Shown in pieces: positions 1 to 64,000 of a stretch of DNA of 64,000 bases. The stretch comes from Arcticibacter eurypsychrophilus (GTDB lineage: Bacteria > Bacteroidota > Bacteroidia > Sphingobacteriales > Sphingobacteriaceae), in assembly GCF_001730525.1 (NCBI RefSeq), contig NZ_MDFN01000009.1, forward strand, positions 1 to 64,000, given 5' to 3'. The first letter of the stretch is position 1. Each line of letters opens with the position of its first letter. The position numbers and the translations under genes were made by a program. The notes beneath the pieces are model-generated. The model was not told the DNA's origin. It did no database searches and saw only the letters and a list, made by a program, of their open reading frames with translations.

Positions 1-197
1 ACCTTTTTTCTTTTACCGGACAACAGTAATAGTTTTTATAACATATCATAAAATGGCTTTTCAAAACAATAAAAAATTGTTATTTAGAGAGTGATAGATT
101 ATTTGTTAAAAAAAAGGTTAATTGGAGTTCCTTTATGAATAATCTTAAATCAGCATATACTTCCGGGTAGTTAATAAAGGTATAAGTAGTAGAAAAA

Positions 198-230
198 TTG
201 ACCTGTTTTAAGTTTAAATAAGTACCTTTC
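198..230 (+). promoter_or_regulatory. Possible promoter of the GH39-like gene
   Basis: A TTG at 198-200 is followed after 22 bases by TACCTTTC at 223-230, close to the Bacteroidota -7 consensus TAnnTTTG. The spacing is slightly longer than the usual 19-21 and the last base of the -7 box differs, so this is only a candidate. The start codon follows at 260. Confidence 0.35.
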
Positions 231-259
231 TTTTATAAACCAGTTTAAAAATCTGCGAC

Positions 260-1960
260 ATGTTTCTAGGAACCAAAGCGTTATTCATACTTCAAATTGC
301 CCTTTTTGCCGAATTATCTGCTTATTGCCAGACCTCTCCTACTTCGGTCGTGTCTATTGACGTTAATTTAAGCGTTACCAAAGCACCCATGAAACCAATA
401 TGGGCCTGGTTTGGGTACGATGAACCCAATTACACCTATATGAAAGACGGCAAGAAACTTCTTACTGAGATTTCTCAATTGAGTAAGGTCCCTGTTTTTG
501 TACGGGTTCATAGCCTATTGGTTACCGGCGATGGGGAAGCAGCATTAAAATGGGGATCAACGAATGCTTACACAGAAGATAAAAAAGGAAATCCCATATA
601 CAACTGGACGATAGTTGATAAAATATTTGATACGTTCATTGAAAGGGGCATGAAGCCAATAGCACAGATAGGCTTTATGCCTGAGGCACTTTCCACTAAT
701 CCTGAGCCTTACAGGCATCACTGGAAACCTGGAGATAATTACAATGATATATATACCGGCTGGGCGTATCCACCAAAAGATTACACGAAATGGTCAGCTC
801 TGATTTATGAATGGGTGAAACATTCCAAAGCCAGATATGGGCAAAAGGAAGTAGAAAGTTGGTATTGGGAACTTTGGAACGAACCTAATATTGGATATTG
901 GAAAGGTACTACTGAAGAGTATTTAATGCTATACGATTACTCTGCTAATGCCGTAAAGCGTGCTTTGCCTACAGCAAGAATAGGTGGACCGGAAGTTACA
1001 GGACCTTCATGGGATGATGCGGCAATTTTTCTTAAAATTTTTTTAGACCATGTCACTACTGGTAAAAACTATGCTACAGGAAAAACAGGATCGCCATTAG
1101 ATTTCATTACTTATCATGCTAAAGGGTCTCCTAAATTAGTTGACGGGCATATCCAGATGAATATGGGCACACAACTCAGAGATATAGATACTGGTTTTAA
1201 AATGGTAGCTTCTTATCCCCAGTTAAAGAAATTGCCTATTATTATAGGGGAATCTGATCCGGAAGGATGCGCTGCATGCTCAGAAGATTTAAGTCCGCAG
1301 AACGCTTACCGCAATGGCACCATGTATTCCAGTTATACGGCTGCATCCTTTGCCCGTAAATATGAATTAGCAGAGGCTCGCGGAGTAAACCTAGCGGGTG
1401 CAGTATCCTGGGCTTTTGAGTTTGAGGATCAGGCCTGGTTTCGTGGCTTCCGTGACTTGGCTACTAACGGTGTGGATAAACCAGTACTGAATGTATTCCG
1501 GATGTTTGGAATGATGGAAGGCAACCGGGTTGAAGTGAAACAAAATCTGGCATACGATTACAAAAGAGTACGTGATTCAAGTGTACGTGCGGAACCCGAT
1601 ATTAACGCATTGGCGAGCAAAAGCAGCAATTCAGCAGCTGTTATGGTTTGGAATTACCATGATGATAAACTTACGGCCCCTGATGCGGCAGTAGAAATAG
1701 CAATAAAGGGCCTTCCTGACCATCAAAAAGTGATGTTAAGTCATTATAGGATAGACGACGAAAACAGCAACTCCTATGAAACGTGGAAGAAAATGGGTTC
1801 TCCTAAGCAACCATCAGCAGAACAGATTGCACTGCTCGAGAAAGCCGGTCAGCTTCAGCTACTCACTTCACCGGAATGGATCAACCCTAAAGATGGAATG
1901 ACCACTGTAAAGATGAAACTTCCAAGACATGGGGTATCCTTATTGCAGTTTAAATGGTGA
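260..1960 (+). CDS. Secreted GH39-like glycoside hydrolase
   Basis: The 566-residue protein has an N-terminal signal peptide (residues 1 to about 23, ending near AYC-QT) and no clear lipobox, so it is probably periplasmic or secreted. A TIM-barrel of clan GH-A type is suggested by WELWNEPN at 203-210, where E208 would be the acid/base, and by IIIGESDPEG at 327-336, where E331 is the likely nucleophile. The layout resembles GH39 beta-xylosidases and alpha-L-iduronidases; the C-terminal 120 residues look like the small beta-domain seen in that family. The substrate cannot be read from the sequence. It is a single gene with no glycan transporter next to it, and it converges on the permease gene with a 44-base gap. 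The family call is by motif only; a related clan A family is possible. Confidence 0.75.
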   Translation: MFLGTKALFILQIALFAELSAYCQTSPTSVVSIDVNLSVTKAPMKPIWAWFGYDEPNYTYMKDGKKLLTEISQLSKVPVFVRVHSLLVTGDGEAALKWGSTNAYTEDKKGNPIYNWTIVDKIFDTFIERGMKPIAQIGFMPEALSTNPEPYRHHWKPGDNYNDIYTGWAYPPKDYTKWSALIYEWVKHSKARYGQKEVESWYWELWNEPNIGYWKGTTEEYLMLYDYSANAVKRALPTARIGGPEVTGPSWDDAAIFLKIFLDHVTTGKNYATGKTGSPLDFITYHAKGSPKLVDGHIQMNMGTQLRDIDTGFKMVASYPQLKKLPIIIGESDPEGCAACSEDLSPQNAYRNGTMYSSYTAASFARKYELAEARGVNLAGAVSWAFEFEDQAWFRGFRDLATNGVDKPVLNVFRMFGMMEGNRVEVKQNLAYDYKRVRDSSVRAEPDINALASKSSNSAAVMVWNYHDDKLTAPDAAVEIAIKGLPDHQKVMLSHYRIDDENSNSYETWKKMGSPKQPSAEQIALLEKAGQLQLLTSPEWINPKDGMTTVKMKLPRHGVSLLQFKW

Positions 1961-2004
1961 GATTACTTCTCATGAGATGTGATCTGGTCATCACCCCAGG
2001 TGCC

Positions 2005-3360
2005 TTATATTTTAGTACGGGCATCAAAAGGCCATTCCTTATTTAATTTGGCCTTAATAAAATAGACCAGGGCTCCAAGGGTTGTGGTGATTATTCCGCC
2101 TAAAACCATTACAAATCCGGTTGAGATGAGGATCCCGAACCACATAATGATAGCCAAATAAACCGGCCATGGAAAGAAAGGCATTTTATAAGGAAAGTTT
2201 GTACTGCCGCGTAGTTTTCTTAGCATCAGTAATCCTACTGCCTGAGCAATAAACTGCACCAATATGCGCATGGCAAGAATAGCGTTTATGACGTCGCTTA
2301 ACTTAAAAAGCAAGCTAAAGACAAAAGCAATGGACCCGATGAATAACAAAGAAACATAAGGAAACTTCCCTTTAGGGTGTAGTTTAGCGAACACTTTAAA
2401 AAAAGATCCGTCTGCAGCTGCAGCATAAGGGATCCGGCTATAACCAAGAGTTGCAGAAAACACGGATGAAAATGCAACCAGCAACACTAAACAGGTAATG
2501 ACCTGAGCTGCTGCAGGTCCCGCTATCTGTTGCATAAACTCACTGATCACGAACTTGCTGTCCTTTGCTTGCGCCCAGGGAATCACACTAACCACACTAA
2601 CATTCATCATCAGGTATAAAACAGCAATTCCTGCGATAGAAAGGAACATGCTTCGGGGAATATTTTTTGATGGATTAATGATCTCGCCTCCCAAATGGCA
2701 TATATTGTAATAGCCTAAGTAGCTGTATACACTTTTAACACTCGCAAATCCGATCGCAGTAATAAAGGCATAATTGATCGTTAAGCCATCATTTACATGT
2801 TTTATGGGTTCAAGAAAATTTCCGTGAGCAATTCCACCACCAATGATCCAAAACAAGGTGAGAATTACAGTAACCCAAAGGACGATACTTATTTTCCCAA
2901 TGTCTTCAATTTTGCGATAAAGTAATACGATAATGAGAATAACTACACCTCCACTTACCATCTTGGAAAGAATTGGCGTTAAAGGGATCAGGTAGGATAG
3001 ATAATAAGCAAATCCTATAGATGCAGAAGCGATAACCAAAGGAGCCTGAATCATGGTTTGCCATACAAATAAAAAGCTCATCAATTTACCTACACTATTC
3101 TTCCCGTATGTTTCTTTTAGAAAATTATAAGAACCTCCGGCTTTCGGGAAGGCAGCCCCCAATTCACTCCATACCATAGCATCTACCATGGATAAAAAAG
3201 CACCAGCCAGCCATGCATATAGAAAATAAGGTCCGTTCATCATACTGATGACCATAGGTAAGGTTATAAATGGCCCTATACCTACCATATCGATCATATT
3301 GATCGCCGTTGCCTGAACCAAACCAAGGCTTCTCTCTTGTTTGATAGCTACTGTATTCAC
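2005..3360 (-). CDS. APC-family amino acid permease
   Basis: The 451-residue protein is an integral inner-membrane protein with about 12 hydrophobic helices. The first helix carries NMIDMVGIGPFITLP, the unwound glycine-rich TM1 typical of the amino acid-polyamine-organocation superfamily. It has no signal peptide or large soluble domain. It is probably a secondary transporter driven by a cation gradient or by exchange; the substrate is unknown. The GNAT gene lies just upstream on the same strand with a gap of about 42 bases, so the two may be co-transcribed. The start is the first ATG, giving a short cytoplasmic N terminus before TM1, which is normal for the family. Confidence 0.88.
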   Translation of the reverse strand: MNTVAIKQERSLGLVQATAINMIDMVGIGPFITLPMVISMMNGPYFLYAWLAGAFLSMVDAMVWSELGAAFPKAGGSYNFLKETYGKNSVGKLMSFLFVWQTMIQAPLVIASASIGFAYYLSYLIPLTPILSKMVSGGVVILIIVLLYRKIEDIGKISIVLWVTVILTLFWIIGGGIAHGNFLEPIKHVNDGLTINYAFITAIGFASVKSVYSYLGYYNICHLGGEIINPSKNIPRSMFLSIAGIAVLYLMMNVSVVSVIPWAQAKDSKFVISEFMQQIAGPAAAQVITCLVLLVAFSSVFSATLGYSRIPYAAAADGSFFKVFAKLHPKGKFPYVSLLFIGSIAFVFSLLFKLSDVINAILAMRILVQFIAQAVGLLMLRKLRGSTNFPYKMPFFPWPVYLAIIMWFGILISTGFVMVLGGIITTTLGALVYFIKAKLNKEWPFDARTKI

Positions 3361-3402
3361 AAGGTGTATTGCATGGAACTAAGATAGGATTTTATAGCTA
3401 TT

Positions 3403-3894
3403 TTATGCGATTTTGAGGTCTTTTATCATCCAGATGGTGCATGCATGATGTCCTGAATTCCCTAATGCACTGGGCAGATGGTAAAATCCAGATTTTAAAT
3501 ATAAGCTGACTGCTTTACCAAGAGAAGGAAACGATTCAAGGTACAATTGTGTATAGCCCAGTTCAATAGCAGCGAGAAAACATTTTTCTAGTAAAAGTTT
3601 TCCGATGCCTTTACCTCTTGAATCTTCTGATAAATAAAGCTTTACCAGTTCTGCACAGCCATGAGGCAAGCCTTCCGTTGGAAAAACGCCGCATCCTCCA
3701 AGTAAAACACCATCTTGTTCTACGATGTAATAAAGGGAACCACCAGTTGTGAATAACTTAAACAAATGGTCGGTAGTAGGATCAGAATAAACGGTCCCAA
3801 TCTTTGGTACATCATGTTCGGTTAATGAATCGCGAATGATCTTTGCTAAACCTTTATCATCCTTTTCTGTAATGCGTCTAATTTTAATGGACAT
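3403..3894 (-). CDS. GNAT-family N-acetyltransferase
   Basis: The 163-residue cytoplasmic enzyme is the size of a single GNAT domain. The acetyl-CoA pyrophosphate-binding motif A is visible as SRGKGIGKLL (R-x-x-G-x-G type) after the strand LVKLYLSEDS, and a later strand-turn ALGYTQLYLESF plus YLKSGFY near the C terminus fits motif B. It would transfer an acetyl group to an amine; the acceptor cannot be predicted. It lies upstream of the permease on the same strand. Confidence 0.88.
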   Translation of the reverse strand: MSIKIRRITEKDDKGLAKIIRDSLTEHDVPKIGTVYSDPTTDHLFKLFTTGGSLYYIVEQDGVLLGGCGVFPTEGLPHGCAELVKLYLSEDSRGKGIGKLLLEKCFLAAIELGYTQLYLESFPSLGKAVSLYLKSGFYHLPSALGNSGHHACTIWMIKDLKIA

Positions 3895-4079
3895 TCAAAA
3901 TTGATTTAAAGGTGCTAAGATAAAGGTTAAAAAGGCTTGAGGCAAATTGGCAGGTTGAGTTTAATGCAAGAAAAGGCTAATAAAATGTCCTAAAGATACA
4001 AATTACCCTGATGCAGCCTTGCTTCTGACAGTTTGACTTACTGAACGATTCCTGAACTAATGTTAAGTCGTATTTAAAC

Positions 4080-4117
4080 GAAAAAGCCGTTTTCTTTATC
4101 AGAAAACGGCTTTTTTA
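4080..4117 (-). terminator. Intrinsic terminator behind the tRNA
   Basis: An inverted repeat, AAGCCGTTTTCT and AGAAAACGGCTT around a short TTATC loop, is flanked by A and T runs. It lies about 6 bases past the 3' end of the tRNA on the minus strand and should end its transcript. The flanking runs would let it work in both directions, but no + strand gene precedes it. Confidence 0.8.
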
Positions 4118-4123
4118 TTACTG

Positions 4124-4197
4124 TGCGCCCACCTGGGCTCGAACCAGGGACCAAAAGATTATGAGTCTTCTACTCTAACCAGCTGAGCTATAGGCGC
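4124..4197 (-). tRNA. tRNA with CAT anticodon (tRNA-Met, or tRNA-Ile2)
   Basis: Read on the minus strand this 74-base segment folds as a cloverleaf: acceptor GCGCCTA with TGGGCGC, U8, D stem GCTC/GAGT, anticodon loop CTCATAA with CAT at 4161-4163, T stem CCTGG/CCAGG around TTCGAGC, and discriminator A at 4124. CCA is not encoded. It has no initiator features, so it is either elongator Met or the lysidine-modified Ile2 tRNA; the TTGGTC run and T arm look somewhat more like Ile2, but the sequence alone does not settle it. Confidence 0.9.
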
Positions 4198-4226
4198 AGC
4201 TAAACAATCTTTTCCGATTGCGAGTG

Positions 4227-4257
4227 CAAATGTACATTTTTGCATTGAAATTTTCAA
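4227..4257 (-). promoter_or_regulatory. Promoter of the CAT tRNA gene
   Basis: On the minus strand a TTG (4255-4257) is followed after 20 bases by TACATTTG (4227-4234), an exact match to the Bacteroidota TAnnTTTG -7 box with canonical spacing. Transcription would start about 20-25 bases before the mature 5' end of the tRNA at 4197. Confidence 0.75.
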
Positions 4258-4263
4258 ACGGAT

Positions 4264-4902
4264 ATGCAAAACATAAAAAATATAATTTTCGATTATGGTA
4301 ACGTCATCTTTCTCATTGACTTCCTGAAAACTCAAAACTCTTTTACCGAGCTTGGAATCCAAAATGTGGAGACTTTTTTCGCACATACCGGTCATAATCC
4401 ACTCTTTGATCAGTTCGAACAAGGCGACATTACCGCAGCAGAGTTCAGGGATGGAATAAGGAAAATAACAGGTCAGCCTGAACTTTCAGACGAACAGATC
4501 GACACAGCATGGACCAGTCTTCTTATCGGCGTTCCTCCTATAAACCACGAATTACTGCTGAAAGCAAAAAGCCAGTACCGCACCTTCCTTTTAAGTAACA
4601 TCAATGAAATTCATCTTGACTTTATCCAGAACTATTTAAAACAAGAGTTTAATATCGACTCCAACGATCAGTTTTTCGAAAAGGTGTACTACTCCCATCT
4701 CGTGCGCATCAGAAAACCGAACCGCGAAATCTTTGAACTGGTGTTAAAAGAAAACGACCTAAAAATAGAAGAGACTCTTTTCATTGATGATAGTCCGCAA
4801 CATCTTAAAACCGCTCAAGCACTCGGTTTACACACACATCTGATCACCAAAGAGGAATCCCTTGAAAAATTCCTATACCGATCCGGACTTCTAAAAAAAT
4901 AA
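4264..4902 (+). CDS. HAD-family phosphatase (YihX-like)
   Basis: The 212-residue protein shows all four haloacid dehalogenase motifs: FDYGNV with nucleophile D10, the LLSN serine of motif II in the middle, the lysine of RKPNREIF (motif III), and FIDDSPQH (motif IV, metal-binding acids). The DxGN form of motif I resembles YihX-type alpha-D-glucose-1-phosphate phosphatases, and a helical cap lies between motifs I and II. It is a soluble Mg-dependent phosphatase with unknown substrate. The start sits only 66 bases from the divergent tRNA, so the two promoters share this gap. Confidence 0.87.
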   Translation: MQNIKNIIFDYGNVIFLIDFLKTQNSFTELGIQNVETFFAHTGHNPLFDQFEQGDITAAEFRDGIRKITGQPELSDEQIDTAWTSLLIGVPPINHELLLKAKSQYRTFLLSNINEIHLDFIQNYLKQEFNIDSNDQFFEKVYYSHLVRIRKPNREIFELVLKENDLKIEETLFIDDSPQHLKTAQALGLHTHLITKEESLEKFLYRSGLLKK

Positions 4903-4932
4903 ACAAAGCACAAGAGCCTGTGTTAAACGTCT

Positions 4933-5238
4933 ATGGAAAACTATGAAAGCTTGGTCGATGCACTCAACGACCTTAAAAAAAGAGGGTTTACCCTGGATTT
5001 TAACCTTGCAAATGGAGTGCTTCATAACAGTGAACAAAACATTACGTTAAATCCTGACGATTTCAGTATTGCTGAATTTCATCGGTTTGAAGGACCTTCT
5101 GATCCTGCAGATAATTCGATTGTTTATGGAATACAATCCGATAAATACAATGTAAAAGGCGTCTTTGTGAATGGCTATGGAGTCTATTCGGATGACCTGT
5201 CTGAAGAACTTCTTAAAAAATTGAATACACCAGGTTAA
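4933..5238 (+). CDS. Small conserved-looking protein of unknown function
   Basis: This 101-residue acidic soluble protein has no signal peptide or membrane segment. It begins with a helix (ENYESLVDALNDLKKRGFTLDF), followed by a strand-rich middle and the run SIVYGIQSDKYNVKGVFVNGYG, and ends in a short helix. Similar about 100-residue Bacteroidota proteins are sometimes labelled phosphoribosylpyrophosphate synthetase, for which nothing here gives support: there is no PRPP-binding motif. It follows the HAD gene by 30 bases on the same strand, so the two may form an operon. Confidence 0.7.
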   Translation: MENYESLVDALNDLKKRGFTLDFNLANGVLHNSEQNITLNPDDFSIAEFHRFEGPSDPADNSIVYGIQSDKYNVKGVFVNGYGVYSDDLSEELLKKLNTPG

Positions 5239-5252
5239 TAAATCGGGAAAGA

Positions 5253-6461
5253 TCAGGAATTCCTACGTCTTGATTTCTCCTTCATAATCAAATTAAGCTC
5301 TCTGCCTGTCTGACCAGCCAATGAGGTATTCTCTTCTGCCCTGCGAAATAAGTAGGGCAGAATAGCTTTAACAGGTCCATAAGGGACATATTTAGCCACA
5401 TTGTATGCGGAGTCTGCCAGATTAAAACTCAAGTGATCACTCATTCCTAATAACTGAGCAAAATAAACAGCAGGATCATTTCTTTCAATCCGGTACGTAT
5501 TCATTAAACCGACCAGGGAACTGCAGCTTTCCTCGTTATGAGTTCCTGCGATAATAGAAACCTGAGTAATATGTTCCATACAAAATCGGATAGCCTCATC
5601 GTAATCAGCATCTGTAGCTGCCTTATCTTTATGAATAGGAGACTGATAGCCCATTTCAGCTGCCCGTTCGCGTTCTTTTTCCAAATAGGCACCCCGTACA
5701 ATTTTAGCACCCAGCTTAAATTCATCTGTCGCAGCCAGATAAACTACTGCTTTTAATGAAGCCAGTTTATCCGTACGATACATCTGATACGTATTATAAA
5801 CAATTGTTTTATCGCGGTTATACATCCGCATCATATCCAGCGCAATGTCATCAACAGCCGTCTGAATCCATGATTCTTCTGCATCAATCATAACCGGAAC
5901 ATCCAAATCATGTGCAAATTTACAGATCTGATTAAAACGTGCCTTCACTTTAAAGTACTCCGCATGTTCGGCAACGGTCAACGTCTCTTTATTATTAACC
6001 TTCACATATAAATCAAAACGACCTACACCGGTTGGCTTAAACACGGCAAGAGGAATCCTTGGGTCATCCTTAGATTTCCGGAGCACATTCAGAATCTCCT
6101 CGGTAGTCTCTATGAAACTCCTTTCCTCCTGTTCTCCCTCAACTGAATAGTCCAATATTGTTCCAACGCCACCATTTGCCAGTTTACCAATTGCTGTTTC
6201 GCAACTAGCAATGGTTTCTCCTCCACAAAACTGGGCGAAAATTGTACCCTTTATTAAAGGAACGATAGGCGCACCTATCCGAAACAAAAAGTTTGTAGCA
6301 GCGGCCCCAACTTTGGTTATAAACGGACTGCTGACAGCTTTAAACAACCAGTACGCTTTATTTAATTCGGTATTAGTTTTACCCTTAAATGCAATCTCCG
6401 TATTACTAAAATCTGGAATACTTTTATTTATCTTAACTGAATTATCAGATTGATTCATCAT
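5253..6461 (-). CDS. Proline dehydrogenase (FAD-dependent)
   Basis: This enzyme oxidises proline to 1-pyrroline-5-carboxylate, passing electrons through FAD to the quinone pool. The 402-residue protein is the stand-alone form, without the P5C dehydrogenase half of PutA. Visible family signatures are DVPVMIDAEESW in the barrel, KIVRGAYLEKER (substrate and flavin contacts), and the C-terminal YLFRRAEENTSL, the RRxxEN motif that binds the proline carboxylate. The first two codons are both ATG. It is divergent from the S4/aroB operon with a 58-base gap and convergent with the small protein at 4933, only 14 bases away. Confidence 0.95.
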   Translation of the reverse strand: MMNQSDNSVKINKSIPDFSNTEIAFKGKTNTELNKAYWLFKAVSSPFITKVGAAATNFLFRIGAPIVPLIKGTIFAQFCGGETIASCETAIGKLANGGVGTILDYSVEGEQEERSFIETTEEILNVLRKSKDDPRIPLAVFKPTGVGRFDLYVKVNNKETLTVAEHAEYFKVKARFNQICKFAHDLDVPVMIDAEESWIQTAVDDIALDMMRMYNRDKTIVYNTYQMYRTDKLASLKAVVYLAATDEFKLGAKIVRGAYLEKERERAAEMGYQSPIHKDKAATDADYDEAIRFCMEHITQVSIIAGTHNEESCSSLVGLMNTYRIERNDPAVYFAQLLGMSDHLSFNLADSAYNVAKYVPYGPVKAILPYLFRRAEENTSLAGQTGRELNLIMKEKSRRRNS

Positions 6462-6519
6462 GGGCTCAAAATTAATGCTAAATAACTAAACTGGAAAAAT
6501 AATAATTTTAACTTTGTTC

Positions 6520-6726
6520 ATGATAGAATTTGAACTTGAAGGTGAGTTTATACCCATGATTCAATTACTTAAAGCAACCCACCTTGTAGTAACAGGTGGA
6601 GAGGCTCAAATAGTTGTATTTGAAGGAAAGGTAAAATATAATGGCGTGGTCGATTACAGAAAACGGCTCAAGGTGAAACGCGGCGATATAGTAGAATTTA
6701 ACGGTAACAAGATCTTAGTGAAGTAA
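6520..6726 (+). CDS. S4-domain RNA-binding protein (YbcJ/YaaA-like)
   Basis: The 68-residue protein is a lone S4 fold: MIQLLKATHLVVTGGEAQIVVFEGKV... with the Gly-Gly turn followed by VNG-like and KRLKVKRGDIVEF, the alpha-L RNA-binding core. It probably binds structured RNA such as rRNA. The ATG at 6520 is preferred over an in-frame TTG at 6514, because the latter adds only two residues. It ends two bases before the aroB start and is probably translationally linked to it. Confidence 0.82.
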   Translation: MIEFELEGEFIPMIQLLKATHLVVTGGEAQIVVFEGKVKYNGVVDYRKRLKVKRGDIVEFNGNKILVK

Positions 6727-6728
6727 TT

Positions 6729-7793
6729 ATGACGCCAATACAAAGTAACGGATACCCTGTTTTCTTCGACAATGAATTAAAAGAACTTCAGAATTTTCTT
6801 GACAATTCGAACTATTCTAAGGTCTTCTTTCTGACCGATATGAACACTTCGGAGCATTGTATGCCCTTGATCAAACAGTTTTTGCCCCTGCTTGATAACT
6901 ACGACATCATCGAAGTAGATCCTGGAGAGGAAAATAAAAACATAGATTATTGCATTGGCGTATGGCAAATGCTGCTCGATTTTGACGCGGATAGAAATAG
7001 CCTGCTCATTAATCTGGGCGGTGGCGTGATTACAGATATGGGTGGTTTTGCCGCTTCTACCTATAAACGCGGAATTGATTTCGTTCAAGTTCCCACTACG
7101 CTTCTTTCTCAGGTAGATGCTTCTGTAGGAGGAAAAACAGGCATCGATATGGGCAATATCAAAAACATCATTGGTACTTTCACTCAACCTAAAGCTGTTT
7201 TTATTTCTGCTGAATTTCTAAACAGCCTGGATGAACGTCAAATTCAATCTGGTTTTGCTGAAGTAGTAAAACATGGTTTAATTGCGGACAAAGCTTATTT
7301 CAACCAGCTTAAGGAAATCAATCCGAAAGGCATTACCTCAGCAATCGTATACCACTCTGTTGAAATTAAAAACCAGGTGGTACTTGCAGATCCTTTTGAA
7401 AAAGGAATTCGTAAAACATTGAATTTCGGACATACAATAGGTCATGCTGTGGAAACCTATTCCTTAAAGAACGACAAAAAACCACTTCTTCACGGTCAAG
7501 CCATTGCTCTGGGCATGATTTGCGAGGCTTATCTTTCCAATCAGCATAATGGTCTTTCGGAAGAGGAACTTACAGAAGTAATTCAATATATAAGTTCTAT
7601 TTTCTCTTCATATAAGATTAAGTCCGGCTCTTATCCCGACATCTTAAACTTCATGAAGAACGATAAAAAGAATGACAATGGTAAAATTGGATTTGCTTTA
7701 CTGAGCGGAATAGGGAAATGTGACTACAACATTTACCTTGAAGAAAAACAAATTTTGGACAGTCTGAATTTTTACGCGGAGTTAAATAGTTAA
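6729..7793 (+). CDS. aroB: 3-dehydroquinate synthase
   Basis: Second step of the shikimate pathway: converts DAHP to 3-dehydroquinate using NAD and a divalent metal, in the cytoplasm. The 354-residue length is normal. The NAD-binding segment GGGVITDMGGFAASTYKRG is followed by VPTTLLSQVDASVGGKTGID, and LNFGHTIGHAVE gives the metal-binding histidines. It lies two bases downstream of the S4 gene. A separate promoter and attenuator stand between it and pheA, so aroB and the S4 gene are likely expressed apart from the Phe/Tyr-controlled genes, although read-through is possible. Confidence 0.96.
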   Translation: MTPIQSNGYPVFFDNELKELQNFLDNSNYSKVFFLTDMNTSEHCMPLIKQFLPLLDNYDIIEVDPGEENKNIDYCIGVWQMLLDFDADRNSLLINLGGGVITDMGGFAASTYKRGIDFVQVPTTLLSQVDASVGGKTGIDMGNIKNIIGTFTQPKAVFISAEFLNSLDERQIQSGFAEVVKHGLIADKAYFNQLKEINPKGITSAIVYHSVEIKNQVVLADPFEKGIRKTLNFGHTIGHAVETYSLKNDKKPLLHGQAIALGMICEAYLSNQHNGLSEEELTEVIQYISSIFSSYKIKSGSYPDILNFMKNDKKNDNGKIGFALLSGIGKCDYNIYLEEKQILDSLNFYAELNS

Positions 7794-7955
7794 CTATTTC
7801 ATTTTGCCTATTGACACTTTGAATTAATACATGGAATGAAACAATTAACTATTTCATTTTACCTATTAACTCTTTGAATTAATACATCGAATTAAACAGT
7901 TATTTATTTCATTTTGCCTATTGACACTTTAAATTAATACTGTATATTTGGCTCA
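7791..7955 (+). repeat. Three tandem 55-bp repeats ending in a promoter
   Basis: Three direct copies start at 7791, 7846 and 7901 (period 55). Each has the order TAACTATTTCATTTT, GCCTATTGACACTTT and GAATTAATAC with a few changes. Copy 1 begins exactly on the aroB stop codon. Only copy 3 has the -7 box TATATTTG; copies 1 and 2 have ATGGAATG and ATCGAATT in that position, and copy 2 also loses the TTG (TTAAC). They look like duplicated promoter segments, of which one is active. Confidence 0.9.
7921..7950 (+). promoter_or_regulatory. Promoter of the leader/pheA operon
   Basis: TTG at 7921-7923, 19 bases, then TATATTTG at 7943-7950: an exact match to the Bacteroidota sigma-A promoter TTG-N19-TAnnTTTG. 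Transcription should begin near 7955, about 10 bases before the leader peptide start at 7966. Confidence 0.85.
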
Positions 7956-7965
7956 ACAAAAAGAA

Positions 7966-8016
7966 ATGAGAAATATTAACACATATCTGTTCGGTTACTT
8001 TTACTACTATCAGTAA
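7966..8016 (+). CDS. Tyr/Phe-rich leader peptide of the pheA operon
   Basis: A 16-codon ORF reads MRNINTYLFGYFYYYQ and then TAA. Five of the 16 residues are Tyr (positions 7, 11, 13, 14, 15) and two are Phe (9, 12), with a run FYYY just before the stop. It starts about 10 bases after the predicted transcription start, follows an A-rich segment that may help ribosome loading, and is followed by mutually exclusive RNA hairpins and by prephenate dehydratase. This is the arrangement of a classical attenuation leader such as pheL: slow decoding at Tyr or Phe codons reports low charged tRNA. The peptide itself probably has no other function. Confidence 0.85.
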   Translation: MRNINTYLFGYFYYYQ

Positions 8017-8020
8017 GAAT

Positions 8021-8063
8021 CGGGACGAATATGTTATAAGTTTAAGAACTATATAAAGTCCCG
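8021..8063 (+). promoter_or_regulatory. Antiterminator arms of the aromatic attenuator
   Basis: CGGGAC at 8021-8026, four bases after the leader stop, is exactly complementary to GTCCCG at 8058-8063, which is also the left arm of the terminator. The two pairings exclude each other. A ribosome that reaches the leader stop would cover 8021-8026 and allow the terminator; one stalled at the Tyr/Phe codons would leave it free for the antiterminator. This is inferred from base pairing and position only. Confidence 0.8.
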
Positions 8064-8088
8064 GCCAAACAGCCGGGACTTTTTTTTT
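8056..8088 (+). terminator. Attenuator terminator upstream of pheA
   Basis: A ten-pair GC-rich stem, AAGTCCCGGC (8056-8065) with GCCGGGACTT (8072-8081), has a six-base CAAACA loop and is followed by an uninterrupted T run to 8088. The pheA start codon at 8093 lies just behind it, so ending here would prevent expression of the whole downstream operon. Confidence 0.9.
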
Positions 8089-8092
8089 GATC

Positions 8093-8926
8093 ATGGACAG
8101 AAAAAGAGTAGCAATACAAGGAATTAAGGCTTCATTTCACGAAGAAGCCGCATTTAAGTTTTTCGGGGAGGATATCGACACCATTGAGTGCAGTTCTTTT
8201 AAGAAAACCTGTGAAGTACTGAAAAATAAAGAAGCTGATTTCGTAGTGATGGCCATTGAAAATTCCATTGCTGGAAGTTTGTTGCCTAATTACACCCTGC
8301 TTCGCGATTACCATTTATGTATTATCGGCGAGGTCTATCTTTCTATCCAACTCCACCTAATGGCTTTACCGGGAGTAAAATTTGAACAGATTAAAAATGT
8401 AGAATCGCACCCTATTGCCATCCGCCAGTGTATCGACTTTATTGACGAATATCCACACCTCAACATTGTGGAAAGTTCAGATACAGCCGCATGTGCCAAA
8501 CGGATCCGCGACGAACAGCTTACAGATACTGTTGCCATTGCCAATCAATTGGCAGCAAAACTCTACGGCTTAGAAATTATAGAACGTCGTATTGAATCAA
8601 ACAAAAAAAATTTTACCCGTTTTCTGATCCTCTCTGAACATATCGGATGGGATATCCCCAGCCCGAATAAAGCTTCGCTTTCTTTTGAAACCAATGATGA
8701 AGTAGGATCCCTGGCTAAGGTGCTTAACATTTTTGCAGAACATAACGTCAACCTAAGCAAAATTCAGTCTATGCCAGTTTTAGGCAAACGCAATGAGTAT
8801 AACTTTTACGTTGATATCGAATGGAAAGATACTGCCGCCTACAAAGAGGCTCTGAGTAAAATATTACGGTACACCATTAACTTCACCCTACTGGGAGAAT
8901 ACATCAAAAACGAAAACGTCAAATAG
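8093..8926 (+). CDS. pheA: Prephenate dehydratase with ACT domain
   Basis: Converts prephenate to phenylpyruvate, the committed step to phenylalanine. The 277-residue stand-alone enzyme (no chorismate mutase fused) has the catalytic domain at about 1-185 with the T-R-F signature at 175-177, and an ACT domain at about 197-275. In the ACT domain the usual ESRP Phe-binding motif reads QSMP, so allosteric behaviour may differ from the enterobacterial enzyme. The ATG at 8093 is chosen over an in-frame TTG at 8087 that lies in the terminator T run. It is controlled by the leader and attenuator directly upstream and is followed after 24 bases by the DAHP synthase fusion. Confidence 0.95.
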   Translation: MDRKRVAIQGIKASFHEEAAFKFFGEDIDTIECSSFKKTCEVLKNKEADFVVMAIENSIAGSLLPNYTLLRDYHLCIIGEVYLSIQLHLMALPGVKFEQIKNVESHPIAIRQCIDFIDEYPHLNIVESSDTAACAKRIRDEQLTDTVAIANQLAAKLYGLEIIERRIESNKKNFTRFLILSEHIGWDIPSPNKASLSFETNDEVGSLAKVLNIFAEHNVNLSKIQSMPVLGKRNEYNFYVDIEWKDTAAYKEALSKILRYTINFTLLGEYIKNENVK

Positions 8927-8950
8927 AACAAACTTAACATATAAAGCAAG

Positions 8951-10057
8951 ATGAAACTTAACTTAAACATAGAACCATTAGAAAATTGGTTACCTACAAA
9001 AAACCAGCCTTTAGTTATTGCAGGTCCTTGTAGCGCTGAAACAGAAGAACAATTAATTGCTACGGCACACCTTCTGGCTAAAACAGGTAAAATCACTGCT
9101 CTTCGTGCAGGGATCTGGAAACCACGTACACGTCCCGGAGAATTCGAAGGAATTGGAAGTATTGGTCTCCAATGGCTGAACCGTGCTAAAGAAGAAACTG
9201 GTTTACCGATCACAGTAGAAGTTGCTAATGCAAAACACGTTGAAGAGGCGCTTGCTGCTGGTGTTGATATTCTTTGGATTGGTGCCCGCTCTACTGCAAA
9301 CCCATTCACTGTTCAGGAAATTGCTGATGCGCTGCGCGGTGTAGATATTCCGGTAATGATTAAAAACCCGGTAAACCCCGATCTTTCTTTATGGATTGGT
9401 GCACTTGAACGTATCAACCAGGCTGGTATCACTAAGTTAGCCGCTATTTCACGTGGTTTTTCATCTTACGAAAAATCTCCCTTCAGAAATGAACCCATGT
9501 GGGAACTTGCTATTCAGTTAAAGACGCTTTGCCCCGAGTTACCAATCATCTGCGACCCTAGTCATATCTGTGGAAACAGGGAGTTAATTCCTTACATTTC
9601 TCAGAAAGCACTGGATTTGGAAATGAATGGCCTGATGATTGAGTCACATATTGACCCTTCCGTAGCCTGGACTGATGCTAAACAACAATTAACACCTTCC
9701 GCATTATCTGATCTGATTGACAATCTTACCGTACGTCAGCATCAACCTAAAAGTCAGGTTGTATCCGATAAATTAGCAGAACTACGTAAAGACATTGACA
9801 AAATCGATGATCTGCTTATTCAGAAGGTAGCCGAGAGAATGGGTATCGTGGAGAAAATAGGCGAGTTCAAAAGAGATAACGACATCACCATCCTTCAGCT
9901 AAACCGTTGGGATGAGATCATCAACAAACGCGCTGAATTTGCAAAAGCTTTAAAATTAGACACTGAATTTACTACTAAATTATTGGAATTGATCCACGCT
10001 GAATCTATTAAGAGACAGACTAAGATCATGAATGTAAAAACAGTAGAAGAACACTAA
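8951..10057 (+). CDS. Bifunctional DAHP synthase / chorismate mutase (AroQ)
   Basis: A 368-residue fusion of the first shikimate step with the chorismate-to-prephenate step. Residues 1 to about 260 form a type I-beta (KDO8P-like) DAHP synthase: GPCSAE near residue 26, KPRTRPGEFEG for phosphoenolpyruvate binding, and ICDPSHICG late in the barrel. Residues about 275-360 are an AroQ-type helical chorismate mutase beginning LAELRKDIDKIDDLL. In such fusions the mutase part can act as the feedback sensor for prephenate or chorismate. It is located between pheA and aroA; its stop overlaps the aroA start by one base. Confidence 0.95.
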   Translation: MKLNLNIEPLENWLPTKNQPLVIAGPCSAETEEQLIATAHLLAKTGKITALRAGIWKPRTRPGEFEGIGSIGLQWLNRAKEETGLPITVEVANAKHVEEALAAGVDILWIGARSTANPFTVQEIADALRGVDIPVMIKNPVNPDLSLWIGALERINQAGITKLAAISRGFSSYEKSPFRNEPMWELAIQLKTLCPELPIICDPSHICGNRELIPYISQKALDLEMNGLMIESHIDPSVAWTDAKQQLTPSALSDLIDNLTVRQHQPKSQVVSDKLAELRKDIDKIDDLLIQKVAERMGIVEKIGEFKRDNDITILQLNRWDEIINKRAEFAKALKLDTEFTTKLLELIHAESIKRQTKIMNVKTVEEH

Positions 10058-11352
10058 TGGCCGAAAAAAATAGCATACTTTCAAAATCAGGATCGGATAC
10101 TTTCTGCACCATCCAGCTTACCGGATCAAAAAGCGAAAGCAACAGAGCACTGATTTTGAAGGCATTAAGTAAAGGAAAGGTTGCGATAAACAACCTTTCC
10201 TCCGCTGATGATACCGTTATTTTAAATGGTGTACTCGAATCACTTGATAAAGGCATTGTAGAAGCCACCTTTGGTAGTGGAAGTTTAAAACAAATAGATG
10301 GTCAGCTAACCGCCAATATAGGTCCTGCAGGTACTGCTATGCGTTTTTTAAGTGCCTACCTGGCCGCTACTGGTACAGAGGCTCAGCTAACTGGTTCAGA
10401 GCGGATGAAACAACGCCCTATCGGGATCCTTGTTGATGCACTTTCTAAATTAGGTGCCAATATCGGTTACGACGGAGTAGAAGGTTTTCCTCCCTTGAAA
10501 TTTAACCTTGGGTTTGAGCAAAAAACTAATATCATCCACATACAAGGAAACGTAAGTTCCCAGTATCTCTCTGCCTTACTACTCGTTTCTCCTTACCTGC
10601 AAAACGGCTTAGAACTTCATATTGATGGCGAATTAACCTCCCGGCCTTATGTAGAAATGACTTTGTCGATGCTTAAGGAGGCCGGAATTCAACATTCTTG
10701 GACCGGCTCTATTATTACTATTGCGCATCAACCTTTTACAGAGGCCCAACTTACTATTGAACCCGATTGGAGTGCAGCTTCTTACTGGTATTCAATAGCA
10801 GCTTTGTCTGATCATGCCTCGATTACCCTCCCCAATTTAAAGGAAAATAGCTTACAGGGCGATAGTCGCATTACTACTATTATGCAGAGTTTTGGCATTA
10901 AATCTACCTTTACTGAAGAAGGACTTTTAATTGAAAAAACCAATGAACGTCTTGATGACTCGATTATCTTTGATTTAAGAGACTGTCCGGATTTAGCTCA
11001 AACCATTATCGTATGCAGTGCGGTATTGGGAAATAATGCCACATTCACAGGACTCGAGACCCTCAAAATCAAGGAAACCGACCGCATCCTGGCGCTACAG
11101 ACCGAACTTGCTAAAATCGGGGTAACGCTTTCGGAGGAATATTCTTTTTATCATCTGGATTGTTCCAAGCTTCATTTTCCGGAGAAACTCAGCATTAAAA
11201 CATACGAAGACCACCGGATGGCAATGGCTTTTGCTCCCCTGGCTTTAAAAATACCACAGCTGGAAATCGAAGATCCACAGGTAGTGGGCAAATCATACCC
11301 GACTTTCTGGGATGACCTCCTGAAGGCCGGCTTCCACATCAATACCAATTAA
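10057..11352 (+). CDS. aroA: 3-phosphoshikimate 1-carboxyvinyltransferase (EPSP synthase)
   Basis: Sixth shikimate step: joins phosphoenolpyruvate to shikimate 3-phosphate. The 431-residue protein shows GSKSESNRAL near the N terminus (family motif GSKSxSNRxL), GPAGTAMRFL, LTGSERMKQRPI, IKETDRILAL and the C-terminal YEDHRMAMAF. The GPAG segment keeps the glycines of the usual glyphosate-contact region with an alanine next to them (family consensus GNAGT); whether this alters inhibitor response cannot be judged here. The ATG overlaps the stop of the upstream gene by one base (TAATG), and aroC begins three bases after its own stop, so the cluster is an operon. Confidence 0.96.
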   Translation: MAEKNSILSKSGSDTFCTIQLTGSKSESNRALILKALSKGKVAINNLSSADDTVILNGVLESLDKGIVEATFGSGSLKQIDGQLTANIGPAGTAMRFLSAYLAATGTEAQLTGSERMKQRPIGILVDALSKLGANIGYDGVEGFPPLKFNLGFEQKTNIIHIQGNVSSQYLSALLLVSPYLQNGLELHIDGELTSRPYVEMTLSMLKEAGIQHSWTGSIITIAHQPFTEAQLTIEPDWSAASYWYSIAALSDHASITLPNLKENSLQGDSRITTIMQSFGIKSTFTEEGLLIEKTNERLDDSIIFDLRDCPDLAQTIIVCSAVLGNNATFTGLETLKIKETDRILALQTELAKIGVTLSEEYSFYHLDCSKLHFPEKLSIKTYEDHRMAMAFAPLALKIPQLEIEDPQVVGKSYPTFWDDLLKAGFHINTN

Positions 11353-11355
11353 AAC

Positions 11356-12447
11356 ATGGCAGGAAATATATTTGGACAATTGTTCCGCATCAGTACATTT
11401 GGAGAATCACACGGTAAAGCCATCGGAGTAATCATTGATGGCTGTCCCCCTAATATTGAAATTGACTTGAATTTTATCCAGGGAGAGTTGGATAAACGTA
11501 AACCGGGACAATCCAAAATCACTACCCAAAGGAAAGAAAGCGATACGGCAAGTATCCTATCGGGAGTTTTTGAAGGTAAAAGCACAGGGACACCCCTGGC
11601 CTTACTGATCCCAAATGAAGATCAGCGTTCAAAGGACTACGACCATAATAAAGATATTTACAGACCCTCTCATGCTGATTATACCTATCAGGAGAAATAT
11701 GGAATCCGTGATTATCGGGGCGGTGGCCGTTCTTCGGCACGTGAAACTGCTGCCCGCGTGGCAGCCGGTGCAGTAGCTAAACTCTATCTGAAGCAAAAAG
11801 GGATTGAGATATTTGCACATGTTTCTTCTGCCGGCACAATAGATTCACCAAATTTGCCTTTACAGGATTTGTCTGAATTGCTGGTGATCCGCGAAAGCAA
11901 TATTGTGCGCTGTGCTGATCCGGCTACGGCAAATGAAATGATTGAGATGATCGATGGCGTCCGCAAGGATGGCGACACAGTTGGCGGAAAAATATCCTGT
12001 ATCATCCGGAATTGTCCGGTTGGTTTAGGCGAACCTGTATTTGATAAATTGCACGCGGACCTTGGAAAGGCCATGCTTAGCATCAATGCCGTTCATGGCT
12101 TTGAATACGGATCAGGATTTGCAGGATCTGAAATGAAAGGATCAGAGCATAACGACATTTTTCACATTGCTGATGGTGGAAAACCGATCAGCACCAGCAC
12201 TAACTTCTCAGGAGGCGTTCAGGGTGGTATTTCTAACGGGATGGATATCACCTTCAGGGTGGCCTTTAAACCGGTAGCTACCATTATGCACAACCAGCAA
12301 ACGGTTGATAAATCGGGAAATGCAGCAGAGATTAAAGGCAAAGGTCGCCACGACCCTTGTGTAGTTCCCCGTGCAGTAGCTATTGTAGAAGCGATGGCGG
12401 CTTTAGTTATAGCCGATCACTACTTGAGGCAGGCTGCTTATCAGTAA
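11356..12447 (+). CDS. aroC: Chorismate synthase
   Basis: Last step of the shikimate pathway: FMN-dependent 1,4-elimination of phosphate from EPSP. The 363-residue length is standard. Signatures include [10 protein letters not shown] at the N terminus, [20 protein letters not shown], and the C-terminal [21 protein letters not shown]. It is the last gene of the aromatic operon; no clear intrinsic terminator was seen in the 250 bases behind it. Confidence 0.97.
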
Positions 12448-12703
12448 AGAATTTTTTTTGGGTCTTCTTTAGGAAGATGATAATTTGTATAAAGAGCGAA
12501 ACTGCGTATTTCTGTTTCTGAGACTCAGGAACAAAATACTTGGTTTCGCTTTATTGTTTAAGAGCCAATTACAAACCTGCATCCTGGTTTGTAGGCTAAA
12601 TGAATATAAGAAAAACTGCTCTTTAAAGTATGCTTTAATCAACAATAACGTACCTGCTATCCCATTGTATTAGTCTAACTTACGTCATCAATTAACCTTA
12701 AAT

Positions 12704-15223
12704 ATGACCAAATTTAGAACTCTTTTTGTACTGACACTTAGTTTTACGTTTAATACCTTATTCGCTCAGCACACTACTCCAAAACCATTTAAACTCTTCT
12801 TCGAAAAATCATATCTGCATACCGACAGGGAACAATACACATCCGGTGAAAATATCTGGTTCAAAGTCTACCTGGTAAACGGGCAAACCAATACCCTAAT
12901 CAATACCAGTAACAACTTATATGTTGAGCTGATATCTCCTGGTGCCGAAATAATATCCCGCAATGTAATCCGGATCAATAAAGGATTAGGAAAAGGAGAC
13001 TTTCTGTTAAGTGATTCCATTGCTACCGGAACTTATCGCATCCGGGCATATACCAACTGGATGAGAAATTTTGGTGACAATTTTATCTTTGAAAAACAGA
13101 TAAAAATCGTGAATACAGACAATCCGCAAGTAGCCAAGGCAAATGATGCTGCGAATAAAGAGCAAGGGCTAAGTATTAAGTCGGTGGATAAATTGAAAGA
13201 TGCTGATGCAGCAATTCAGTTTTTCCCTGAGGGAGGTTCCATGATTGAAGGGATTGCCGGCTTGCTTTCATTTAAAGCGATAGCTACCTCAGGGAATGGC
13301 ATTGCTTTTAAAGGACAAGTGCTTTCTTCGAGTGGAGAAGAGATGAATACGATTACTAGTCCTTCTAATGGAATGGGGAGTTTTATGTTGTTTCCCTTAG
13401 CTGGAATTAAATACAGACTAAAAGGTAACTATGCAAATGGAAAAAGTTTCAATACCGAGTTACCGATTCCTTTGATCAAAGGTTTTGCCATGCATATCAA
13501 AGCCACAGATTCATTGATCTATCTGAATCTAAGCACCAACCTGGCAACCTTACAAGATTTTGAGGGAGAGGAACTGTTGATTGTAGGTAAGAGTCATGGG
13601 AAAACCTGCTATTCGGCAAAAATAGTCATGAAAGATGTACAGGGTGCTGTAACCATTCCTAAAAACCTTTTCCCAGCCGGAATTGCAAGTATCAGTTTAA
13701 CTGATGATCAGGGTCGTCCTCATTGTGAGCGCTTGGTTTATATCGAAGATCCAAACCCGGTAACCCTGGTAATTACAGCTGATAAAGCAATGTATAAATA
13801 TAGGGAAAGGGTAACATTGAAGCTAAATGCTTCCCATCAAAATGGGCAACCCGTAAGTGGTAATTTCTCCATGGCGGCTGTAGACGCCGGATTAATTACT
13901 GCAAATAAAAGTTCAGTAGCATCCTACCTAATGCTCGAATCTGAACTGAAAGGACATATTGAAAATCCTGATCAGTATTTTGACAAGGGAAATGCACAAA
14001 GGACAGCACAACTTGATCTCCTACTCATGACACAGGGCTGGCGTGATTTTACATGGAAACGACTGGCCGATTCGGCACTTCGTGTAACATATGAAGTGGA
14101 ACAGGGTATTACTGTTTCGGGAAATGTTAAGCAGTTATCATCAGATAAATCTATGGCAGGTATGAACATCTCGCTGTCAGCGTTTAAAGCGAAAGGGGCT
14201 AAATTATTCTCTGCTGTAACAGACTCAGCAGGAAAGTTTTATATCGACACCGTACAGCTTTATGGAGCTCAACCATTGACATTAACTTCCGTAAATAGTA
14301 AGGGTAAACAGACAGGGCTACTTGTAATGGATTCGTTATTTAAGAAACCAATTGAGTTAAGTTTACGTCCCATTTCCGTTATGGATAGTGCGATGCTTTC
14401 TTTATCAAACAGGTTGGTTCATGCTAAACAGAATCAAATGAAACAAAGCATGTCAGACACTATAAATTTAAAGGAAGTAGTGGTGAAATCAAAACGTAGA
14501 CAAATACAGCTTACAGACCGGATTATTACTGACTTTGGATATAAAGACGAATCATTTACTATAACTTCCAAAGATTATGACTACCGGAATCTTGGACATT
14601 TTATTCTTCACCGGGTAAGTACAGCAAGACCAGACGACACTGATGTGGTTAGTTTTTTAAGTACCAATGGAAGTACGCCAGCCTCCACCCGATTTATCGT
14701 AAATAACAAGGAGGTGCTGTTCCGTGAAGATGATCCGGCTGAAATGAAGACCCACTATAAAAATTTGTACTATAATATCAGTATGGATAAAGTGCAGGAC
14801 GTATTGGTAAAACATTTACTTGGTACCACGGGATTAGAACAAACATCTGAAGAATCGACAAACGCCTTTGGAGTTGCTACAGAATCCATGTCCTCTTTAA
14901 TGGGCCCAAAAGATTTCTATATCATCTATTTGACCCTTAAACCTGGTGCTTTAGCAAGAACAAACCCTTCTACTTTGAAAGAAGATGTAAGTGGTTATTA
15001 TGAATCCAGGACTTATTACTCGCCCAAATACAGTTTGGATCCAGAAAAACAGGACTTAAGGCCAACAGTTTATTGGAACCCCAATATAGTAACTGATGCT
15101 ACCGGCTCTGCTAGCGTAAGTTTTCAAAACGGTGTTCAAAAGACACAACTTAGAGTTATTGTGGAAGGCTTGACTGTTGATGGTATACCTGTAGCAAGTA
15201 AAGTAGTACTAAATATCAAATAA
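12704..15223 (+). CDS. Secreted MG2 / plug-domain protein, TonB-receptor-like without barrel
   Basis: The 839-residue protein has a signal peptide (residues 1-22, ending LFAQ). The region around KSYLHTDREQYTSGENIWFKVYLVN is the macroglobulin MG2-type beta-sandwich common in Bacteroidota surface proteins, and a second such domain begins near DKAMYKYRERVTLKL. Around residues 470-560 there is a carboxypeptidase-regulatory-like fold, and from NLKEVVVKSKR on a stretch resembles a TonB-dependent receptor plug, but no 22-strand barrel follows. It is probably periplasmic or outer-membrane associated; the function is unknown. It stands alone and ends at a shared terminator with the SusC/D operon. Confidence 0.75.
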   Translation: MTKFRTLFVLTLSFTFNTLFAQHTTPKPFKLFFEKSYLHTDREQYTSGENIWFKVYLVNGQTNTLINTSNNLYVELISPGAEIISRNVIRINKGLGKGDFLLSDSIATGTYRIRAYTNWMRNFGDNFIFEKQIKIVNTDNPQVAKANDAANKEQGLSIKSVDKLKDADAAIQFFPEGGSMIEGIAGLLSFKAIATSGNGIAFKGQVLSSSGEEMNTITSPSNGMGSFMLFPLAGIKYRLKGNYANGKSFNTELPIPLIKGFAMHIKATDSLIYLNLSTNLATLQDFEGEELLIVGKSHGKTCYSAKIVMKDVQGAVTIPKNLFPAGIASISLTDDQGRPHCERLVYIEDPNPVTLVITADKAMYKYRERVTLKLNASHQNGQPVSGNFSMAAVDAGLITANKSSVASYLMLESELKGHIENPDQYFDKGNAQRTAQLDLLLMTQGWRDFTWKRLADSALRVTYEVEQGITVSGNVKQLSSDKSMAGMNISLSAFKAKGAKLFSAVTDSAGKFYIDTVQLYGAQPLTLTSVNSKGKQTGLLVMDSLFKKPIELSLRPISVMDSAMLSLSNRLVHAKQNQMKQSMSDTINLKEVVVKSKRRQIQLTDRIITDFGYKDESFTITSKDYDYRNLGHFILHRVSTARPDDTDVVSFLSTNGSTPASTRFIVNNKEVLFREDDPAEMKTHYKNLYYNISMDKVQDVLVKHLLGTTGLEQTSEESTNAFGVATESMSSLMGPKDFYIIYLTLKPGALARTNPSTLKEDVSGYYESRTYYSPKYSLDPEKQDLRPTVYWNPNIVTDATGSASVSFQNGVQKTQLRVIVEGLTVDGIPVASKVVLNIK

Positions 15224-15278
15224 AGCACGTCAGAATATCAGAGCCCAGTCTCTATTACGTATTCATGTAGTCGTTCAT

Positions 15279-15332
15279 AAAAAAACCCACCATTTGTAAA
15301 CATCGTTGAGTTTACAAATGGTGGGTTTTTTA
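15279..15332. terminator. Bidirectional terminator between convergent operons
   Basis: A very long stem, AAAAAACCCACCATTTGTAAAC paired with its exact complement around an eight-base loop, is flanked by A run and T run. It lies 56 bases after the stop of the + strand MG2 gene and 37 bases after the stop of the minus-strand SusD gene, and should terminate both. Confidence 0.92.
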
Positions 15333-15368
15333 CCTTAAATTCAAAGGCTATCAGATCCTCTCCATTTA

Positions 15369-17141
15369 TTATTTAAAAGGCAGATACCAACTAGTTACAT
15401 CATTACCCAAAGCAGTTACACCTGCAGGAACAGGAAGTCCTCCTTTTATAAACTTGGCTGCTATCTTATCTTTAAGGAACAATTTACCAGAGCCTGCGTT
15501 TTCCTTTTCTCTTCTTAAGGCGATACGAAGTAAATCAGACCAACGGCTTCCTTCGAAAGCAAGTTCCAACGCAGCTTCATCTATTACTTTATCTTCTAAT
15601 CCAAGCATATTTGTTTGCAATGCAACAGGTAAAGCCGGAATATTGGCACGACCTCTTATACCCGCATTTCTATGCCATGGTTTACGGAAGTCACTACTGA
15701 TTCCTCCGCTATTCCTTGCATCAAAATAATAAGGGCTGCTTGTGGGGTAAGGTGTCTGCATGGAATCTACCTGAGCTAAAGTAGGACTGTTGTTCAATAC
15801 ATTTGGAGAATAGGTATTTGCAATGCCCCTATTCAACAATGCATAGCTTAATTTACCTTGTCCATCGCGATTTGCGGCTTCAATATAATGTAAATGAACT
15901 CCAGCCGCCCTTGATATATTCCAACTTCCGCCTTTATTAAGTGAAGTCAAGGCTACACTGTTATCGGTAAATTTAGTTATCTCTGGCTTGCCGGGTACAT
16001 CCGGGTCATAAGACATTACGCCTCTGGCATCATAAGGAATACCATTAAATTGTGTTTGAGAATTCCAATTATTAATGGCTACCTGAGATGGCTTCAATGA
16101 ATATTTCCCTTGAGTAAGAGAAAAAATCTCGATGAAAGGATTACCCGGTTTAAACATTGCATTATAAGGCATGGCCCACACCCATTCAACATTCCATACG
16201 GAACTTGTATTAGGAAGAGCAAACATCGATTTCCAACCAGAAGTAAGACTATATACAAGTGACCCTTCTTCTTGGCCTCTGGCATAACTAACTGCGAAGT
16301 TATAAACGTCTTGTGAAACGCCAATTCTATAAACATTAAAAGAGACATTTATATTACTGTTATTTGACTCCGTTTCTAATAGCGCTTTATATTTAGTGGC
16401 TGCCTTAAGATATTCGTTCTTCCATAAATATAGATCTCCCAACAAAACTAATTTGTTCACAAAGACCTTATTTGTATTACTACCATCCACAGTCACCACT
16501 AGTGAGCTCCCTGCAGGATAAGCGTAGCTCTGAATGTAAGGAAGACCTTCTGTAAATGTAATCAGCTGAGTTACCAATTCGTCAAAACTAATTTTGGGAT
16601 AGTCAGCAAGACCAGCCAAATCATCAATCGTTTCAAGCGGTTTGGTAATATAAGGTACAGAGCCATAGTGAATACCCAACTGCAGGTACATCCAGCTCCT
16701 TAGAGCACCTATGTCAGAATAACGCATATTGTAATCAGCTACACTCATGCGGTGTTCCGCTAACATGATATCAAAGTTCTTCATTACATCATTGCAGTTC
16801 AAAATCACTTCATAAAATGGTCTTGGATCTACATATGGATTAGCTTTTGATATAGTGCTATGATTAGACAACTCTCTCAGGTAAGGATCTGCATTTGCAG
16901 TGACATCCATAAGGTCAGCTCTTACCTCATTTAACATGATGTAGTTCTTTCCTAGTTCAAGAAATTTACCATACACACCGATCACAGCTGCATCAGCATC
17001 CGCTACATTCCGGTAAGCCTGGCTAACATCCAATTGATTTTCTGGTTCAAGATCCAACATTTTCTTGCACGATACCGTGCCCATAACACAAACTATAGTC
17101 AGAAATAGTATAGTCAGTTTATTTATTTTACTATTTTTCAT
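15369..17141 (-). CDS. SusD/RagB-family glycan-binding lipoprotein
   Basis: A 590-residue outer-membrane lipoprotein that forms the lid of a SusC transporter and captures the substrate. The signal peptide ends in the lipobox GTVSC with acylated C25, followed by KKMLDLEPENQ, typical of SusD N termini. TPR-like helices and a C-terminal ALELAFEGSRWSDLLR (RagB signature E-x-R-x-x-D-L-x-R) are visible. The ATG at 17141 is chosen over an upstream in-frame GTG. It is the last gene of the seven-gene operon, 22 bases behind its SusC partner, and ends at the shared terminator. Confidence 0.94.
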   Translation of the reverse strand: MKNSKINKLTILFLTIVCVMGTVSCKKMLDLEPENQLDVSQAYRNVADADAAVIGVYGKFLELGKNYIMLNEVRADLMDVTANADPYLRELSNHSTISKANPYVDPRPFYEVILNCNDVMKNFDIMLAEHRMSVADYNMRYSDIGALRSWMYLQLGIHYGSVPYITKPLETIDDLAGLADYPKISFDELVTQLITFTEGLPYIQSYAYPAGSSLVVTVDGSNTNKVFVNKLVLLGDLYLWKNEYLKAATKYKALLETESNNSNINVSFNVYRIGVSQDVYNFAVSYARGQEEGSLVYSLTSGWKSMFALPNTSSVWNVEWVWAMPYNAMFKPGNPFIEIFSLTQGKYSLKPSQVAINNWNSQTQFNGIPYDARGVMSYDPDVPGKPEITKFTDNSVALTSLNKGGSWNISRAAGVHLHYIEAANRDGQGKLSYALLNRGIANTYSPNVLNNSPTLAQVDSMQTPYPTSSPYYFDARNSGGISSDFRKPWHRNAGIRGRANIPALPVALQTNMLGLEDKVIDEAALELAFEGSRWSDLLRIALRREKENAGSGKLFLKDKIAAKFIKGGLPVPAGVTALGNDVTSWYLPFK

Positions 17142-17163
17142 CACTTAATTGAATTAATATCAG

Positions 17164-20100
17164 TTATAAGCCTATACGAATGCCTAATTGAAAAGATTTA
17201 AATTGTGGTTCAAGTGTCGTATCCACTCCCTGAGTATAAACGCTTCCAGAAGCACTGAACTCAGGATCATAACCCATGTATTTGCTCAACGTAAACACAT
17301 TATTCGCGGTGGCATAAACCTTTGCATATTTAAGAGACTTTCCCTTAGTTGGTATAGCATAAGTCAGTGATAAAGTACGTAACCGGATATAAGATCCATC
17401 TTCTATCCAACGATCAGAGAACCTGCTATTACCCATTGGATCTCCATAAGTAGCTTTAGGCGTATTCGTAATTTGTCCTTCACCTCTCCATCTGTTAGCA
17501 AGTGCTTCAGTTTGATTATTGTAGTTTTTACCTGATTCCAATTGAGCGCGGGTATAATTGTAAATGTCGTTTCCACTTACAAAAGTGAATAAGGCATCCA
17601 CATCCCATCTTTTCCACTTTAAATTATTAGTAAAACCTCCGGAAAAATCAGGGTTAGGATCACCAATAATCACACGGTCCTGTTCATCAATTACTTTATT
17701 AGCATCTTGATCTGTATTTATAAAGCGAATATCTCCAGCCTTAAAAGGAATTAAATCGCCTGCTATAGTACGGATGGATAATCCTACAGCTGAAGCCTCT
17801 GCAGCGGTTGCATACACTCCGTTAGTCTTGTACCCATAGAATAAATTAGCGGCATCACCAACACGAGTGATATAGGTAGCTCCGGCGTATGTATTATACA
17901 ACTCTTCTGACGGTAAGCGGGTAATCTTATTTTTATAGGTACTAATTGTGATTCCAGCATCCCACTTTAGCTTTTTATTTAAAATTCGGGTGTTAATTCC
18001 AAAATCTATTCCTGTAGAACGCATTGCAGCGTTATTACTGATGTAAGAATCGAGACCAGCACTACTTTCTAATGTTTGAGCAGTAAGCATCTTATCGGTA
18101 TAGTTATTCCAGTAATCCAGGCTAAAGCTTAGCCTTTCATTGAAGAATGCTGCATCAACTCCTGAATTAAACTTTCTAACTACTTCCCATTGCAGGTAAG
18201 GATTGGCAATATTTCCACGAACCAAACCTTGGAGACCCAGCAAGTTTTGAGAAACATAATACTGTTTAGCAGTATAGTTTCCAATATCGTCATTACCTAC
18301 CCAACCATAACTTACCCTAAGTTTAAGCAAGTCAACATTCTTTGCAGTTTTCAAGAAGTCTTCTGAAGAAACTACCCATGCTGCACCAATTGCTGGCATT
18401 ACTGCAAACTTATTTCCATTTATAGTTAAGGCATTTTCAATCTTCTTTCCAAACCGTGAAGAACCATCTATCGAAAAAGAGGCATTCAATAAATAGCGGT
18501 CTTCGTAATTGTAATCTGCAGATCCGTATGTACTGAAAGTATTCCAGTTGCCCCTATCTCCACCGAATTGACGGGTTGATAAATCACTATTTCCAATGCT
18601 AATCAGTTCGTCTGTTCCAGAATTATATCCAAGCGCATAATCTTGCTCACTTTGATTGGTATTGTACCGCATTCCAAGAAAGGTATTGATGCGTTGATGA
18701 TGGTTGATTTCTTTTGTATAAGACAATCTCAAATCATTGTACATACTGAAGTATCTGATCACCTGACTACCTAAACGACTATCAGCTATAATGGTACTTA
18801 AAGTGTCATTTGCAACACCTCGTCGGGGGACAAACAAACTTTCCTGAATCTTATCATAAGTTAACCCGGTTAGCGCAGTAAGTTTTAAAGCTTTAGTGAA
18901 TGCATAGTCTATATTTACAGATCCTGAAAAACGATAGGTCTTCTTATTATTCTGGCCTTTTTCAATCAGTGACCTGGGGTTACCGATTCCAAGGGTGTCC
19001 GTATCTGAAAGATTTGGAGATACAATCCCACCCTGACTTACTTCATTCACATTCATAAAAGGTGACTTTACCAGAGCAAGAAACATTGGATTCGTTATTG
19101 GAGAGAGCCCCTGATCTTTCAAATCCTGTTGCACATAACTGAAAGCAAGATTAGTCGTTGCTGTCAATTTTTTACTTAAATTTAAATCAGCATTGAAACG
19201 TGTATTGTATCTATTATAAGTCGTACTATCAATAATTCCTTTATTATCTATCACTCCAACAGAAAGAGCATACTTGGCAATATTATCTCCCCCACTAACA
19301 CTAAGTGAGTAGTTTTTATCAAAAGTGTTTTTGAAAACTTCCTTCTGCCAGTCCGTATTATTATGATACTTCGTATAACTCGCATTGGCGGGGTTATCAT
19401 TCATGAGAGACATCGCCGATACGGCAGCATTACTTATACCCTGACTCTTCAGAATATCGGAAAGATATAACCTATAATCAGCTGCATTCATTACCGGCAA
19501 ATTTTTAGGAGCCATATTTAATCCGCCATAAACAGCAAAGTCAATTTTGGTAGCTAGCTCTTTGGCGTGATTAGTCGTAATAAGGACGACTCCATTTGCT
19601 GCTCTGGTTCCATAAATAGCCGCTCCGGATGCATCCTTAATCACAGTCATATTTTCGATATCCTTGATATCGAGATGCTGCAAAGGGTTATTTGCGTGTC
19701 CGCCGGTTAAAGAAGTTCCGTATGAATTGGCGTCAAAGATCATTCCGTCTACCACATATAGCGGCTGGTTGCTTGCCAGTAGAGAACGAAAACCTCTAAT
19801 AAAGAGGTTAGCACCAATACCGGGAGTACCTGAGCGCCTGATGGTATTCACTCCACTTAATCTTCCCTGATAATAAGTGTCAGGTGTTTCAGAATCTGCT
19901 GACCATGAACCATTCGGATTTTGTGATGAAATTGCTCCAACGGTTCGGGCTAAAGACTGCCTTCCTGAGGGAAGCATGACTTCAGCAAACTGAGAAGCAA
20001 ATGTTTCGGGATAGAGATGAACGTTCAGCTTCTTCCCTTTTGAAACCTGAGCAAACCGGGTGTGAAAGCCATCGGCAGAAAATATGACTGTAGATCGGTA

Positions 20101-20379
20101 ATCCGGAACTACAATGGTAAAGTTTCCCTTATCATCTGTAATCGCAGCAGAGAATCCTTCTACAGAAACTCGTATACCTAAAGCGGGACTACCTGTAGTT
20201 CCGTTGAATACTGTTCCTTTTACTTGAACACCTTTAATCTTTTTTTGAACTACGGCAACTGTAGTTGTATCTGTGCTATACTGCGTAGTATCCTGCTCCT
20301 GGGCAAATAGGCCAGACACCGAAGCAAGCATAAAGAGTGAAAGGAAAATTCCTTTTTTTATCGTAATAAATTGACGCAT
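17164..20379 (-). CDS. SusC/RagA-family TonB-dependent transporter
   Basis: A 1071-residue outer-membrane barrel importing glycan fragments together with the SusD at 15369. After a signal peptide (ending LFAQ) comes a CarboxypepD_reg-like domain at about 50-125, then the plug with NLFIRGFRSLLASNQPLYVVDGM and DIENMTVIKDASGAAIYGTRAANGVVLITT (the SusC signature), then the barrel to a C-terminal aromatic-poor strand FQLGIRIGL. It follows the 484-residue FAS1 gene by 29 bases. The substrate is unknown. Confidence 0.95.
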   Translation of the reverse strand: MRQFITIKKGIFLSLFMLASVSGLFAQEQDTTQYSTDTTTVAVVQKKIKGVQVKGTVFNGTTGSPALGIRVSVEGFSAAITDDKGNFTIVVPDYRSTVIFSADGFHTRFAQVSKGKKLNVHLYPETFASQFAEVMLPSGRQSLARTVGAISSQNPNGSWSADSETPDTYYQGRLSGVNTIRRSGTPGIGANLFIRGFRSLLASNQPLYVVDGMIFDANSYGTSLTGGHANNPLQHLDIKDIENMTVIKDASGAAIYGTRAANGVVLITTNHAKELATKIDFAVYGGLNMAPKNLPVMNAADYRLYLSDILKSQGISNAAVSAMSLMNDNPANASYTKYHNNTDWQKEVFKNTFDKNYSLSVSGGDNIAKYALSVGVIDNKGIIDSTTYNRYNTRFNADLNLSKKLTATTNLAFSYVQQDLKDQGLSPITNPMFLALVKSPFMNVNEVSQGGIVSPNLSDTDTLGIGNPRSLIEKGQNNKKTYRFSGSVNIDYAFTKALKLTALTGLTYDKIQESLFVPRRGVANDTLSTIIADSRLGSQVIRYFSMYNDLRLSYTKEINHHQRINTFLGMRYNTNQSEQDYALGYNSGTDELISIGNSDLSTRQFGGDRGNWNTFSTYGSADYNYEDRYLLNASFSIDGSSRFGKKIENALTINGNKFAVMPAIGAAWVVSSEDFLKTAKNVDLLKLRVSYGWVGNDDIGNYTAKQYYVSQNLLGLQGLVRGNIANPYLQWEVVRKFNSGVDAAFFNERLSFSLDYWNNYTDKMLTAQTLESSAGLDSYISNNAAMRSTGIDFGINTRILNKKLKWDAGITISTYKNKITRLPSEELYNTYAGATYITRVGDAANLFYGYKTNGVYATAAEASAVGLSIRTIAGDLIPFKAGDIRFINTDQDANKVIDEQDRVIIGDPNPDFSGGFTNNLKWKRWDVDALFTFVSGNDIYNYTRAQLESGKNYNNQTEALANRWRGEGQITNTPKATYGDPMGNSRFSDRWIEDGSYIRLRTLSLTYAIPTKGKSLKYAKVYATANNVFTLSKYMGYDPEFSASGSVYTQGVDTTLEPQFKSFQLGIRIGL

Positions 20380-20408
20380 AATAAATATTTTGAATCAGAA
20401 TGAGAATC

Positions 20409-21863
20409 TTATTGAGGCAAAACCGGCTCTAATCGTATATAATCTAACATCAGGGTATTTATACCTGTAGTTGTAACAGCTGCAGAAATAAGCCTAAAAT
20501 TAATTGTACCAAATTTTGTTTTAGTATACGTGCCAAGCTCATATTCATCAAACCTCGTTTTTCCTGTTCTGTGACCAACAACAAATGGCAAGGCGCCCGT
20601 ATAGTTAAGGCTATAGAGACCTGTTGCTACATCGGCAAAGGCTACCCGTTGAGTAAAACCTGTTATTTGTGAATCACCAGGTAAACCGAATACTGCCCTT
20701 CCAAATACTTTATACGTTACAGAATTCAAGCCCCTGCCTTTATAATCAATATAATATTCAGAAGTAACATGTGCATAAATCTCAATGTCCTGATATTTTT
20801 TCCCCAGTGTATCTGCTTTCGTACGGTAATACGTCACTGATCTTTTTTCAGTATTTCTGAAAGAAGAAGGCAGTTCACCCTGAATAACAATATCCTTAAT
20901 CTTATAATTCAACGGATAAGGCAACGCATTTACAATATGGACAATTCCATTACTTGCCGGTATGCTTGCAATAATGTTTGCTTTCTTAATAGGAATCCGT
21001 ACACCTGAAACGGCAATCAATGGAGTGTCTACCAAGTTTTCTACCGTGTAGATTCCTGATACCATTACATCTTTAAGCATAGAGAGTTTTGTCAGGTATT
21101 CGGTTGTACTGTCCGGGCTAATACTTGTGGACTGATAATAAGGCATTATTTTACTAATCTCAGTTGCAAAAGCTGAGTTGTTTAATACAAAGTAAGTGTA
21201 CTGCCTATTTTCGGTGTTTAAAGCGGCTGAATAAAGTAACCATGTGGGGCTCATTTTATTAGCAATGGTGTCACCAGCTGCTCCTAAAACAACAGTATCA
21301 AGGGATTTCATCGCAGCAATTTGTGAATATCCTGTTAGCGCATTTAAGATAGTCCAGATCCTGACTTTAACAGGAACAGCCTGACCAACAACATGAAGTA
21401 CACCGTTCTTGGTATACTGATCAGCTTTAGTTATCAAGATATTTTCAAACTTATCATTGATCATGTTGATATACTTCCCGTTTAATGTCTGAACCCGAAG
21501 TGTATCACCTGCTTTAGAAATAGGATACATCATTTTGACAATATGATTGCCTATAAAACTCTTCAGATTTATAGCATTAGTCAAGTATCCCGGCTCTGCT
21601 GTATTCAATGCTTCTAAAGCAGTATTAGAAGGTGCCCAAACCGTGAAGGTTTGGGAAGATTCAAGTACTTTATCGTAACCAGTGGATACTAGATACTCAT
21701 AAAACTTACTTAAAGTTGGATCCGTAGCTATTTGCTCTGTTAAAGTCAGTTTATTAGCCTCATTAGTCAGGCCATTATGGTCATCCCATTGATCTTTACA
21801 TCCTTGAAGAGTAAAAAGGCAGGTGAGGAATAACACTGAATAGGCTATATTTTTTATGTTCAT
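20409..21863 (-). CDS. Fasciclin (FAS1) domain lipoprotein
   Basis: This 484-residue surface lipoprotein has a lipobox ending at C22 (LTLQGC-type) followed by KDQWDDH. Two FAS1-like domains are visible: one from about 40 to 175 with TFTVWAPSNTALEAL and a closing GVLHVVGQAVPV, the second to about 320 closing with GIVHIVNALPYP. A C-terminal domain of about 150 residues, beta-rich, is not recognised. FAS1 domains mediate adhesion or ligand binding; here the position directly ahead of a SusC gene suggests an accessory glycan-binding role. It sits nine bases behind the 604-residue FAS1 gene. Confidence 0.85.
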   Translation of the reverse strand: MNIKNIAYSVLFLTCLFTLQGCKDQWDDHNGLTNEANKLTLTEQIATDPTLSKFYEYLVSTGYDKVLESSQTFTVWAPSNTALEALNTAEPGYLTNAINLKSFIGNHIVKMMYPISKAGDTLRVQTLNGKYINMINDKFENILITKADQYTKNGVLHVVGQAVPVKVRIWTILNALTGYSQIAAMKSLDTVVLGAAGDTIANKMSPTWLLYSAALNTENRQYTYFVLNNSAFATEISKIMPYYQSTSISPDSTTEYLTKLSMLKDVMVSGIYTVENLVDTPLIAVSGVRIPIKKANIIASIPASNGIVHIVNALPYPLNYKIKDIVIQGELPSSFRNTEKRSVTYYRTKADTLGKKYQDIEIYAHVTSEYYIDYKGRGLNSVTYKVFGRAVFGLPGDSQITGFTQRVAFADVATGLYSLNYTGALPFVVGHRTGKTRFDEYELGTYTKTKFGTINFRLISAAVTTTGINTLMLDYIRLEPVLPQ

Positions 21864-21872
21864 GATTCTTCT

Positions 21873-23687
21873 TTATAAATTTGGTCTTTGGAAGATAGCA
21901 GCTGTTTTGTGAAATCTAGGATAATTTTGATCCTTATCAAGAGGTATGAAGTGGATCATATCGATCCATGTATAATCTTGCCCTGTATTCCCTCCAACAT
22001 GTGTAAATCGAATCCAATGCCTGTCAGTAGTTAGAATCTCGACCGTACCAAGTAAACGGGAAGGATTTACATTCCAACCAGTACCCGTTTGTGGAATGCT
22101 TCCTTTTATACCATCTACATTTGTTTCATTCGCATGTGCCATATAGCGCTTAAAGCCCTGTGAAAGCATATTATTATCTGCATCAGCAAGTGCAGCACCA
22201 GCAGAAACAACGCCTGACGCGTCCAGGGTTTGTCGGCAATCAAGCAGGGTTGGCATGGTTTGCTCCATACTGGTTCCTTTATCAAAAACTGCCTGGAGAA
22301 TAGGTCCATTACTATTTTGACCATAACATGCCCATACCTTGTATTTTCCTTTCACTAACATGGGAGTTTTCATTTCGAACCAAACATTTCTAGCCGTATT
22401 TGTGGCCGCTATCATAGACATTGATAGATAATCCGAATTGCTAAAGTATCGGTTTGTCGCTGTTGTAGAAACATATTTTGGAGTCTGACCAGCACTTGGA
22501 CGCTCAAACTGATAGGCGGCTACCAAGCTCGCTCCATTAGCAGTTAAAACATAGGTTGACCCTGTCGGTTTACGCCATATACTTCCCTGTGAACTGATCT
22601 CAGGTTGATCTGTAATTTCCCAAAAGAGAGGAACCTGGAACCTAACCTTTATTTTAAATAGATTTTTCGAATCATGTATTACACCATTTGAAGTAGTCAA
22701 ATCTGAGAAACTTCTATTAATGGCTACTCCCTGCTCATGCACTCCATTAAAGTCATCATCGTTAAGTAGAATCATTTGTCCCACAAATTTACTGGTGATA
22801 ATTTCCCTCGGAGCCAAAGTATACAGTGCGGAAGTCTCTGTTATATCTGCCATGTAGTTTGCTCCTGGTATAATGTGATACGCCACATAAAGCCATAAAC
22901 TATCGGTATGGTTTTTGGGACTTGATGTCTTACTTAACTTCGCTTTTAATTGTGCATAGCTGCTGATTCCAGCCACATTAAGGGCAGAATCTGATTCAAT
23001 GATAGCCGTTTGGAATCGCTTTAAGGTGTCTGTTGCCTCAGATTGTTCCACATTTAACGAATCATAAAATCCAGTTTCCTTTAATGCCTGAGTAAAAATG
23101 GTGTAACGTGAACTTTCTTCAATCATCTTTGCCAATGTCTTAGTGGAAGGCAATAAGACCTCATCAATGATATGCATGACGCCATTACCCACACGAACAT
23201 TAGGTTTCGTAATTTTAGCTTGCTTATTGACCAAGTAACTGCTACTTCCATTTTGATTAGTAGCTCCAGTAACCAGATATTGTCCATATAAGGTAAGTTC
23301 TGGCAGCTTTCCATCGGTAAATGCTTCTGTACCAATTGTATCAGCCAGCAAATGGAATTTAACCATGTTCTTCAAATCTTCAACAGGTACATCAGCAACT
23401 GACGCTTTATTTAATTTTACTAACCAAGCCTTAATAGCTGTGTTGTCAGGAGTAAACAAGGTATACGTTCCATAGGCTCCAAGATATCCTGATGTACCTG
23501 AGCGCTCTAATATTTCTGTCATGAGTGAAAATTGATCCGGATACAATTCCAGATACCCAACAATATTCACATCATCAGTAGTAGATTGGGTATATAATTC
23601 CTTCTTACAACTATTAGTTATAAAGAGTAATAGGATCAACATAAAGATCCATCCCTGATTGGGTTTAAAACGATATATTTTTTTCAT
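21873..23687 (-). CDS. Fasciclin (FAS1) domain lipoprotein with C-terminal beta-domain
   Basis: A 604-residue lipoprotein with lipobox TNSC (C27) after a hydrophobic signal. Two FAS1-like domains cover about 40-190 (TYTLFTPDNTAIKAW to GVMHIIDEVLLP) and 195-355. The last 250 residues form a beta-sandwich-like domain with VWFEMKTPMLVKGKYKVWACYGQ and RHWIRFTHVGG, resembling the ligand-binding module that often follows FAS1 in Bacteroidota. The ATG at 23687 is preferred over an in-frame GTG two codons upstream. It lies eight bases after the SusD stop in the operon. Confidence 0.85.
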   Translation of the reverse strand: MKKIYRFKPNQGWIFMLILLLFITNSCKKELYTQSTTDDVNIVGYLELYPDQFSLMTEILERSGTSGYLGAYGTYTLFTPDNTAIKAWLVKLNKASVADVPVEDLKNMVKFHLLADTIGTEAFTDGKLPELTLYGQYLVTGATNQNGSSSYLVNKQAKITKPNVRVGNGVMHIIDEVLLPSTKTLAKMIEESSRYTIFTQALKETGFYDSLNVEQSEATDTLKRFQTAIIESDSALNVAGISSYAQLKAKLSKTSSPKNHTDSLWLYVAYHIIPGANYMADITETSALYTLAPREIITSKFVGQMILLNDDDFNGVHEQGVAINRSFSDLTTSNGVIHDSKNLFKIKVRFQVPLFWEITDQPEISSQGSIWRKPTGSTYVLTANGASLVAAYQFERPSAGQTPKYVSTTATNRYFSNSDYLSMSMIAATNTARNVWFEMKTPMLVKGKYKVWACYGQNSNGPILQAVFDKGTSMEQTMPTLLDCRQTLDASGVVSAGAALADADNNMLSQGFKRYMAHANETNVDGIKGSIPQTGTGWNVNPSRLLGTVEILTTDRHWIRFTHVGGNTGQDYTWIDMIHFIPLDKDQNYPRFHKTAAIFQRPNL

Positions 23688-23695
23688 AACCACTT

Positions 23696-25195
23696 TTATT
23701 TGTAGAATGGATTTTGTATTAATTTAGTATCAGCGAAAATATCAGCCTCATTGATAGGCAGGTAATGACTGTTTACATCTTTAAATTTATTCATTGCCGT
23801 TTGTTGCATGGTTGAGGGAACAGTTCCTGAAACCATATTGAGTAGAATATCAAGCCTTTCGTAGTTGTTCCTTTTAGCATTTCTTAAAAGATCATACCAA
23901 CGCTTTCCTTCAAAAGCAAACTCACGGGATCTTTCAGCCAAAATATAGTCACATATTCCAGCGACATCTGTAGGATCAGGACTTTGAGCTGTGGAAGAAA
24001 TTGCGTGGCGGGTAGTGCGAAAGCTTGATAGGATCGCAAGGGCTTCTGCTCCCTGATCTTTTACAGCCAAGGCTTCAGCTTTCAAAAGCAACACATCAGA
24101 ATAACGGTAAGCCTGCCAGTTTACATAGGAAGGATTTTCTACGCCGAATTTGGTTATGGTACTGCTTGTAGAACTGAAAGAAACGTCATCACCCCGGTAG
24201 TCCCTATTACTAAGATCCATATCATCGGGAATAAAAACAGATTCTACGAGTGAAGGAGAAGCTATAAATCTCTTTGCTGAATTAACAAGGATGGCGTTAA
24301 AACCATTATCTGTGGAGGGCATATTAGCAAACTCAAAAATTGTTTCTCTGGAACTTCCGTTATAGTAGACAAGAGTCCACCATGCATTAGATCCACCGAT
24401 CAAAGATAATTTTAAAGGATTGGCGATAGAATAGGCAATCACCTTATTACATTCCGCAATACAATTATCATACTGTTCCATCCATAGATAAACATCTGCC
24501 AGCAGTGTTTCAACGGCTACTTTGGTAATACGTCCCTTGTCAGTTGCAATTGTAGAATTGTATGTAACCGGAACTGCCAAGTCAGCTGTTTTTAGGTCAG
24601 CAACTAATTGATCAAGAATAACAGAAGCGGATGTCGTTCCTAATTCTTGCAAATCGGTATCCTTCGATGTCGAAGTTGTCTTAAAAGGGACATCTCTAAA
24701 TGTTCTTACCAGATAGAAATACATCAGACTTCTTAATGTAAGAGCCTCCCCCATATATGCATTTAATTGTTCATCAGTCAATGTTGGATCATAATTTTTC
24801 ACTTCGGGAGCATATTCCAATACGGTATTGCAATAGTTAATAGTACGGTATAGTGCTGCCCATTTTGTCAGTCCATTCGATGCGACAATATTTACCTCCA
24901 TAATATTCTTATCATCTATTGTCGCTAAAGGACTAGCTGATATCATATCAGCTCTAATTTCTCCCCAGGTAAATAAATATTCTGTTACCTTTCTATCTGT
25001 AACTCCTACGGGAGATGCAATAAGAGAGGAGTAACAACCAATAATGGCGGATTTTATATCCTCTTTTGTTTTCCAATATTCCTGACGTGTGATTCCATCC
25101 TGAGGAGATAGATCCAACCATTTGTTGCAGGAAGTGTCAAGCAGCATCAGGAATATAATACCAGCTCCATATATAAATTTTTTCATCTTACTCAT
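23696..25195 (-). CDS. SusD/RagB-family glycan-binding lipoprotein
   Basis: A 499-residue outer-membrane lipoprotein, lipobox LLDTSC with acylated C23, then NKWLDLSPQDGITRQEYW. Helical repeats and the C-terminal SREFAFEGKRWYDLLRNAKR (RagB signature) are clear. It is shorter than the other SusD proteins in the window. It pairs with the SusC at 25207, 11 bases upstream, and is followed by the two FAS1 genes. Confidence 0.95.
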   Translation of the reverse strand: MSKMKKFIYGAGIIFLMLLDTSCNKWLDLSPQDGITRQEYWKTKEDIKSAIIGCYSSLIASPVGVTDRKVTEYLFTWGEIRADMISASPLATIDDKNIMEVNIVASNGLTKWAALYRTINYCNTVLEYAPEVKNYDPTLTDEQLNAYMGEALTLRSLMYFYLVRTFRDVPFKTTSTSKDTDLQELGTTSASVILDQLVADLKTADLAVPVTYNSTIATDKGRITKVAVETLLADVYLWMEQYDNCIAECNKVIAYSIANPLKLSLIGGSNAWWTLVYYNGSSRETIFEFANMPSTDNGFNAILVNSAKRFIASPSLVESVFIPDDMDLSNRDYRGDDVSFSSTSSTITKFGVENPSYVNWQAYRYSDVLLLKAEALAVKDQGAEALAILSSFRTTRHAISSTAQSPDPTDVAGICDYILAERSREFAFEGKRWYDLLRNAKRNNYERLDILLNMVSGTVPSTMQQTAMNKFKDVNSHYLPINEADIFADTKLIQNPFYK

Positions 25196-25206
25196 ATTAA
25201 AAAAGA

Positions 25207-28200
25207 TTAAAACCTTACAGATAAACCGAATGTGACTGTTTTAGCAGCTGGAGTCATTGAGTTATCAATGATAGTGCTAAAAGGTCCGTTAATTTTTGTT
25301 GATACTTCTGGATCCTGACCGGTGTATTTAGTGAATGTAAAGAGGTTTTCAGCTGTTAAATAAGTACTCAAACCACTCAAATTCAAACGTTGCAATACAC
25401 TTTTAACAAAGTCATACCGAACAGTTACTGATCTTAACTTCACAAAAGAACCATCTTCAACATACCTGCTTGAACCCAGGTAATTGTATCCTTTACGATA
25501 CATTGCTCTTGGCATATCTGTAACATCGCCCTCTGTCTTCCATCTTTTCAAAACAGCAGTACTTTGATTACCGAAACCATACATACTAGTTGTTGTAATT
25601 TTCGTACCATTTATCAAATCAAATCCTTGTCTGTAAGTAAAGAAAGCACTCAATTTCAAATTTCCCTTGAAGGTAAATGATGGGCCAAATCCTCCTGTTA
25701 ACTTTGGATTTCCATTTCCAAGATATACGATGTCCTTATAATCAATCGATCCGTCATGATTGATATCTTCATACTTCGCGTCTCCCGGTTGAAAGACATA
25801 ATCAATGGATGGATAGGCAAAACGCATATATACCTTATCACCGTTAGGACCGATAATAGGATTTCCAGCCTTATCTGTCGCAATAGTTGCTTCCTTATCC
25901 TTATAAACTCCTTGAAACTTAAATCCGTAGAAGGATCCGAATGGTGTATTCTCCTGCACATAGGTTTTCCAGGTTCCATTAGTGGTTATCTTACCTGCAT
26001 TTTCACGTGGATACAAAGGAGAAATCTCTCGAATCATATTTTCATTATGAGCTACATTGAAGTTAAAATCAAAGCGCAAATTCTTTTTGTTTATAACATT
26101 AGTATTTAAGCTTATCTCCCATCCTTGATTATCCATTATACCAACGTTCATATCTAAACCTGAAAAACCATTGTAAGAAGCTACCTGGAGATTTTCATAA
26201 AATAAGTCAGATGTACGATTTCTGTATAGTTCAGCATCAAGCGATATCCTGTTATTAAATAATGCCAGGTTCAATCCAACATTTTTACCAGTAACTGTTT
26301 CCCATCTAAGATCACTTAGCTCAATATTTGACGGATAGACTCCTGTTTCTCCAAGATAACTTATGCTAGAGCTTTGATAAATATTGAAATAGCGATAATC
26401 ATACTTAGGTGCATTTCCTAATTTACCGTAACTCGCTCTTAAACTAAATTCATTTAAAAATTTCAAGTCTCTCATTATAGGCTCATCAGATATTCTCCAA
26501 CGACCTGAAATGGATGGGAAGAATCCGTAACGATTAGCAGGGCCAAACTTTGAATTCCCATCACCTCTCAAACTTACATTCAACAAGTAACGATTTAGAT
26601 AACCATATTGTCCATTTAGCAGTACTCCTACTGACCTTGATTCGATAACGCTGGATTTAGCAGAATTCACTAAATTAGTTCTTGAATCAATTGATGGATC
26701 ATCTAGAAAAGAAGAAGCTGTATTGGAAGATTTCAAAGATTGCGATGTAGTAGTTACATCATTACTCTGGAAAGACAGTAGCCCTGTAAAACTATGATTT
26801 TCACTTATTTTAGGTGTATATATAAAATTCGTTTTAGTAGAAATTCCAAAATCATCGGCATCATTATCAGTGGCCCGATTAACGCTATTTTCAATAAATG
26901 GTCTTCCTGTCGCTATTTGAGGAAGGAAAGTTTTGTATTTGTTATTGTTTATGTTAATTAACAAATCTGATGATGCTGTTAAAATACTAGGTATAATTTC
27001 ATAGCGTAAATTAAACTTTGGCATGATACGCTCTCCTATTTGTCTATTAGTAGAGGCCATAGCCATAGCCAGTGCATTATAAGTACCTATAATTTCATCT
27101 TTACTATTATAACCAATTGTACCTTGAGCAGTGGTAGCCGGACTAAAATAGTTTGATGTCAGATTTCCGAATTCATCATATTCATAAATACTCTGGTTAG
27201 GCATTTTGCTATAAGCGATGTCTCTGTTATACTTGTCATATAATGCGCTATTATCTAAATGGGTATACGATATATCTGAGCGGAAATGAATACGGCTAGA
27301 TACATTATAATCCAGATTAATACGAGCGGTTATACGACTTAAATCAGTTCCCTTTGTAGTTCCTGCCTGATTAAAATAGCCGACTGAAGCAAAGTAAGTA
27401 GCTTTTTCTCCACCACCATTAATAGAAATATTATGATCCTGCATATAACCTGTTTGGGTAATAGCTTTTACCCAATCTGTATTATTGCTGAAATTATAAT
27501 AATTGTAAGGATCATTAGGATCATATTGAAACTGCTTAGCACTCTCATTAGTAGAAAACTGAACTCCTGAATTATAAAATTCTTCTGAGATCAATGTGGA
27601 GTACTGATCCCCATTTAGCATAGGGATAGCATCAGGTTGTTTTGAAAGTGACCCTTTAAATGTATAAGTAACCTTAGGTGTTCCAATGGCTCCACGTTTA
27701 GTATTAATTACTAAGACCCCATTAGCCGCTCTTGATCCCCATACCGCTGTTGCTGCCGCATCTTTTAGCACACTAATATCTTGAATATCAGATGGTGCAA
27801 TATTCAGCAACTGACCATATCCGTTTTCATCCGATGTTGCAAAGTTAAAATCCGACGGTATCGTTATCTCATAGATCATTCCATCCACTACTATAAGCGG
27901 ATCAGAAACCCCATTTATGGAAGACACTCCACGAATTCGGATTTGCATGCCCGCTCCAGGATCACCTGATCCTGCCGTAATATCAACACCAGGAAGACGT
28001 CCCTGAAGTGCCTGATCTATTGAAGCGGCCTGCATTTCTTCCAGATCCTTTGCCTCGATAGTGGCAACTGCTGTAGTTAGATTCTTCTTATCCAGGTGTA
28101 GATCATTTCCCTTCGCTTTCGCTACTCCTTTGATCACAACTGTAGTAAGTTCATTGGACATACCCTCCAACTGGAAGTTTATAATGGCTTTCCCTGCAAT

Positions 28201-28488
28201 TGCCAGAGGTTGAGTGGATTTATAACTAATAAATGACACCATAATCCGGTATTCCGGCTTAGCCACTTTTAAAACATAATTTCCTTCAATATCAGTAGAT
28301 GTACCATTAACAGTACGCCTTTCCTGATCTACAATAATCACAGTGGCACCAGCGATTGGAAGCCGGTCGCCTTTATCAATTACCTTACCTCTGACTGTAG
28401 TTGCAGGAGTTTGGGCCTGAACACAAGGCATAATAAAGAGCAGACAGATAACGATCAGATCGAATCTGTAAAAATATTTTTTCTTCAT
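25207..28488 (-). CDS. SusC/RagA-family TonB-dependent transporter
   Basis: A 1093-residue outer-membrane transporter. The signal peptide ends VQAQ; a CarboxypepD_reg-like domain spans about 30-110; the plug contains IRIRGVSSINGVSDPLIVVDGM and DIQDISVLKDAAATAVWGSRAANGVLVI. The barrel ends in KTVTFGLSVRF with a terminal Phe, as expected for assembly by BAM. It is the second gene of the operon, 13 bases after the 742-residue FAS1 gene. Confidence 0.96.
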   Translation of the reverse strand: MKKKYFYRFDLIVICLLFIMPCVQAQTPATTVRGKVIDKGDRLPIAGATVIIVDQERRTVNGTSTDIEGNYVLKVAKPEYRIMVSFISYKSTQPLAIAGKAIINFQLEGMSNELTTVVIKGVAKAKGNDLHLDKKNLTTAVATIEAKDLEEMQAASIDQALQGRLPGVDITAGSGDPGAGMQIRIRGVSSINGVSDPLIVVDGMIYEITIPSDFNFATSDENGYGQLLNIAPSDIQDISVLKDAAATAVWGSRAANGVLVINTKRGAIGTPKVTYTFKGSLSKQPDAIPMLNGDQYSTLISEEFYNSGVQFSTNESAKQFQYDPNDPYNYYNFSNNTDWVKAITQTGYMQDHNISINGGGEKATYFASVGYFNQAGTTKGTDLSRITARINLDYNVSSRIHFRSDISYTHLDNSALYDKYNRDIAYSKMPNQSIYEYDEFGNLTSNYFSPATTAQGTIGYNSKDEIIGTYNALAMAMASTNRQIGERIMPKFNLRYEIIPSILTASSDLLININNNKYKTFLPQIATGRPFIENSVNRATDNDADDFGISTKTNFIYTPKISENHSFTGLLSFQSNDVTTTSQSLKSSNTASSFLDDPSIDSRTNLVNSAKSSVIESRSVGVLLNGQYGYLNRYLLNVSLRGDGNSKFGPANRYGFFPSISGRWRISDEPIMRDLKFLNEFSLRASYGKLGNAPKYDYRYFNIYQSSSISYLGETGVYPSNIELSDLRWETVTGKNVGLNLALFNNRISLDAELYRNRTSDLFYENLQVASYNGFSGLDMNVGIMDNQGWEISLNTNVINKKNLRFDFNFNVAHNENMIREISPLYPRENAGKITTNGTWKTYVQENTPFGSFYGFKFQGVYKDKEATIATDKAGNPIIGPNGDKVYMRFAYPSIDYVFQPGDAKYEDINHDGSIDYKDIVYLGNGNPKLTGGFGPSFTFKGNLKLSAFFTYRQGFDLINGTKITTTSMYGFGNQSTAVLKRWKTEGDVTDMPRAMYRKGYNYLGSSRYVEDGSFVKLRSVTVRYDFVKSVLQRLNLSGLSTYLTAENLFTFTKYTGQDPEVSTKINGPFSTIIDNSMTPAAKTVTFGLSVRF

Positions 28489-28501
28489 GATTCTGATCGT
28501 A

Positions 28502-30730
28502 TTAATAGGTAAACTTTAAATAAGAACTGATTTGATGAATAAGGGTCCTATTGGATAGGACGTTACTATTTGAAAGAACAACCTGTGCAACGCCTCCATT
28601 CATATCTGTTACCTTAAGATTATTCAATTCATATGTAATAGTCAGACCAAGAATATCACCATCAGTATTTTTGAGTAAGGTCTCATACCTGCCAGTTTTC
28701 TGTCCATCCGTTGCAATAGAGTTCTTATTTAAAATATGGTATTGAATAAAACGGGTTACATTTGATATACCGGTTGCATCTGTAGGATTGAAATTGGGGG
28801 TTACCGTTGTAGCTGTAAATGCACCAGGTAACTTACCATCTCTAACAGCCTGTTCAATAGCTTCTTTTGAAGGAACAAAAACGGTGTAATTGATACCTAA
28901 TGATACCCCTGTTATCTCACCCGTGGTCGCATTATAAATACCACCTTTTGTTCCAAGGTTATTCTTCAGATATTGAAAGAAATAGTAAAAAGGATCAGTA
29001 GGTAAAGTTCCATACTTTTCAATATGTTTGCCTACTAACAAATTGGTGTATGTCAATGCTCCTCCAGCATATATTGCAGGGCCGTTGCTAGATGTACTAA
29101 CCGAACTTATAGGAATTGTTAAGTTATTATCCATTGTTCCTGAAGAGCTCAATTGGTTTCCTTTATACCTGATATATTCTCCGTTATTCGTTTCTAGTAC
29201 GCCTTCACCTGCAAAATTAGGTGCAGCCCGAGCTCCTAATGGAATAATGTGAGTATCCATAATTCGTTTCAGCATTACATTATCTGCAGCACCATTATAC
29301 CGAAAAGGAGCTGTAGGGTAATAAGCATCGTATGCAAAACCCATTTTCATTAGTTCGGCGTCTGATACCAGGATCAGACCATATCTCAAGGTTGCCGTTT
29401 TTAAACTAATATAGAACCCATAATAATTCAGCGCCTTGGTCATGATTGAATACGTAGGATTCAAATAAGCATTCCCATAAACGGTTGAAAAGATGTTAGC
29501 GTCCTGTGCTTTGTTGGTTCCATAAAAGAATCCGTTACTTAAGGCCTTCTTTTCTATTACATCTGCTGCGAGGCTTACATGTGTAAGCTCACCTTGCGAA
29601 TTAGTTGTAGTTGCAAATTTACTCGCCCACAATGGAGTAGAATACATATGTGAGTTAACGAAATTTGAAAGGATACCTGGATTTAATTGGAACAAATTAT
29701 CCAGGGTAGTTCCTGCAGGATAATACTTTAATAAAACATTTGCGGCGTAGGTATTAACAGCTGCATCAGTTGGTGCAATAATGGAAAAACTTGATATTTG
29801 AGCATCATTTGCATCTTCTTTTAAGAAATTTTCACTGTTTACAGGAAAGGCAAGAGATGCACTATAAATCTTTGCATATACAGAATCACTATTCCCTGTT
29901 AATACCTGATACCGATGTGTAACATCAGCGTTAGCACTGTAAGAAGCAAATTTGTTCAACAAACCTCTGAATACCTTGTATTGGTCGTTTGAAGCAATAT
30001 ATCTATCTACGCTTAAGGGTGGAACCAATACTTTGTCCACTACATGAATTACCCCATTCTCCGCAACAATATCCTGTTGATCTGCAAGCACTTTTGCAGG
30101 TCCTATATTGAATCCTATATAGTCACTATTAGGATAAAAGACTTTATAGTCATCCGCTGTAACTTTAACCAGGTCGGTGAAGGCCGTTTGAAATATAGGT
30201 ATATTCTTGTTATTGAAATCGTTGGAAAGATAGCCTCCAAGTCTATTGCCTGCAATTGCTTTAATACTTGTTCCGGCCGCATTCTTATCATCATATACAA
30301 AGTCGTAATATACTGTCCGGCGACGGAATGCCGTATTTTCTATCCAGCCTGTCCTTGAAAGATAGTCACTAAGACGACTACTTTGCTCACCGTCATAAGT
30401 CATCGAATACCTGACAACTTTTGTAGCTAGTTCTTCACTTACATCTGCGATTCCGCTGATTCCGTTCTCTTGAAAAAACGCTGGAAATGCAGCATCATTT
30501 GGTGCAAACAATGTCCAGGAGCCTGATCCGCTTAGGGCATCTTTATAACCTGCTTTGTCTGCTAATGCCAGAAAATTTATAAAATTACCTTTGGCTTGTA
30601 ATTGTTGATAAATTGGTTCTGCGAGGCCTTCTGGTCTGCCGTAATAATCGTCCCATTCTTTTTTACGACAGCTCGTAAATAAAAGGACTACTACCAGAAA
30701 GCACAATAAAGATTGTATTGATCTCTTCAT
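28502..30730 (-). CDS. Multi-FAS1 surface lipoprotein, first gene of the FAS1/SusCD operon
   Basis: The 742-residue lipoprotein has lipobox LFTSC (C21) and then RKKEWDDYYGRP, similar to the WDD stretch of the 484-residue paralogue. About three FAS1-like domains can be seen: residues 35-245 (SWTLFAPNDAAF to GVIHVVDKVLVPP), a middle one with SFSIIAPTDAAV, and a C-terminal one with NYTVFVPSKEAI. It is the longest of the three FAS1 proteins and heads the operon. The role is inferred: binding of a polymer at the cell surface for the two transporters. Confidence 0.85.
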   Translation of the reverse strand: MKRSIQSLLCFLVVVLLFTSCRKKEWDDYYGRPEGLAEPIYQQLQAKGNFINFLALADKAGYKDALSGSGSWTLFAPNDAAFPAFFQENGISGIADVSEELATKVVRYSMTYDGEQSSRLSDYLSRTGWIENTAFRRRTVYYDFVYDDKNAAGTSIKAIAGNRLGGYLSNDFNNKNIPIFQTAFTDLVKVTADDYKVFYPNSDYIGFNIGPAKVLADQQDIVAENGVIHVVDKVLVPPLSVDRYIASNDQYKVFRGLLNKFASYSANADVTHRYQVLTGNSDSVYAKIYSASLAFPVNSENFLKEDANDAQISSFSIIAPTDAAVNTYAANVLLKYYPAGTTLDNLFQLNPGILSNFVNSHMYSTPLWASKFATTTNSQGELTHVSLAADVIEKKALSNGFFYGTNKAQDANIFSTVYGNAYLNPTYSIMTKALNYYGFYISLKTATLRYGLILVSDAELMKMGFAYDAYYPTAPFRYNGAADNVMLKRIMDTHIIPLGARAAPNFAGEGVLETNNGEYIRYKGNQLSSSGTMDNNLTIPISSVSTSSNGPAIYAGGALTYTNLLVGKHIEKYGTLPTDPFYYFFQYLKNNLGTKGGIYNATTGEITGVSLGINYTVFVPSKEAIEQAVRDGKLPGAFTATTVTPNFNPTDATGISNVTRFIQYHILNKNSIATDGQKTGRYETLLKNTDGDILGLTITYELNNLKVTDMNGGVAQVVLSNSNVLSNRTLIHQISSYLKFTY

Positions 30731-31218
30731 ATAATTATTTATAATGGTATGCTAGTTAAGTGCGGACATATGTAACACATGTCAACATGACAATTTAAAA
30801 CGAGGACGTAAGAATTCCTTAAACCTCATTTTCGGTTTTAATAATTAATTAGTAAAATCTAGTATTTTTAGATTTAGATGTTAGTAGGTTTTGAAGAAAC
30901 AGTGAATGTAAAGATTTTATCCATATTTATAATTCAGTGAACAATGTTTATGTATGATTTTAGTTTATTAACCAGTCCATAAGTTTCTTCCTTTTCAGAT
31001 TAAGTTGACTTATATTTCCGAATGTATGAGAGTTAGAAATAAACTGCAACCTGTTCCGTCCTGTCCTGATTTTAATAAATACAAATTTCGAAACAATACC
31101 TCTGTTTTATTGTATTCCATTCCATTTTTGTAATGAATATCCGAATAAATCACAATATTTAATTACAAATTTTATTCTTCACAAACAATTAAGAGTGGTA
31201 ACACTTTGTTATACATAA
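30731..31218. other. Intergenic region upstream of the FAS1/SusCD operon
   Basis: This 488-base AT-rich stretch separates the GH35 stop from the start of the FAS1 operon on the minus strand, so it must hold the operon promoter. I found no TTG-N19-TAnnTTTG match on the minus strand and no convincing hairpin terminator for the GH35 gene, and no gene. Confidence 0.6.
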
Positions 31219-33789
31219 TTACATCGATCGTTTTGAAGAAAAAACAACCTCATAGTGAGGAACAATTAACACGTCGAATAATGAAGCCTGACTGTATTTC
31301 ATCTTTCCTCTTATCCCATCTTCGAAGAAGACCTCTCGTTCATTCGGCAATGGAACGATCTGAAACAGCATTTCCTTACCTCCACCTGTTTTAATAAACC
31401 TTTTCAAACCAACAGTCATCGCTAGCCCTGAATAAAAATCATCAGCAATCAAAGTTCCATTTAAATACAAAGACCCGGTGTCCCCTGTGTAATTTATTTT
31501 CATATAAGCTTCATTCAAATCTCCAAGAGTAGCAGGGAGCTTAATACTGTAATACCTGGAACCTGCAACAGCTACCATGTTAGTTTGATATTGAGGACCT
31601 GTCTTAACAAGACCTCCGGCAGTCGTATCTCGATTATCAAATGGCACAAGTTTTCCTTTATTCTGATAGGAGGAAATATTCTGGACTTCTTTGAAAGAAG
31701 CTTCCAGTCTACGTGGTGTAAGATTAAGACTATGCCTCTTAAAAATCCCATCCGCTGATTCAATCAACTGATGTTTACCTGCAACCAAATTAGTAATTGA
31801 AGGATATACAGAAAAGCTAATCCTTGGATCACCGGTACTCTGAATATTTAAGCTATCTCCCGGAAAGGTTAATTCCTGCTTTGAAATAAATAAACGTTCC
31901 GCCTCAAATGCATTTCCTTTCCAGGCATCCAAGGCTTGTTTATGACTCAAAATCAATACATTTATCTTGCTCCCATTACTTAAAGAAATTTCAGTGACAC
32001 AAGCGGTGCCAGGTTTAAGATTAGAAATGTGATAGCCATCTAAAGAACTCAGCACTTTGCCATCTGTAGCTTTCATTTCTTTGATATTCGTCTTATCAAA
32101 TACAAATTCCGGATCAATTCCTTCCGGCGCAAAAAATACATACATAGGAATTTTACCTTTTACCAAACATAGCGGCTGAGCAGTTGCATATTTCAAATTA
32201 ACCCCACCCAGATCCATGTTGAACGGAAAGATAACCTGCAGATCTTTCTTGATCGTGATTGGTTTTTCAGGAAAAGTTAAAACGCCCACCGGAAGCTTCA
32301 AACCAAACTGTACATTTTCAAAATCTTTCATAACCAACTGCCGCTGGAAATTACTGATAAATACAAATCCACTGTTCCCTTTTGATCGAACCACAAACCG
32401 GAGCACACTATTATCTGCCGAGCCCGAAGGTTTCTGATTGGGAAACGAAGTAGTATACTGCACCAGCTGATTACCAAAATCATTTAAAAAGCTATGGATA
32501 ACTTTATACGATCTGTAAGAAGGACGTATTTGTCCCCACTCCCCTATTGGTGCTAAAAAATCATAGCTGATAATAGGATAGTCATTCGGATACTTAGTTG
32601 CCTTTGATTCCTGAAGCGTAGACAATTTACCAATTGGATTTGAGCCCCCATGAAACATATAATAGCCCATCAGATTAGCCCCTGACCCAACTTTAACATA
32701 ACTGAGTGCAGAAACATCATCTGCCTGAATGATAGGTCTCCGATGATCAGTAATTTGGTTTCCACCACCCATTTCGGCTGTCGCATACGGATAGCGATAT
32801 CCTTTATAAGTGGTGTCAATAGCATGTTTACCCAATAAATCACTTCCTATCGTAACATCTCCCCGTAAAGCTGTAAAAAGGTAGTTTTCCGAAAGTGCTA
32901 ATTTGGTAGTCTTTTTATCCCATGGTGCTTCAGGATAAGCACCCCATACAGGTAAAAGTTCATTTTGCATTTGGTTAGAACCCGGCCATCCTGTTGCTGT
33001 ATAATAGGGAACATCTATACCTGCCTTAAGCGCCATCTCCTTTAAAGTCACCATGTGCTCCAACCCTGCTGGATTATTAAAACGGTACTCATTCTCTATC
33101 TGAGTGCCTATAACCGGACCTCCATTTTTAAAATAAAGCCCGTTAAGCTGTTTCCCCACTTCATTATAAAACAGTTGAACGGCACTCAAATACGCTGGAT
33201 TATTTTTTCGGGTATTGCCTTTTTTAACCAGCCAATCAGGGAAACCACCATTCCTGACTTCTCCATGGCACCATGGACCAATGCGCGCAAAGAAAAACAC
33301 ATGATGCTTTTTACATAACTCGGCAAAAGCACGAAGATCATTGTCGCCCGTCCAGTTAAAGTGCCCCTCCTCCTCTTCATGGTAAATCCAGAAAACATAA
33401 GAGGCAATCACATCGATTCCCGCAGCTTTCATCTTTAGAATAGCTTCCTCCCAATATGCACGAGGATAACGGGAGAAATGTATTTCACCCATAACAGGAT
33501 ACCAGGGCTGACCATTTTTTGTAAAGTACAGACTATTTGCATCCAGCACATCCCCATTAGCGTTCTGGTGAGTTCCCAACTTAAGATGGTCTCTTAGGAT
33601 TGGCGTTTCTGCAGAACTCAAATCTGCAGTATATGTACTTTGCCCTTTAACTTCCGTAGAAAAAAATAACGCAAATAAAATAATCAAGCTTAATTTCATT
33701 AGAGCAGTATACCTACTTTGAACTCTAACTCCCCTGAAAAGGATCATCGTCGATAAAACAATCCCGCCTAATTTAATTTGATTGGCCAT
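31219..33789 (-). CDS. GH35 beta-galactosidase, secreted
   Basis: The 856-residue enzyme begins its GH35 barrel with GQPWYPVMGEIHFSRYPRAYW. The acid/base is E234 in IENEY and the likely nucleophile is E339 in AEMGGGNQ. Downstream are beta-sandwich domains, the last one GH35 jelly-roll-like (RYYSIKLPATLGDLNEAYMKINY). GH35 enzymes release terminal beta-galactose, though other beta-hexosides occur. Start: the ATG at 33789 has an AAGG five bases upstream, but a classical signal peptide (MKLSLIILFALFFSTEVKGQ) begins at an internal ATG at 33699, which may be the true start. It follows the GH2 gene by seven bases if the longer start is used, so the two form an operon. Confidence 0.88.
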   Translation of the reverse strand: MANQIKLGGIVLSTMILFRGVRVQSRYTALMKLSLIILFALFFSTEVKGQSTYTADLSSAETPILRDHLKLGTHQNANGDVLDANSLYFTKNGQPWYPVMGEIHFSRYPRAYWEEAILKMKAAGIDVIASYVFWIYHEEEEGHFNWTGDNDLRAFAELCKKHHVFFFARIGPWCHGEVRNGGFPDWLVKKGNTRKNNPAYLSAVQLFYNEVGKQLNGLYFKNGGPVIGTQIENEYRFNNPAGLEHMVTLKEMALKAGIDVPYYTATGWPGSNQMQNELLPVWGAYPEAPWDKKTTKLALSENYLFTALRGDVTIGSDLLGKHAIDTTYKGYRYPYATAEMGGGNQITDHRRPIIQADDVSALSYVKVGSGANLMGYYMFHGGSNPIGKLSTLQESKATKYPNDYPIISYDFLAPIGEWGQIRPSYRSYKVIHSFLNDFGNQLVQYTTSFPNQKPSGSADNSVLRFVVRSKGNSGFVFISNFQRQLVMKDFENVQFGLKLPVGVLTFPEKPITIKKDLQVIFPFNMDLGGVNLKYATAQPLCLVKGKIPMYVFFAPEGIDPEFVFDKTNIKEMKATDGKVLSSLDGYHISNLKPGTACVTEISLSNGSKINVLILSHKQALDAWKGNAFEAERLFISKQELTFPGDSLNIQSTGDPRISFSVYPSITNLVAGKHQLIESADGIFKRHSLNLTPRRLEASFKEVQNISSYQNKGKLVPFDNRDTTAGGLVKTGPQYQTNMVAVAGSRYYSIKLPATLGDLNEAYMKINYTGDTGSLYLNGTLIADDFYSGLAMTVGLKRFIKTGGGKEMLFQIVPLPNEREVFFEDGIRGKMKYSQASLFDVLIVPHYEVVFSSKRSM

Positions 33790-33796
33790 AATTACC

Positions 33797-36706
33797 TTAT
33801 TTTGATTTATTTTGATTTGAATTAGGCTTCAATTCATCCGGACTATCTTTCGTATAGTTCTTATACTCCTGTTTAGATGGATTTACAAATACATCTTTGA
33901 TGACTTCAAAAGGCACATCTGTCACCGGATTAAACTTATCAGTACCCATATACTTCATCAAACTCAAATATAGTTGTTTAGCAGCAGGACGATTCTTCAC
34001 ATCAGCACTTAAGTCTGCGCTGGATACTATGATCATCCCCTTCCCCACTTTTGCCTCATAAACTAAAGCCAAACGACGGTTCAAGAACCAAGTATCTATA
34101 GGTTGCACCAACGGTTTAAATCCCAATGGAAAATCTTCCAATATCATAACCTGCGAACGGTTAGCAATATCCCACCATTGTATATCACTATGCGATGCGG
34201 TAGGAAAATCCTGAAATGCCTTACTTTGCGATTGAATGAGCATTCCAGTTACATGTGGAGGTCGCATTTTAAACCAGGATGTGTTCCAAAAGACAGGAAG
34301 AAAATGCATGACCACTTCTTTACCTTTAACCACTTTCCCTGCAGCATTCAAAAATACCTTTCCCCCTCGATCCAAAACTTCTTTTGCTTTACTATCAAGT
34401 ACTGTCGTATAATAAACGTCTGTTTTTAATTCCGTTTCAAGAGCCGGATAGACCCAAAAATCCCAGTCATTCACAAATGAAGTTTGCGCAACCGTAACTT
34501 CTAAGTTCAGCTTAGTTGCCTTTGTGATCCCCGATAAAGGAAAACTAATTTTCCCTACAGCGATTCCGTTTCCATTGTTAATAGTTTTAGGATCCAAACT
34601 TCCCTTGGCAACCACCATACCCTCCGGATCCTTTATCGTCCAGTTCAATACCGCATTTACAAGCGGTTGAGCGCCTGAATGAAAAATTGAAATCCCTGCT
34701 TCAAACGTCTCATCATTTGTAAACACAAACTTAGGAACCAAAGCTAAAGGAACCGTTGTATTACAAAAACGAGCAAACTGTTCAGCAGGAATATATCCTT
34801 TTTCATCCCAGAAAGCATCCAGCACACCTACCAAAGCAGTACCCTGACCAGGGAAATCCTGTAACCCTAATAATTGAAATCCTCCATAACCGGGAGTACG
34901 CAACACTTTTTCTATTTCATTTTTATAACACAGTGCCTGAAGCTTACCCGAAGCAGTAAGGAAATCCTCCGCCTGATCAGCCATGCCCTGATCTTTCAGA
35001 TCTTCCTGAAAGAGCTCAAAGTTTTTTGCCCTGTAAACGCCTATGTACTTTTTAATTTCTTTAAAGTTCGGGAACACACACCATTGTCCCATTTCATGAG
35101 CAATGAAAGGAACCGTAAATTTCGCAATCCCTTCACTGAAATCGCTTACCGTTTCAGGCTTTGCATTCCAGTTCAACCCTCTAACTCCTCCCCTCACCTG
35201 ATATTCGGCTTGCGGCACCACAGGCCAACTCCCCCCTACTGACATCCCAGTATAAACCCGTCGGGAGTCTTTCTTTTTCCAATAGTCTACAAACGCATTC
35301 AGATATTGTACCTGATTTCCCGCAGGCTCATTTCCAGCCGAAAGCATAGTAAACGAAGCATAATTGCCGTAATTTCGAGACATACGGTTCGTTTCATCAT
35401 ACAGATACTGATCAATAGGAAACCCCCTTCCAATAGAAGTTCCATGGTTAGTCCAGCTTGGTCCCTCGGGTTGAATATAGAACCCAATTCGATCAGCAGC
35501 TATAAATGCAGCTTCAGGCGGACACCAGGAATGGAAGCGCATGTGGTTTAAACCATGGGCTTTGGCAATTTTATAAATCCGCTCCCAAGCCTCTACATCC
35601 ATAGAAGGATAACCTGTTAACGGAAATTCACAATTATTAACCGTTCCTCTTAGAAATACAGGCATCCCATTAATCACGAACCTATTCCCTTCAATAGTAA
35701 ATTCTCGCATACCAAACTGAATTTGTTTAGTACTCTCCACACCTTTATTTTCTTTTAAACAAGCATTGAGATGATATAAAGCAGGATTAAACTCATCCCA
35801 GGTTTGCATACCTGCTCCAAATGGCAAGTCCACTTCAACAAGTGCGGTAGCCAATTTCGCAACTACAAAGCCGACAGTAACAGGTTTAGTTTCGTCACCA
35901 ACCGAAGAATTAAAACTTTTTGCAGATAGCCTAATTTGTCCGGCAACTTTTGCCGGGGAACTATTCTTAATGTAAAACTTTACCCTGGCTTTCTTATTTT
36001 TAACATCAGGATACACCTGGATGTCTTCGAAATAAACAGATGAACCTGCCTCTAAAGCAATCTTGCCAATAATACCGTTCCAATTTCCCTGCGTATGATC
36101 TGTTATGCTATGCGAATCAGGACCTACATTGATTTCCTTAATCCGGTTATCAATCCGTATAGATATTCGATGGTTACCTGAACCCAGTTGGCTTGTTAAA
36201 TCATATTCATGTGCAGCAACCAGGCTATTTTGCATGCCAAACTCCTTACCATCCACCCAAACACGGGTCTCAATATGACTGCGTTCCAAATAGAGCACAA
36301 TACGTTTCCCCTTCCAGTCCTTGGGAATACTGACCTCCTTTTGATACCAGGCTACACCAACGTAATGTTTTGCAGGAGTAAGCCAAAAAGGAAGTTTAAT
36401 ATTTCCGGGTTCGCGATACTTTGCCAAACGAGGATTAAAATAGAAGGAACTATCATAAATACTTCCTGTCCACTTGGTTTTTAAAGTAATATCGTCCCCT
36501 TTTAAGTTTTGAGCCATCGAGCCTGGCAAAGTAATCTCATCCTTTAAAGCTTTTAAAAACCACTTTTCAGCTACACCATGATCTTCTCTATCGATTTGGA
36601 ATTCCCATTTCCCATTAAGCGAAATAGTATTTTGTGCTTTTACAAAGCTGCTTGATGAGATTAAAATGGAAAGCAAAAATAGGGAACGAAAAAATGTAGT
36701 GTGCAT
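33797..36706 (-). CDS. GH2-family glycoside hydrolase, secreted
   Basis: This 969-residue protein has a signal peptide (ending FVKAQ). The N-terminal jelly-roll domain (SLNGKWEFQIDREDHG ... VAWYQKEVSIPKDWKGKRIVLYLERS) and the immunoglobulin-like domain are those of GH2. In the barrel E460 of AGNEPAG is the acid/base and E538 of AHEMGQW the likely nucleophile. A large C-terminal extension (about 650-969) includes further beta-domains and a segment FLNAAGKVVKGKEVVMHFLPVFWNTSW resembling a glutamine-amidotransferase-like fold seen in some long GH2 proteins. It probably acts on beta-galactosides, beta-mannosides or beta-glucuronides; which one cannot be told. First gene of the GH2-GH35 pair. Confidence 0.85.
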   Translation of the reverse strand: MHTTFFRSLFLLSILISSSSFVKAQNTISLNGKWEFQIDREDHGVAEKWFLKALKDEITLPGSMAQNLKGDDITLKTKWTGSIYDSSFYFNPRLAKYREPGNIKLPFWLTPAKHYVGVAWYQKEVSIPKDWKGKRIVLYLERSHIETRVWVDGKEFGMQNSLVAAHEYDLTSQLGSGNHRISIRIDNRIKEINVGPDSHSITDHTQGNWNGIIGKIALEAGSSVYFEDIQVYPDVKNKKARVKFYIKNSSPAKVAGQIRLSAKSFNSSVGDETKPVTVGFVVAKLATALVEVDLPFGAGMQTWDEFNPALYHLNACLKENKGVESTKQIQFGMREFTIEGNRFVINGMPVFLRGTVNNCEFPLTGYPSMDVEAWERIYKIAKAHGLNHMRFHSWCPPEAAFIAADRIGFYIQPEGPSWTNHGTSIGRGFPIDQYLYDETNRMSRNYGNYASFTMLSAGNEPAGNQVQYLNAFVDYWKKKDSRRVYTGMSVGGSWPVVPQAEYQVRGGVRGLNWNAKPETVSDFSEGIAKFTVPFIAHEMGQWCVFPNFKEIKKYIGVYRAKNFELFQEDLKDQGMADQAEDFLTASGKLQALCYKNEIEKVLRTPGYGGFQLLGLQDFPGQGTALVGVLDAFWDEKGYIPAEQFARFCNTTVPLALVPKFVFTNDETFEAGISIFHSGAQPLVNAVLNWTIKDPEGMVVAKGSLDPKTINNGNGIAVGKISFPLSGITKATKLNLEVTVAQTSFVNDWDFWVYPALETELKTDVYYTTVLDSKAKEVLDRGGKVFLNAAGKVVKGKEVVMHFLPVFWNTSWFKMRPPHVTGMLIQSQSKAFQDFPTASHSDIQWWDIANRSQVMILEDFPLGFKPLVQPIDTWFLNRRLALVYEAKVGKGMIIVSSADLSADVKNRPAAKQLYLSLMKYMGTDKFNPVTDVPFEVIKDVFVNPSKQEYKNYTKDSPDELKPNSNQNKSK

Positions 36707-36773
36707 AATTAGAGGTGGTTCGATTGTAATTAGCTAAATGGGTTTAAAAGGGTTTATGATCCTGCATGCACAA

Positions 36774-36830
36774 AAATAAGCCTACTGACTGAAGATCCTG
36801 TAACAAGATGGATATTCAATCAGTAGGCCT
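36774..36830 (-). terminator. Terminator behind the E1 fusion gene
   Basis: On the minus strand AGGCCTACTGATTGAA pairs with TTCAGTCAGTAGGCTT (one G-T pair) around a loop of about 20 bases, and TTATTTTTG follows. It lies 44 bases after the E1 stop at 36874 and before the GH2 start, so it separates the two transcription units. Confidence 0.8.
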
Positions 36831-36873
36831 CTCAAAGAAATACTAATATTTAGATAATATGAATTTTCGCTTA

Positions 36874-39291
36874 TTAATATATAGGTGGAAATAATGAGGG
36901 ATTAGTTTCACTCATCATTTCATAAACAACTTCAATAATGTCATCCGTAGAAGGTTTGCTAAAATAATCACCATCTGTACCATAAGGAGGGCGGTGTTCC
37001 TTAGCAGTTATAGTTCTCGGTGCACTATCCAGATGATAATATCCGTTTTGTTTCTCCAGTATTTGCTGCAGAATATAAGCAGAAGCACCACCGGGAACAT
37101 CCTCATCTACAATCAATAATTTATTTGTTTTCTTTAATGATTGTGCACACAGATGATCCAGATCAAAAGGATGTAACGTTTGCAGATCTATAATTTCTAT
37201 AGAAATGCCCATGTGTTCAAGCTCTTCTGCCACTTCCTGAACCACACGAAGTGTAGAACCGTAGGAAACAATTGTGATGTCCTTACCTTCCCGCATCAGC
37301 TCTGCTTTTCCAAGAGCTACAGTAAAATCACCTACATTAGAAGGAAGACGCTCTTTTAAACGATAACCATTCAAACATTCCACAACTAAAGCAGGCTCAT
37401 CAGCACGAAGTAATGTGTTATACATACCTGCCGCCTGAGTCATATTTCGGGGTACGCAGATATGAACCCCGCGCATAATACCTAATATAGCTGCCATCGG
37501 TGACCCTGAATGCCACACACCTTCAAGACGATGTCCACGGGTACGGATAATCAAAGGAGCCTTCTGACCGCCCTTAGTACGATAACTTAAACTTGCCAGA
37601 TCATCACTGATCACGTTTATAGCATATAAAATATAGTCGATATATTGAATTTCAGCGATAGGTTTTAAGCCACGGAGACCTAAACCAATACCTTGTCCGA
37701 TAATGGTACTTTCCCGGATTCCGGTATCAGCCACTCTTAATTTGCCAAACTTGTCCTGCAGCCCCGCAAAGCCCTGATTTACATCACCTATACTTCCAAC
37801 ATCTTCACCAAAAGCAATAATCCGTGCATCTCTTGCAAAGTTTGCATCGAAACAGCCATTCAAAATTTCCCTTCCATCAATAAGCTTAGAGTCTGCGTCA
37901 TATATAGGAGCAACAACGGGAACGTGTACATGCGAATCAAATGAATCGGTAAATAGTTTTGAATTATAGCGTTCATTGTTATCAGCCAACTGTTCCTGGT
38001 ACCAATTCTGAAGATCTTGCTTCTGTACCGAATCTTTTCCAATCAGCGTACGCATTGTTTTGCGCACATGAACCATAATCTCCCTTCTGGTTACCTCTAC
38101 AGAGGAATGAATTGACTTCGCCATTTCATTAAAGACTGGAAGATCAAACGCTTTCAACAGTGCTTCTGCTTCATCAGCTTCCTTGCGCAATTCTTTTTGG
38201 AAGTTATCCCAAGCATTTTTACGGCAAACACGAACATATTCAATTGCCTTTGTTTCAAGCTCAGCCAGCTCTTCTTCATTGATAATGGCCGACTCGATCA
38301 TCCAGTTTCGCATTTTCAACAAACAGTCGAACTGCATTTCCCAGGCTAATCTTTCTTTTGATTTATACCGCTCATGAGAACCTGAAGTGGAATGTCCCTG
38401 CGGTTGAGTAAGTTCATATACATGAATCATCACCGGAATTTGTTTCTCCCGGCAAATGGCTATAGCCTTTTCATATGTTTCACAAAGACCTGCATAATCC
38501 CAGCCCTTTACTTTAAAGATCTCAAATCCTTCGCCCTTTTCATCGCGTTGAAATCCTTTTAGTACTTCTGAAATATCTTGTTTGGTAGTTTGCAATTCTG
38601 AAGGCACTGAAATAGCAAAACCATCATCCCAAATAGACACAGCCATCGGAATCTGTAATACTCCGGCAGCATTAATGGCTTCAAAAAACACCCCTTCAGA
38701 TGTTGAGCCATTGCCTATGGTACCAAATGCAACTTCATTCCCTCCTGCTGAAAAATGCGATAGGTAACTCAGATCCGGATTATTCCTATATAATTTGGAT
38801 GCTTGGGCTAGTCCTACCAAACGAGCCATTTGCCCCCCAGTAGTGGAAATATCGGCAGATGTATTTTTAGTAAGCATCTGATTTTTCCAGCTGCCATCCT
38901 CATTGAGTACACGCGTTGAAAAATGACAATTCATCTGCCTGCCTCCCGAAAACGGCTCTGCTTTTACGTCAGTATTTGCATATAGCTGCGAAAAGAATTC
39001 GGTTATGGTCGCCATTCCAGTAGCAAACATAAATGTCTGATCCCTATAATAGCCCGACCGCCAGTCTCCTTTTTGGAAAACTTTAGCCATTGCTATTTGG
39101 GCAACTTCCTTCCCGTCGCCAAAGATGCCAAACTTGGCCTTACCTGTTAACACTTCACGACGGCCAATTAAACTGGCTTGCCGGCTTTCGAAGCATATTC
39201 GATAGTCTTTAATTACAATATTTTTAAAGTCCTCAAAGCTCAATTCAGGAACCTCAAACTGATTACTTAGTTTAGATTGTTTTTCTGACAT
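36874..39291 (-). CDS. 2-oxoacid dehydrogenase E1, fused alpha and beta subunits
   Basis: A thiamine-diphosphate enzyme that decarboxylates a 2-oxoacid and passes the acyl group to lipoyl E2. The 805-residue protein joins an E1-alpha half (about 1-420; GDGKEVAQIAMAKVF, TPP-binding GNGSTSEGVFFEAIN) to an E1-beta half (about 470-800; FGEDVGSIGDVNQGFAGL, ADTGIRESTIIGQGIGLGLRGLKPIAEIQ, PLIIRTRGHRLEGVWHSGSP). This fusion is common in Bacteroidota and is usually annotated as branched-chain (2-oxoisovalerate) dehydrogenase E1. The ATG at 39291 (MSEKQSK) is chosen over a TTG five codons upstream. No E2 or E3 gene is in the window. Confidence 0.92.
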   Translation of the reverse strand: MSEKQSKLSNQFEVPELSFEDFKNIVIKDYRICFESRQASLIGRREVLTGKAKFGIFGDGKEVAQIAMAKVFQKGDWRSGYYRDQTFMFATGMATITEFFSQLYANTDVKAEPFSGGRQMNCHFSTRVLNEDGSWKNQMLTKNTSADISTTGGQMARLVGLAQASKLYRNNPDLSYLSHFSAGGNEVAFGTIGNGSTSEGVFFEAINAAGVLQIPMAVSIWDDGFAISVPSELQTTKQDISEVLKGFQRDEKGEGFEIFKVKGWDYAGLCETYEKAIAICREKQIPVMIHVYELTQPQGHSTSGSHERYKSKERLAWEMQFDCLLKMRNWMIESAIINEEELAELETKAIEYVRVCRKNAWDNFQKELRKEADEAEALLKAFDLPVFNEMAKSIHSSVEVTRREIMVHVRKTMRTLIGKDSVQKQDLQNWYQEQLADNNERYNSKLFTDSFDSHVHVPVVAPIYDADSKLIDGREILNGCFDANFARDARIIAFGEDVGSIGDVNQGFAGLQDKFGKLRVADTGIRESTIIGQGIGLGLRGLKPIAEIQYIDYILYAINVISDDLASLSYRTKGGQKAPLIIRTRGHRLEGVWHSGSPMAAILGIMRGVHICVPRNMTQAAGMYNTLLRADEPALVVECLNGYRLKERLPSNVGDFTVALGKAELMREGKDITIVSYGSTLRVVQEVAEELEHMGISIEIIDLQTLHPFDLDHLCAQSLKKTNKLLIVDEDVPGGASAYILQQILEKQNGYYHLDSAPRTITAKEHRPPYGTDGDYFSKPSTDDIIEVVYEMMSETNPSLFPPIY

Positions 39292-39768
39292 ATGTATGAG
39301 AGTCAATTCTTCAAAATTAACATAAAATAAAACCGTTATGCTGTTTAATCAGAAGAAAATTACAAAGATTGAGCAGGATATAATTTGGTTGTGTGCTAAT
39401 AAACAGTAAATATGACCTTATCCGATACATTTTTACACTACGATGTGTTTCAGTATAAGACCTGTAGCGGTTTTGGATACCTCGGTTTTATATGATCATC
39501 AGTGATCTCATATCATTATTTTTTAAAGGATACATGGGGTAATCGTATTTATAATTAAAAGAGATTTAAGTCTGATCTAAAACGCAGTTTGTTTTCATTC
39601 GGAGCGGAGAAGGTGCGGACAAGGTGCGGAGAAGGTGCGTGGAATGTGCGCTTTAATTATAATGGAGTGTATTCATTGTCTCGTCCTAATATAACTATAC
39701 ACTTGTAATTCAATAAAGCACGAAATAGACGGCAATCTTAAAAATATTGTTACTTAAGGGCATAGTTT
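39292..39768. other. Intergenic region between divergent genes
   Basis: About 480 bases between the E1 gene and the DUF1573 gene. It holds an 11-bp tandem repeat (39604-39650), described separately, and a CAAAATTA at 39312-39319 that is an exact minus-strand TAnnTTTG box without a matching TTG. No ORF or RNA gene was recognised. Confidence 0.6.
39604..39650. repeat. 11-bp GC-rich tandem repeat
   Basis: Units GCGGAGAAGGT, GCGGACAAGGT, GCGGAGAAGGT and the diverged GCGTGGAATGT follow one another, ending in a further GCG. The block is GC-rich within an AT-rich gap and carries no ORF. It could be a protein-binding array or a dispersed intergenic repeat; the sequence does not say which. Confidence 0.85.
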
Positions 39769-39798
39769 TTGAATAGTTAATTAGTTGAGTTACCTTTA
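39769..39798 (+). promoter_or_regulatory. Promoter of the DUF1573 gene
   Basis: TTG at 39769-39771, 19 bases, then TACCTTTA at 39791-39798, which matches seven of the eight positions of TAnnTTTG. The start codon is at 39823, leaving a leader of about 20 bases. Confidence 0.65.
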
Positions 39799-39822
39799 CA
39801 AAACGTTTATATTATAACACAC

Positions 39823-40206
39823 ATGAAAAAGCTTATAGCCTTTTGTTTAATACTATTAGGATTTATTACGGTTTCTGCAATGCGTGCAGACCAGCAACCT
39901 GATTTCAAGTTTGAAAAAGAAACGAATGACTTTGGTAAAATCCCTCAGGGAAAGCCAGTTAGTTATGAATTTAAGTTTACTAATACTGGCGATCAGCCTT
40001 TGATTATCAGCAATGTAGAATCAACTTGCGGTTGTACAGTCCCTAAATACACCAGTACCCCTATTAAAAAAGGTGATACCGGCATTATTACAGTAACCTA
40101 TAATGCAGCTGCTCCTGGAGCTTTTAACAAAGCATTGACTATTAAATCAAATGCAAAAACTCCTGTAAAATACATTTACATCAAGGGAAGCGTTGCAACA
40201 AGTTAA
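39823..40206 (+). CDS. DUF1573 secreted protein
   Basis: A 127-residue protein with a signal peptide (MKKLIAFCLILLGFITVSA) and one immunoglobulin-like DUF1573 domain: FGKIPQGKPVSYEFKFTNTGDQPLIISNVESTCGCTVPKYTSTPIKKG. The CGC motif is characteristic. Such proteins are periplasmic or surface-exposed and their function is unknown. It has its own promoter and terminator, so it is probably monocistronic. Confidence 0.92.
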   Translation: MKKLIAFCLILLGFITVSAMRADQQPDFKFEKETNDFGKIPQGKPVSYEFKFTNTGDQPLIISNVESTCGCTVPKYTSTPIKKGDTGIITVTYNAAAPGAFNKALTIKSNAKTPVKYIYIKGSVATS

Positions 40207-40235
40207 TAAATATTAATAAATTTTGCTTCAAGCAT

Positions 40236-40268
40236 AAAAAACCTCTCTATAACAGGGAGGTTTTTTTT
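40236..40268 (+). terminator. Terminator behind the DUF1573 gene
   Basis: AACCTCTCT pairs with AGGGAGGTT (one T-G pair) around a five-base loop, with an A run before and eight T after. It ends just ahead of the aminotransferase start. Confidence 0.88.
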
Positions 40269-40283
40269 ATGTTTGTATATATT

Positions 40284-41522
40284 ATGCCACATATTTCAAA
40301 CAAGGGGAAGGGGATGCCAGCTTCACCGATACGCAAATTAACACCATTTGCAGAGCAGGCAAAACTACAAGGAAAGACTGTTTATCATTTAAACATAGGT
40401 CAGCCAGATATTGAAACTCCGGAAGTCATGATGAATGCGATCCGGAATGTCGATTTCAAAGTATTGGCATATACGCAATCCGAGGGAACAATATCTTATC
40501 GGGCCAAACTGGCAGACTATTACAACCATGCCGGATATAACATTACTGCTGAGGATATTCTGGTTACTACTGGAGCTTCGGAAGCCATTGTTATTGCCAT
40601 GCAAACCTGTTTGGATCCTGGAGATGAAATTATTATCCCAGAGCCTTTTTATGCCAACTACAATGCATTTGCATGGATGAGCAATGCGGTAATCAGACCT
40701 GTACTATCTCTTATGGAGAATGGATTTGCGCTACCTCCGGTTAGCGAATTTGAAAAGCTGATTACTCCTAAATCGAAAGCAATCTTCATCTGCAATCCCA
40801 ATAATCCTACTGGATATCTATACTCCTATGATGAATTGGTAGAATTGAAGAAACTGTGCTTAAAATATGATCTTTACTTCTTTGTTGATGAAGCTTACCG
40901 CGAATTTTGCTACGATGGAAATACGTTTCATTCACCAATGCATTTAGATGGGCTTGACCAGCATGTGATTGTTTTTGATAGTGTTTCAAAACGGTATAGT
41001 GCCTGTGGAGCGCGTATAGGTTGCTTTGTTACAAAAAACAAACAAGTTTTGGCTACTGCTCTGAAATTTGCACAATCTCGGTTAAGTCCGGGGATGGTCG
41101 ATCAGATCGCTGCAGAAGCTGCATTAGATACACCAGATTCTTATTTTGAATTAATAAATAAAGAATATACAGAAAGACGGGATTTTCTGGTAAATTCGCT
41201 TAATAAAATGCAAGGCGTTTATTGTCCGAATCCTAAAGGTGCTTTTTATGTTGTTGCCCGTTTCCCGGTTGATGATTCAGAAAAGTTCTGCCAATGGATG
41301 CTGGAAGAATTTGAATATGACAATCAGACAGTCATGCTGGCACCAGCAGCTGGTTTTTACAGCACAGAGGGCGCTGGAAGAGACGAAATAAGATTGGCAT
41401 ACGTTTTGAACAAAGAAGACTTAGCGAAAGCTATGATCTGTTTGGATAAAGGGTTAAAAGCTTATCCCGGCAGAAAACTAGAAGTCAGCCCGGCAAATAC
41501 AGTTGGAACTGTCTTTATTTAA
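40284..41522 (+). CDS. PLP-dependent class I/II aminotransferase (aspartate-type)
   Basis: The 412-residue fold-type I enzyme shows NIGQPDIETP near the N terminus, GASEAI (phosphate cup), NPNNPTGYLYS, DEAYREFCYDG with the pyridine-nitrogen Asp, and the Schiff-base K236 in SVSKRYSACGARIG. It transfers an amino group between an amino acid (probably aspartate or an aromatic one) and 2-oxoglutarate. The ATG at 40284 is chosen over one at 40269 because the latter abuts the terminator T run and adds five residues lacking in the family. An aromatic aminotransferase is absent from the aro cluster, so this enzyme could fill that step, but that is a guess. Confidence 0.92.
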   Translation: MPHISNKGKGMPASPIRKLTPFAEQAKLQGKTVYHLNIGQPDIETPEVMMNAIRNVDFKVLAYTQSEGTISYRAKLADYYNHAGYNITAEDILVTTGASEAIVIAMQTCLDPGDEIIIPEPFYANYNAFAWMSNAVIRPVLSLMENGFALPPVSEFEKLITPKSKAIFICNPNNPTGYLYSYDELVELKKLCLKYDLYFFVDEAYREFCYDGNTFHSPMHLDGLDQHVIVFDSVSKRYSACGARIGCFVTKNKQVLATALKFAQSRLSPGMVDQIAAEAALDTPDSYFELINKEYTERRDFLVNSLNKMQGVYCPNPKGAFYVVARFPVDDSEKFCQWMLEEFEYDNQTVMLAPAAGFYSTEGAGRDEIRLAYVLNKEDLAKAMICLDKGLKAYPGRKLEVSPANTVGTVFI

Positions 41523-41535
41523 AAAGAATATACTT

Positions 41536-41901
41536 GGGGCCGACCGGAATTGACAGGATGGTAGCAGGTATGTAAGCATGCAGCGCGTTGTGAGACTAGC
41601 GCTTAAATCTGAACTCTCAAAACCACAATTGGCGAAAATAACTACGCCTTAGCTGCCTAATTTAGAATTAGCTTAGCTTTTGTCCCGCTGGTATTCTGTT
41701 CTGTTTAATCAGTATATGGGGCATCGTTCAACAGAACTGGTCTGATAAAAGGTGTGATTACCGGACAAGATAAAGCACCTAAGGAAGACGGTACAGGCAC
41801 TCGGTCAGCCTTCCCCTTCTCTACAATTAAATGACAGATACGCATGTAGAAAGCATAATTTGTTCCATGTTTGGACGAGGGTTCGAATCCCTCCGGCTCC
41901 A
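41536..41901 (+). ncRNA. ssrA: Transfer-messenger RNA (tmRNA)
   Basis: The 5' end GGGGCCGACCGG and 3' end GGTTCGAATCCCTCCGGCTCC-A form the alanine-tRNA-like half: GGGGCCG pairs with CGGCTCC and a T arm with TTCGAAT is present. The tag ORF at 41631-41660 reads GENNYALAA and then TAA, the type of tag known from Porphyromonas. CCA is not encoded. It rescues stalled ribosomes together with SmpB. The 3' end is the usual target of integrating elements, and a recombinase remnant begins 80 bases downstream. Confidence 0.97.
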
Positions 41902-41918
41902 CATCTTAAAGAGCTTTT

Positions 41919-41947
41919 AGTCAGCCGGTTACAGAAACTGGCTGACT
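41919..41947 (+). other. Inverted repeat behind tmRNA
   Basis: AGTCAGCCGGTT (41919-41930) pairs with AACTGGCTGACT around a short ACAGA loop, with one G-T pair. It lies 18 bases past the tmRNA end. No T run follows, so it may be a weak terminator or an integrase arm site. Confidence 0.45.
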
Positions 41948-41981
41948 ATCCAGCTGACCAAAAACTAAAGAATTACTCCGA

Positions 41982-42817
41982 GTGAATGCTAAATGGGAAG
42001 GACCTTTCATATTTGAACCTCCAAAAGGAGATCTTTCGAAAGATCGGTTTGTCTGGATCAAATATCAAAACCCTTTAACCGGTAAGCTGGAAAGATTTCG
42101 TTACAATATAGGATTAAATAAATTTACGACCAAAGAGGACCGCCGGCAACATGGTAAGTCTTTAAGGGTTGTAAGTGATAACCTACTCAAAGAAGACTGG
42201 TCTCCATTTGAAAAGCATGATGCCTTTGCAAGGCACAAAGATAAATCTGTTGTATCTCTTATAGATCAGTACCTGGATGAGATAAAAAGTAATCTGAGGC
42301 CTAACACCTACAAGAAATATTATATTGAAGTCCAGTTCTTCAAAAAGTATTTGATATCAAATTACCTGGTCAACCTTTTATTGAATGATGTCACAAAGAC
42401 AGTCGTCGTCAATTTTCTTAATTGGGGAAAACAAAAACGAGCATGGAAGGCCAAAACCTATAATCACTATTTGAATGACATCACGACGATGTTCAATTAT
42501 TATCACCAGAATTACGATAACTACATTGGAAAGGTTCCGGCTCTGAGTCTTAAGCGTGCACCCAGTGAGAGGCCTGGCAATTCTGCATTTAGTGATTGGC
42601 AGTTTAAGAAGCTAAGGGAATCGATGTTTAGGAATGGTGACACGATGCTTTATACCTTCTGCAGCTTTATATATTATGGAGCTTTGAGAAATGAAGCTGA
42701 GGGAAACTATTTGAAGCCGGTGACTTTAATTTCAGCATAAAGAAATTGAAGGTTGATTCCGGAACACCAAAGAACAGAAAGACGGAAGAAGGAGAATCAA
42801 GATTTAATGAGCTATAG
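41982..42817 (+). pseudogene. Tyrosine recombinase (phage integrase) remnant
   Basis: The readable frame (252 codons to 42740) has an N-terminal arm-binding region and a SAM-like core-binding domain (SVVSLIDQYLDEIKSNLRPNTYKKYYIEVQFFKKYL ... KAKTYNHYLNDITTMFNYY), then begins the catalytic domain with FIYYGALRNEAE, where the Arg of ALRNEA would be catalytic Arg I. It stops at 42740. Reading continues in another frame from about 42700, with FNFSIKKLKVDSGTPKNRKTE, which suits the next integrase segment, and stops at 42817. The H-x-x-R and Tyr boxes are missing. So the gene has a frameshift and a 3' deletion and cannot be active. Confidence 0.8.
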
Positions 42818-42831
42818 GCTAGTTTTGTCAA

Positions 42832-42889
42832 TAATATTACCAAATTCTAATTATACCGAATTCGGTATAATTAGAATTTGGTAATATTA
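42832..42889. repeat. Perfect 58-bp palindrome upstream of the KilA-N gene
   Basis: Two 29-base arms without a spacer are exact reverse complements, centred on GAATTC (42858-42863). It ends 32 bases before the KilA-N start codon. The central 26 bp (42848-42873) recur with one change inside the KilA-N coding sequence at 43104-43129. In RNA it would form a near-perfect 29-pair hairpin with no tetraloop, and in DNA it could be an operator or a cruciform. A small hairpin, GCCTT-CAA-AAGGC, follows at 42896-42908. Confidence 0.97.
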
Positions 42890-42921
42890 GCAATCGCCTT
42901 CAAAAGGCTAGAAATAACATT

Positions 42922-43830
42922 ATGAGTAAAATAATTATAGAAGGAATTGAGATTAATGTTGAATCAAAGGAGAACATTGATTACATCTCATTGACAGACA
43001 TGGCAAAAAGCCAGCATGAAAACATCATAATAACTAAATGGTTAAGCTTAAAAAACACAATTGAATACCTTGGTGAATGGGAGGCCATGTATAATCCTGA
43101 TTTTAATTATACCGAATTCGGTACAATTAAAAATACATCAGGAAGTAACAACTTTGTACTTTCAGTAAAGGAGTGGATTGAAAGAACAGGTGCCATCGGG
43201 ATAACAGCAAAAGCTGGAAGATATGGTGGAACCTATGCTCATAAAGACATCGCATTTCAATTTGGAATGTGGATCAGCCCAAAATTCCAATTATTGTTAG
43301 TCAAGGAATTTCAGAGACTAAAAGAAGAAGAAAATAAAAGATTAGGGTCTGAATGGGATTATCGTCGCTTTCTTTCAAAAACAAATTACAAGATACATAC
43401 CGACGCTATTAAGGATTTTGTTCTTCCTGCTTTAAACGTTTCTAAAGAAAATGAGTGGCTTGTATATGCTGACGAGGCTGATATCTTGAATGTTGCCATG
43501 TTTGGAATGACTTCAAAGACGTGGAAAGAGACAAACCCTGAAGCAGCACTAAAAAACCTAAACTTACGGGATTTAGCAGATGCTCATCAGTTGATAGTAC
43601 TAAGCAACCTTGAAAGTCTTAATGCTGGGATGATTCAGGCTGGAGCAGATAAATCCTCACGCTTGTTTACCCTGAGAAAGAATGCCGAATTTCAACTCAA
43701 CTCTTTAAGAAAATCTACCTATACTTTAGAAAAAATTCAAAGTCCTTTTTCAGATGTTAAAAATAAGACAATTGATACACCTATTACAGTTACTCCGTCA
43801 ACTAAAGTGAAAAAAATAATTAAGCCATAA
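42922..43830 (+). CDS. KilA-N domain protein
   Basis: A 302-residue protein with an N-terminal KilA-N DNA-binding domain over about residues 5-115: IDYISLTDMAK, IIITKWLSLKNTIEYLGEWEAMYNPDFNYTEFG, and SVKEWIERTGAIGITAKAGRYGGTYAHKDIAFQFGMWISPKFQLLLVKEFQRLKEEE. The C-terminal half is helical (LSKTNYKIHTDAIKDFVLPAL ... NLRDLADAHQLIVLSNLESLNAGMIQAGADKSSRLFTLRKNAEFQLNSL) and typical of Bacteroidota members. KilA-N proteins are phage- and mobile-element-associated; their function in bacteria is largely unknown. It is intact in a decayed element, preceded by a perfect palindrome. Confidence 0.9.
   Translation: MSKIIIEGIEINVESKENIDYISLTDMAKSQHENIIITKWLSLKNTIEYLGEWEAMYNPDFNYTEFGTIKNTSGSNNFVLSVKEWIERTGAIGITAKAGRYGGTYAHKDIAFQFGMWISPKFQLLLVKEFQRLKEEENKRLGSEWDYRRFLSKTNYKIHTDAIKDFVLPALNVSKENEWLVYADEADILNVAMFGMTSKTWKETNPEAALKNLNLRDLADAHQLIVLSNLESLNAGMIQAGADKSSRLFTLRKNAEFQLNSLRKSTYTLEKIQSPFSDVKNKTIDTPITVTPSTKVKKIIKP
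43104..43129. repeat. Palindrome-core copy inside the KilA-N coding sequence
   Basis: These 26 bases match 25 of 26 positions of the palindrome core at 42848-42873; the single change is T to C near the right end. The copy is itself an inverted repeat with one mismatch and encodes NYTEFGT(I), centred on the Glu-Phe codons GAATTC. The two copies are 256 bp apart. Confidence 0.95.
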
Positions 43831-43889
43831 TAATATCATGATAGATCAGTACGCAGACAAGCACCTTTAGATTATATAGGAAAACTTTG

Positions 43890-44154
43890 AAGTGGGCCAG
43901 GTTGAGTTTACAACGTTCTGTGAAGTATCTCAGCCTTCCATTAGCAGGATGCTTGCCTGCACTCATGAATATTGATGGAGGTAATTTAAACCGTATGCTT
44001 GAAGCTTCATTATGATCCAATGTGGGTGATTTCAGGTATAATACCGGCGAAGGTGAAGGAAGAAAGGTCAAGCCTACTTACGGATATCACAAATCTAATA
44101 GTTGAGATCAAGATCTTAAATGCAAGATTGGCAACGGTCGAGGAAAGAGTTTAA
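43890..44154 (+). pseudogene. Degraded phage-type HTH regulator
   Basis: Short readable pieces in different frames suggest one old gene: VEFTTFCEVSQPSISRML near 43910-43960 resembles a helix-turn-helix (the C-x-VSQPSISRM recognition-helix form), and the frame from about 44020 to 44154 gives VKEERSSLLTDITNLIVEIKILNARLATVEERV, a C-terminal coiled coil common in small Bacteroidota phage repressors. Several stops and frame changes lie between them. The call is by appearance only. Confidence 0.5.
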
Positions 44155-44752
44155 CATTTCACTAACTGACTACTCAGCTATCTACAGTGGGCAAATTCGA
44201 CTACTGTAAAAACCTTAACAGCCCCCTATTACATGGAAAAGATCAGAAAAGAGGCAATCAACTTTAAATAGTTTTTGCCTCTTTTTTTTATATACTGGGT
44301 AGCAAAAAAGCCAGATTAGATCACCTCGTTTTCCTTGACCCATTTATTTGTAAAATGTGAAATCCACGGGTTTACAGGTTCATTCAACCCTACATTTCGT
44401 TTAGATAATCCTGACCCATATAATTGCCAAAACCCTTATTATCAAAATTTTAAAATTAAATAATTTAGATTTCCGAAAGACACTGTTTATTAACAGGCAG
44501 GCTTGAATCTACTTTTATATACCTTTATACTTATAATAGTCTTTTCCAATAACCATTATGAAATACATTTTATGCTTACCATTTTCCTTTAGGCATGAAG
44601 ATAATTAATAAAGAAATAAAATCAATAGTAGAAATTTACGCTTTCCATTATCCGTCACAATCATGTTGTAGTTAATCTCAATGGCTTTTGCTTAAAATCT
44701 GTAAGTTTTAGAATTGCACCTGATACTATATTCTCATATTAAAAAATAAAGT
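44155..44752 (+). other. Gene-free region before the GH31 gene, with a possible promoter
   Basis: About 600 AT-rich bases. Besides the terminator at 44246, the only signal is TTG at 44688-44690, 18 bases, then TAGAATTG at 44709-44716 (seven of eight match to TAnnTTTG), which may be the promoter of the GH31 gene at 44753. No other ORF or repeat was recognised. Confidence 0.4.
44246..44290 (+). terminator. Intrinsic terminator at the end of the element
   Basis: AAAAGAGGCAA (44247-44257) pairs with TTGCCTCTTTT around a loop of about 14 bases, and eight T follow. It marks the end of transcription for the KilA-N region. Confidence 0.85.
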
Positions 44753-47344
44753 ATGACCTATTTCTCTTTTAACAAGTTACATCTAAAATGTAGTTTATTC
44801 GCCACCTTCACTTTCTTCCTGCTCCTGCCATCGATCCAAGCACAGGAATCTTCTAATTTGCTGGCAGACAAAAAAGCCATAGTTACAACCGACAATGCGC
44901 GATTTACGGTCCTGACGCCGCAGCTGCTCAGGATGGAATGGGCTACGGACAAATCCTTTGACGACCATGCATCATTTGTCGTTGTAAACAGAAAATTGCC
45001 GGTTCCGATCTTCACAAGCAAGACAGAAAATGGCTGGCTCATTATCAACACGAGCGAACTTGAATTAAGGTACAAAGTGAACTCCGGCACCTTTACCTCC
45101 GAGAACCTGAAGGTAAAATATCTAAAATCTGATACTGTAAATTGGTATCCCGGAAAGCAACAGAAATACAATCTTGGTGGCACTATCCGTACGCTGGATG
45201 GAGCAGATGGAGAATTCAACAGGCATGAAAACCGTAAAATTAAGTTGGAAGACGGTATTCTTGCAAGAGATGGCTGGTATTTCCTGAACGATTCTTCTTC
45301 GTTGCGGTTGGATAACAGTGCCTGGCCATGGGTCTACAAAAAGGAAAGAAAAGCACAGGATTGGTATTTTATAGGATATGGAAACAACTATAAAACCGCT
45401 CTATATGATTTTTCACTGATTGCGGGTAAAGTGCCCATGATTCCAAGATACGCATTTGGTTACTGGTGGTCGAGATATTGGAGCTATTCAGACAATGAAA
45501 TTCAAAACCTTGTCTCTTATATGAAGCGCATGAACATACCTATTGACGTACTTGTTGTAGATATGGACTGGCATAAACGTGGTTGGACAGGATGGTCATG
45601 GAACAAGAGTCTCTTCCCTGATCCTTCAGCGTTTCTCGATTGGACCAATAAGTCAAATTTAAAGACAACGCTGAATCTTCATCCTGCTGATGGCGTTGAG
45701 GCTCACGAAGATCAGTATAATCAGTTTGCACGCAGCCTAAACTTTGATACAACAGGGAAAAAAGCAGTACCATTCAGTGTGTCTGATAAAAAATACATGA
45801 GCTCGCTGTTTGAAAACATTCTACAGCCAATGGAAAAACAAGGAATTGATTTCTGGTGGCTCGACTGGCAGCAATGGCCAAACGACAAGAAGATTACTAA
45901 TTTAAGTAATACCTGGTGGCTGAACTATGTTTTTTACACTTACATGGAACGAAACAGGTCAACACGACCACTTTTATACCATCGCTGGGGTGGCTTAGGA
46001 AACCACCGATATCAAATAGGGTTTTCGGGCGACACATTCATATCCTGGAAATCGCTTGAGTACCAGCCTTATTTTACGAATACAGCATCGAACGTTTTAT
46101 ACACGTATTGGAGTCATGATATCGGTGGTCATCAACTTGATGGTGGCAATACGACCATGGATCCTGAACTCTACACCCGCTGGCTTCAATATGGTGTGTT
46201 TAGTCCTATTATGCGCACCCACTCTACTAAAAACGGCAACATCAAAAAAGAGCTTTGGAATTATAGTGAGCCCTACTTTAGTGCACAAACCAGTGCCATC
46301 AGGCTGCGGTATACCCTTGTTCCATACATCTATACCATGTCGAGAAAAACTAATGATAAGGCTATCGCTCTTTGCAGGCCGATGTACTATGACTATCCGA
46401 CGGACCCGGAAGCCTATTCATTTAATCGTCAGTATATGTTTGGCGATAATATGCTTATCTCCCCGATTGGCACTCCTGCTACAGATGGCTACTCGAAAGT
46501 AAAGGTTTGGCTGCCTTCCGGTAATGATTGGTTTGAATGGCCGACAGGAACCTTGTTAAAAGGCGGTAGGGAGTACGAACGGAACTTCAGCATTGACGAG
46601 TACCCGATTTATGTTAAAACTGGATCCATTATCCCAATGTATAACGATAAAGTCAATAACCTGGACAATAACCCCAAAAACCTGACTCTCGCTGTTTATC
46701 CAGGGGGATCTGGTAGCTTTGATGTTTATGAAGATAACGGGAATGATAAAACGTTCGACAAGGAACATGCGGTAACCAACATAAAATCCAGTGTAACCAG
46801 TGATGAAACGCTGATCACCATAGCAGCTACTAAAGGTCAGTATAAAGAAATGCCGCTTGAAAGATGGTATAATCTGAAACTATTTGGTTCTGAGATTCCT
46901 ATGGAGGTCCGCTACAATGGAAAATTAATTCCTTTCAATCGGTACGAAACTCCTGGCTGCTGGACTTACAATGGAAAAGAGCTGAGCCTGAATATCGCGC
47001 TTTCCCTTGTCGACTGCAGGAAGTCTTCGCAGATAAAAGTATCTTATAAAAAAGGAAGAAGATTGGACATCAATAACGGAATGGTTGAAAGATTCAAGAG
47101 ATTATCAGCAATCACTTCTGAATTAAAGAGTCTCGATAATGGGATCTATCTTCCGGAAATCCTGGGCGAGACAGAGGAAACAAACCGGTCACTTGAGTAT
47201 TTTCCTCTTAAATTTGAGTCTCTGATAGAACGGTTCAATGAGAACTATAAAAAGCTACCAGAAGTTATTAAAGGAATAAAGTCAATTGGAAACAGCAACC
47301 AAAACAAACTGGTGAAGAAGCTCCAATTGGAGCAGGCAGATTGA
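44753..47344 (+). CDS. GH31 glycoside hydrolase, secreted, with C-terminal extension
   Basis: The 863-residue protein has a signal peptide ending SIQAQ. The N-terminal GH31 beta-domain precedes the barrel, with RYAFGYWWSRYWSYSDNEI and IPIDVLVVDMDWH. The nucleophile is D371 in FWWLDWQQW and the acid/base D427 in FSGDTFISW; WSHDIGGH follows. After the barrel come C-terminal beta-domains of the DUF5110 type (FDVYEDNGND) and an unusual helical tail from about residue 770 to the end. GH31 enzymes cleave alpha-glucosides or alpha-xylosides, or act as transglycosylases. It converges with the DUF6377 regulator, and the two probably belong to the same utilisation locus. Confidence 0.92.
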   Translation: MTYFSFNKLHLKCSLFATFTFFLLLPSIQAQESSNLLADKKAIVTTDNARFTVLTPQLLRMEWATDKSFDDHASFVVVNRKLPVPIFTSKTENGWLIINTSELELRYKVNSGTFTSENLKVKYLKSDTVNWYPGKQQKYNLGGTIRTLDGADGEFNRHENRKIKLEDGILARDGWYFLNDSSSLRLDNSAWPWVYKKERKAQDWYFIGYGNNYKTALYDFSLIAGKVPMIPRYAFGYWWSRYWSYSDNEIQNLVSYMKRMNIPIDVLVVDMDWHKRGWTGWSWNKSLFPDPSAFLDWTNKSNLKTTLNLHPADGVEAHEDQYNQFARSLNFDTTGKKAVPFSVSDKKYMSSLFENILQPMEKQGIDFWWLDWQQWPNDKKITNLSNTWWLNYVFYTYMERNRSTRPLLYHRWGGLGNHRYQIGFSGDTFISWKSLEYQPYFTNTASNVLYTYWSHDIGGHQLDGGNTTMDPELYTRWLQYGVFSPIMRTHSTKNGNIKKELWNYSEPYFSAQTSAIRLRYTLVPYIYTMSRKTNDKAIALCRPMYYDYPTDPEAYSFNRQYMFGDNMLISPIGTPATDGYSKVKVWLPSGNDWFEWPTGTLLKGGREYERNFSIDEYPIYVKTGSIIPMYNDKVNNLDNNPKNLTLAVYPGGSGSFDVYEDNGNDKTFDKEHAVTNIKSSVTSDETLITIAATKGQYKEMPLERWYNLKLFGSEIPMEVRYNGKLIPFNRYETPGCWTYNGKELSLNIALSLVDCRKSSQIKVSYKKGRRLDINNGMVERFKRLSAITSELKSLDNGIYLPEILGETEETNRSLEYFPLKFESLIERFNENYKKLPEVIKGIKSIGNSNQNKLVKKLQLEQAD

Positions 47345-47370
47345 TGCTGCTTATTTAGATAATCAACTTA

Positions 47371-47420
47371 TTTTAACGATAAAACCATTGCCCTAATACG
47401 GCATTTGGTTTTATCGTTTT
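47371..47420. terminator. Bidirectional terminator between GH31 and the regulator
   Basis: AACGATAAAACCA and TGGTTTTATCGTT are exact complements, and the inner TTGCC/GGCAT extends the stem. Four T precede and four T follow. It lies between two convergent genes, 27 bases after the GH31 stop. Confidence 0.85.
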
Positions 47421-47491
47421 CAAAACTCTATTTCTGATTTTAGCTATCCTGTCCAAATGGTTCCAGACGCTGTATACTCTTCGGGAGGGTA

Positions 47492-49156
47492 TTACACTTG
47501 AGCCTCTAATTTTCTGATCTTTCGATTTAAGATCACTTTATTTTCAGGATGATCGATAAATTTTATACTTGTTATTCTTCTATCAAATTCTTCACCCTTA
47601 ACTATCGCTTTGGCCTTAATACGTATTTTGTATGTATAAATAGTACTGACCGAATAGTCTAAAATTCCAGCAATGGTTTCGTCATCTTTTATTCCTAATC
47701 GGATCAATGCAAAGATGCGAAGTATGGTGTTCAAAGATTGTTCCTTTTGTGGCCAGATTTGATCTTCAGGTTTTAGCAATTCATTAAATGCAGGAACAAA
47801 ATTCGGCAGTAACTTCAGAAATATCTGATCCAGTGTATCATATAAATATTCCCGTTCCTTATTAATTTGTAAAGAGGTCACAATTTCTAGAGCCTCATTA
47901 ATCTTCTTCGTTTTAATACTGTGCTCTATCTTTCTTTTTAATTTTTCGAGCATGCTGATATTAGAAAAGGATCGTTTGAAAAAGAAACCGATGTATTCTT
48001 CATTTATTCGGGTATGCTCCATAAGCTTCATGTTAATCGAAGCCAACTGATCGTTTTTCTTATTGACCAACTGTTCGCTGACTTTAACTTTTTTGAGTTG
48101 TATGTAAACAATATATAGTATACTCAGAATGATAACAATTATAAAAGCAAATACCAGTGTGTAAATAATGGATTTATCCCTTTGCTGTTCGCTTTCCATA
48201 ATGGTTTTTCCGGCTATCAGGGGTAAGATATTTTGTATGTCGATTTTATGACCTCGGGCACCATAAAATTCCGCATCTGAGATAGCCTTATTTATACATA
48301 CATAGGCCATATTCAGATCACCGGTTTTATATAATTCTTCTCCCAACTTAAGGATGGCTTGAGTGTCTTTAGTCGATGAGCGTATATCGCTGATTGCAGA
48401 AAGCGTTAGAAACATTATTTTGTCGATTCCTGTATAGTAATAACTCAATCTCATCGCTACCATGGCAATTTTATGATCTGACAATCCATTACTGGTAATG
48501 AAATGCAAATAAAATTCAGCCGGAGGCCTACTATGTGATGAACCTGCAGGAATCGCAGCATAGTCTATTACTTTTTCAAATTTATTCTGGGGTGAAACAG
48601 AAAACATCTTTCTAAATTGAGCTGCAGCCTCGGCCCGGTATCGTTTTGCATAATATTTATCGTTGTTATATCTTGCAAGAGCCTCGTAAAACCGTGCTTT
48701 AAGGTCATAATAAGTGGCCCTGAGTTCGAAAGAGATTTCTTCTCTATCTAATTCAGACACCAGTTCATGAGCCTCTTTAAACATGCCCGAAGGAATTAAG
48801 ATTTGTAAAAGTTTTAGTTTGCCTTCCTGAACCTTGAACTCATCTCCATGTTTTTGACTGAACTCAATCAACTTCTGAACATAGATGTAGGAAGAGTCAA
48901 ATTGATAGAACTTATATTCCTCTAAAATTGCGTTGTATAAGCGATATCGCTGTGCGTAATTAAGGCTTGAGGTATCTTTAGCGGAGATCTTTAATGTATT
49001 GATTTTTCTCTCTTTCCGATGATCGTGAACGCTATTTTTCAGTTCTATTTTAAGTATGTTAAGCAAACTGTCTTTACTAGAGACGCAAAATGCCGGGTCA
49101 CCTTTAATAACAAGCAGCAATAACATAAATGCAGTAAAAAGGTTAGTGTTTAACAT
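47492..49156 (-). CDS. DUF6377-type membrane-bound transcriptional regulator
   Basis: The 554-residue protein has a signal peptide, a helical periplasmic sensor of TPR-like repeats (to about 320), one transmembrane helix at 329-353, a coiled coil (KVKVSEQLVNKKNDQLASINMKLM) and a C-terminal cytoplasmic domain ending in a LuxR-like helix-turn-helix at about 495-530 (LIRLGIKDDETIAGILDYSVSTIYTYKIRIKAKA). This layout is that of SusR-like regulators of glycan utilisation loci. It probably senses an oligosaccharide in the periplasm and activates the SusC/D and GH genes around it. Confidence 0.83.
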   Translation of the reverse strand: MLNTNLFTAFMLLLLVIKGDPAFCVSSKDSLLNILKIELKNSVHDHRKERKINTLKISAKDTSSLNYAQRYRLYNAILEEYKFYQFDSSYIYVQKLIEFSQKHGDEFKVQEGKLKLLQILIPSGMFKEAHELVSELDREEISFELRATYYDLKARFYEALARYNNDKYYAKRYRAEAAAQFRKMFSVSPQNKFEKVIDYAAIPAGSSHSRPPAEFYLHFITSNGLSDHKIAMVAMRLSYYYTGIDKIMFLTLSAISDIRSSTKDTQAILKLGEELYKTGDLNMAYVCINKAISDAEFYGARGHKIDIQNILPLIAGKTIMESEQQRDKSIIYTLVFAFIIVIILSILYIVYIQLKKVKVSEQLVNKKNDQLASINMKLMEHTRINEEYIGFFFKRSFSNISMLEKLKRKIEHSIKTKKINEALEIVTSLQINKEREYLYDTLDQIFLKLLPNFVPAFNELLKPEDQIWPQKEQSLNTILRIFALIRLGIKDDETIAGILDYSVSTIYTYKIRIKAKAIVKGEEFDRRITSIKFIDHPENKVILNRKIRKLEAQV

Positions 49157-49508
49157 TCAGTGATAATTAGGCAAACATGTTTTAGTTTCAATACAAGTTT
49201 ACCCTTTTATTAGGCATTCGCAAACTGTTTATCGAAGTACAAGCCTCGTGAGACAAAAATTGAATCAAGGTGATTACTCAATTGTGTTTGTTGCTTGAAA
49301 TGCTGGCTTGCTACCGATTAGATTTCAATTTTAAAACCTTCCTATGCACCTATTTTTTGTTTTGCATTTATGCATTGAAAGGTGCACCCTTTCTTGTTTA
49401 TCTGTGCTGATCTGTGTTCCCGACCTGCAAGCTCCTATATAGTTTGTTAGTCTTTTTCAAGTAGCAGAAACCTTTTTGCAAAGGGTTTCCGCTTTACTAA
49501 ACTGCTTT
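49157..49508. other. Gene-free region with a hairpin
   Basis: About 350 bases between the regulator start and the GH3 stop, both minus strand. A hairpin GCGGAAACC/GGTTTCTGC (49464-49493, one G-T pair) lies behind the GH3 stop, without a T run, and may be a weak terminator. Promoter signals of the regulator were not found. Confidence 0.45.
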
Positions 49509-51990
49509 TTAGTGAACATCTACAATTTGATTCAATTTTATATCTCTGAAAGAGAATCCAAGCATGATATTATATTTTCCAGGGTCTTTGACAAAGCCTT
49601 TTGTTTCTATGTCAAAATAAGTAAAAGCCTCTTTAGGTAGTGTAATCTTAACGGAACGTGACTGTCCTGGTTCCAGAAATATTTTCTTAAAACTCTTTAA
49701 TTCTTTTTCGGGGTGCTCCACGATGCCTTTTTCCGTTTTCCCTACATAGATTTGCACAACCTGGGCTCCCGCTCTTTTTCCTATATTGGATAAAAGAGTA
49801 GTAATCGTTATATCGCCGTTACCATCCGGATTGGAAACTATTAAATCTGAAACCTTGAAGCCGGTGTAAGACAGCCCAAAACCAAAAGGATATTGAACCT
49901 TGCGCTTCAACTTGTCATACCCTCTATAACCAATAAATATCCCTTCATTGTATTTTACGTGCTTATCTCCGTCAGGGTCATAATAGTTAGAATAAGCAGG
50001 ATTATCCTCCCATTTCTTTTCAAATGTCATTGGTAATTTTCCTGAAGGATTCACTTTACCAAATAGTACATCAGCTAATGCTGTTCCACCTTCCTGACCA
50101 GCATACCAGCTCCAGAGTAAGCCATTAAGTTTCGGCTCCCATTCCTGCATTTCGATATTCCCTCCTGCGCTTACGACCCCTATGACAGTTTTTTTCACTT
50201 TTAAGATACTGGAAAACATTCTTTTGTCTAATTCAGGCAGGCCAAATGACCTGTCAGAGCCTTCTCCTTCCGTGTCTGAATTATGTCCAAAGCAAGCTAT
50301 TATCAAATCTGCTTTATTTAGATAATTTGCATAATAGTCAGTGGTGTCATTTTTCTTTTTCCAGATGAAATTAACCGCAGCTCCTCCTCCTTGTTGATAA
50401 TATTCAATCCGAATGCGATAATTGATTTCTTTTTGCAAAGTTTTAGTAAAATCAGTACTCCTATATCCCCCGGGGGTCCAATCATCTATCACAAGCTCAT
50501 CATTTATGTACATTCTATATCCATCGTCGCCTCCTAAAGTGAAATCATAATCGGATGTCTCATTTGAGCGCAAGATTCCAGTCCACCTAACAGAGAATTT
50601 GTCTTTAGACACATCCTTTATTTCAGTACCTCCTACCCAGGAGTAATTGATCTTCTTTTCAATTTGTTTGAAGACTGACGTTCCTTCAAGGGTTGCATTG
50701 TTGAAATATTCAGCTTGAAATCCCTGCTTATCATGTTTCTGATCAGTAAAGATAATTTTAGGCATAAAGTCAAATTCGTCCACATACTCGACATTTGTAT
50801 GATTTAACAAAGCCTCTTTCCTGATACCTTCAAACATACTTACAAAGTGAAATGGGTTTACATTACCACTACCACCACCATGCACGTTCCTACAGGCATT
50901 TTTACCTGTAACAATGATATTTCTGATCTTTTTTGTATTGATAGGAAGAAAGTTATTGTTATTTTTTAACAAGACGATACCTTCTCTTGCAACATTTAGA
51001 GCTGTTTCTGCAGATGCTGGATCATCTAGCGCAATGCTTTTGTCTTCTTCAATACCATCTTTGAACCCATATGCGATAAGTACACGCAGGATGTGGCGCA
51101 CTTTATCATCCACCGTCGCCATAGTGACCTGGCCTGTCTTCAGATATTGAAGCATGTCTTTGGGATTCGTCTTTTCGCCACCTGCCATTTCAAGATCTAA
51201 CCCACTGTTGGCAGCTGGAACACCATTGTGAGCGGAGCCCCAATCAGACATTACTAAGCCCTTAAAACCCCACTGATTTCTTAAAACCTCTTTTAGTAAC
51301 CACGGATTTTCAGTAGTATAAATACCGTTCATTAAGTTATAGCCTGCTCATTACAGCTCCTACTTTTGCTTCCTGTACAGCAGCTTTAAAAGCAGGGAAA
51401 TAGATTTCATGAAGTGTCCTTTCGTCAACATCATTACTGATGTCATTCCGGTCGTATTCAGAATTATTGGCCACAAAGTGTTTTATCGTTGCAACTACAC
51501 CCTGATCCTGTACTCCTTTGATATAACCTACAGCAATGCGTGAGGTTAAGTAAGGATCCTCTCCCATATATTCAAAGTTCCTTCCGTTCATTGCTGCTCT
51601 GTAAATATTTACAGCGGGACCTAGTAAAATATTTATGCCCCGTGCTCTGCAATCGCGACCAAGTGCCTTACCATATTGATAAGCCAAATCTTCGTTCCAG
51701 GTTGCAGCAAGCATTACAGTTGCCGGATAAGCAGTAGATTTCCCGTGGGTACCTAATCCTTGAGGGCCATCTGTCATTTTCATGCGATGAATACCTAAAC
51801 GGTCAATATTTTGTGTGTACATCCAGTCGACACCTCCTATGTAGGAGAGCTTTTCCTCCAGCGTCATTTGCTTGAGCAGTTCCCCGACTTTTGTATCAAG
51901 ATCGGGACTGAACTTTTCCTGAGCTGTAGCAAACAAAGAAATCAATAACAATACGTAGAACAATATAAAACCCTTAATTCTCATTTTCAA
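49509..51990 (-). pseudogene. GH3 beta-glycosidase with PA14 insert, interrupted by a one-base frameshift
   Basis: Two frames make one GH3 gene. The first, 51990 to 51337, has a signal peptide (ending ATAQ) and the barrel up to AKVGAVMS, then runs into RL-stop. The second resumes at NLMNGIYTTENPWLL (ATG at 51332) and carries the nucleophile Asp of VMSDWGSAH (51243-51245), a PA14 carbohydrate-binding insert (GFQAEYFNNATLEG ... YDFTLGGDDGYRMYIND), the second alpha/beta domain and a fibronectin type III-like C terminus. Removing one base near 51346 gives VMSGYNLMNG, the expected GH3 form. Predicted full length is about 825 residues. It may be a true pseudogene or a sequencing error. Confidence 0.85.
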
Positions 51991-52024
51991 ATTGGTTTAT
52001 AATGAAGTTATATTGATTTTATTA

Positions 52025-54187
52025 TCATTTGATAAGAATCTGTATCCCTTTTTGTAAGGTACCACTTCCTTTATATATCTTGCCTTGAAGCAATATTTCC
52101 ACGTTTATCTTTTGCATTTTCGCATCCGTTTTTTCATTTCCTTCCTTCTTTACCATGCTGACTTGCACTTTGTCTTTAATACGTTTCGCGGAGAATGTCA
52201 TTAAGCTATAATCGCCGTTTTTAAATGCCCAACCATCACCAGCATCGGTGTAAAGCTTTCCTTCTGCCTTTCCCTGTTGGTCAAGGCAAACTAAAAGGGT
52301 CAAGGGGTCAAATGAGTTTTCATTTGTGTTTTGAATGATCTTTCCAGCTGGAATAATTGAACCTCCTCTGATTTTTAGTTTCGCCTGGTAGGCGTCCTTT
52401 AGATCACCATCGACTAAACTAAGCTCTTCCCAAATACCAGAAGGGAGAGCTGGTTTTTTTGCAAATGCAGGAATGACTAAAAGGTTTTCCCCCAACAGGA
52501 AGACTTGCTCCTCACTTCTAAGACTCAGATCCTTTGGATTGGAAAAAAATACGGGCGCCATCACAGGTAATCCAGTGTGAGCTGCATTGTAAAACAAGGT
52601 GTAAATGTATGGAATCAGGCGATATCGGCGTTCAAGTGCGATGCGTGATGTTTTTTCAATGGCCTCGCCATAGGCCCATGGTTCTTTATCATTTGTACCT
52701 GCGCAAGCATGCCCCCTTACAAATGGCATAAATACACCAAATCCAAGCCAGTTAGCCCAAAGATCACCGGATGTGTTATTTAAGAATCCGCCGATATCCG
52801 GACCGTTAAAAGGCTGTCCTGATAGACCTAAAGTGATCGACATTGGCACTGAAAGTTTTAAATGATCCCAACTAGCCAGGTTGTCGCCAGTCCAGGTCGC
52901 TGCGTATCTATGTCCGCCTAACAGATTGGCTCTTGTTAATAGAAAAGGTCTTTTATCCGGATTTGCCTCTATCATTCCTTCCCGCGAAGCTTCAATCATC
53001 AAACGACCATAGGCATTATGATATAATAAGTGCGGTCCGGATGGTAAACTACCACCACCCCTATGCATTATATCAACAGGCATCGTCCCTGTTCTTTGAC
53101 TTTCGGGTAGTTCATTATCGTTAATAGCAGGCTCATTCACGTCGTTCCATACGCCGTCAATCCCTGTTGCTAGAAAACCTTTATAGAGTCCTGACCACCA
53201 TTTTCTTGCTTTTGGCATGGTAAAATCTGGAAAAACGCAATCGCCAGGCCACACCTTACCATGATATTCATCTCCATTAGCTTTTCTTACCCATGCGTCA
53301 TTTGCTGTTCCTGACTGGTAAACAGCGTAAGTTTTATCCACTTTAACACCTGGGTCAATCATATAAACAGCATGGAATCCTTTTTTATGAAGGGTAGTAT
53401 TCAAAGCCATCGGGTTAGGAAAGTTCTGAGGATTAAAGGTAAATACTCTGAAACCATCCATATAATCGATGTCCATCCATATCACATCGCAGGGAATATT
53501 TTTGGCACGAAAGGTATCTGCAATTTCATTCACACGTTTTTCTGTTCCGTATGAAAAACGGCTTTGATGGTAGCCAAGTGCCCAAAGAGGAGGCATTTCA
53601 ATGGTTCCTGTTAATTCGGCTAAGCCTTTCAAAACCTCTTGTGGCGACGCACGGTCAATAATGAATATGCGAAAAAGGGCGCCTTCGGTAGTGTACCTTA
53701 TTTCGTTAGAATCTGTATAGAGTTCTGATTTCCATGTAGTATCGAAGATAATTCCAAATGCTGTACCATCGCTTCTTACTCCCATTACCCAAGGGTGACT
53801 TTGATAGAGCCGTTTCCCCTCTTCAACGCCATACGCACCTGTATCGGTATTCCATAACTTGATGTGCTTTCCGTTGCGTAAGAGTGGTCCCGTCACTTCT
53901 CCACCACCATACAGGCTAATGTCGTCGGAAAGTTTAAGACTAGCACTTGCTTTATTGTTATCAAGAGCGAATTTTGGCACGAGAGTCCAATTTCGGGGGG
54001 CCTCCCCTTTCGACTTTGGTTCTGCCTTTAATATTAAAGAGGGTGTTTGGCTTTGATCAAATCCTTCTGGTATGAACTGAACGATCCGCTCTCCCACCGA
54101 AGTTGCCTTTTGGACAGGTACCTCATTTGCGCTGATATCTGTGACATAAAGAATTGCTGTAAAGAATATTAGATTTTTGATATTCAT
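52025..54187 (-). CDS. GH31 alpha-glucosidase, periplasmic
   Basis: The 720-residue enzyme has a signal peptide starting MNIKNLIFF; the ATG at 54187 is chosen for it over an upstream ATG at 54211. The nucleophile is D349 in GVWNDVNEP and the acid/base D435 in WTGDNLASW, with QPFNGPDIGGF after it. It is closer to classical alpha-glucosidases than the 863-residue GH31 across the locus, whose nucleophile region is WLDWQQ. It probably releases glucose from alpha-linked oligosaccharides imported by the SusC/D pair. It precedes the GH3 gene by 34 bases and the two are likely co-transcribed. Confidence 0.93.
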   Translation of the reverse strand: MNIKNLIFFTAILYVTDISANEVPVQKATSVGERIVQFIPEGFDQSQTPSLILKAEPKSKGEAPRNWTLVPKFALDNNKASASLKLSDDISLYGGGEVTGPLLRNGKHIKLWNTDTGAYGVEEGKRLYQSHPWVMGVRSDGTAFGIIFDTTWKSELYTDSNEIRYTTEGALFRIFIIDRASPQEVLKGLAELTGTIEMPPLWALGYHQSRFSYGTEKRVNEIADTFRAKNIPCDVIWMDIDYMDGFRVFTFNPQNFPNPMALNTTLHKKGFHAVYMIDPGVKVDKTYAVYQSGTANDAWVRKANGDEYHGKVWPGDCVFPDFTMPKARKWWSGLYKGFLATGIDGVWNDVNEPAINDNELPESQRTGTMPVDIMHRGGGSLPSGPHLLYHNAYGRLMIEASREGMIEANPDKRPFLLTRANLLGGHRYAATWTGDNLASWDHLKLSVPMSITLGLSGQPFNGPDIGGFLNNTSGDLWANWLGFGVFMPFVRGHACAGTNDKEPWAYGEAIEKTSRIALERRYRLIPYIYTLFYNAAHTGLPVMAPVFFSNPKDLSLRSEEQVFLLGENLLVIPAFAKKPALPSGIWEELSLVDGDLKDAYQAKLKIRGGSIIPAGKIIQNTNENSFDPLTLLVCLDQQGKAEGKLYTDAGDGWAFKNGDYSLMTFSAKRIKDKVQVSMVKKEGNEKTDAKMQKINVEILLQGKIYKGSGTLQKGIQILIK

Positions 54188-54882
54188 CTTATCTATAGCA
54201 TTGGTTAACATTAATTGCGGTACCGGGAGTGTGTTTTACTACTAACTATTGACCGTCTGTGCGCGGTTCTACCGACCGCAACTAAGGTAGGTAAAAGCTT
54301 AAGGGTGCTATGCTAAAAAAGAATCATCCTAAAAAAATCTAATAAATTTGTTTTTCAAATAACTAGTTATCAATAAATTGAAATTTATGTACTACATTTT
54401 TTACCAATAAAATCAAAGCATTTTGACTATCAGTGTCTTGATTTTACACATTGTCTATCTGGGCTATTCACTTATACTCCTCTGGTTCTTTATATTTTCG
54501 GTTTCTCTTTTAAACGCATTGGAAATAAAGACTACCGTTTGAATAAACAATTTTTTGGAATTTCGTGGATTATTTAAACTGGTTAGAGAAGAACAAATTG
54601 ACTTGCTTGGACCCTAATGTCGGGAAATCCTTAAAACATAAGAGTTGCAAACATCACTATGGAAGTTGGTAGCACTCTCTGCTCCTTACACCTTTTATCA
54701 ATTGCAAACCTAAAGCTGCATTTGAAATGAACGAGAGACATGCTGATTAAAATAAATGAGGACGCTTTTTAAGACGCCCTCATTTATTAACATAAATTAT
54801 AATACCAAGTGTATGAATTAGCGACCTTCCTTTGTATTGAAAAACGCTTCAAAAAACGACCATTACATTAATTTGTTTTCAG
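54188..54882. other. Gene-free region between GH31 and the surface lipoprotein
   Basis: About 700 AT-rich bases. It holds the terminator of the SusCD operon (54750-54789) and must contain the promoter of the GH31-GH3 unit, for which no canonical box was seen. No ORF was recognised. Confidence 0.5.
54750..54789 (-). terminator. Terminator of the SusC/SusD/lipoprotein operon
   Basis: Read on the minus strand, AATAAATGAGG pairs with CCTCATTTATT around an internal loop of about 16 bases, and TTTT follows. It lies about 95 bases behind the stop at 54883. The T run is weak. Confidence 0.6.
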
Positions 54883-55884
54883 TTACCACTGTATTGCCTG
54901 ATCTTCATCTGGAGTTAAGGTATTTCTTCTCCTTTCCATAGTCATTGCCCCTTCAGCCCTATAGCGGATAGGCATATTTGGAATGGAAGTGATATCATTA
55001 TACTTATACTTGATATTTACGGTACAGTATTCGTTTACCAGGTAAGGTAATGTTAAATCGGGAGTGCTTTTGATTTGATAAGTAGGCTGTCCCAACAATT
55101 CAAAATTAATAGCAGGATTATCAGCCTCTACGGTAAGCTGTCCTGTTTTAGTTCCGTCTTCATTATCGACTGCCTCGCCAAAGTGCATTATAATTTTATA
55201 ATTACCACGCTCTTCAGAACGTTCTTCAACCATACCAGCGTAAAAAAATACTGATTTTTCATCAACAACCCAGGCAGTTTTAGTACTCATCACCATAGAT
55301 TCAGAGTTCTCGCTATCAAAGTAAATGTTCATTGATGTTGCAGAGTAACTACCTGAATAGTCGTTGAATGGTTTCACATATAGCAGTGCCTTTCTCCATC
55401 CTTTACGATTATTGGACACATAAGAAGGGTCATCCTTTATGGTGAGAGGAAGTACCCAACGTTCAACAAGATCAAGATTTGAAAACTTAAATTTGATCTT
55501 ATAATTTGTCGTATGCGATCCTTTGGGGATAAAGCTGGCAGTAGAGGGTAATTCATAAAACTGATCGGTCAACTGCTTGAAGTACAAATCAGTACGATAT
55601 TGATACTTTTCCTGATTAAATATGCTGAGCGTATCGCTATCCACCCCAATTTGTACGTACATATCTTTGTCGCTTTCTTTTGAACCGCTGATCAATACGG
55701 GCAGATTATACTCTACCTCTCCATCCTTTTTGTAACGGAGATATACTTCCGTTACACCTTCAGTTCCGATAGGGGCTTTAAAAGACACCAGATTCGTATA
55801 TAATTCATCTGTCCACTCATCATTACATGCTCCGAAAGAAACAATCAAAGCTAGTGCTACAATATATTTATAAATATTTCTCAT
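54883..55884 (-). CDS. Surface lipoprotein with DUF1735/DUF4973-like domains
   Basis: The 333-residue lipoprotein has lipobox FGAC (C20) followed by NDEW. Its layout, a first beta-domain (SFKAPIGTEGVTEVYLRYKKDGEVEYNLPVLISGS) and a second C-terminal beta-domain ending NIKYKYNDITSIPNMPIRYRAEGAMTMERRRN, resembles the surface glycan-binding proteins encoded just after SusD in Bacteroidota loci. The ATG at 55884 gives the signal peptide; an ATG four codons upstream adds nothing. It is the third gene of the operon, 20 bases behind SusD. The ligand is unknown. Confidence 0.8.
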   Translation of the reverse strand: MRNIYKYIVALALIVSFGACNDEWTDELYTNLVSFKAPIGTEGVTEVYLRYKKDGEVEYNLPVLISGSKESDKDMYVQIGVDSDTLSIFNQEKYQYRTDLYFKQLTDQFYELPSTASFIPKGSHTTNYKIKFKFSNLDLVERWVLPLTIKDDPSYVSNNRKGWRKALLYVKPFNDYSGSYSATSMNIYFDSENSESMVMSTKTAWVVDEKSVFFYAGMVEERSEERGNYKIIMHFGEAVDNEDGTKTGQLTVEADNPAINFELLGQPTYQIKSTPDLTLPYLVNEYCTVNIKYKYNDITSIPNMPIRYRAEGAMTMERRRNTLTPDEDQAIQW

Positions 55885-55904
55885 GATATAAATCAATTAT
55901 TAAA

Positions 55905-57908
55905 TTAATCAAAAGACGGCCAACCTGGTGTTTGCGTCATACGATTATTCTTGCGCAACTCATCCCAATCAATGGGCCAGAAATACATCTTTTTAGAGAA
56001 TGAGGTTTGCAACAGGGGGACACGCACGGGCGAGTAGAATAAAGCCGCATTTTGCTTGGTGATTAATGTATTGTACCCATAAATCTGCTTAGCATCTTCT
56101 ACCGGCGCATCTTTCCATCGTCTTAAATCGTAGTAGCGCTGGTTCTCACCCAATAATTCTAATTGTCTCTCATGCTTAATGCTGTTGCGCAACATACTCT
56201 GTTCCATATACACTGACATTTCATAATCTGGAACTCCAGCACGGATACGGACAGGTGAAACCGCTTCACTTATTGTGTTTATATCTCTCGAAATCATGTA
56301 TGTAGTCGCTCCATCCCATGATGGTATGTTATATGATCCGGACAGTTCATTGAGCGATTCTGCATACATGAGAAGAATATCTGCATAACGGATGGCAATT
56401 TCCACTTTTGGATAGATTCTACCACCATTATTCGCATTATCCTTCGGATTGACATATTTCATCATGCCAATTCCTGTGGGCAACCAACGATCGCTATTGA
56501 CTCTTCCTTCAGAGTTTCCACGGTAATAAAACACCTGTTTATTGGTATTGTTATTTGGATCATTAGTAGCACTTGACATGGTCCATAATGCTCCACTAAA
56601 GCCAACTGATGCATAAAATCGGGGTTCCCGATGTGCAAACTCTTTCCAAACATCCACCTTTAAAGGCTTGAATTGATCTAATTCGTTACTTTGCACGAAC
56701 ATGTTAGAACCATATTTTTGCAATATCTCAGCACGATTAAAAGCGCTACCATCAGCCATATCATAAGCATCGGATTGCTTTAATGTAAGGCCATGACAGT
56801 TCCATCCTCCTGCAACTTGCGGCATCTGATGCCTTGTTAATGCAATAACGCCATGTTCCTCATCGGTTTGGTTCTCTCCCCGAGTGAAGATCATTTCAGG
56901 ATTTTCGGCAGCATATAGATCACCGTTAAACAATGCCCGGTATGACTCAAATGGATCTATGTTAGCCCATCCTTCCGGAAAGTTTTTGTCTGAATATACC
57001 GCATGGTATGGCGGTACGATTGTTACTGGATAAGATTCGGTGCCCTGAATTTTTCGCTCAGCAGTATAAAGCCTGTATACATTCAAATCGATAACATCTT
57101 TAGCAGCTGCCGCTGCTTTGGCCCACTTTTCTTCGCTATATTGTTGGGAAATAAGAGACTTCCCTGCGTCATCTACGAAGTCGGCCATCTCTGAATTGCC
57201 GTTGGCTAATGGACTTGCTGCAAATAATAATGCCTTTGCACGGGTAGCTAAAGCAGCACCACGGGTTGGACGAGCAATATTACGATTATCCTGTTTCATT
57301 GGCAGATCTTTGGCGGCTAAGACCATCTCAGAAGAAATAAAGTCAACTACCTCATCGTAAGTATTACGCGGGGTGGACAAATTAGCATAGCTCTGATCAT
57401 AATCAACTCCGTTTTCAGGCATAATGGGAACGGGTCCATATTTCCTAAGCAGTAACCAATATAGGTATGCCCTGATAAAACGGGCCTCTGCCTTATACTG
57501 TGCTACTTGTTGAACGGTAAAAGTGCCGCCTTCGGCCATGGAATTGATCATTACAGAAGCTTGACGAATTCCTGCGTAGGATTGTGACCACGATTGTTTG
57601 TACCAGTTGAAGTCGTATTCACCAAATTTAAACCTTCTGTATTCAGCACCATTACCACCTTCGTTGTAGAATATATCGTCTGCATAATTGCTTACAGTAT
57701 ACGTCTTATGCCCAATTTCAAGGTTGTAGTCTAATAACTGGTTATAACAATTAGCCAGCCATTGCTCTGTATAATCTCTGCTATTAAATATCCGCGTTTC
57801 ACTTTGCCTGTCGGCGAAGTATTGGTCTACACTCAGGTAATCTTTACACGAAGTAGCGAAAAGTCCCGTGCCAGCCAATAGTATAATTATAATGTACTTT
57901 GCTTTCAT
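55905..57908 (-). CDS. SusD/RagB-family glycan-binding lipoprotein
   Basis: The 667-residue outer-membrane lipoprotein has lipobox FATSC (C21), then KDYLSVDQYF. SusD N-terminal helices (ARFIRAYLYWLLLRKYGPVPIMPE) and the C-terminal KHERQLELLGENQRYYDLRRWKDA are clear. It is longer than most family members, with a long loop region in the middle. It pairs with the SusC at 57919, ten bases upstream. Confidence 0.95.
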   Translation of the reverse strand: MKAKYIIIILLAGTGLFATSCKDYLSVDQYFADRQSETRIFNSRDYTEQWLANCYNQLLDYNLEIGHKTYTVSNYADDIFYNEGGNGAEYRRFKFGEYDFNWYKQSWSQSYAGIRQASVMINSMAEGGTFTVQQVAQYKAEARFIRAYLYWLLLRKYGPVPIMPENGVDYDQSYANLSTPRNTYDEVVDFISSEMVLAAKDLPMKQDNRNIARPTRGAALATRAKALLFAASPLANGNSEMADFVDDAGKSLISQQYSEEKWAKAAAAAKDVIDLNVYRLYTAERKIQGTESYPVTIVPPYHAVYSDKNFPEGWANIDPFESYRALFNGDLYAAENPEMIFTRGENQTDEEHGVIALTRHQMPQVAGGWNCHGLTLKQSDAYDMADGSAFNRAEILQKYGSNMFVQSNELDQFKPLKVDVWKEFAHREPRFYASVGFSGALWTMSSATNDPNNNTNKQVFYYRGNSEGRVNSDRWLPTGIGMMKYVNPKDNANNGGRIYPKVEIAIRYADILLMYAESLNELSGSYNIPSWDGATTYMISRDINTISEAVSPVRIRAGVPDYEMSVYMEQSMLRNSIKHERQLELLGENQRYYDLRRWKDAPVEDAKQIYGYNTLITKQNAALFYSPVRVPLLQTSFSKKMYFWPIDWDELRKNNRMTQTPGWPSFD

Positions 57909-57918
57909 TCTTTTAAGT

Positions 57919-60900
57919 TTATAAGGTTGCAGTTATACCAAAAGTGAAGGTCTTTGCCAAGGGATAGGCCTGTCCGTTAGAACTATTCATCTCAGGATCC
58001 CACAATTTGAATTTAGAGAATGTGAGTACGTTCGTGCCCATTAAATACAGCCTTAGATTATTTACATGGAATCTATTAACGATGCGCTTTGGCAAGGTAT
58101 ATCCAGCTTCAAGTGTTTTAAGACGCAAATAGGTGCTTTCCCTGAGCCAGTATGACGATGCCCTGTAATTGTTTGCGTTACCACCATAACTCAATCTGGG
58201 ATAAGAAGCGTTGACATCTTCATTCTGACCTAGGATCCAACGGTTTGATTCATCGAAATCTGTCAGTATATTTCCCCAGTCGCCTTCGCTGAAAGGGTAA
58301 ACCGTGTAGCCATTGATAAAAAATGACGATTTGCCCGCACCTTGGAAATGCACGTTAAAGTCAAAACTTTTCCATTGACTTACCAACGCAAAACCGTAGA
58401 CTAGGTTCGGATAAGAAGTTGCTCCCACAGGTAGTATATCAGTGTCGTCTATTTTGCCATCGCCATTAATATCCTTGTACTTGATGTCACCTGGCATAAC
58501 CGCTCCATATGTTTGTACTGGACTGTCTCTTATGTCGTCATAGTCTTTAAAAAGTCCAAGGGCAAGAAGGCCCCTGTTCTGTTTAACCCTGAAACCGGCT
58601 TGAGTGTTATACTGATAGTTACTAAATTGTTCGTCCGCTTCCAGAATTTCATTCTTGCTATAGGTCATCGTACCACGCATGGTTAAATTAACCTTGCCTA
58701 CAGTTTGAGAAATCTTAATCTGTCCGTCAATTCCTTTGGACAAGACAGATCCTACATTGGCACTTGGATTTGCAGCTTGTAGACCTACACTTGCTGGTAC
58801 GTAATCTCTTCTCATATATATTCCATCTCGTTGTTCATGGAAATAATCCAGAGATCCTGCTATTTTGTCATTAAATAATGAAAGATCCAAACCTAGGTTG
58901 TGCTTTGTAGCTACTTCCCAAGTCACCGTATTTGACGCAATATTCTGATAGGTTAACCCAGGGAAACTAAAGCTACTTTCGATATCTCCCCAATTATACC
59001 CCTTATTAGGATCCGTAGGTTGATCGTATGTTCTGAAAGAAGAGAGGTAGGGAAAACGAATTGGCACTTGGTCGCTACCGATATAGTCATTCCCCACTTT
59101 ACCATAGGAGTAACGGACCTTAAACATATTCATCCAGCTCAAATTTTCCTTTATAAAAGGTTCCTCCCCTATGTTCCACGCTCCGGAAACAGCTGGGAAA
59201 AAATCGAATTGATGACCTGTGGCAAAGTTTTCCGAACCGTTATAGCCGAAGCTAAAATCTGCAAAATAGCGGCTTTTATACCCGTATGTAAACTGGCCAG
59301 CAAATCGTTGATTGCGTCGGTCAATACCCTGGATCAAGTCATCACCGTAATAAGAGGTGTTCACTTTCTTTTCCTGAGTATACTGCAACATACCTCCCAT
59401 ATTGTGACTGCCGAAGCTTGTTGCGTAGTGCAGTTCGCCTTGCATGAATTCTAAACGCTCGCCCTCTGCATATGATTGTTGGGTCAATAACTGCTCAGTA
59501 ATACGACGATCAAAAATCAAATTTCCCTCAGAATCTCTTAACCGTTGTGCTTCCCATCCTTCCGGCCATTTCATTCTTCTGATATTGTTCTTGTTATTCG
59601 TATCGTAACCATATCTTCCGAGAAAACGCATGCCTTTGGTTACAAAGTCCATATTCTGCTCCAAAGTCACGTTGGTCTGTATCTTATTTTCCCAATTTTC
59701 AATATATCCTTGCTGAGTAATCAGCGTCCATGGATTGTTTCGTTCGGCACCACCTCTTGAAGCCACTTTCCCATCGGAGTAGCGGATTGGAATTGAAATA
59801 GGATTCTGTCCCATTAATGAAGCCCATATTTCGTCGTATGTACCCCCAGGAAGATTCTGCTTGCCTAAAGACCCTGCTATCCCAACCTTCACTACCGTAG
59901 TCTTGGTCAGGTTCATATCCACACTTGTCCTATAATTCCAGCGTTTGTAATTCGCATTGCTATTATAATCATTCAACGCATCGTCGACGGCATACATACC
60001 GCCCTCATCAATGTAACTACCGGACACAAAATAACGCGCTGTAGCACCTCCACCATCAAAGTTCAATGAACCTCTCTTGGTAGCGGCGCCATCTTTGAGA
60101 AACATTTTCATCCAGTTGATATTGGGAAAAAGATCCGGATCTAAACCATCACGTATAAGCCCCAGGTCGTCATTTGTATAAAATGACGTCTGGTTACGGG
60201 TGCTGCGTGCTTCATTCATAAGTTCCGCATATTTAATTCCCCCAACAAATTCAGGCGTAAATGTCCTTGCATTGTACGAAGTTTCTGCTTTCCCACTGAT
60301 CGCTACTTTACCATCTTTACCGCGTTTTGTAGTAACCAATATTACACCGTTTGCACCCCTTGAACCATAAATAGCGGTCGCAGAAGCATCTTTAAGTACA
60401 GAAAAAGATTGAATATCCTCAATATTGATTTCATTCAGACTTCGCTCAAAGCCATCTACCAAAACAAGGGCAGCGGTACCTGCACCAAAGGTAGAAATAC
60501 CACGTATCCAAAATTCGGATGAATTATTTCCAGGTTGTCCTGAACGTTGTAAAGTTAAAACCCCTGCAACGTTTCCGGCTAGAGCATTGGTGATACTGGA
60601 ACTGGGTGTTCTTAAGGTATTAAGATCTACGGTAGTAACGGCACCGGTCACTGTGACCTTTCTCTGAGGGCCTGTTGCAGTGATTACGATTTCATTAAGT
60701 GCGTTAGATTCAGATTCCTTCATCACAACGTTTATCTCTAAATCATCTTTAATCAAGACTTCCCGGGTTACAAACCCTATATAGGAGAAGACCAGCCAAC
60801 GGTACTTGTTCGTTTTAATTGTATAATTCCCATCGGAATTGGTCGGTACACCCAAGCCGGGTTGATCCTTGACTACTACTGAAACCCCGGGCAGAGGTTC

Positions 60901-61014
60901 GTTCTTTTCATCGACTACTTTGCCTCTGACTGTCACAGATACTGCATCATTCTGCCCAAATACTTGGCAAAAGCATCCACATACCCATAAAAGGATTATA
61001 ATGTATTTTTTCAT
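57919..61014 (-). CDS. SusC/RagA-family TonB-dependent transporter
   Basis: The 1031-residue outer-membrane barrel starts at the ATG at 61014, which gives a signal peptide (MKKYIIILLWVC ... FGQ); an in-frame ATG at 61065 would add 17 residues without signal features. A CarboxypepD_reg-like domain (VRGKVVDEKNEPLPGVSVVVKDQPGLGVPTNSDGNYTIKT) precedes the plug (DIQSFSVLKDASATAIYGSRGANGVILVTTKRG) and the barrel, ending FTFGITATL. It is the first of the SusC/SusD/lipoprotein genes and follows the IPT/NHL gene by 107 bases. Confidence 0.95.
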   Translation of the reverse strand: MKKYIIILLWVCGCFCQVFGQNDAVSVTVRGKVVDEKNEPLPGVSVVVKDQPGLGVPTNSDGNYTIKTNKYRWLVFSYIGFVTREVLIKDDLEINVVMKESESNALNEIVITATGPQRKVTVTGAVTTVDLNTLRTPSSSITNALAGNVAGVLTLQRSGQPGNNSSEFWIRGISTFGAGTAALVLVDGFERSLNEINIEDIQSFSVLKDASATAIYGSRGANGVILVTTKRGKDGKVAISGKAETSYNARTFTPEFVGGIKYAELMNEARSTRNQTSFYTNDDLGLIRDGLDPDLFPNINWMKMFLKDGAATKRGSLNFDGGGATARYFVSGSYIDEGGMYAVDDALNDYNSNANYKRWNYRTSVDMNLTKTTVVKVGIAGSLGKQNLPGGTYDEIWASLMGQNPISIPIRYSDGKVASRGGAERNNPWTLITQQGYIENWENKIQTNVTLEQNMDFVTKGMRFLGRYGYDTNNKNNIRRMKWPEGWEAQRLRDSEGNLIFDRRITEQLLTQQSYAEGERLEFMQGELHYATSFGSHNMGGMLQYTQEKKVNTSYYGDDLIQGIDRRNQRFAGQFTYGYKSRYFADFSFGYNGSENFATGHQFDFFPAVSGAWNIGEEPFIKENLSWMNMFKVRYSYGKVGNDYIGSDQVPIRFPYLSSFRTYDQPTDPNKGYNWGDIESSFSFPGLTYQNIASNTVTWEVATKHNLGLDLSLFNDKIAGSLDYFHEQRDGIYMRRDYVPASVGLQAANPSANVGSVLSKGIDGQIKISQTVGKVNLTMRGTMTYSKNEILEADEQFSNYQYNTQAGFRVKQNRGLLALGLFKDYDDIRDSPVQTYGAVMPGDIKYKDINGDGKIDDTDILPVGATSYPNLVYGFALVSQWKSFDFNVHFQGAGKSSFFINGYTVYPFSEGDWGNILTDFDESNRWILGQNEDVNASYPRLSYGGNANNYRASSYWLRESTYLRLKTLEAGYTLPKRIVNRFHVNNLRLYLMGTNVLTFSKFKLWDPEMNSSNGQAYPLAKTFTFGITATL

Positions 61015-61121
61015 ATGTCCCAATTTGTATCCCCTGCATTGACAGTTCCATGGAAAATATTTCAACCATGTGAAAGAAGCAGGCGATTTTTCTGAAAAAC
61101 TTATTTAAATGGCGCTTACAA

Positions 61122-62498
61122 CTACTCTACACTTATTGTGCGAATCCGTCTATTGGTTTTTTCTGAGATATAGAGAATTTTCCTTTCTTCGTCATAGGCT
61201 ATCCCACTTGGTTGGTTAAAACGGGCTTCCTTCCTTAAATCACCATCAATATACCCTTCTTTCTTACCGTCAGATGAGGGGCTTCCTTTACCCGCATAAG
61301 TCGCTACTTCTCCAGTTGGCGATAGTACCCGAATACTGTGATTATTGACATCACACATATAGAAATCGTACTCATCTGCTTTTCCTGCGTAAGCTGGATT
61401 TTTTACAAATACGCCTTGATAAAGGAAAGAGAATCTGGCCGACGTACCTATAGCATCTATATCACCGGTAAAACCTGGTTGCCCTGCAAAGACGATGGGC
61501 GAGCTCAGTTCTTTCTTAGCCCAATTATAATTGCTCTTATACACACATCCACTTTCTAAAAAATAAGCATAGTTTCCCGACGGGTGGAAGAAAATGGTTG
61601 TCTTAAAATCATTATTCCCTCCTACTCTAAAAAGTTCCCTGGAATTTAAACCTCCAATTGCAGGATCATAGAACGCTTTCATTAATGCTCCACCCCACCA
61701 GGTGTTAAAAAACATGACATGGTCTACCGGGTGATGTGCACAGGCATAACTTGTTCGGTCGTAAAGGTACGGATGCACTCTTCTAAAGTTTTCTGAACGT
61801 AAAGTGTATGCAATAGCCACAAAATTCTTGTTGTTCTGTCCATTATCGTCAACAATAAACAGGGTATCATTATCGAAGCTCATTGTTGCAGTTTGCAGCG
61901 CTTTAAAAGAAGCCTGTCCGTTAGTGATAAGCGTAGAGACTTGTCTTTCATTTATCAAAACTCTCCGCACAAGCTTGTCTCTCTCAACTACAAATAGTGA
62001 ATTGGTATTAGGTTCAAAGAGCATCCAGGTAGGATCATTGAAACCAGCTTGTTCAAAAGTACCGTTAATAACTGCGGAGTTACCGTATTCGTCAACCTTC
62101 CCTACAAGCGTTCCAACCGAGATCTTTGACACATACGTAAAACCTTCACTGAATATATGCTCAGCAACAGGCGCTCCATCATCGCCATTGATCACTACCT
62201 TTACCTCACCCGAACCAGTCTGTTTCGGGACAATGCAATAGATTTTGTCTCCGGAGACTCCTATAATCCTCAATTCCCTATCTCCTATTGAAACCTTGAT
62301 CTTTGAAATGTCATCACCCAGATTGGTTCCGTAAATGTAGAGCCTTGTGCGGACAGCTCCTGCTTTAGGAGAAAAATCGCTGATCACAACCGGCTGACTA
62401 GGATCACGGCCGTTGTTCTTACCTTCATCTTTTTTACATCCAAATAAGGCTAATTGGCAGATGAATAAGAAAATTAAATATTTAGTAAAATCTCTCAT
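61122..62498 (-). CDS. IPT/TIG and NHL-repeat lipoprotein
   Basis: The 458-residue lipoprotein has lipobox LFGC (C21). A short IPT/TIG domain (RLYIYGTNLGDDISKIKVSIGDRELRIIGVSGDKIYCIVPKQTGSGEVKVVI, about residues 38-110) is followed by a beta-propeller of NHL repeats, closing with RFNQPSGIAYDEERKILYISEKTNRRIRTI. Such proteins stand at many SusCD loci and are thought to bind glycan at the surface. It is upstream of SusC on the same strand and likely belongs to the operon. A minus-strand TAACTTTG box at 62524-62531 may be its -7 element, but no TTG lies at the proper distance. Confidence 0.85.
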   Translation of the reverse strand: MRDFTKYLIFLFICQLALFGCKKDEGKNNGRDPSQPVVISDFSPKAGAVRTRLYIYGTNLGDDISKIKVSIGDRELRIIGVSGDKIYCIVPKQTGSGEVKVVINGDDGAPVAEHIFSEGFTYVSKISVGTLVGKVDEYGNSAVINGTFEQAGFNDPTWMLFEPNTNSLFVVERDKLVRRVLINERQVSTLITNGQASFKALQTATMSFDNDTLFIVDDNGQNNKNFVAIAYTLRSENFRRVHPYLYDRTSYACAHHPVDHVMFFNTWWGGALMKAFYDPAIGGLNSRELFRVGGNNDFKTTIFFHPSGNYAYFLESGCVYKSNYNWAKKELSSPIVFAGQPGFTGDIDAIGTSARFSFLYQGVFVKNPAYAGKADEYDFYMCDVNNHSIRVLSPTGEVATYAGKGSPSSDGKKEGYIDGDLRKEARFNQPSGIAYDEERKILYISEKTNRRIRTISVE

Positions 62499-63364
62499 AT
62501 ATTGAATTTATAATGTTAGTATCCAAAGTTATATACATAGTTCTCTCTTCATATTGATTCATTGTGGTTAACATTAAAAATCTAAATAAAAAAAACCACA
62601 ATTCAATAATTATCAAGTAGTTACATTTGCAAGATATCGCTAGAATCTAACCTTTTTCTTTATAAAAGCATCTGGAAACGAAACTTTGATTAATAGGTTA
62701 GCTTAATTTGATTCGCTATTGAATCAGGTTGATTATGTTTATACTTACCACCCGTGCTAAAGTGCAACGAAATAGTTACGAACTTATAAACGCAGACTAA
62801 AATAATGTTCGTATTTCTCGTAGAGTTAGGAAGTAGCGTATAGGCTTACTATTGTCATTAATATGAGATAGAAAATTTCTTTTGGTTTAACTTTTAGGAA
62901 TAAAAGCTGTTTTTGTTAAATAAAAAGTAAAAATGCATTAAAAAATAATCTTAAAGCAAATCCCTTTAAACCTTATATATGTTGAACGCGTGCTCAAAAA
63001 AATCAAACAGAACCATGGTCCCGCCCTTTAATGCTCGGTTGAAAGAAAAAAATCGCGATAAGTTGGAGCCTCTTAACAACCGCACAGAACATATTATACC
63101 CAGCAGTTTAAGGGGCTCTCTTATTCTTTTTCAATGATGACCAATTAATTAAAAAATCAAATTGAAATCACATGTTTAAAAACTAAGCTATGTTTGTTTT
63201 TTTTACCCATAAAAATGCCCCCAATAAGTATCTAACTTTTTGGGGGCAGTGCATATTGATACAGCCTCTTTTTATGTCTTAGTTTGATTATTAATATACT
63301 AAATGAGCTCGATCATTTGTAAATAAAACAAAGATCAAGCTAGCTTAATACAATGAATCTACTT
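62499..63364. other. Gene-free region between the NHL gene and katG
   Basis: About 870 AT-rich bases holding the possible -7 box at 62524-62531 and the katG terminator near 63211-63248. No ORF, RNA gene or repeat was recognised in the rest. Confidence 0.5.
63209..63248 (-). terminator. Terminator behind katG
   Basis: On the minus strand TGCCCCCAA (63248-63240) pairs with TTGGGGGCA (63224-63216) around a 15-base loop, and TTTTTATGGG follows. It lies 117 bases beyond the katG stop at 63365. Confidence 0.8.

Positions 63365-64000
<636 letters not shown>

What the first reader, a model, noticed from the sequence alone, without database searches (positions are those of the whole stretch)
42832..43129. 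Perfect 58-bp palindrome upstream of a KilA-N gene, with a near-identical core inside the gene
The palindrome at 42832-42889 has two exact 29-base arms with no spacer. Its central 26 bp recur with one change at 43104-43129, inside the KilA-N coding sequence, where they encode NYTEFGT and sit on the Glu-Phe codons that appear conserved in KilA-N proteins. Long perfect palindromes are normally lost, so this one is probably kept. Chance identity of 25 of 26 bases so close together is very unlikely. The copy could be an operator pair 256 bp apart for autoregulation by looping, an RNA hairpin with a matching target in the mRNA, or a recognition site that the protein shares with its own gene. I know of no description of such a self-matching arrangement, but I could not search.
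Basis: partly seen in the sequence, partly recalled or inferred. Interest (0 to 1): 0.9.

Follow-up and report, generated by a model that had tools for sequence, protein, structure and literature searches.

The report
DNA password inside KilA-N defence genes
A widespread bacterial gene thought to fight viruses carries inside its own protein-coding sequence a short mirror-image DNA word that changes from version to version of the gene, and some viruses carry the same words as tiny 24-letter insertions, which suggests that the word is a password that tells the defence protein not to attack.

Summary
The pair is local; the inner copy is not. Of 124 non-redundant homologous sites chosen by protein only, 116 carry a palindrome (at least 12 of 16 pairs) at the same codons, TTTTAA-N6-CGAATTCG-N6-TTAAAA. 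Arms differ between alleles but stay complementary. In the window's class the palindrome codons show no synonymous variation (9 of 9; elsewhere 0 of 122). Arms follow the N-terminal DNA-binding domain when it is exchanged. The same architecture stands alone at 62 non-redundant viral sites outside KilA-N genes; the reversed control pattern gives 0. Of 124 stand-alone half-sites, 72 equal a KilA-N half-site (null mean 4). One phage family shows 24-bp insertions. The protein matches PADLOC's defence candidate PDC-S22. Best reading: an allele-specific, DNA-based self-immunity tag like the aba element of BstA (PMC8585504), captured by phages as counter-defence. Anatomy is firm; function is inferred. 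PDC-S22 does not match the BstA model, so I call it a new variant of a known kind.

The parts
43101..43132 (.). Inner palindrome TTTTAATTATACCGAATTCGGTACAATTAAAA, in frame, encoding F-N-Y-T-E-F-G-T-I-K; proposed allele-specific DNA self-immunity tag
   Evidence: palindrome at this place in 116 of 124 homologous sites; no synonymous variation in its class
42832..42889 (.). Perfect 58-bp palindrome (2 x 29, no spacer); its central 24 bp are a perfectly symmetric version of the inner tag; lies across the stop codon (42848-42850) of a decayed upstream gene; local second copy
   Evidence: no same-core upstream copy found beside other homologues
42922..43830 (+). KilA-N gene, 302 aa, matches PADLOC PDC-S22 (candidate single-gene phage defence)
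   Evidence: Pfam KilA-N E 2.8e-21; PDC-S22 E 4.3e-115
42946..43326 (+). KilA-N domain (proposed DNA-reading module; exchanged together with the palindrome in relatives)
   Evidence: Mbp1-like fold Z 7.2, rmsd 2.4 over 80 residues
42795..42850 (+). Relic of the 3' end of a small gene (SRFNEL*ASFVNNITKF*), resembling the gene just upstream of KilA-N in L002/L071 (SRFNEMWAAYVNAVAKK*); the upstream palindrome lies on its stop codon
   Evidence: translations, compared by eye; start of the relic approximate
41982..42740 (+). Degraded phage-type integrase (SAM-like domain, then interrupted)
   Evidence: PF13102 E 1.1e-5; translation
41536..41902 (+). tmRNA gene (ssrA); probable integration site; 27 bp of its end (41877-41903) recur in L002 downstream of the related KilA-N gene

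Best explanation
The KilA-N protein (family PDC-S22) is probably an intracellular anti-phage protein encoded by prophages, satellites, plasmids and islands. It must spare the element that encodes it. The palindrome inside its gene is the password: a dimer reads the N6 half-sites through its N-terminal KilA-N domain on replicating DNA, and DNA that carries the cognate palindrome is spared, as aba DNA suppresses BstA. Because reader and word lie in one stretch of a few hundred bases, recombination exchanges them together and new alleles arise as pairs. Competing phages gain immunity by acquiring a 24-bp copy of a word at a TTAA-like site, often at a stop codon; tandem words of different kinds would give immunity to several alleles. 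In the window, the upstream 58-bp palindrome is a second copy of the element's own word, its symmetry extended into the flank, probably by fold-back copying. Shown here: the conserved in-gene palindrome, its co-variation, its exchange with the N-terminal domain, the shared vocabulary and the 24-bp insertions. Inferred: defence activity, binding, the sparing effect, and the route of capture.
For: (1) 116 of 124 protein-selected non-redundant sites have at least 12 of 16 pairs; n6 complementarity is 4.76 of 6 over 41 distinct left arms (sites lacking the palindrome included), against 2.11 (sd 0.20, max 3.00 of 5000) with arms re-dealt; other axes in the same genes average 4.3 of 16, max 12, n = 5208. 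(2) 25 genes of the window's class, chosen by peptide, mean protein identity 0.70: 9 of 9 palindrome codons with a conserved residue use one codon; 0 of 122 other such codons do. In eight further classes of 5-13 genes it is 59 of 65 against 214 of 1007, 143 of these 214 in one class of close relatives. (3) Three or four standard pair types occur at each of pairs 6-9, and mismatches are 16 G.T versus 16 A.C, so the constraint looks DNA-level. (4) 67 of 73 pairs with N-terminal identity >=0.85 share the palindrome, 44 of 65 with C-terminal identity >=0.85; L059/L064 are 0.99 C, 0.57 N, with different palindromes and a shared upstream flank. By segment, residues 33-43 carry the most information on palindrome class (relatedness not controlled except by the C-terminal half). 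(5) 118 viral stretches with the exact pattern, 48 at KilA-N codons and 70 not (62 non-redundant), control 0; 72 of 124 stand-alone half-sites equal one of 56 KilA-N half-sites, null mean 4.1, max 12 of 2000. (6) 24-bp insertions of two kinds at one stop codon of one phage family; tandem words 24 bp apart. (7) Of four KilA-N genes lacking the inner palindrome, three have a GAA-axis palindrome nearby (L108 -253; L326 -267, only 12 of 16; L331 -831 and +1206), among nine other palindromes of that strength in those loci. (8) Precedent: BstA/aba, DNA-based, in the gene's own locus, allele-cognate, transferable to P22 (PMC8585504). As bstA lies next to c1, this gene lies next to an annotated repressor or regulator in three of four streptococcal satellites opened (not labelled nor in phage EW).
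Against: No functional data; PDC-S22 is only a predicted defence family. No match to the BstA model and no detectable similarity to BstA in a comparison with a single BstA sequence; aba is a 63-bp element with direct repeats, not described as a palindrome. Many stand-alone copies are imperfect or mix two half-site kinds. No tag-bearing viral locus holds a KilA-N gene in the part of the contig held, so pairing of word and host allele is untested. Upstream palindromes near KilA-N genes mostly carry arms different from the gene's own, which the reading accommodates but did not predict. The viral collection's size in bases was not available, so enrichment in viruses over chromosomes is not shown. 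The second insertion is clean on its left side but only for about 15 bp on its right.
Confidence: 0.55

Rival explanations
1. Autoregulatory operator: a KilA-N repressor dimer binds the palindrome in its own coding sequence and blocks transcription; stand-alone copies are other operators of such regulators.
For: KilA-N/Mbp1-like DNA-binding fold; PHROGs calls the family a transcriptional regulator; a palindrome suits a dimer; residues 33-43 co-vary with it; several decayed palindromes lie 5' of KilA-N genes.
Against: Stand-alone copies lie in unrelated phages, in coding frames (21 of 62) and on stop codons rather than in promoters; of the 10 other upstream palindromes near KilA-N genes, 9 can be compared with an inner palindrome and differ from it in arms; regulation alone does not explain 24-bp insertions in phages with no KilA-N gene in view.
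Confidence: 0.2
2. Mobile mini-palindrome: a 24-bp unit inserting at TTAA-like sites, with KilA-N genes as an ancient host or its mover.
For: 24-bp insertions between TTAA-like ends, tandem units 24 bp apart, reading frames kept open.
Against: No locus of 118 has a second strict copy in the DNA held; arms differ between the tandem neighbours read; the own genome has just two copies of the core; it does not explain why the KilA-N copy does not vary synonymously.
Confidence: 0.12
3. RNA hairpin in the KilA-N mRNA controlling translation, decay or binding of its own protein.
For: A stem of up to 16 pairs with compensatory changes in the coding RNA.
Against: 16 G.T versus 16 A.C mismatches; 41 of 62 stand-alone copies lie between reading frames, on a simple gene call.
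Confidence: 0.05
4. The palindrome is the trigger, not the password: the protein attacks DNA that carries it.
For: The protein family probably reads this sequence (inference).
Against: Nearly every gene that encodes the protein carries the word; one phage family gained it at least twice at a harmless place, which selection would oppose if it were a target.
Confidence: 0.05

Closest known systems
BstA abortive-infection protein with its aba self-immunity element (Salmonella phage BTP1)
   Same: [quoted passage not shown] a short DNA element at its own gene; element differs between alleles; gene beside the repressor (PMC8585504: abstract, passages, Discussion).
   Different: PDC-S22 proteins do not match the BstA model, nor BstA the PDC-S22 model; no similarity found by hhalign with one BstA sequence. 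aba spans the start codon, 63 bp with terminal direct repeats; here a 30-32-bp palindrome lies at about codons 61-70 and has stand-alone copies in phages.
PADLOC PDC-S22 (phage defence candidate, single gene)
   Same: The window protein and all five relatives tested match it.
   Different: The model names a candidate only; the one paper found by that name gives co-occurrence statistics in the passage seen.
KilA-N / APSES DNA-binding domains (Mbp1) and DdrC
   Same: Fold: Mbp1 Z 7.2, rmsd 2.4, 80 residues; DdrC Z 10.2, rmsd 7.2, 183 residues.
   Different: No sequence match of note in the PDB; DdrC covers the length only at a high rmsd, and the tool warns that such Z values can mean a common helical arrangement.
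PARCEL palindromic coding repeats and Rickettsia palindromic elements (the latter recalled)
   Same: Palindromic DNA inside reading frames, spread horizontally (PMC2996958: abstract and outline).
   Different: PARCELs are tandem 25-residue repeats; here one fixed codon site in one family, with allele-specific arms and a shared vocabulary outside.

Membership tests
PDC-S22 (PADLOC) | Match to the family model over the whole protein | tested here: met
   E 4.3e-115, residues 3-273, profile 6-274 of 281
PDC-S22 (PADLOC) | Anti-phage activity | not testable with these tools
   candidate status only; no assay seen in the one paper found
KilA-N domain proteins | Pfam KilA-N above cut-off | tested here: met
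   75.8 bits, cut-off 23.8
BstA | Match to the BstA family model | tested here: not met
   six PDC-S22 proteins do not list the BstA model; BstA of BTP1 matches it at 1.9e-124 and does not list PDC-S22
BstA | Remote homology to BstA | tested here: inconclusive
   hhalign of one BstA sequence against A2: probability 0.1, E 0.63; Pfam finds no KilA-N in BstA, while the paper reports a KilA-N-like domain by remote methods
BstA/aba | Allele-specific DNA element within the gene's own locus | tested here: inconclusive
   anatomy met (in-gene, allele-specific, DNA-level); immunity function not tested
BstA/aba | Gene lies beside the prophage repressor | tested here: inconclusive
   annotated repressor or regulator next to the gene in three of four satellites opened (not in 24), unlabelled in phage EW; an S24-repressor-like frame upstream in L071 (by eye, motif recalled); not surveyed family-wide
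BstA/aba | Element suppresses the protein's inhibition of DNA replication | not testable with these tools
   needs experiment
Transposable mini-element | Repeated copies of one unit in a genome with target duplication | tested here: inconclusive
   no second strict copy in the held DNA of any of 118 loci, but only parts of contigs are held; TTAA-like ends present

The most novel reading that the evidence does not exclude
A general password system: a defence protein family found in Bacteroidota, Bacillota and Pseudomonadota (and in draft genomes labelled Neomarinimicrobiota and Ignavibacteria) carries, in the coding sequence of its own DNA-reading domain, the 24-32-bp palindrome that the same domain recognises, so reader and word evolve and recombine as one. 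Phages collect stand-alone words, singly or in 24-bp tandem arrays, as immunity to particular alleles: a DNA-level counter-defence that needs no protein.
Probability: 0.48. Interest if true: 0.95.

Novelty: new variant of a known kind. Interest (0 to 1): 0.88.

Why it matters
BstA/aba left open how DNA silences its protein and whether such self-immunity is widespread (PMC8585504 Discussion). This family offers dozens of natural arm classes (38) with a defined, short, symmetric element, natural domain swaps, and stand-alone copies in phages, so the recognition code and a protein-free counter-defence can be tested directly. It is also a clear case of one stretch of DNA conserved at once as code and, it seems, as a recognition site. 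No description was found in the papers searched, an open-access library without preprints.

Tried and rejected
Chance: rejected by re-dealt arms, other axes and codon use. A conserved peptide as the sole cause: rejected, since synonymous sites are frozen at the palindrome and not elsewhere. An operator pair 256 bp apart: rejected as a family feature. Genome-wide spread of the core: not seen in the own genome; of 151 genomes of the family, 7 hold the core pattern: own, 3 at KilA-N codons, 3 at sites that are only partly symmetric.

Led nowhere: NCBIfam, no match; PDB by sequence, none, or one weak hit to mitrocomin; one 32-nt palindrome in E. coli genomes, no match; phage searches with L148 and L182, no match; L151 helicase hits, which do not reach the palindrome; L250 portal family, linker too variable to define an empty site; L148 family, no clean empty site. 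Papers on DdrC with KilA-N: none.

Rows dropped before counts: own-genome duplicates and chance loci (L001, L026-L041); loci chosen by the palindrome pattern (L072-L097, L139-L256) in the counts, though included; identical 186-nt sites; alignments not spanning the codons, among them L024, whose palindrome lacks 2 bp at the centre. The viral protein scan kept the best 80 of 113. One search scanned 187 loci, not all non-redundant, and lists low-symmetry half-site hits at about the chance number; only those with at least 9 of 16 pairs were counted. In one search the set of KilA-N half-sites includes pattern-chosen loci. Of 26 plasmid and 17 phage records matched, 6 plasmid and 5 phage regions were opened; of those 11, 10 carry the palindrome and 1 (L108) does not. 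A first version of the codon test chose genes partly by the palindrome's own DNA; it was repeated with genes chosen by peptide, with the same result.

Full report
What is in the window. The palindrome at 42832-42889 is perfect (two 29-nt arms, no spacer) and its centre recurs at 43101-43132 inside a 302-aa KilA-N gene (42922-43830). The inner copy is also a palindrome, in register with the codons: F-N-Y-T-E | F-G-T-I-K, axis between GAA and TTC. In the whole genome the core occurs at these two places only, and there is one KilA-N match. The gene follows a degraded integrase beside the tmRNA gene, so it is probably cargo of a decayed integrated element. A close relative (89% identity) lies at the end of a 38.6-kb viral contig (L071); in the matching bacterial contig L002, 27 bp of the tmRNA end recur about 85 bp beyond the point where that viral contig ends.

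The inner palindrome is a family feature. Homologues were collected by protein similarity only. Of 124 non-redundant sites, 116 have at least 12 of 16 complementary pairs and 76 of these have 15 or 16; 4 have 11; 4 (2 to 7 pairs) lack it. The shape is TTTTAA-N6-CGAATTCG-N6-TTAAAA. There are 41 distinct left N6 arms (sites lacking the palindrome included), yet arms match their own partners at 4.76 of 6 positions against 2.11 when partners are re-dealt (5000 times, maximum 3.00). Since codon pairs with codon, the peptide co-varies: for example Asn with Ile, Lys with Phe, Pro with Gly, Val with Asp. The palindrome occurs in Bacteroidota and in draft genomes labelled Neomarinimicrobiota and Ignavibacteria (record titles), and in streptococcal satellites, Staphylococcus phage EW, and plasmid records of Streptococcus agalactiae, Bernardetia, Pasteurella, Aeromonas and Xenorhabdus.

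It is constrained as DNA. In 25 genes of the window's class, chosen by peptide and with mean pairwise protein identity 0.70, all 9 palindrome codons whose residue is conserved use a single codon, whereas 0 of 122 other such codons do (mean share of the commonest codon 0.56). Eight further classes of 5-13 genes give 59 of 65 against 214 of 1007, 143 of the 214 in one class of close relatives. Over 38 arm classes, 60 of 608 cells are mismatched; G.T and A.C are equal, 16 and 16, so there is no sign of RNA wobble. In the AlphaFold2 model (mean pLDDT 86) the palindrome encodes most of helix 63-72.

Two genomes of one genus carry KilA-N genes with a shared upstream flank (94%) and 0.99 identical C-terminal halves, but different N-terminal modules (0.57) and different palindromes; identity resumes at GRYGGTYAHKDIAFEF. 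Over 7260 pairs, palindrome similarity tracks the N-terminal part (partial r 0.36) more than the C-terminal part (0.16). Outside the palindrome, residues 33-43, within and just after helix 33-41, carry the most information on palindrome class by segment (mean excess 0.23-0.24, against 0.058 for the C-terminal half; 85 genes, 14 classes; relatedness is controlled only by that comparison). The fold resembles the Mbp1 DNA-binding domain and, more loosely, DdrC over its length.

The word also stands alone. The exact pattern TTTAA-N6-CGAATTCG-N6-TTAAA finds 118 viral stretches, the reversed pattern none. Of the 118, 48 are at KilA-N codons and 70 (62 non-redundant) are not. By a simple gene call these lie between reading frames (41) or inside them (21); several begin exactly on a gene's TAA stop. 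Symmetry falls off outside TTTAA. Their half-sites are those of KilA-N genes: 72 of 124 equal one of 56, against a mean of 4.1 with letters shuffled; 11 of 62 contain a 24-mer found in a KilA-N gene. Neighbouring CGAATTCG centres are spaced 24 bp in 5 of 6 cases within 60 bp, and the six tandem pairs read differ in arms. In 395 genomes of the window's phylum the pattern has 29 places; 28 lie in KilA-N genes or their relics and one (L075, after a gene end resembling dinD) stands alone. So stand-alone words are rare, and I cannot show that they are denser in viruses than in chromosomes.

Empty sites. In one freshwater phage family, 6 of 78 readable relatives carry a word at the stop codon of a small gene: four (L460, L461, L466, L475) one kind, two (L426, L427) another. 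Alignments with relatives lacking it give gaps of exactly 24 bp. The first kind has 95-96% identity on the left and 88-90% on the right; the second 93-98% on the left, but on the right only about 15 bp before further gaps. So this family gained words at least twice at one harmless place.

Near KilA-N genes. In 187 loci, 11 palindromes with an exact half-site and at least 9 of 16 pairs, at 9 loci, lie upstream of the inner axis (-60 to -654), and 2 downstream. Only the window's matches the gene's inner arms; one of the others (L108) belongs to a gene without an inner palindrome. Of four genes without the inner palindrome, three have a GAA-axis palindrome nearby, one of them weak. The window's upstream copy lies across the stop codon of a decayed gene whose relative in L071 has no palindrome there. 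Its left arm reads as that gene's coding sequence, so the right flank is probably an inverted copy of it; this would explain the 58-bp length (inference).

Mechanism. PADLOC files the family as PDC-S22, a predicted single-gene defence. The closest tested system is BstA, a prophage abortive-infection protein with a KilA-N-like domain whose own gene start contains aba, a DNA element that silences it, is specific to the allele, and protects phage P22 when moved there (PMC8585504: abstract, passages and Discussion). The two do not match each other's models and a comparison with one BstA sequence found nothing, so I do not file this as a BstA, but it probably works like one. The weakest link is function: no assay of PDC-S22 was found, and which allele meets which phage is unknown.

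Literature. Searches for KilA-N with palindromes, defence, repressors or self-immunity, for PDC-S22 and for BstA/aba found no description of this element. The library is open-access only and holds no preprints.

Noticed in passing
window 41536-42740: tmRNA gene followed by a degraded phage-type integrase: the KilA-N gene is probably cargo of a decayed element integrated at ssrA.
   Followed up: partly
L083 1203-1641; L076, L096, L097: Short KilA-N gene relics that include the palindrome, two different ones side by side in L083; the palindrome stays recognisable in decayed genes.
   Followed up: partly
L426, L427, L460, L461, L466, L475 (and L250): One freshwater phage family gained palindromes of two kinds at the same stop codon; a similar site lies in the portal-gene linker of L250.
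   Followed up: partly
L075 1501-1530: Stand-alone palindrome just after a gene end resembling dinD (recalled resemblance) in a genome of the window's phylum; dinD is also annotated near KilA-N in satellite Javan97 (L102).
   Followed up: no
L064 1980-3014: The locus that exchanged its KilA-N module also holds about 0.7 kb of extra sequence absent from L059.
   Followed up: no
L024 2501-3086: KilA-N gene whose palindrome lacks two central bases, where the frame breaks; a palindrome of another class lies upstream.
   Followed up: no
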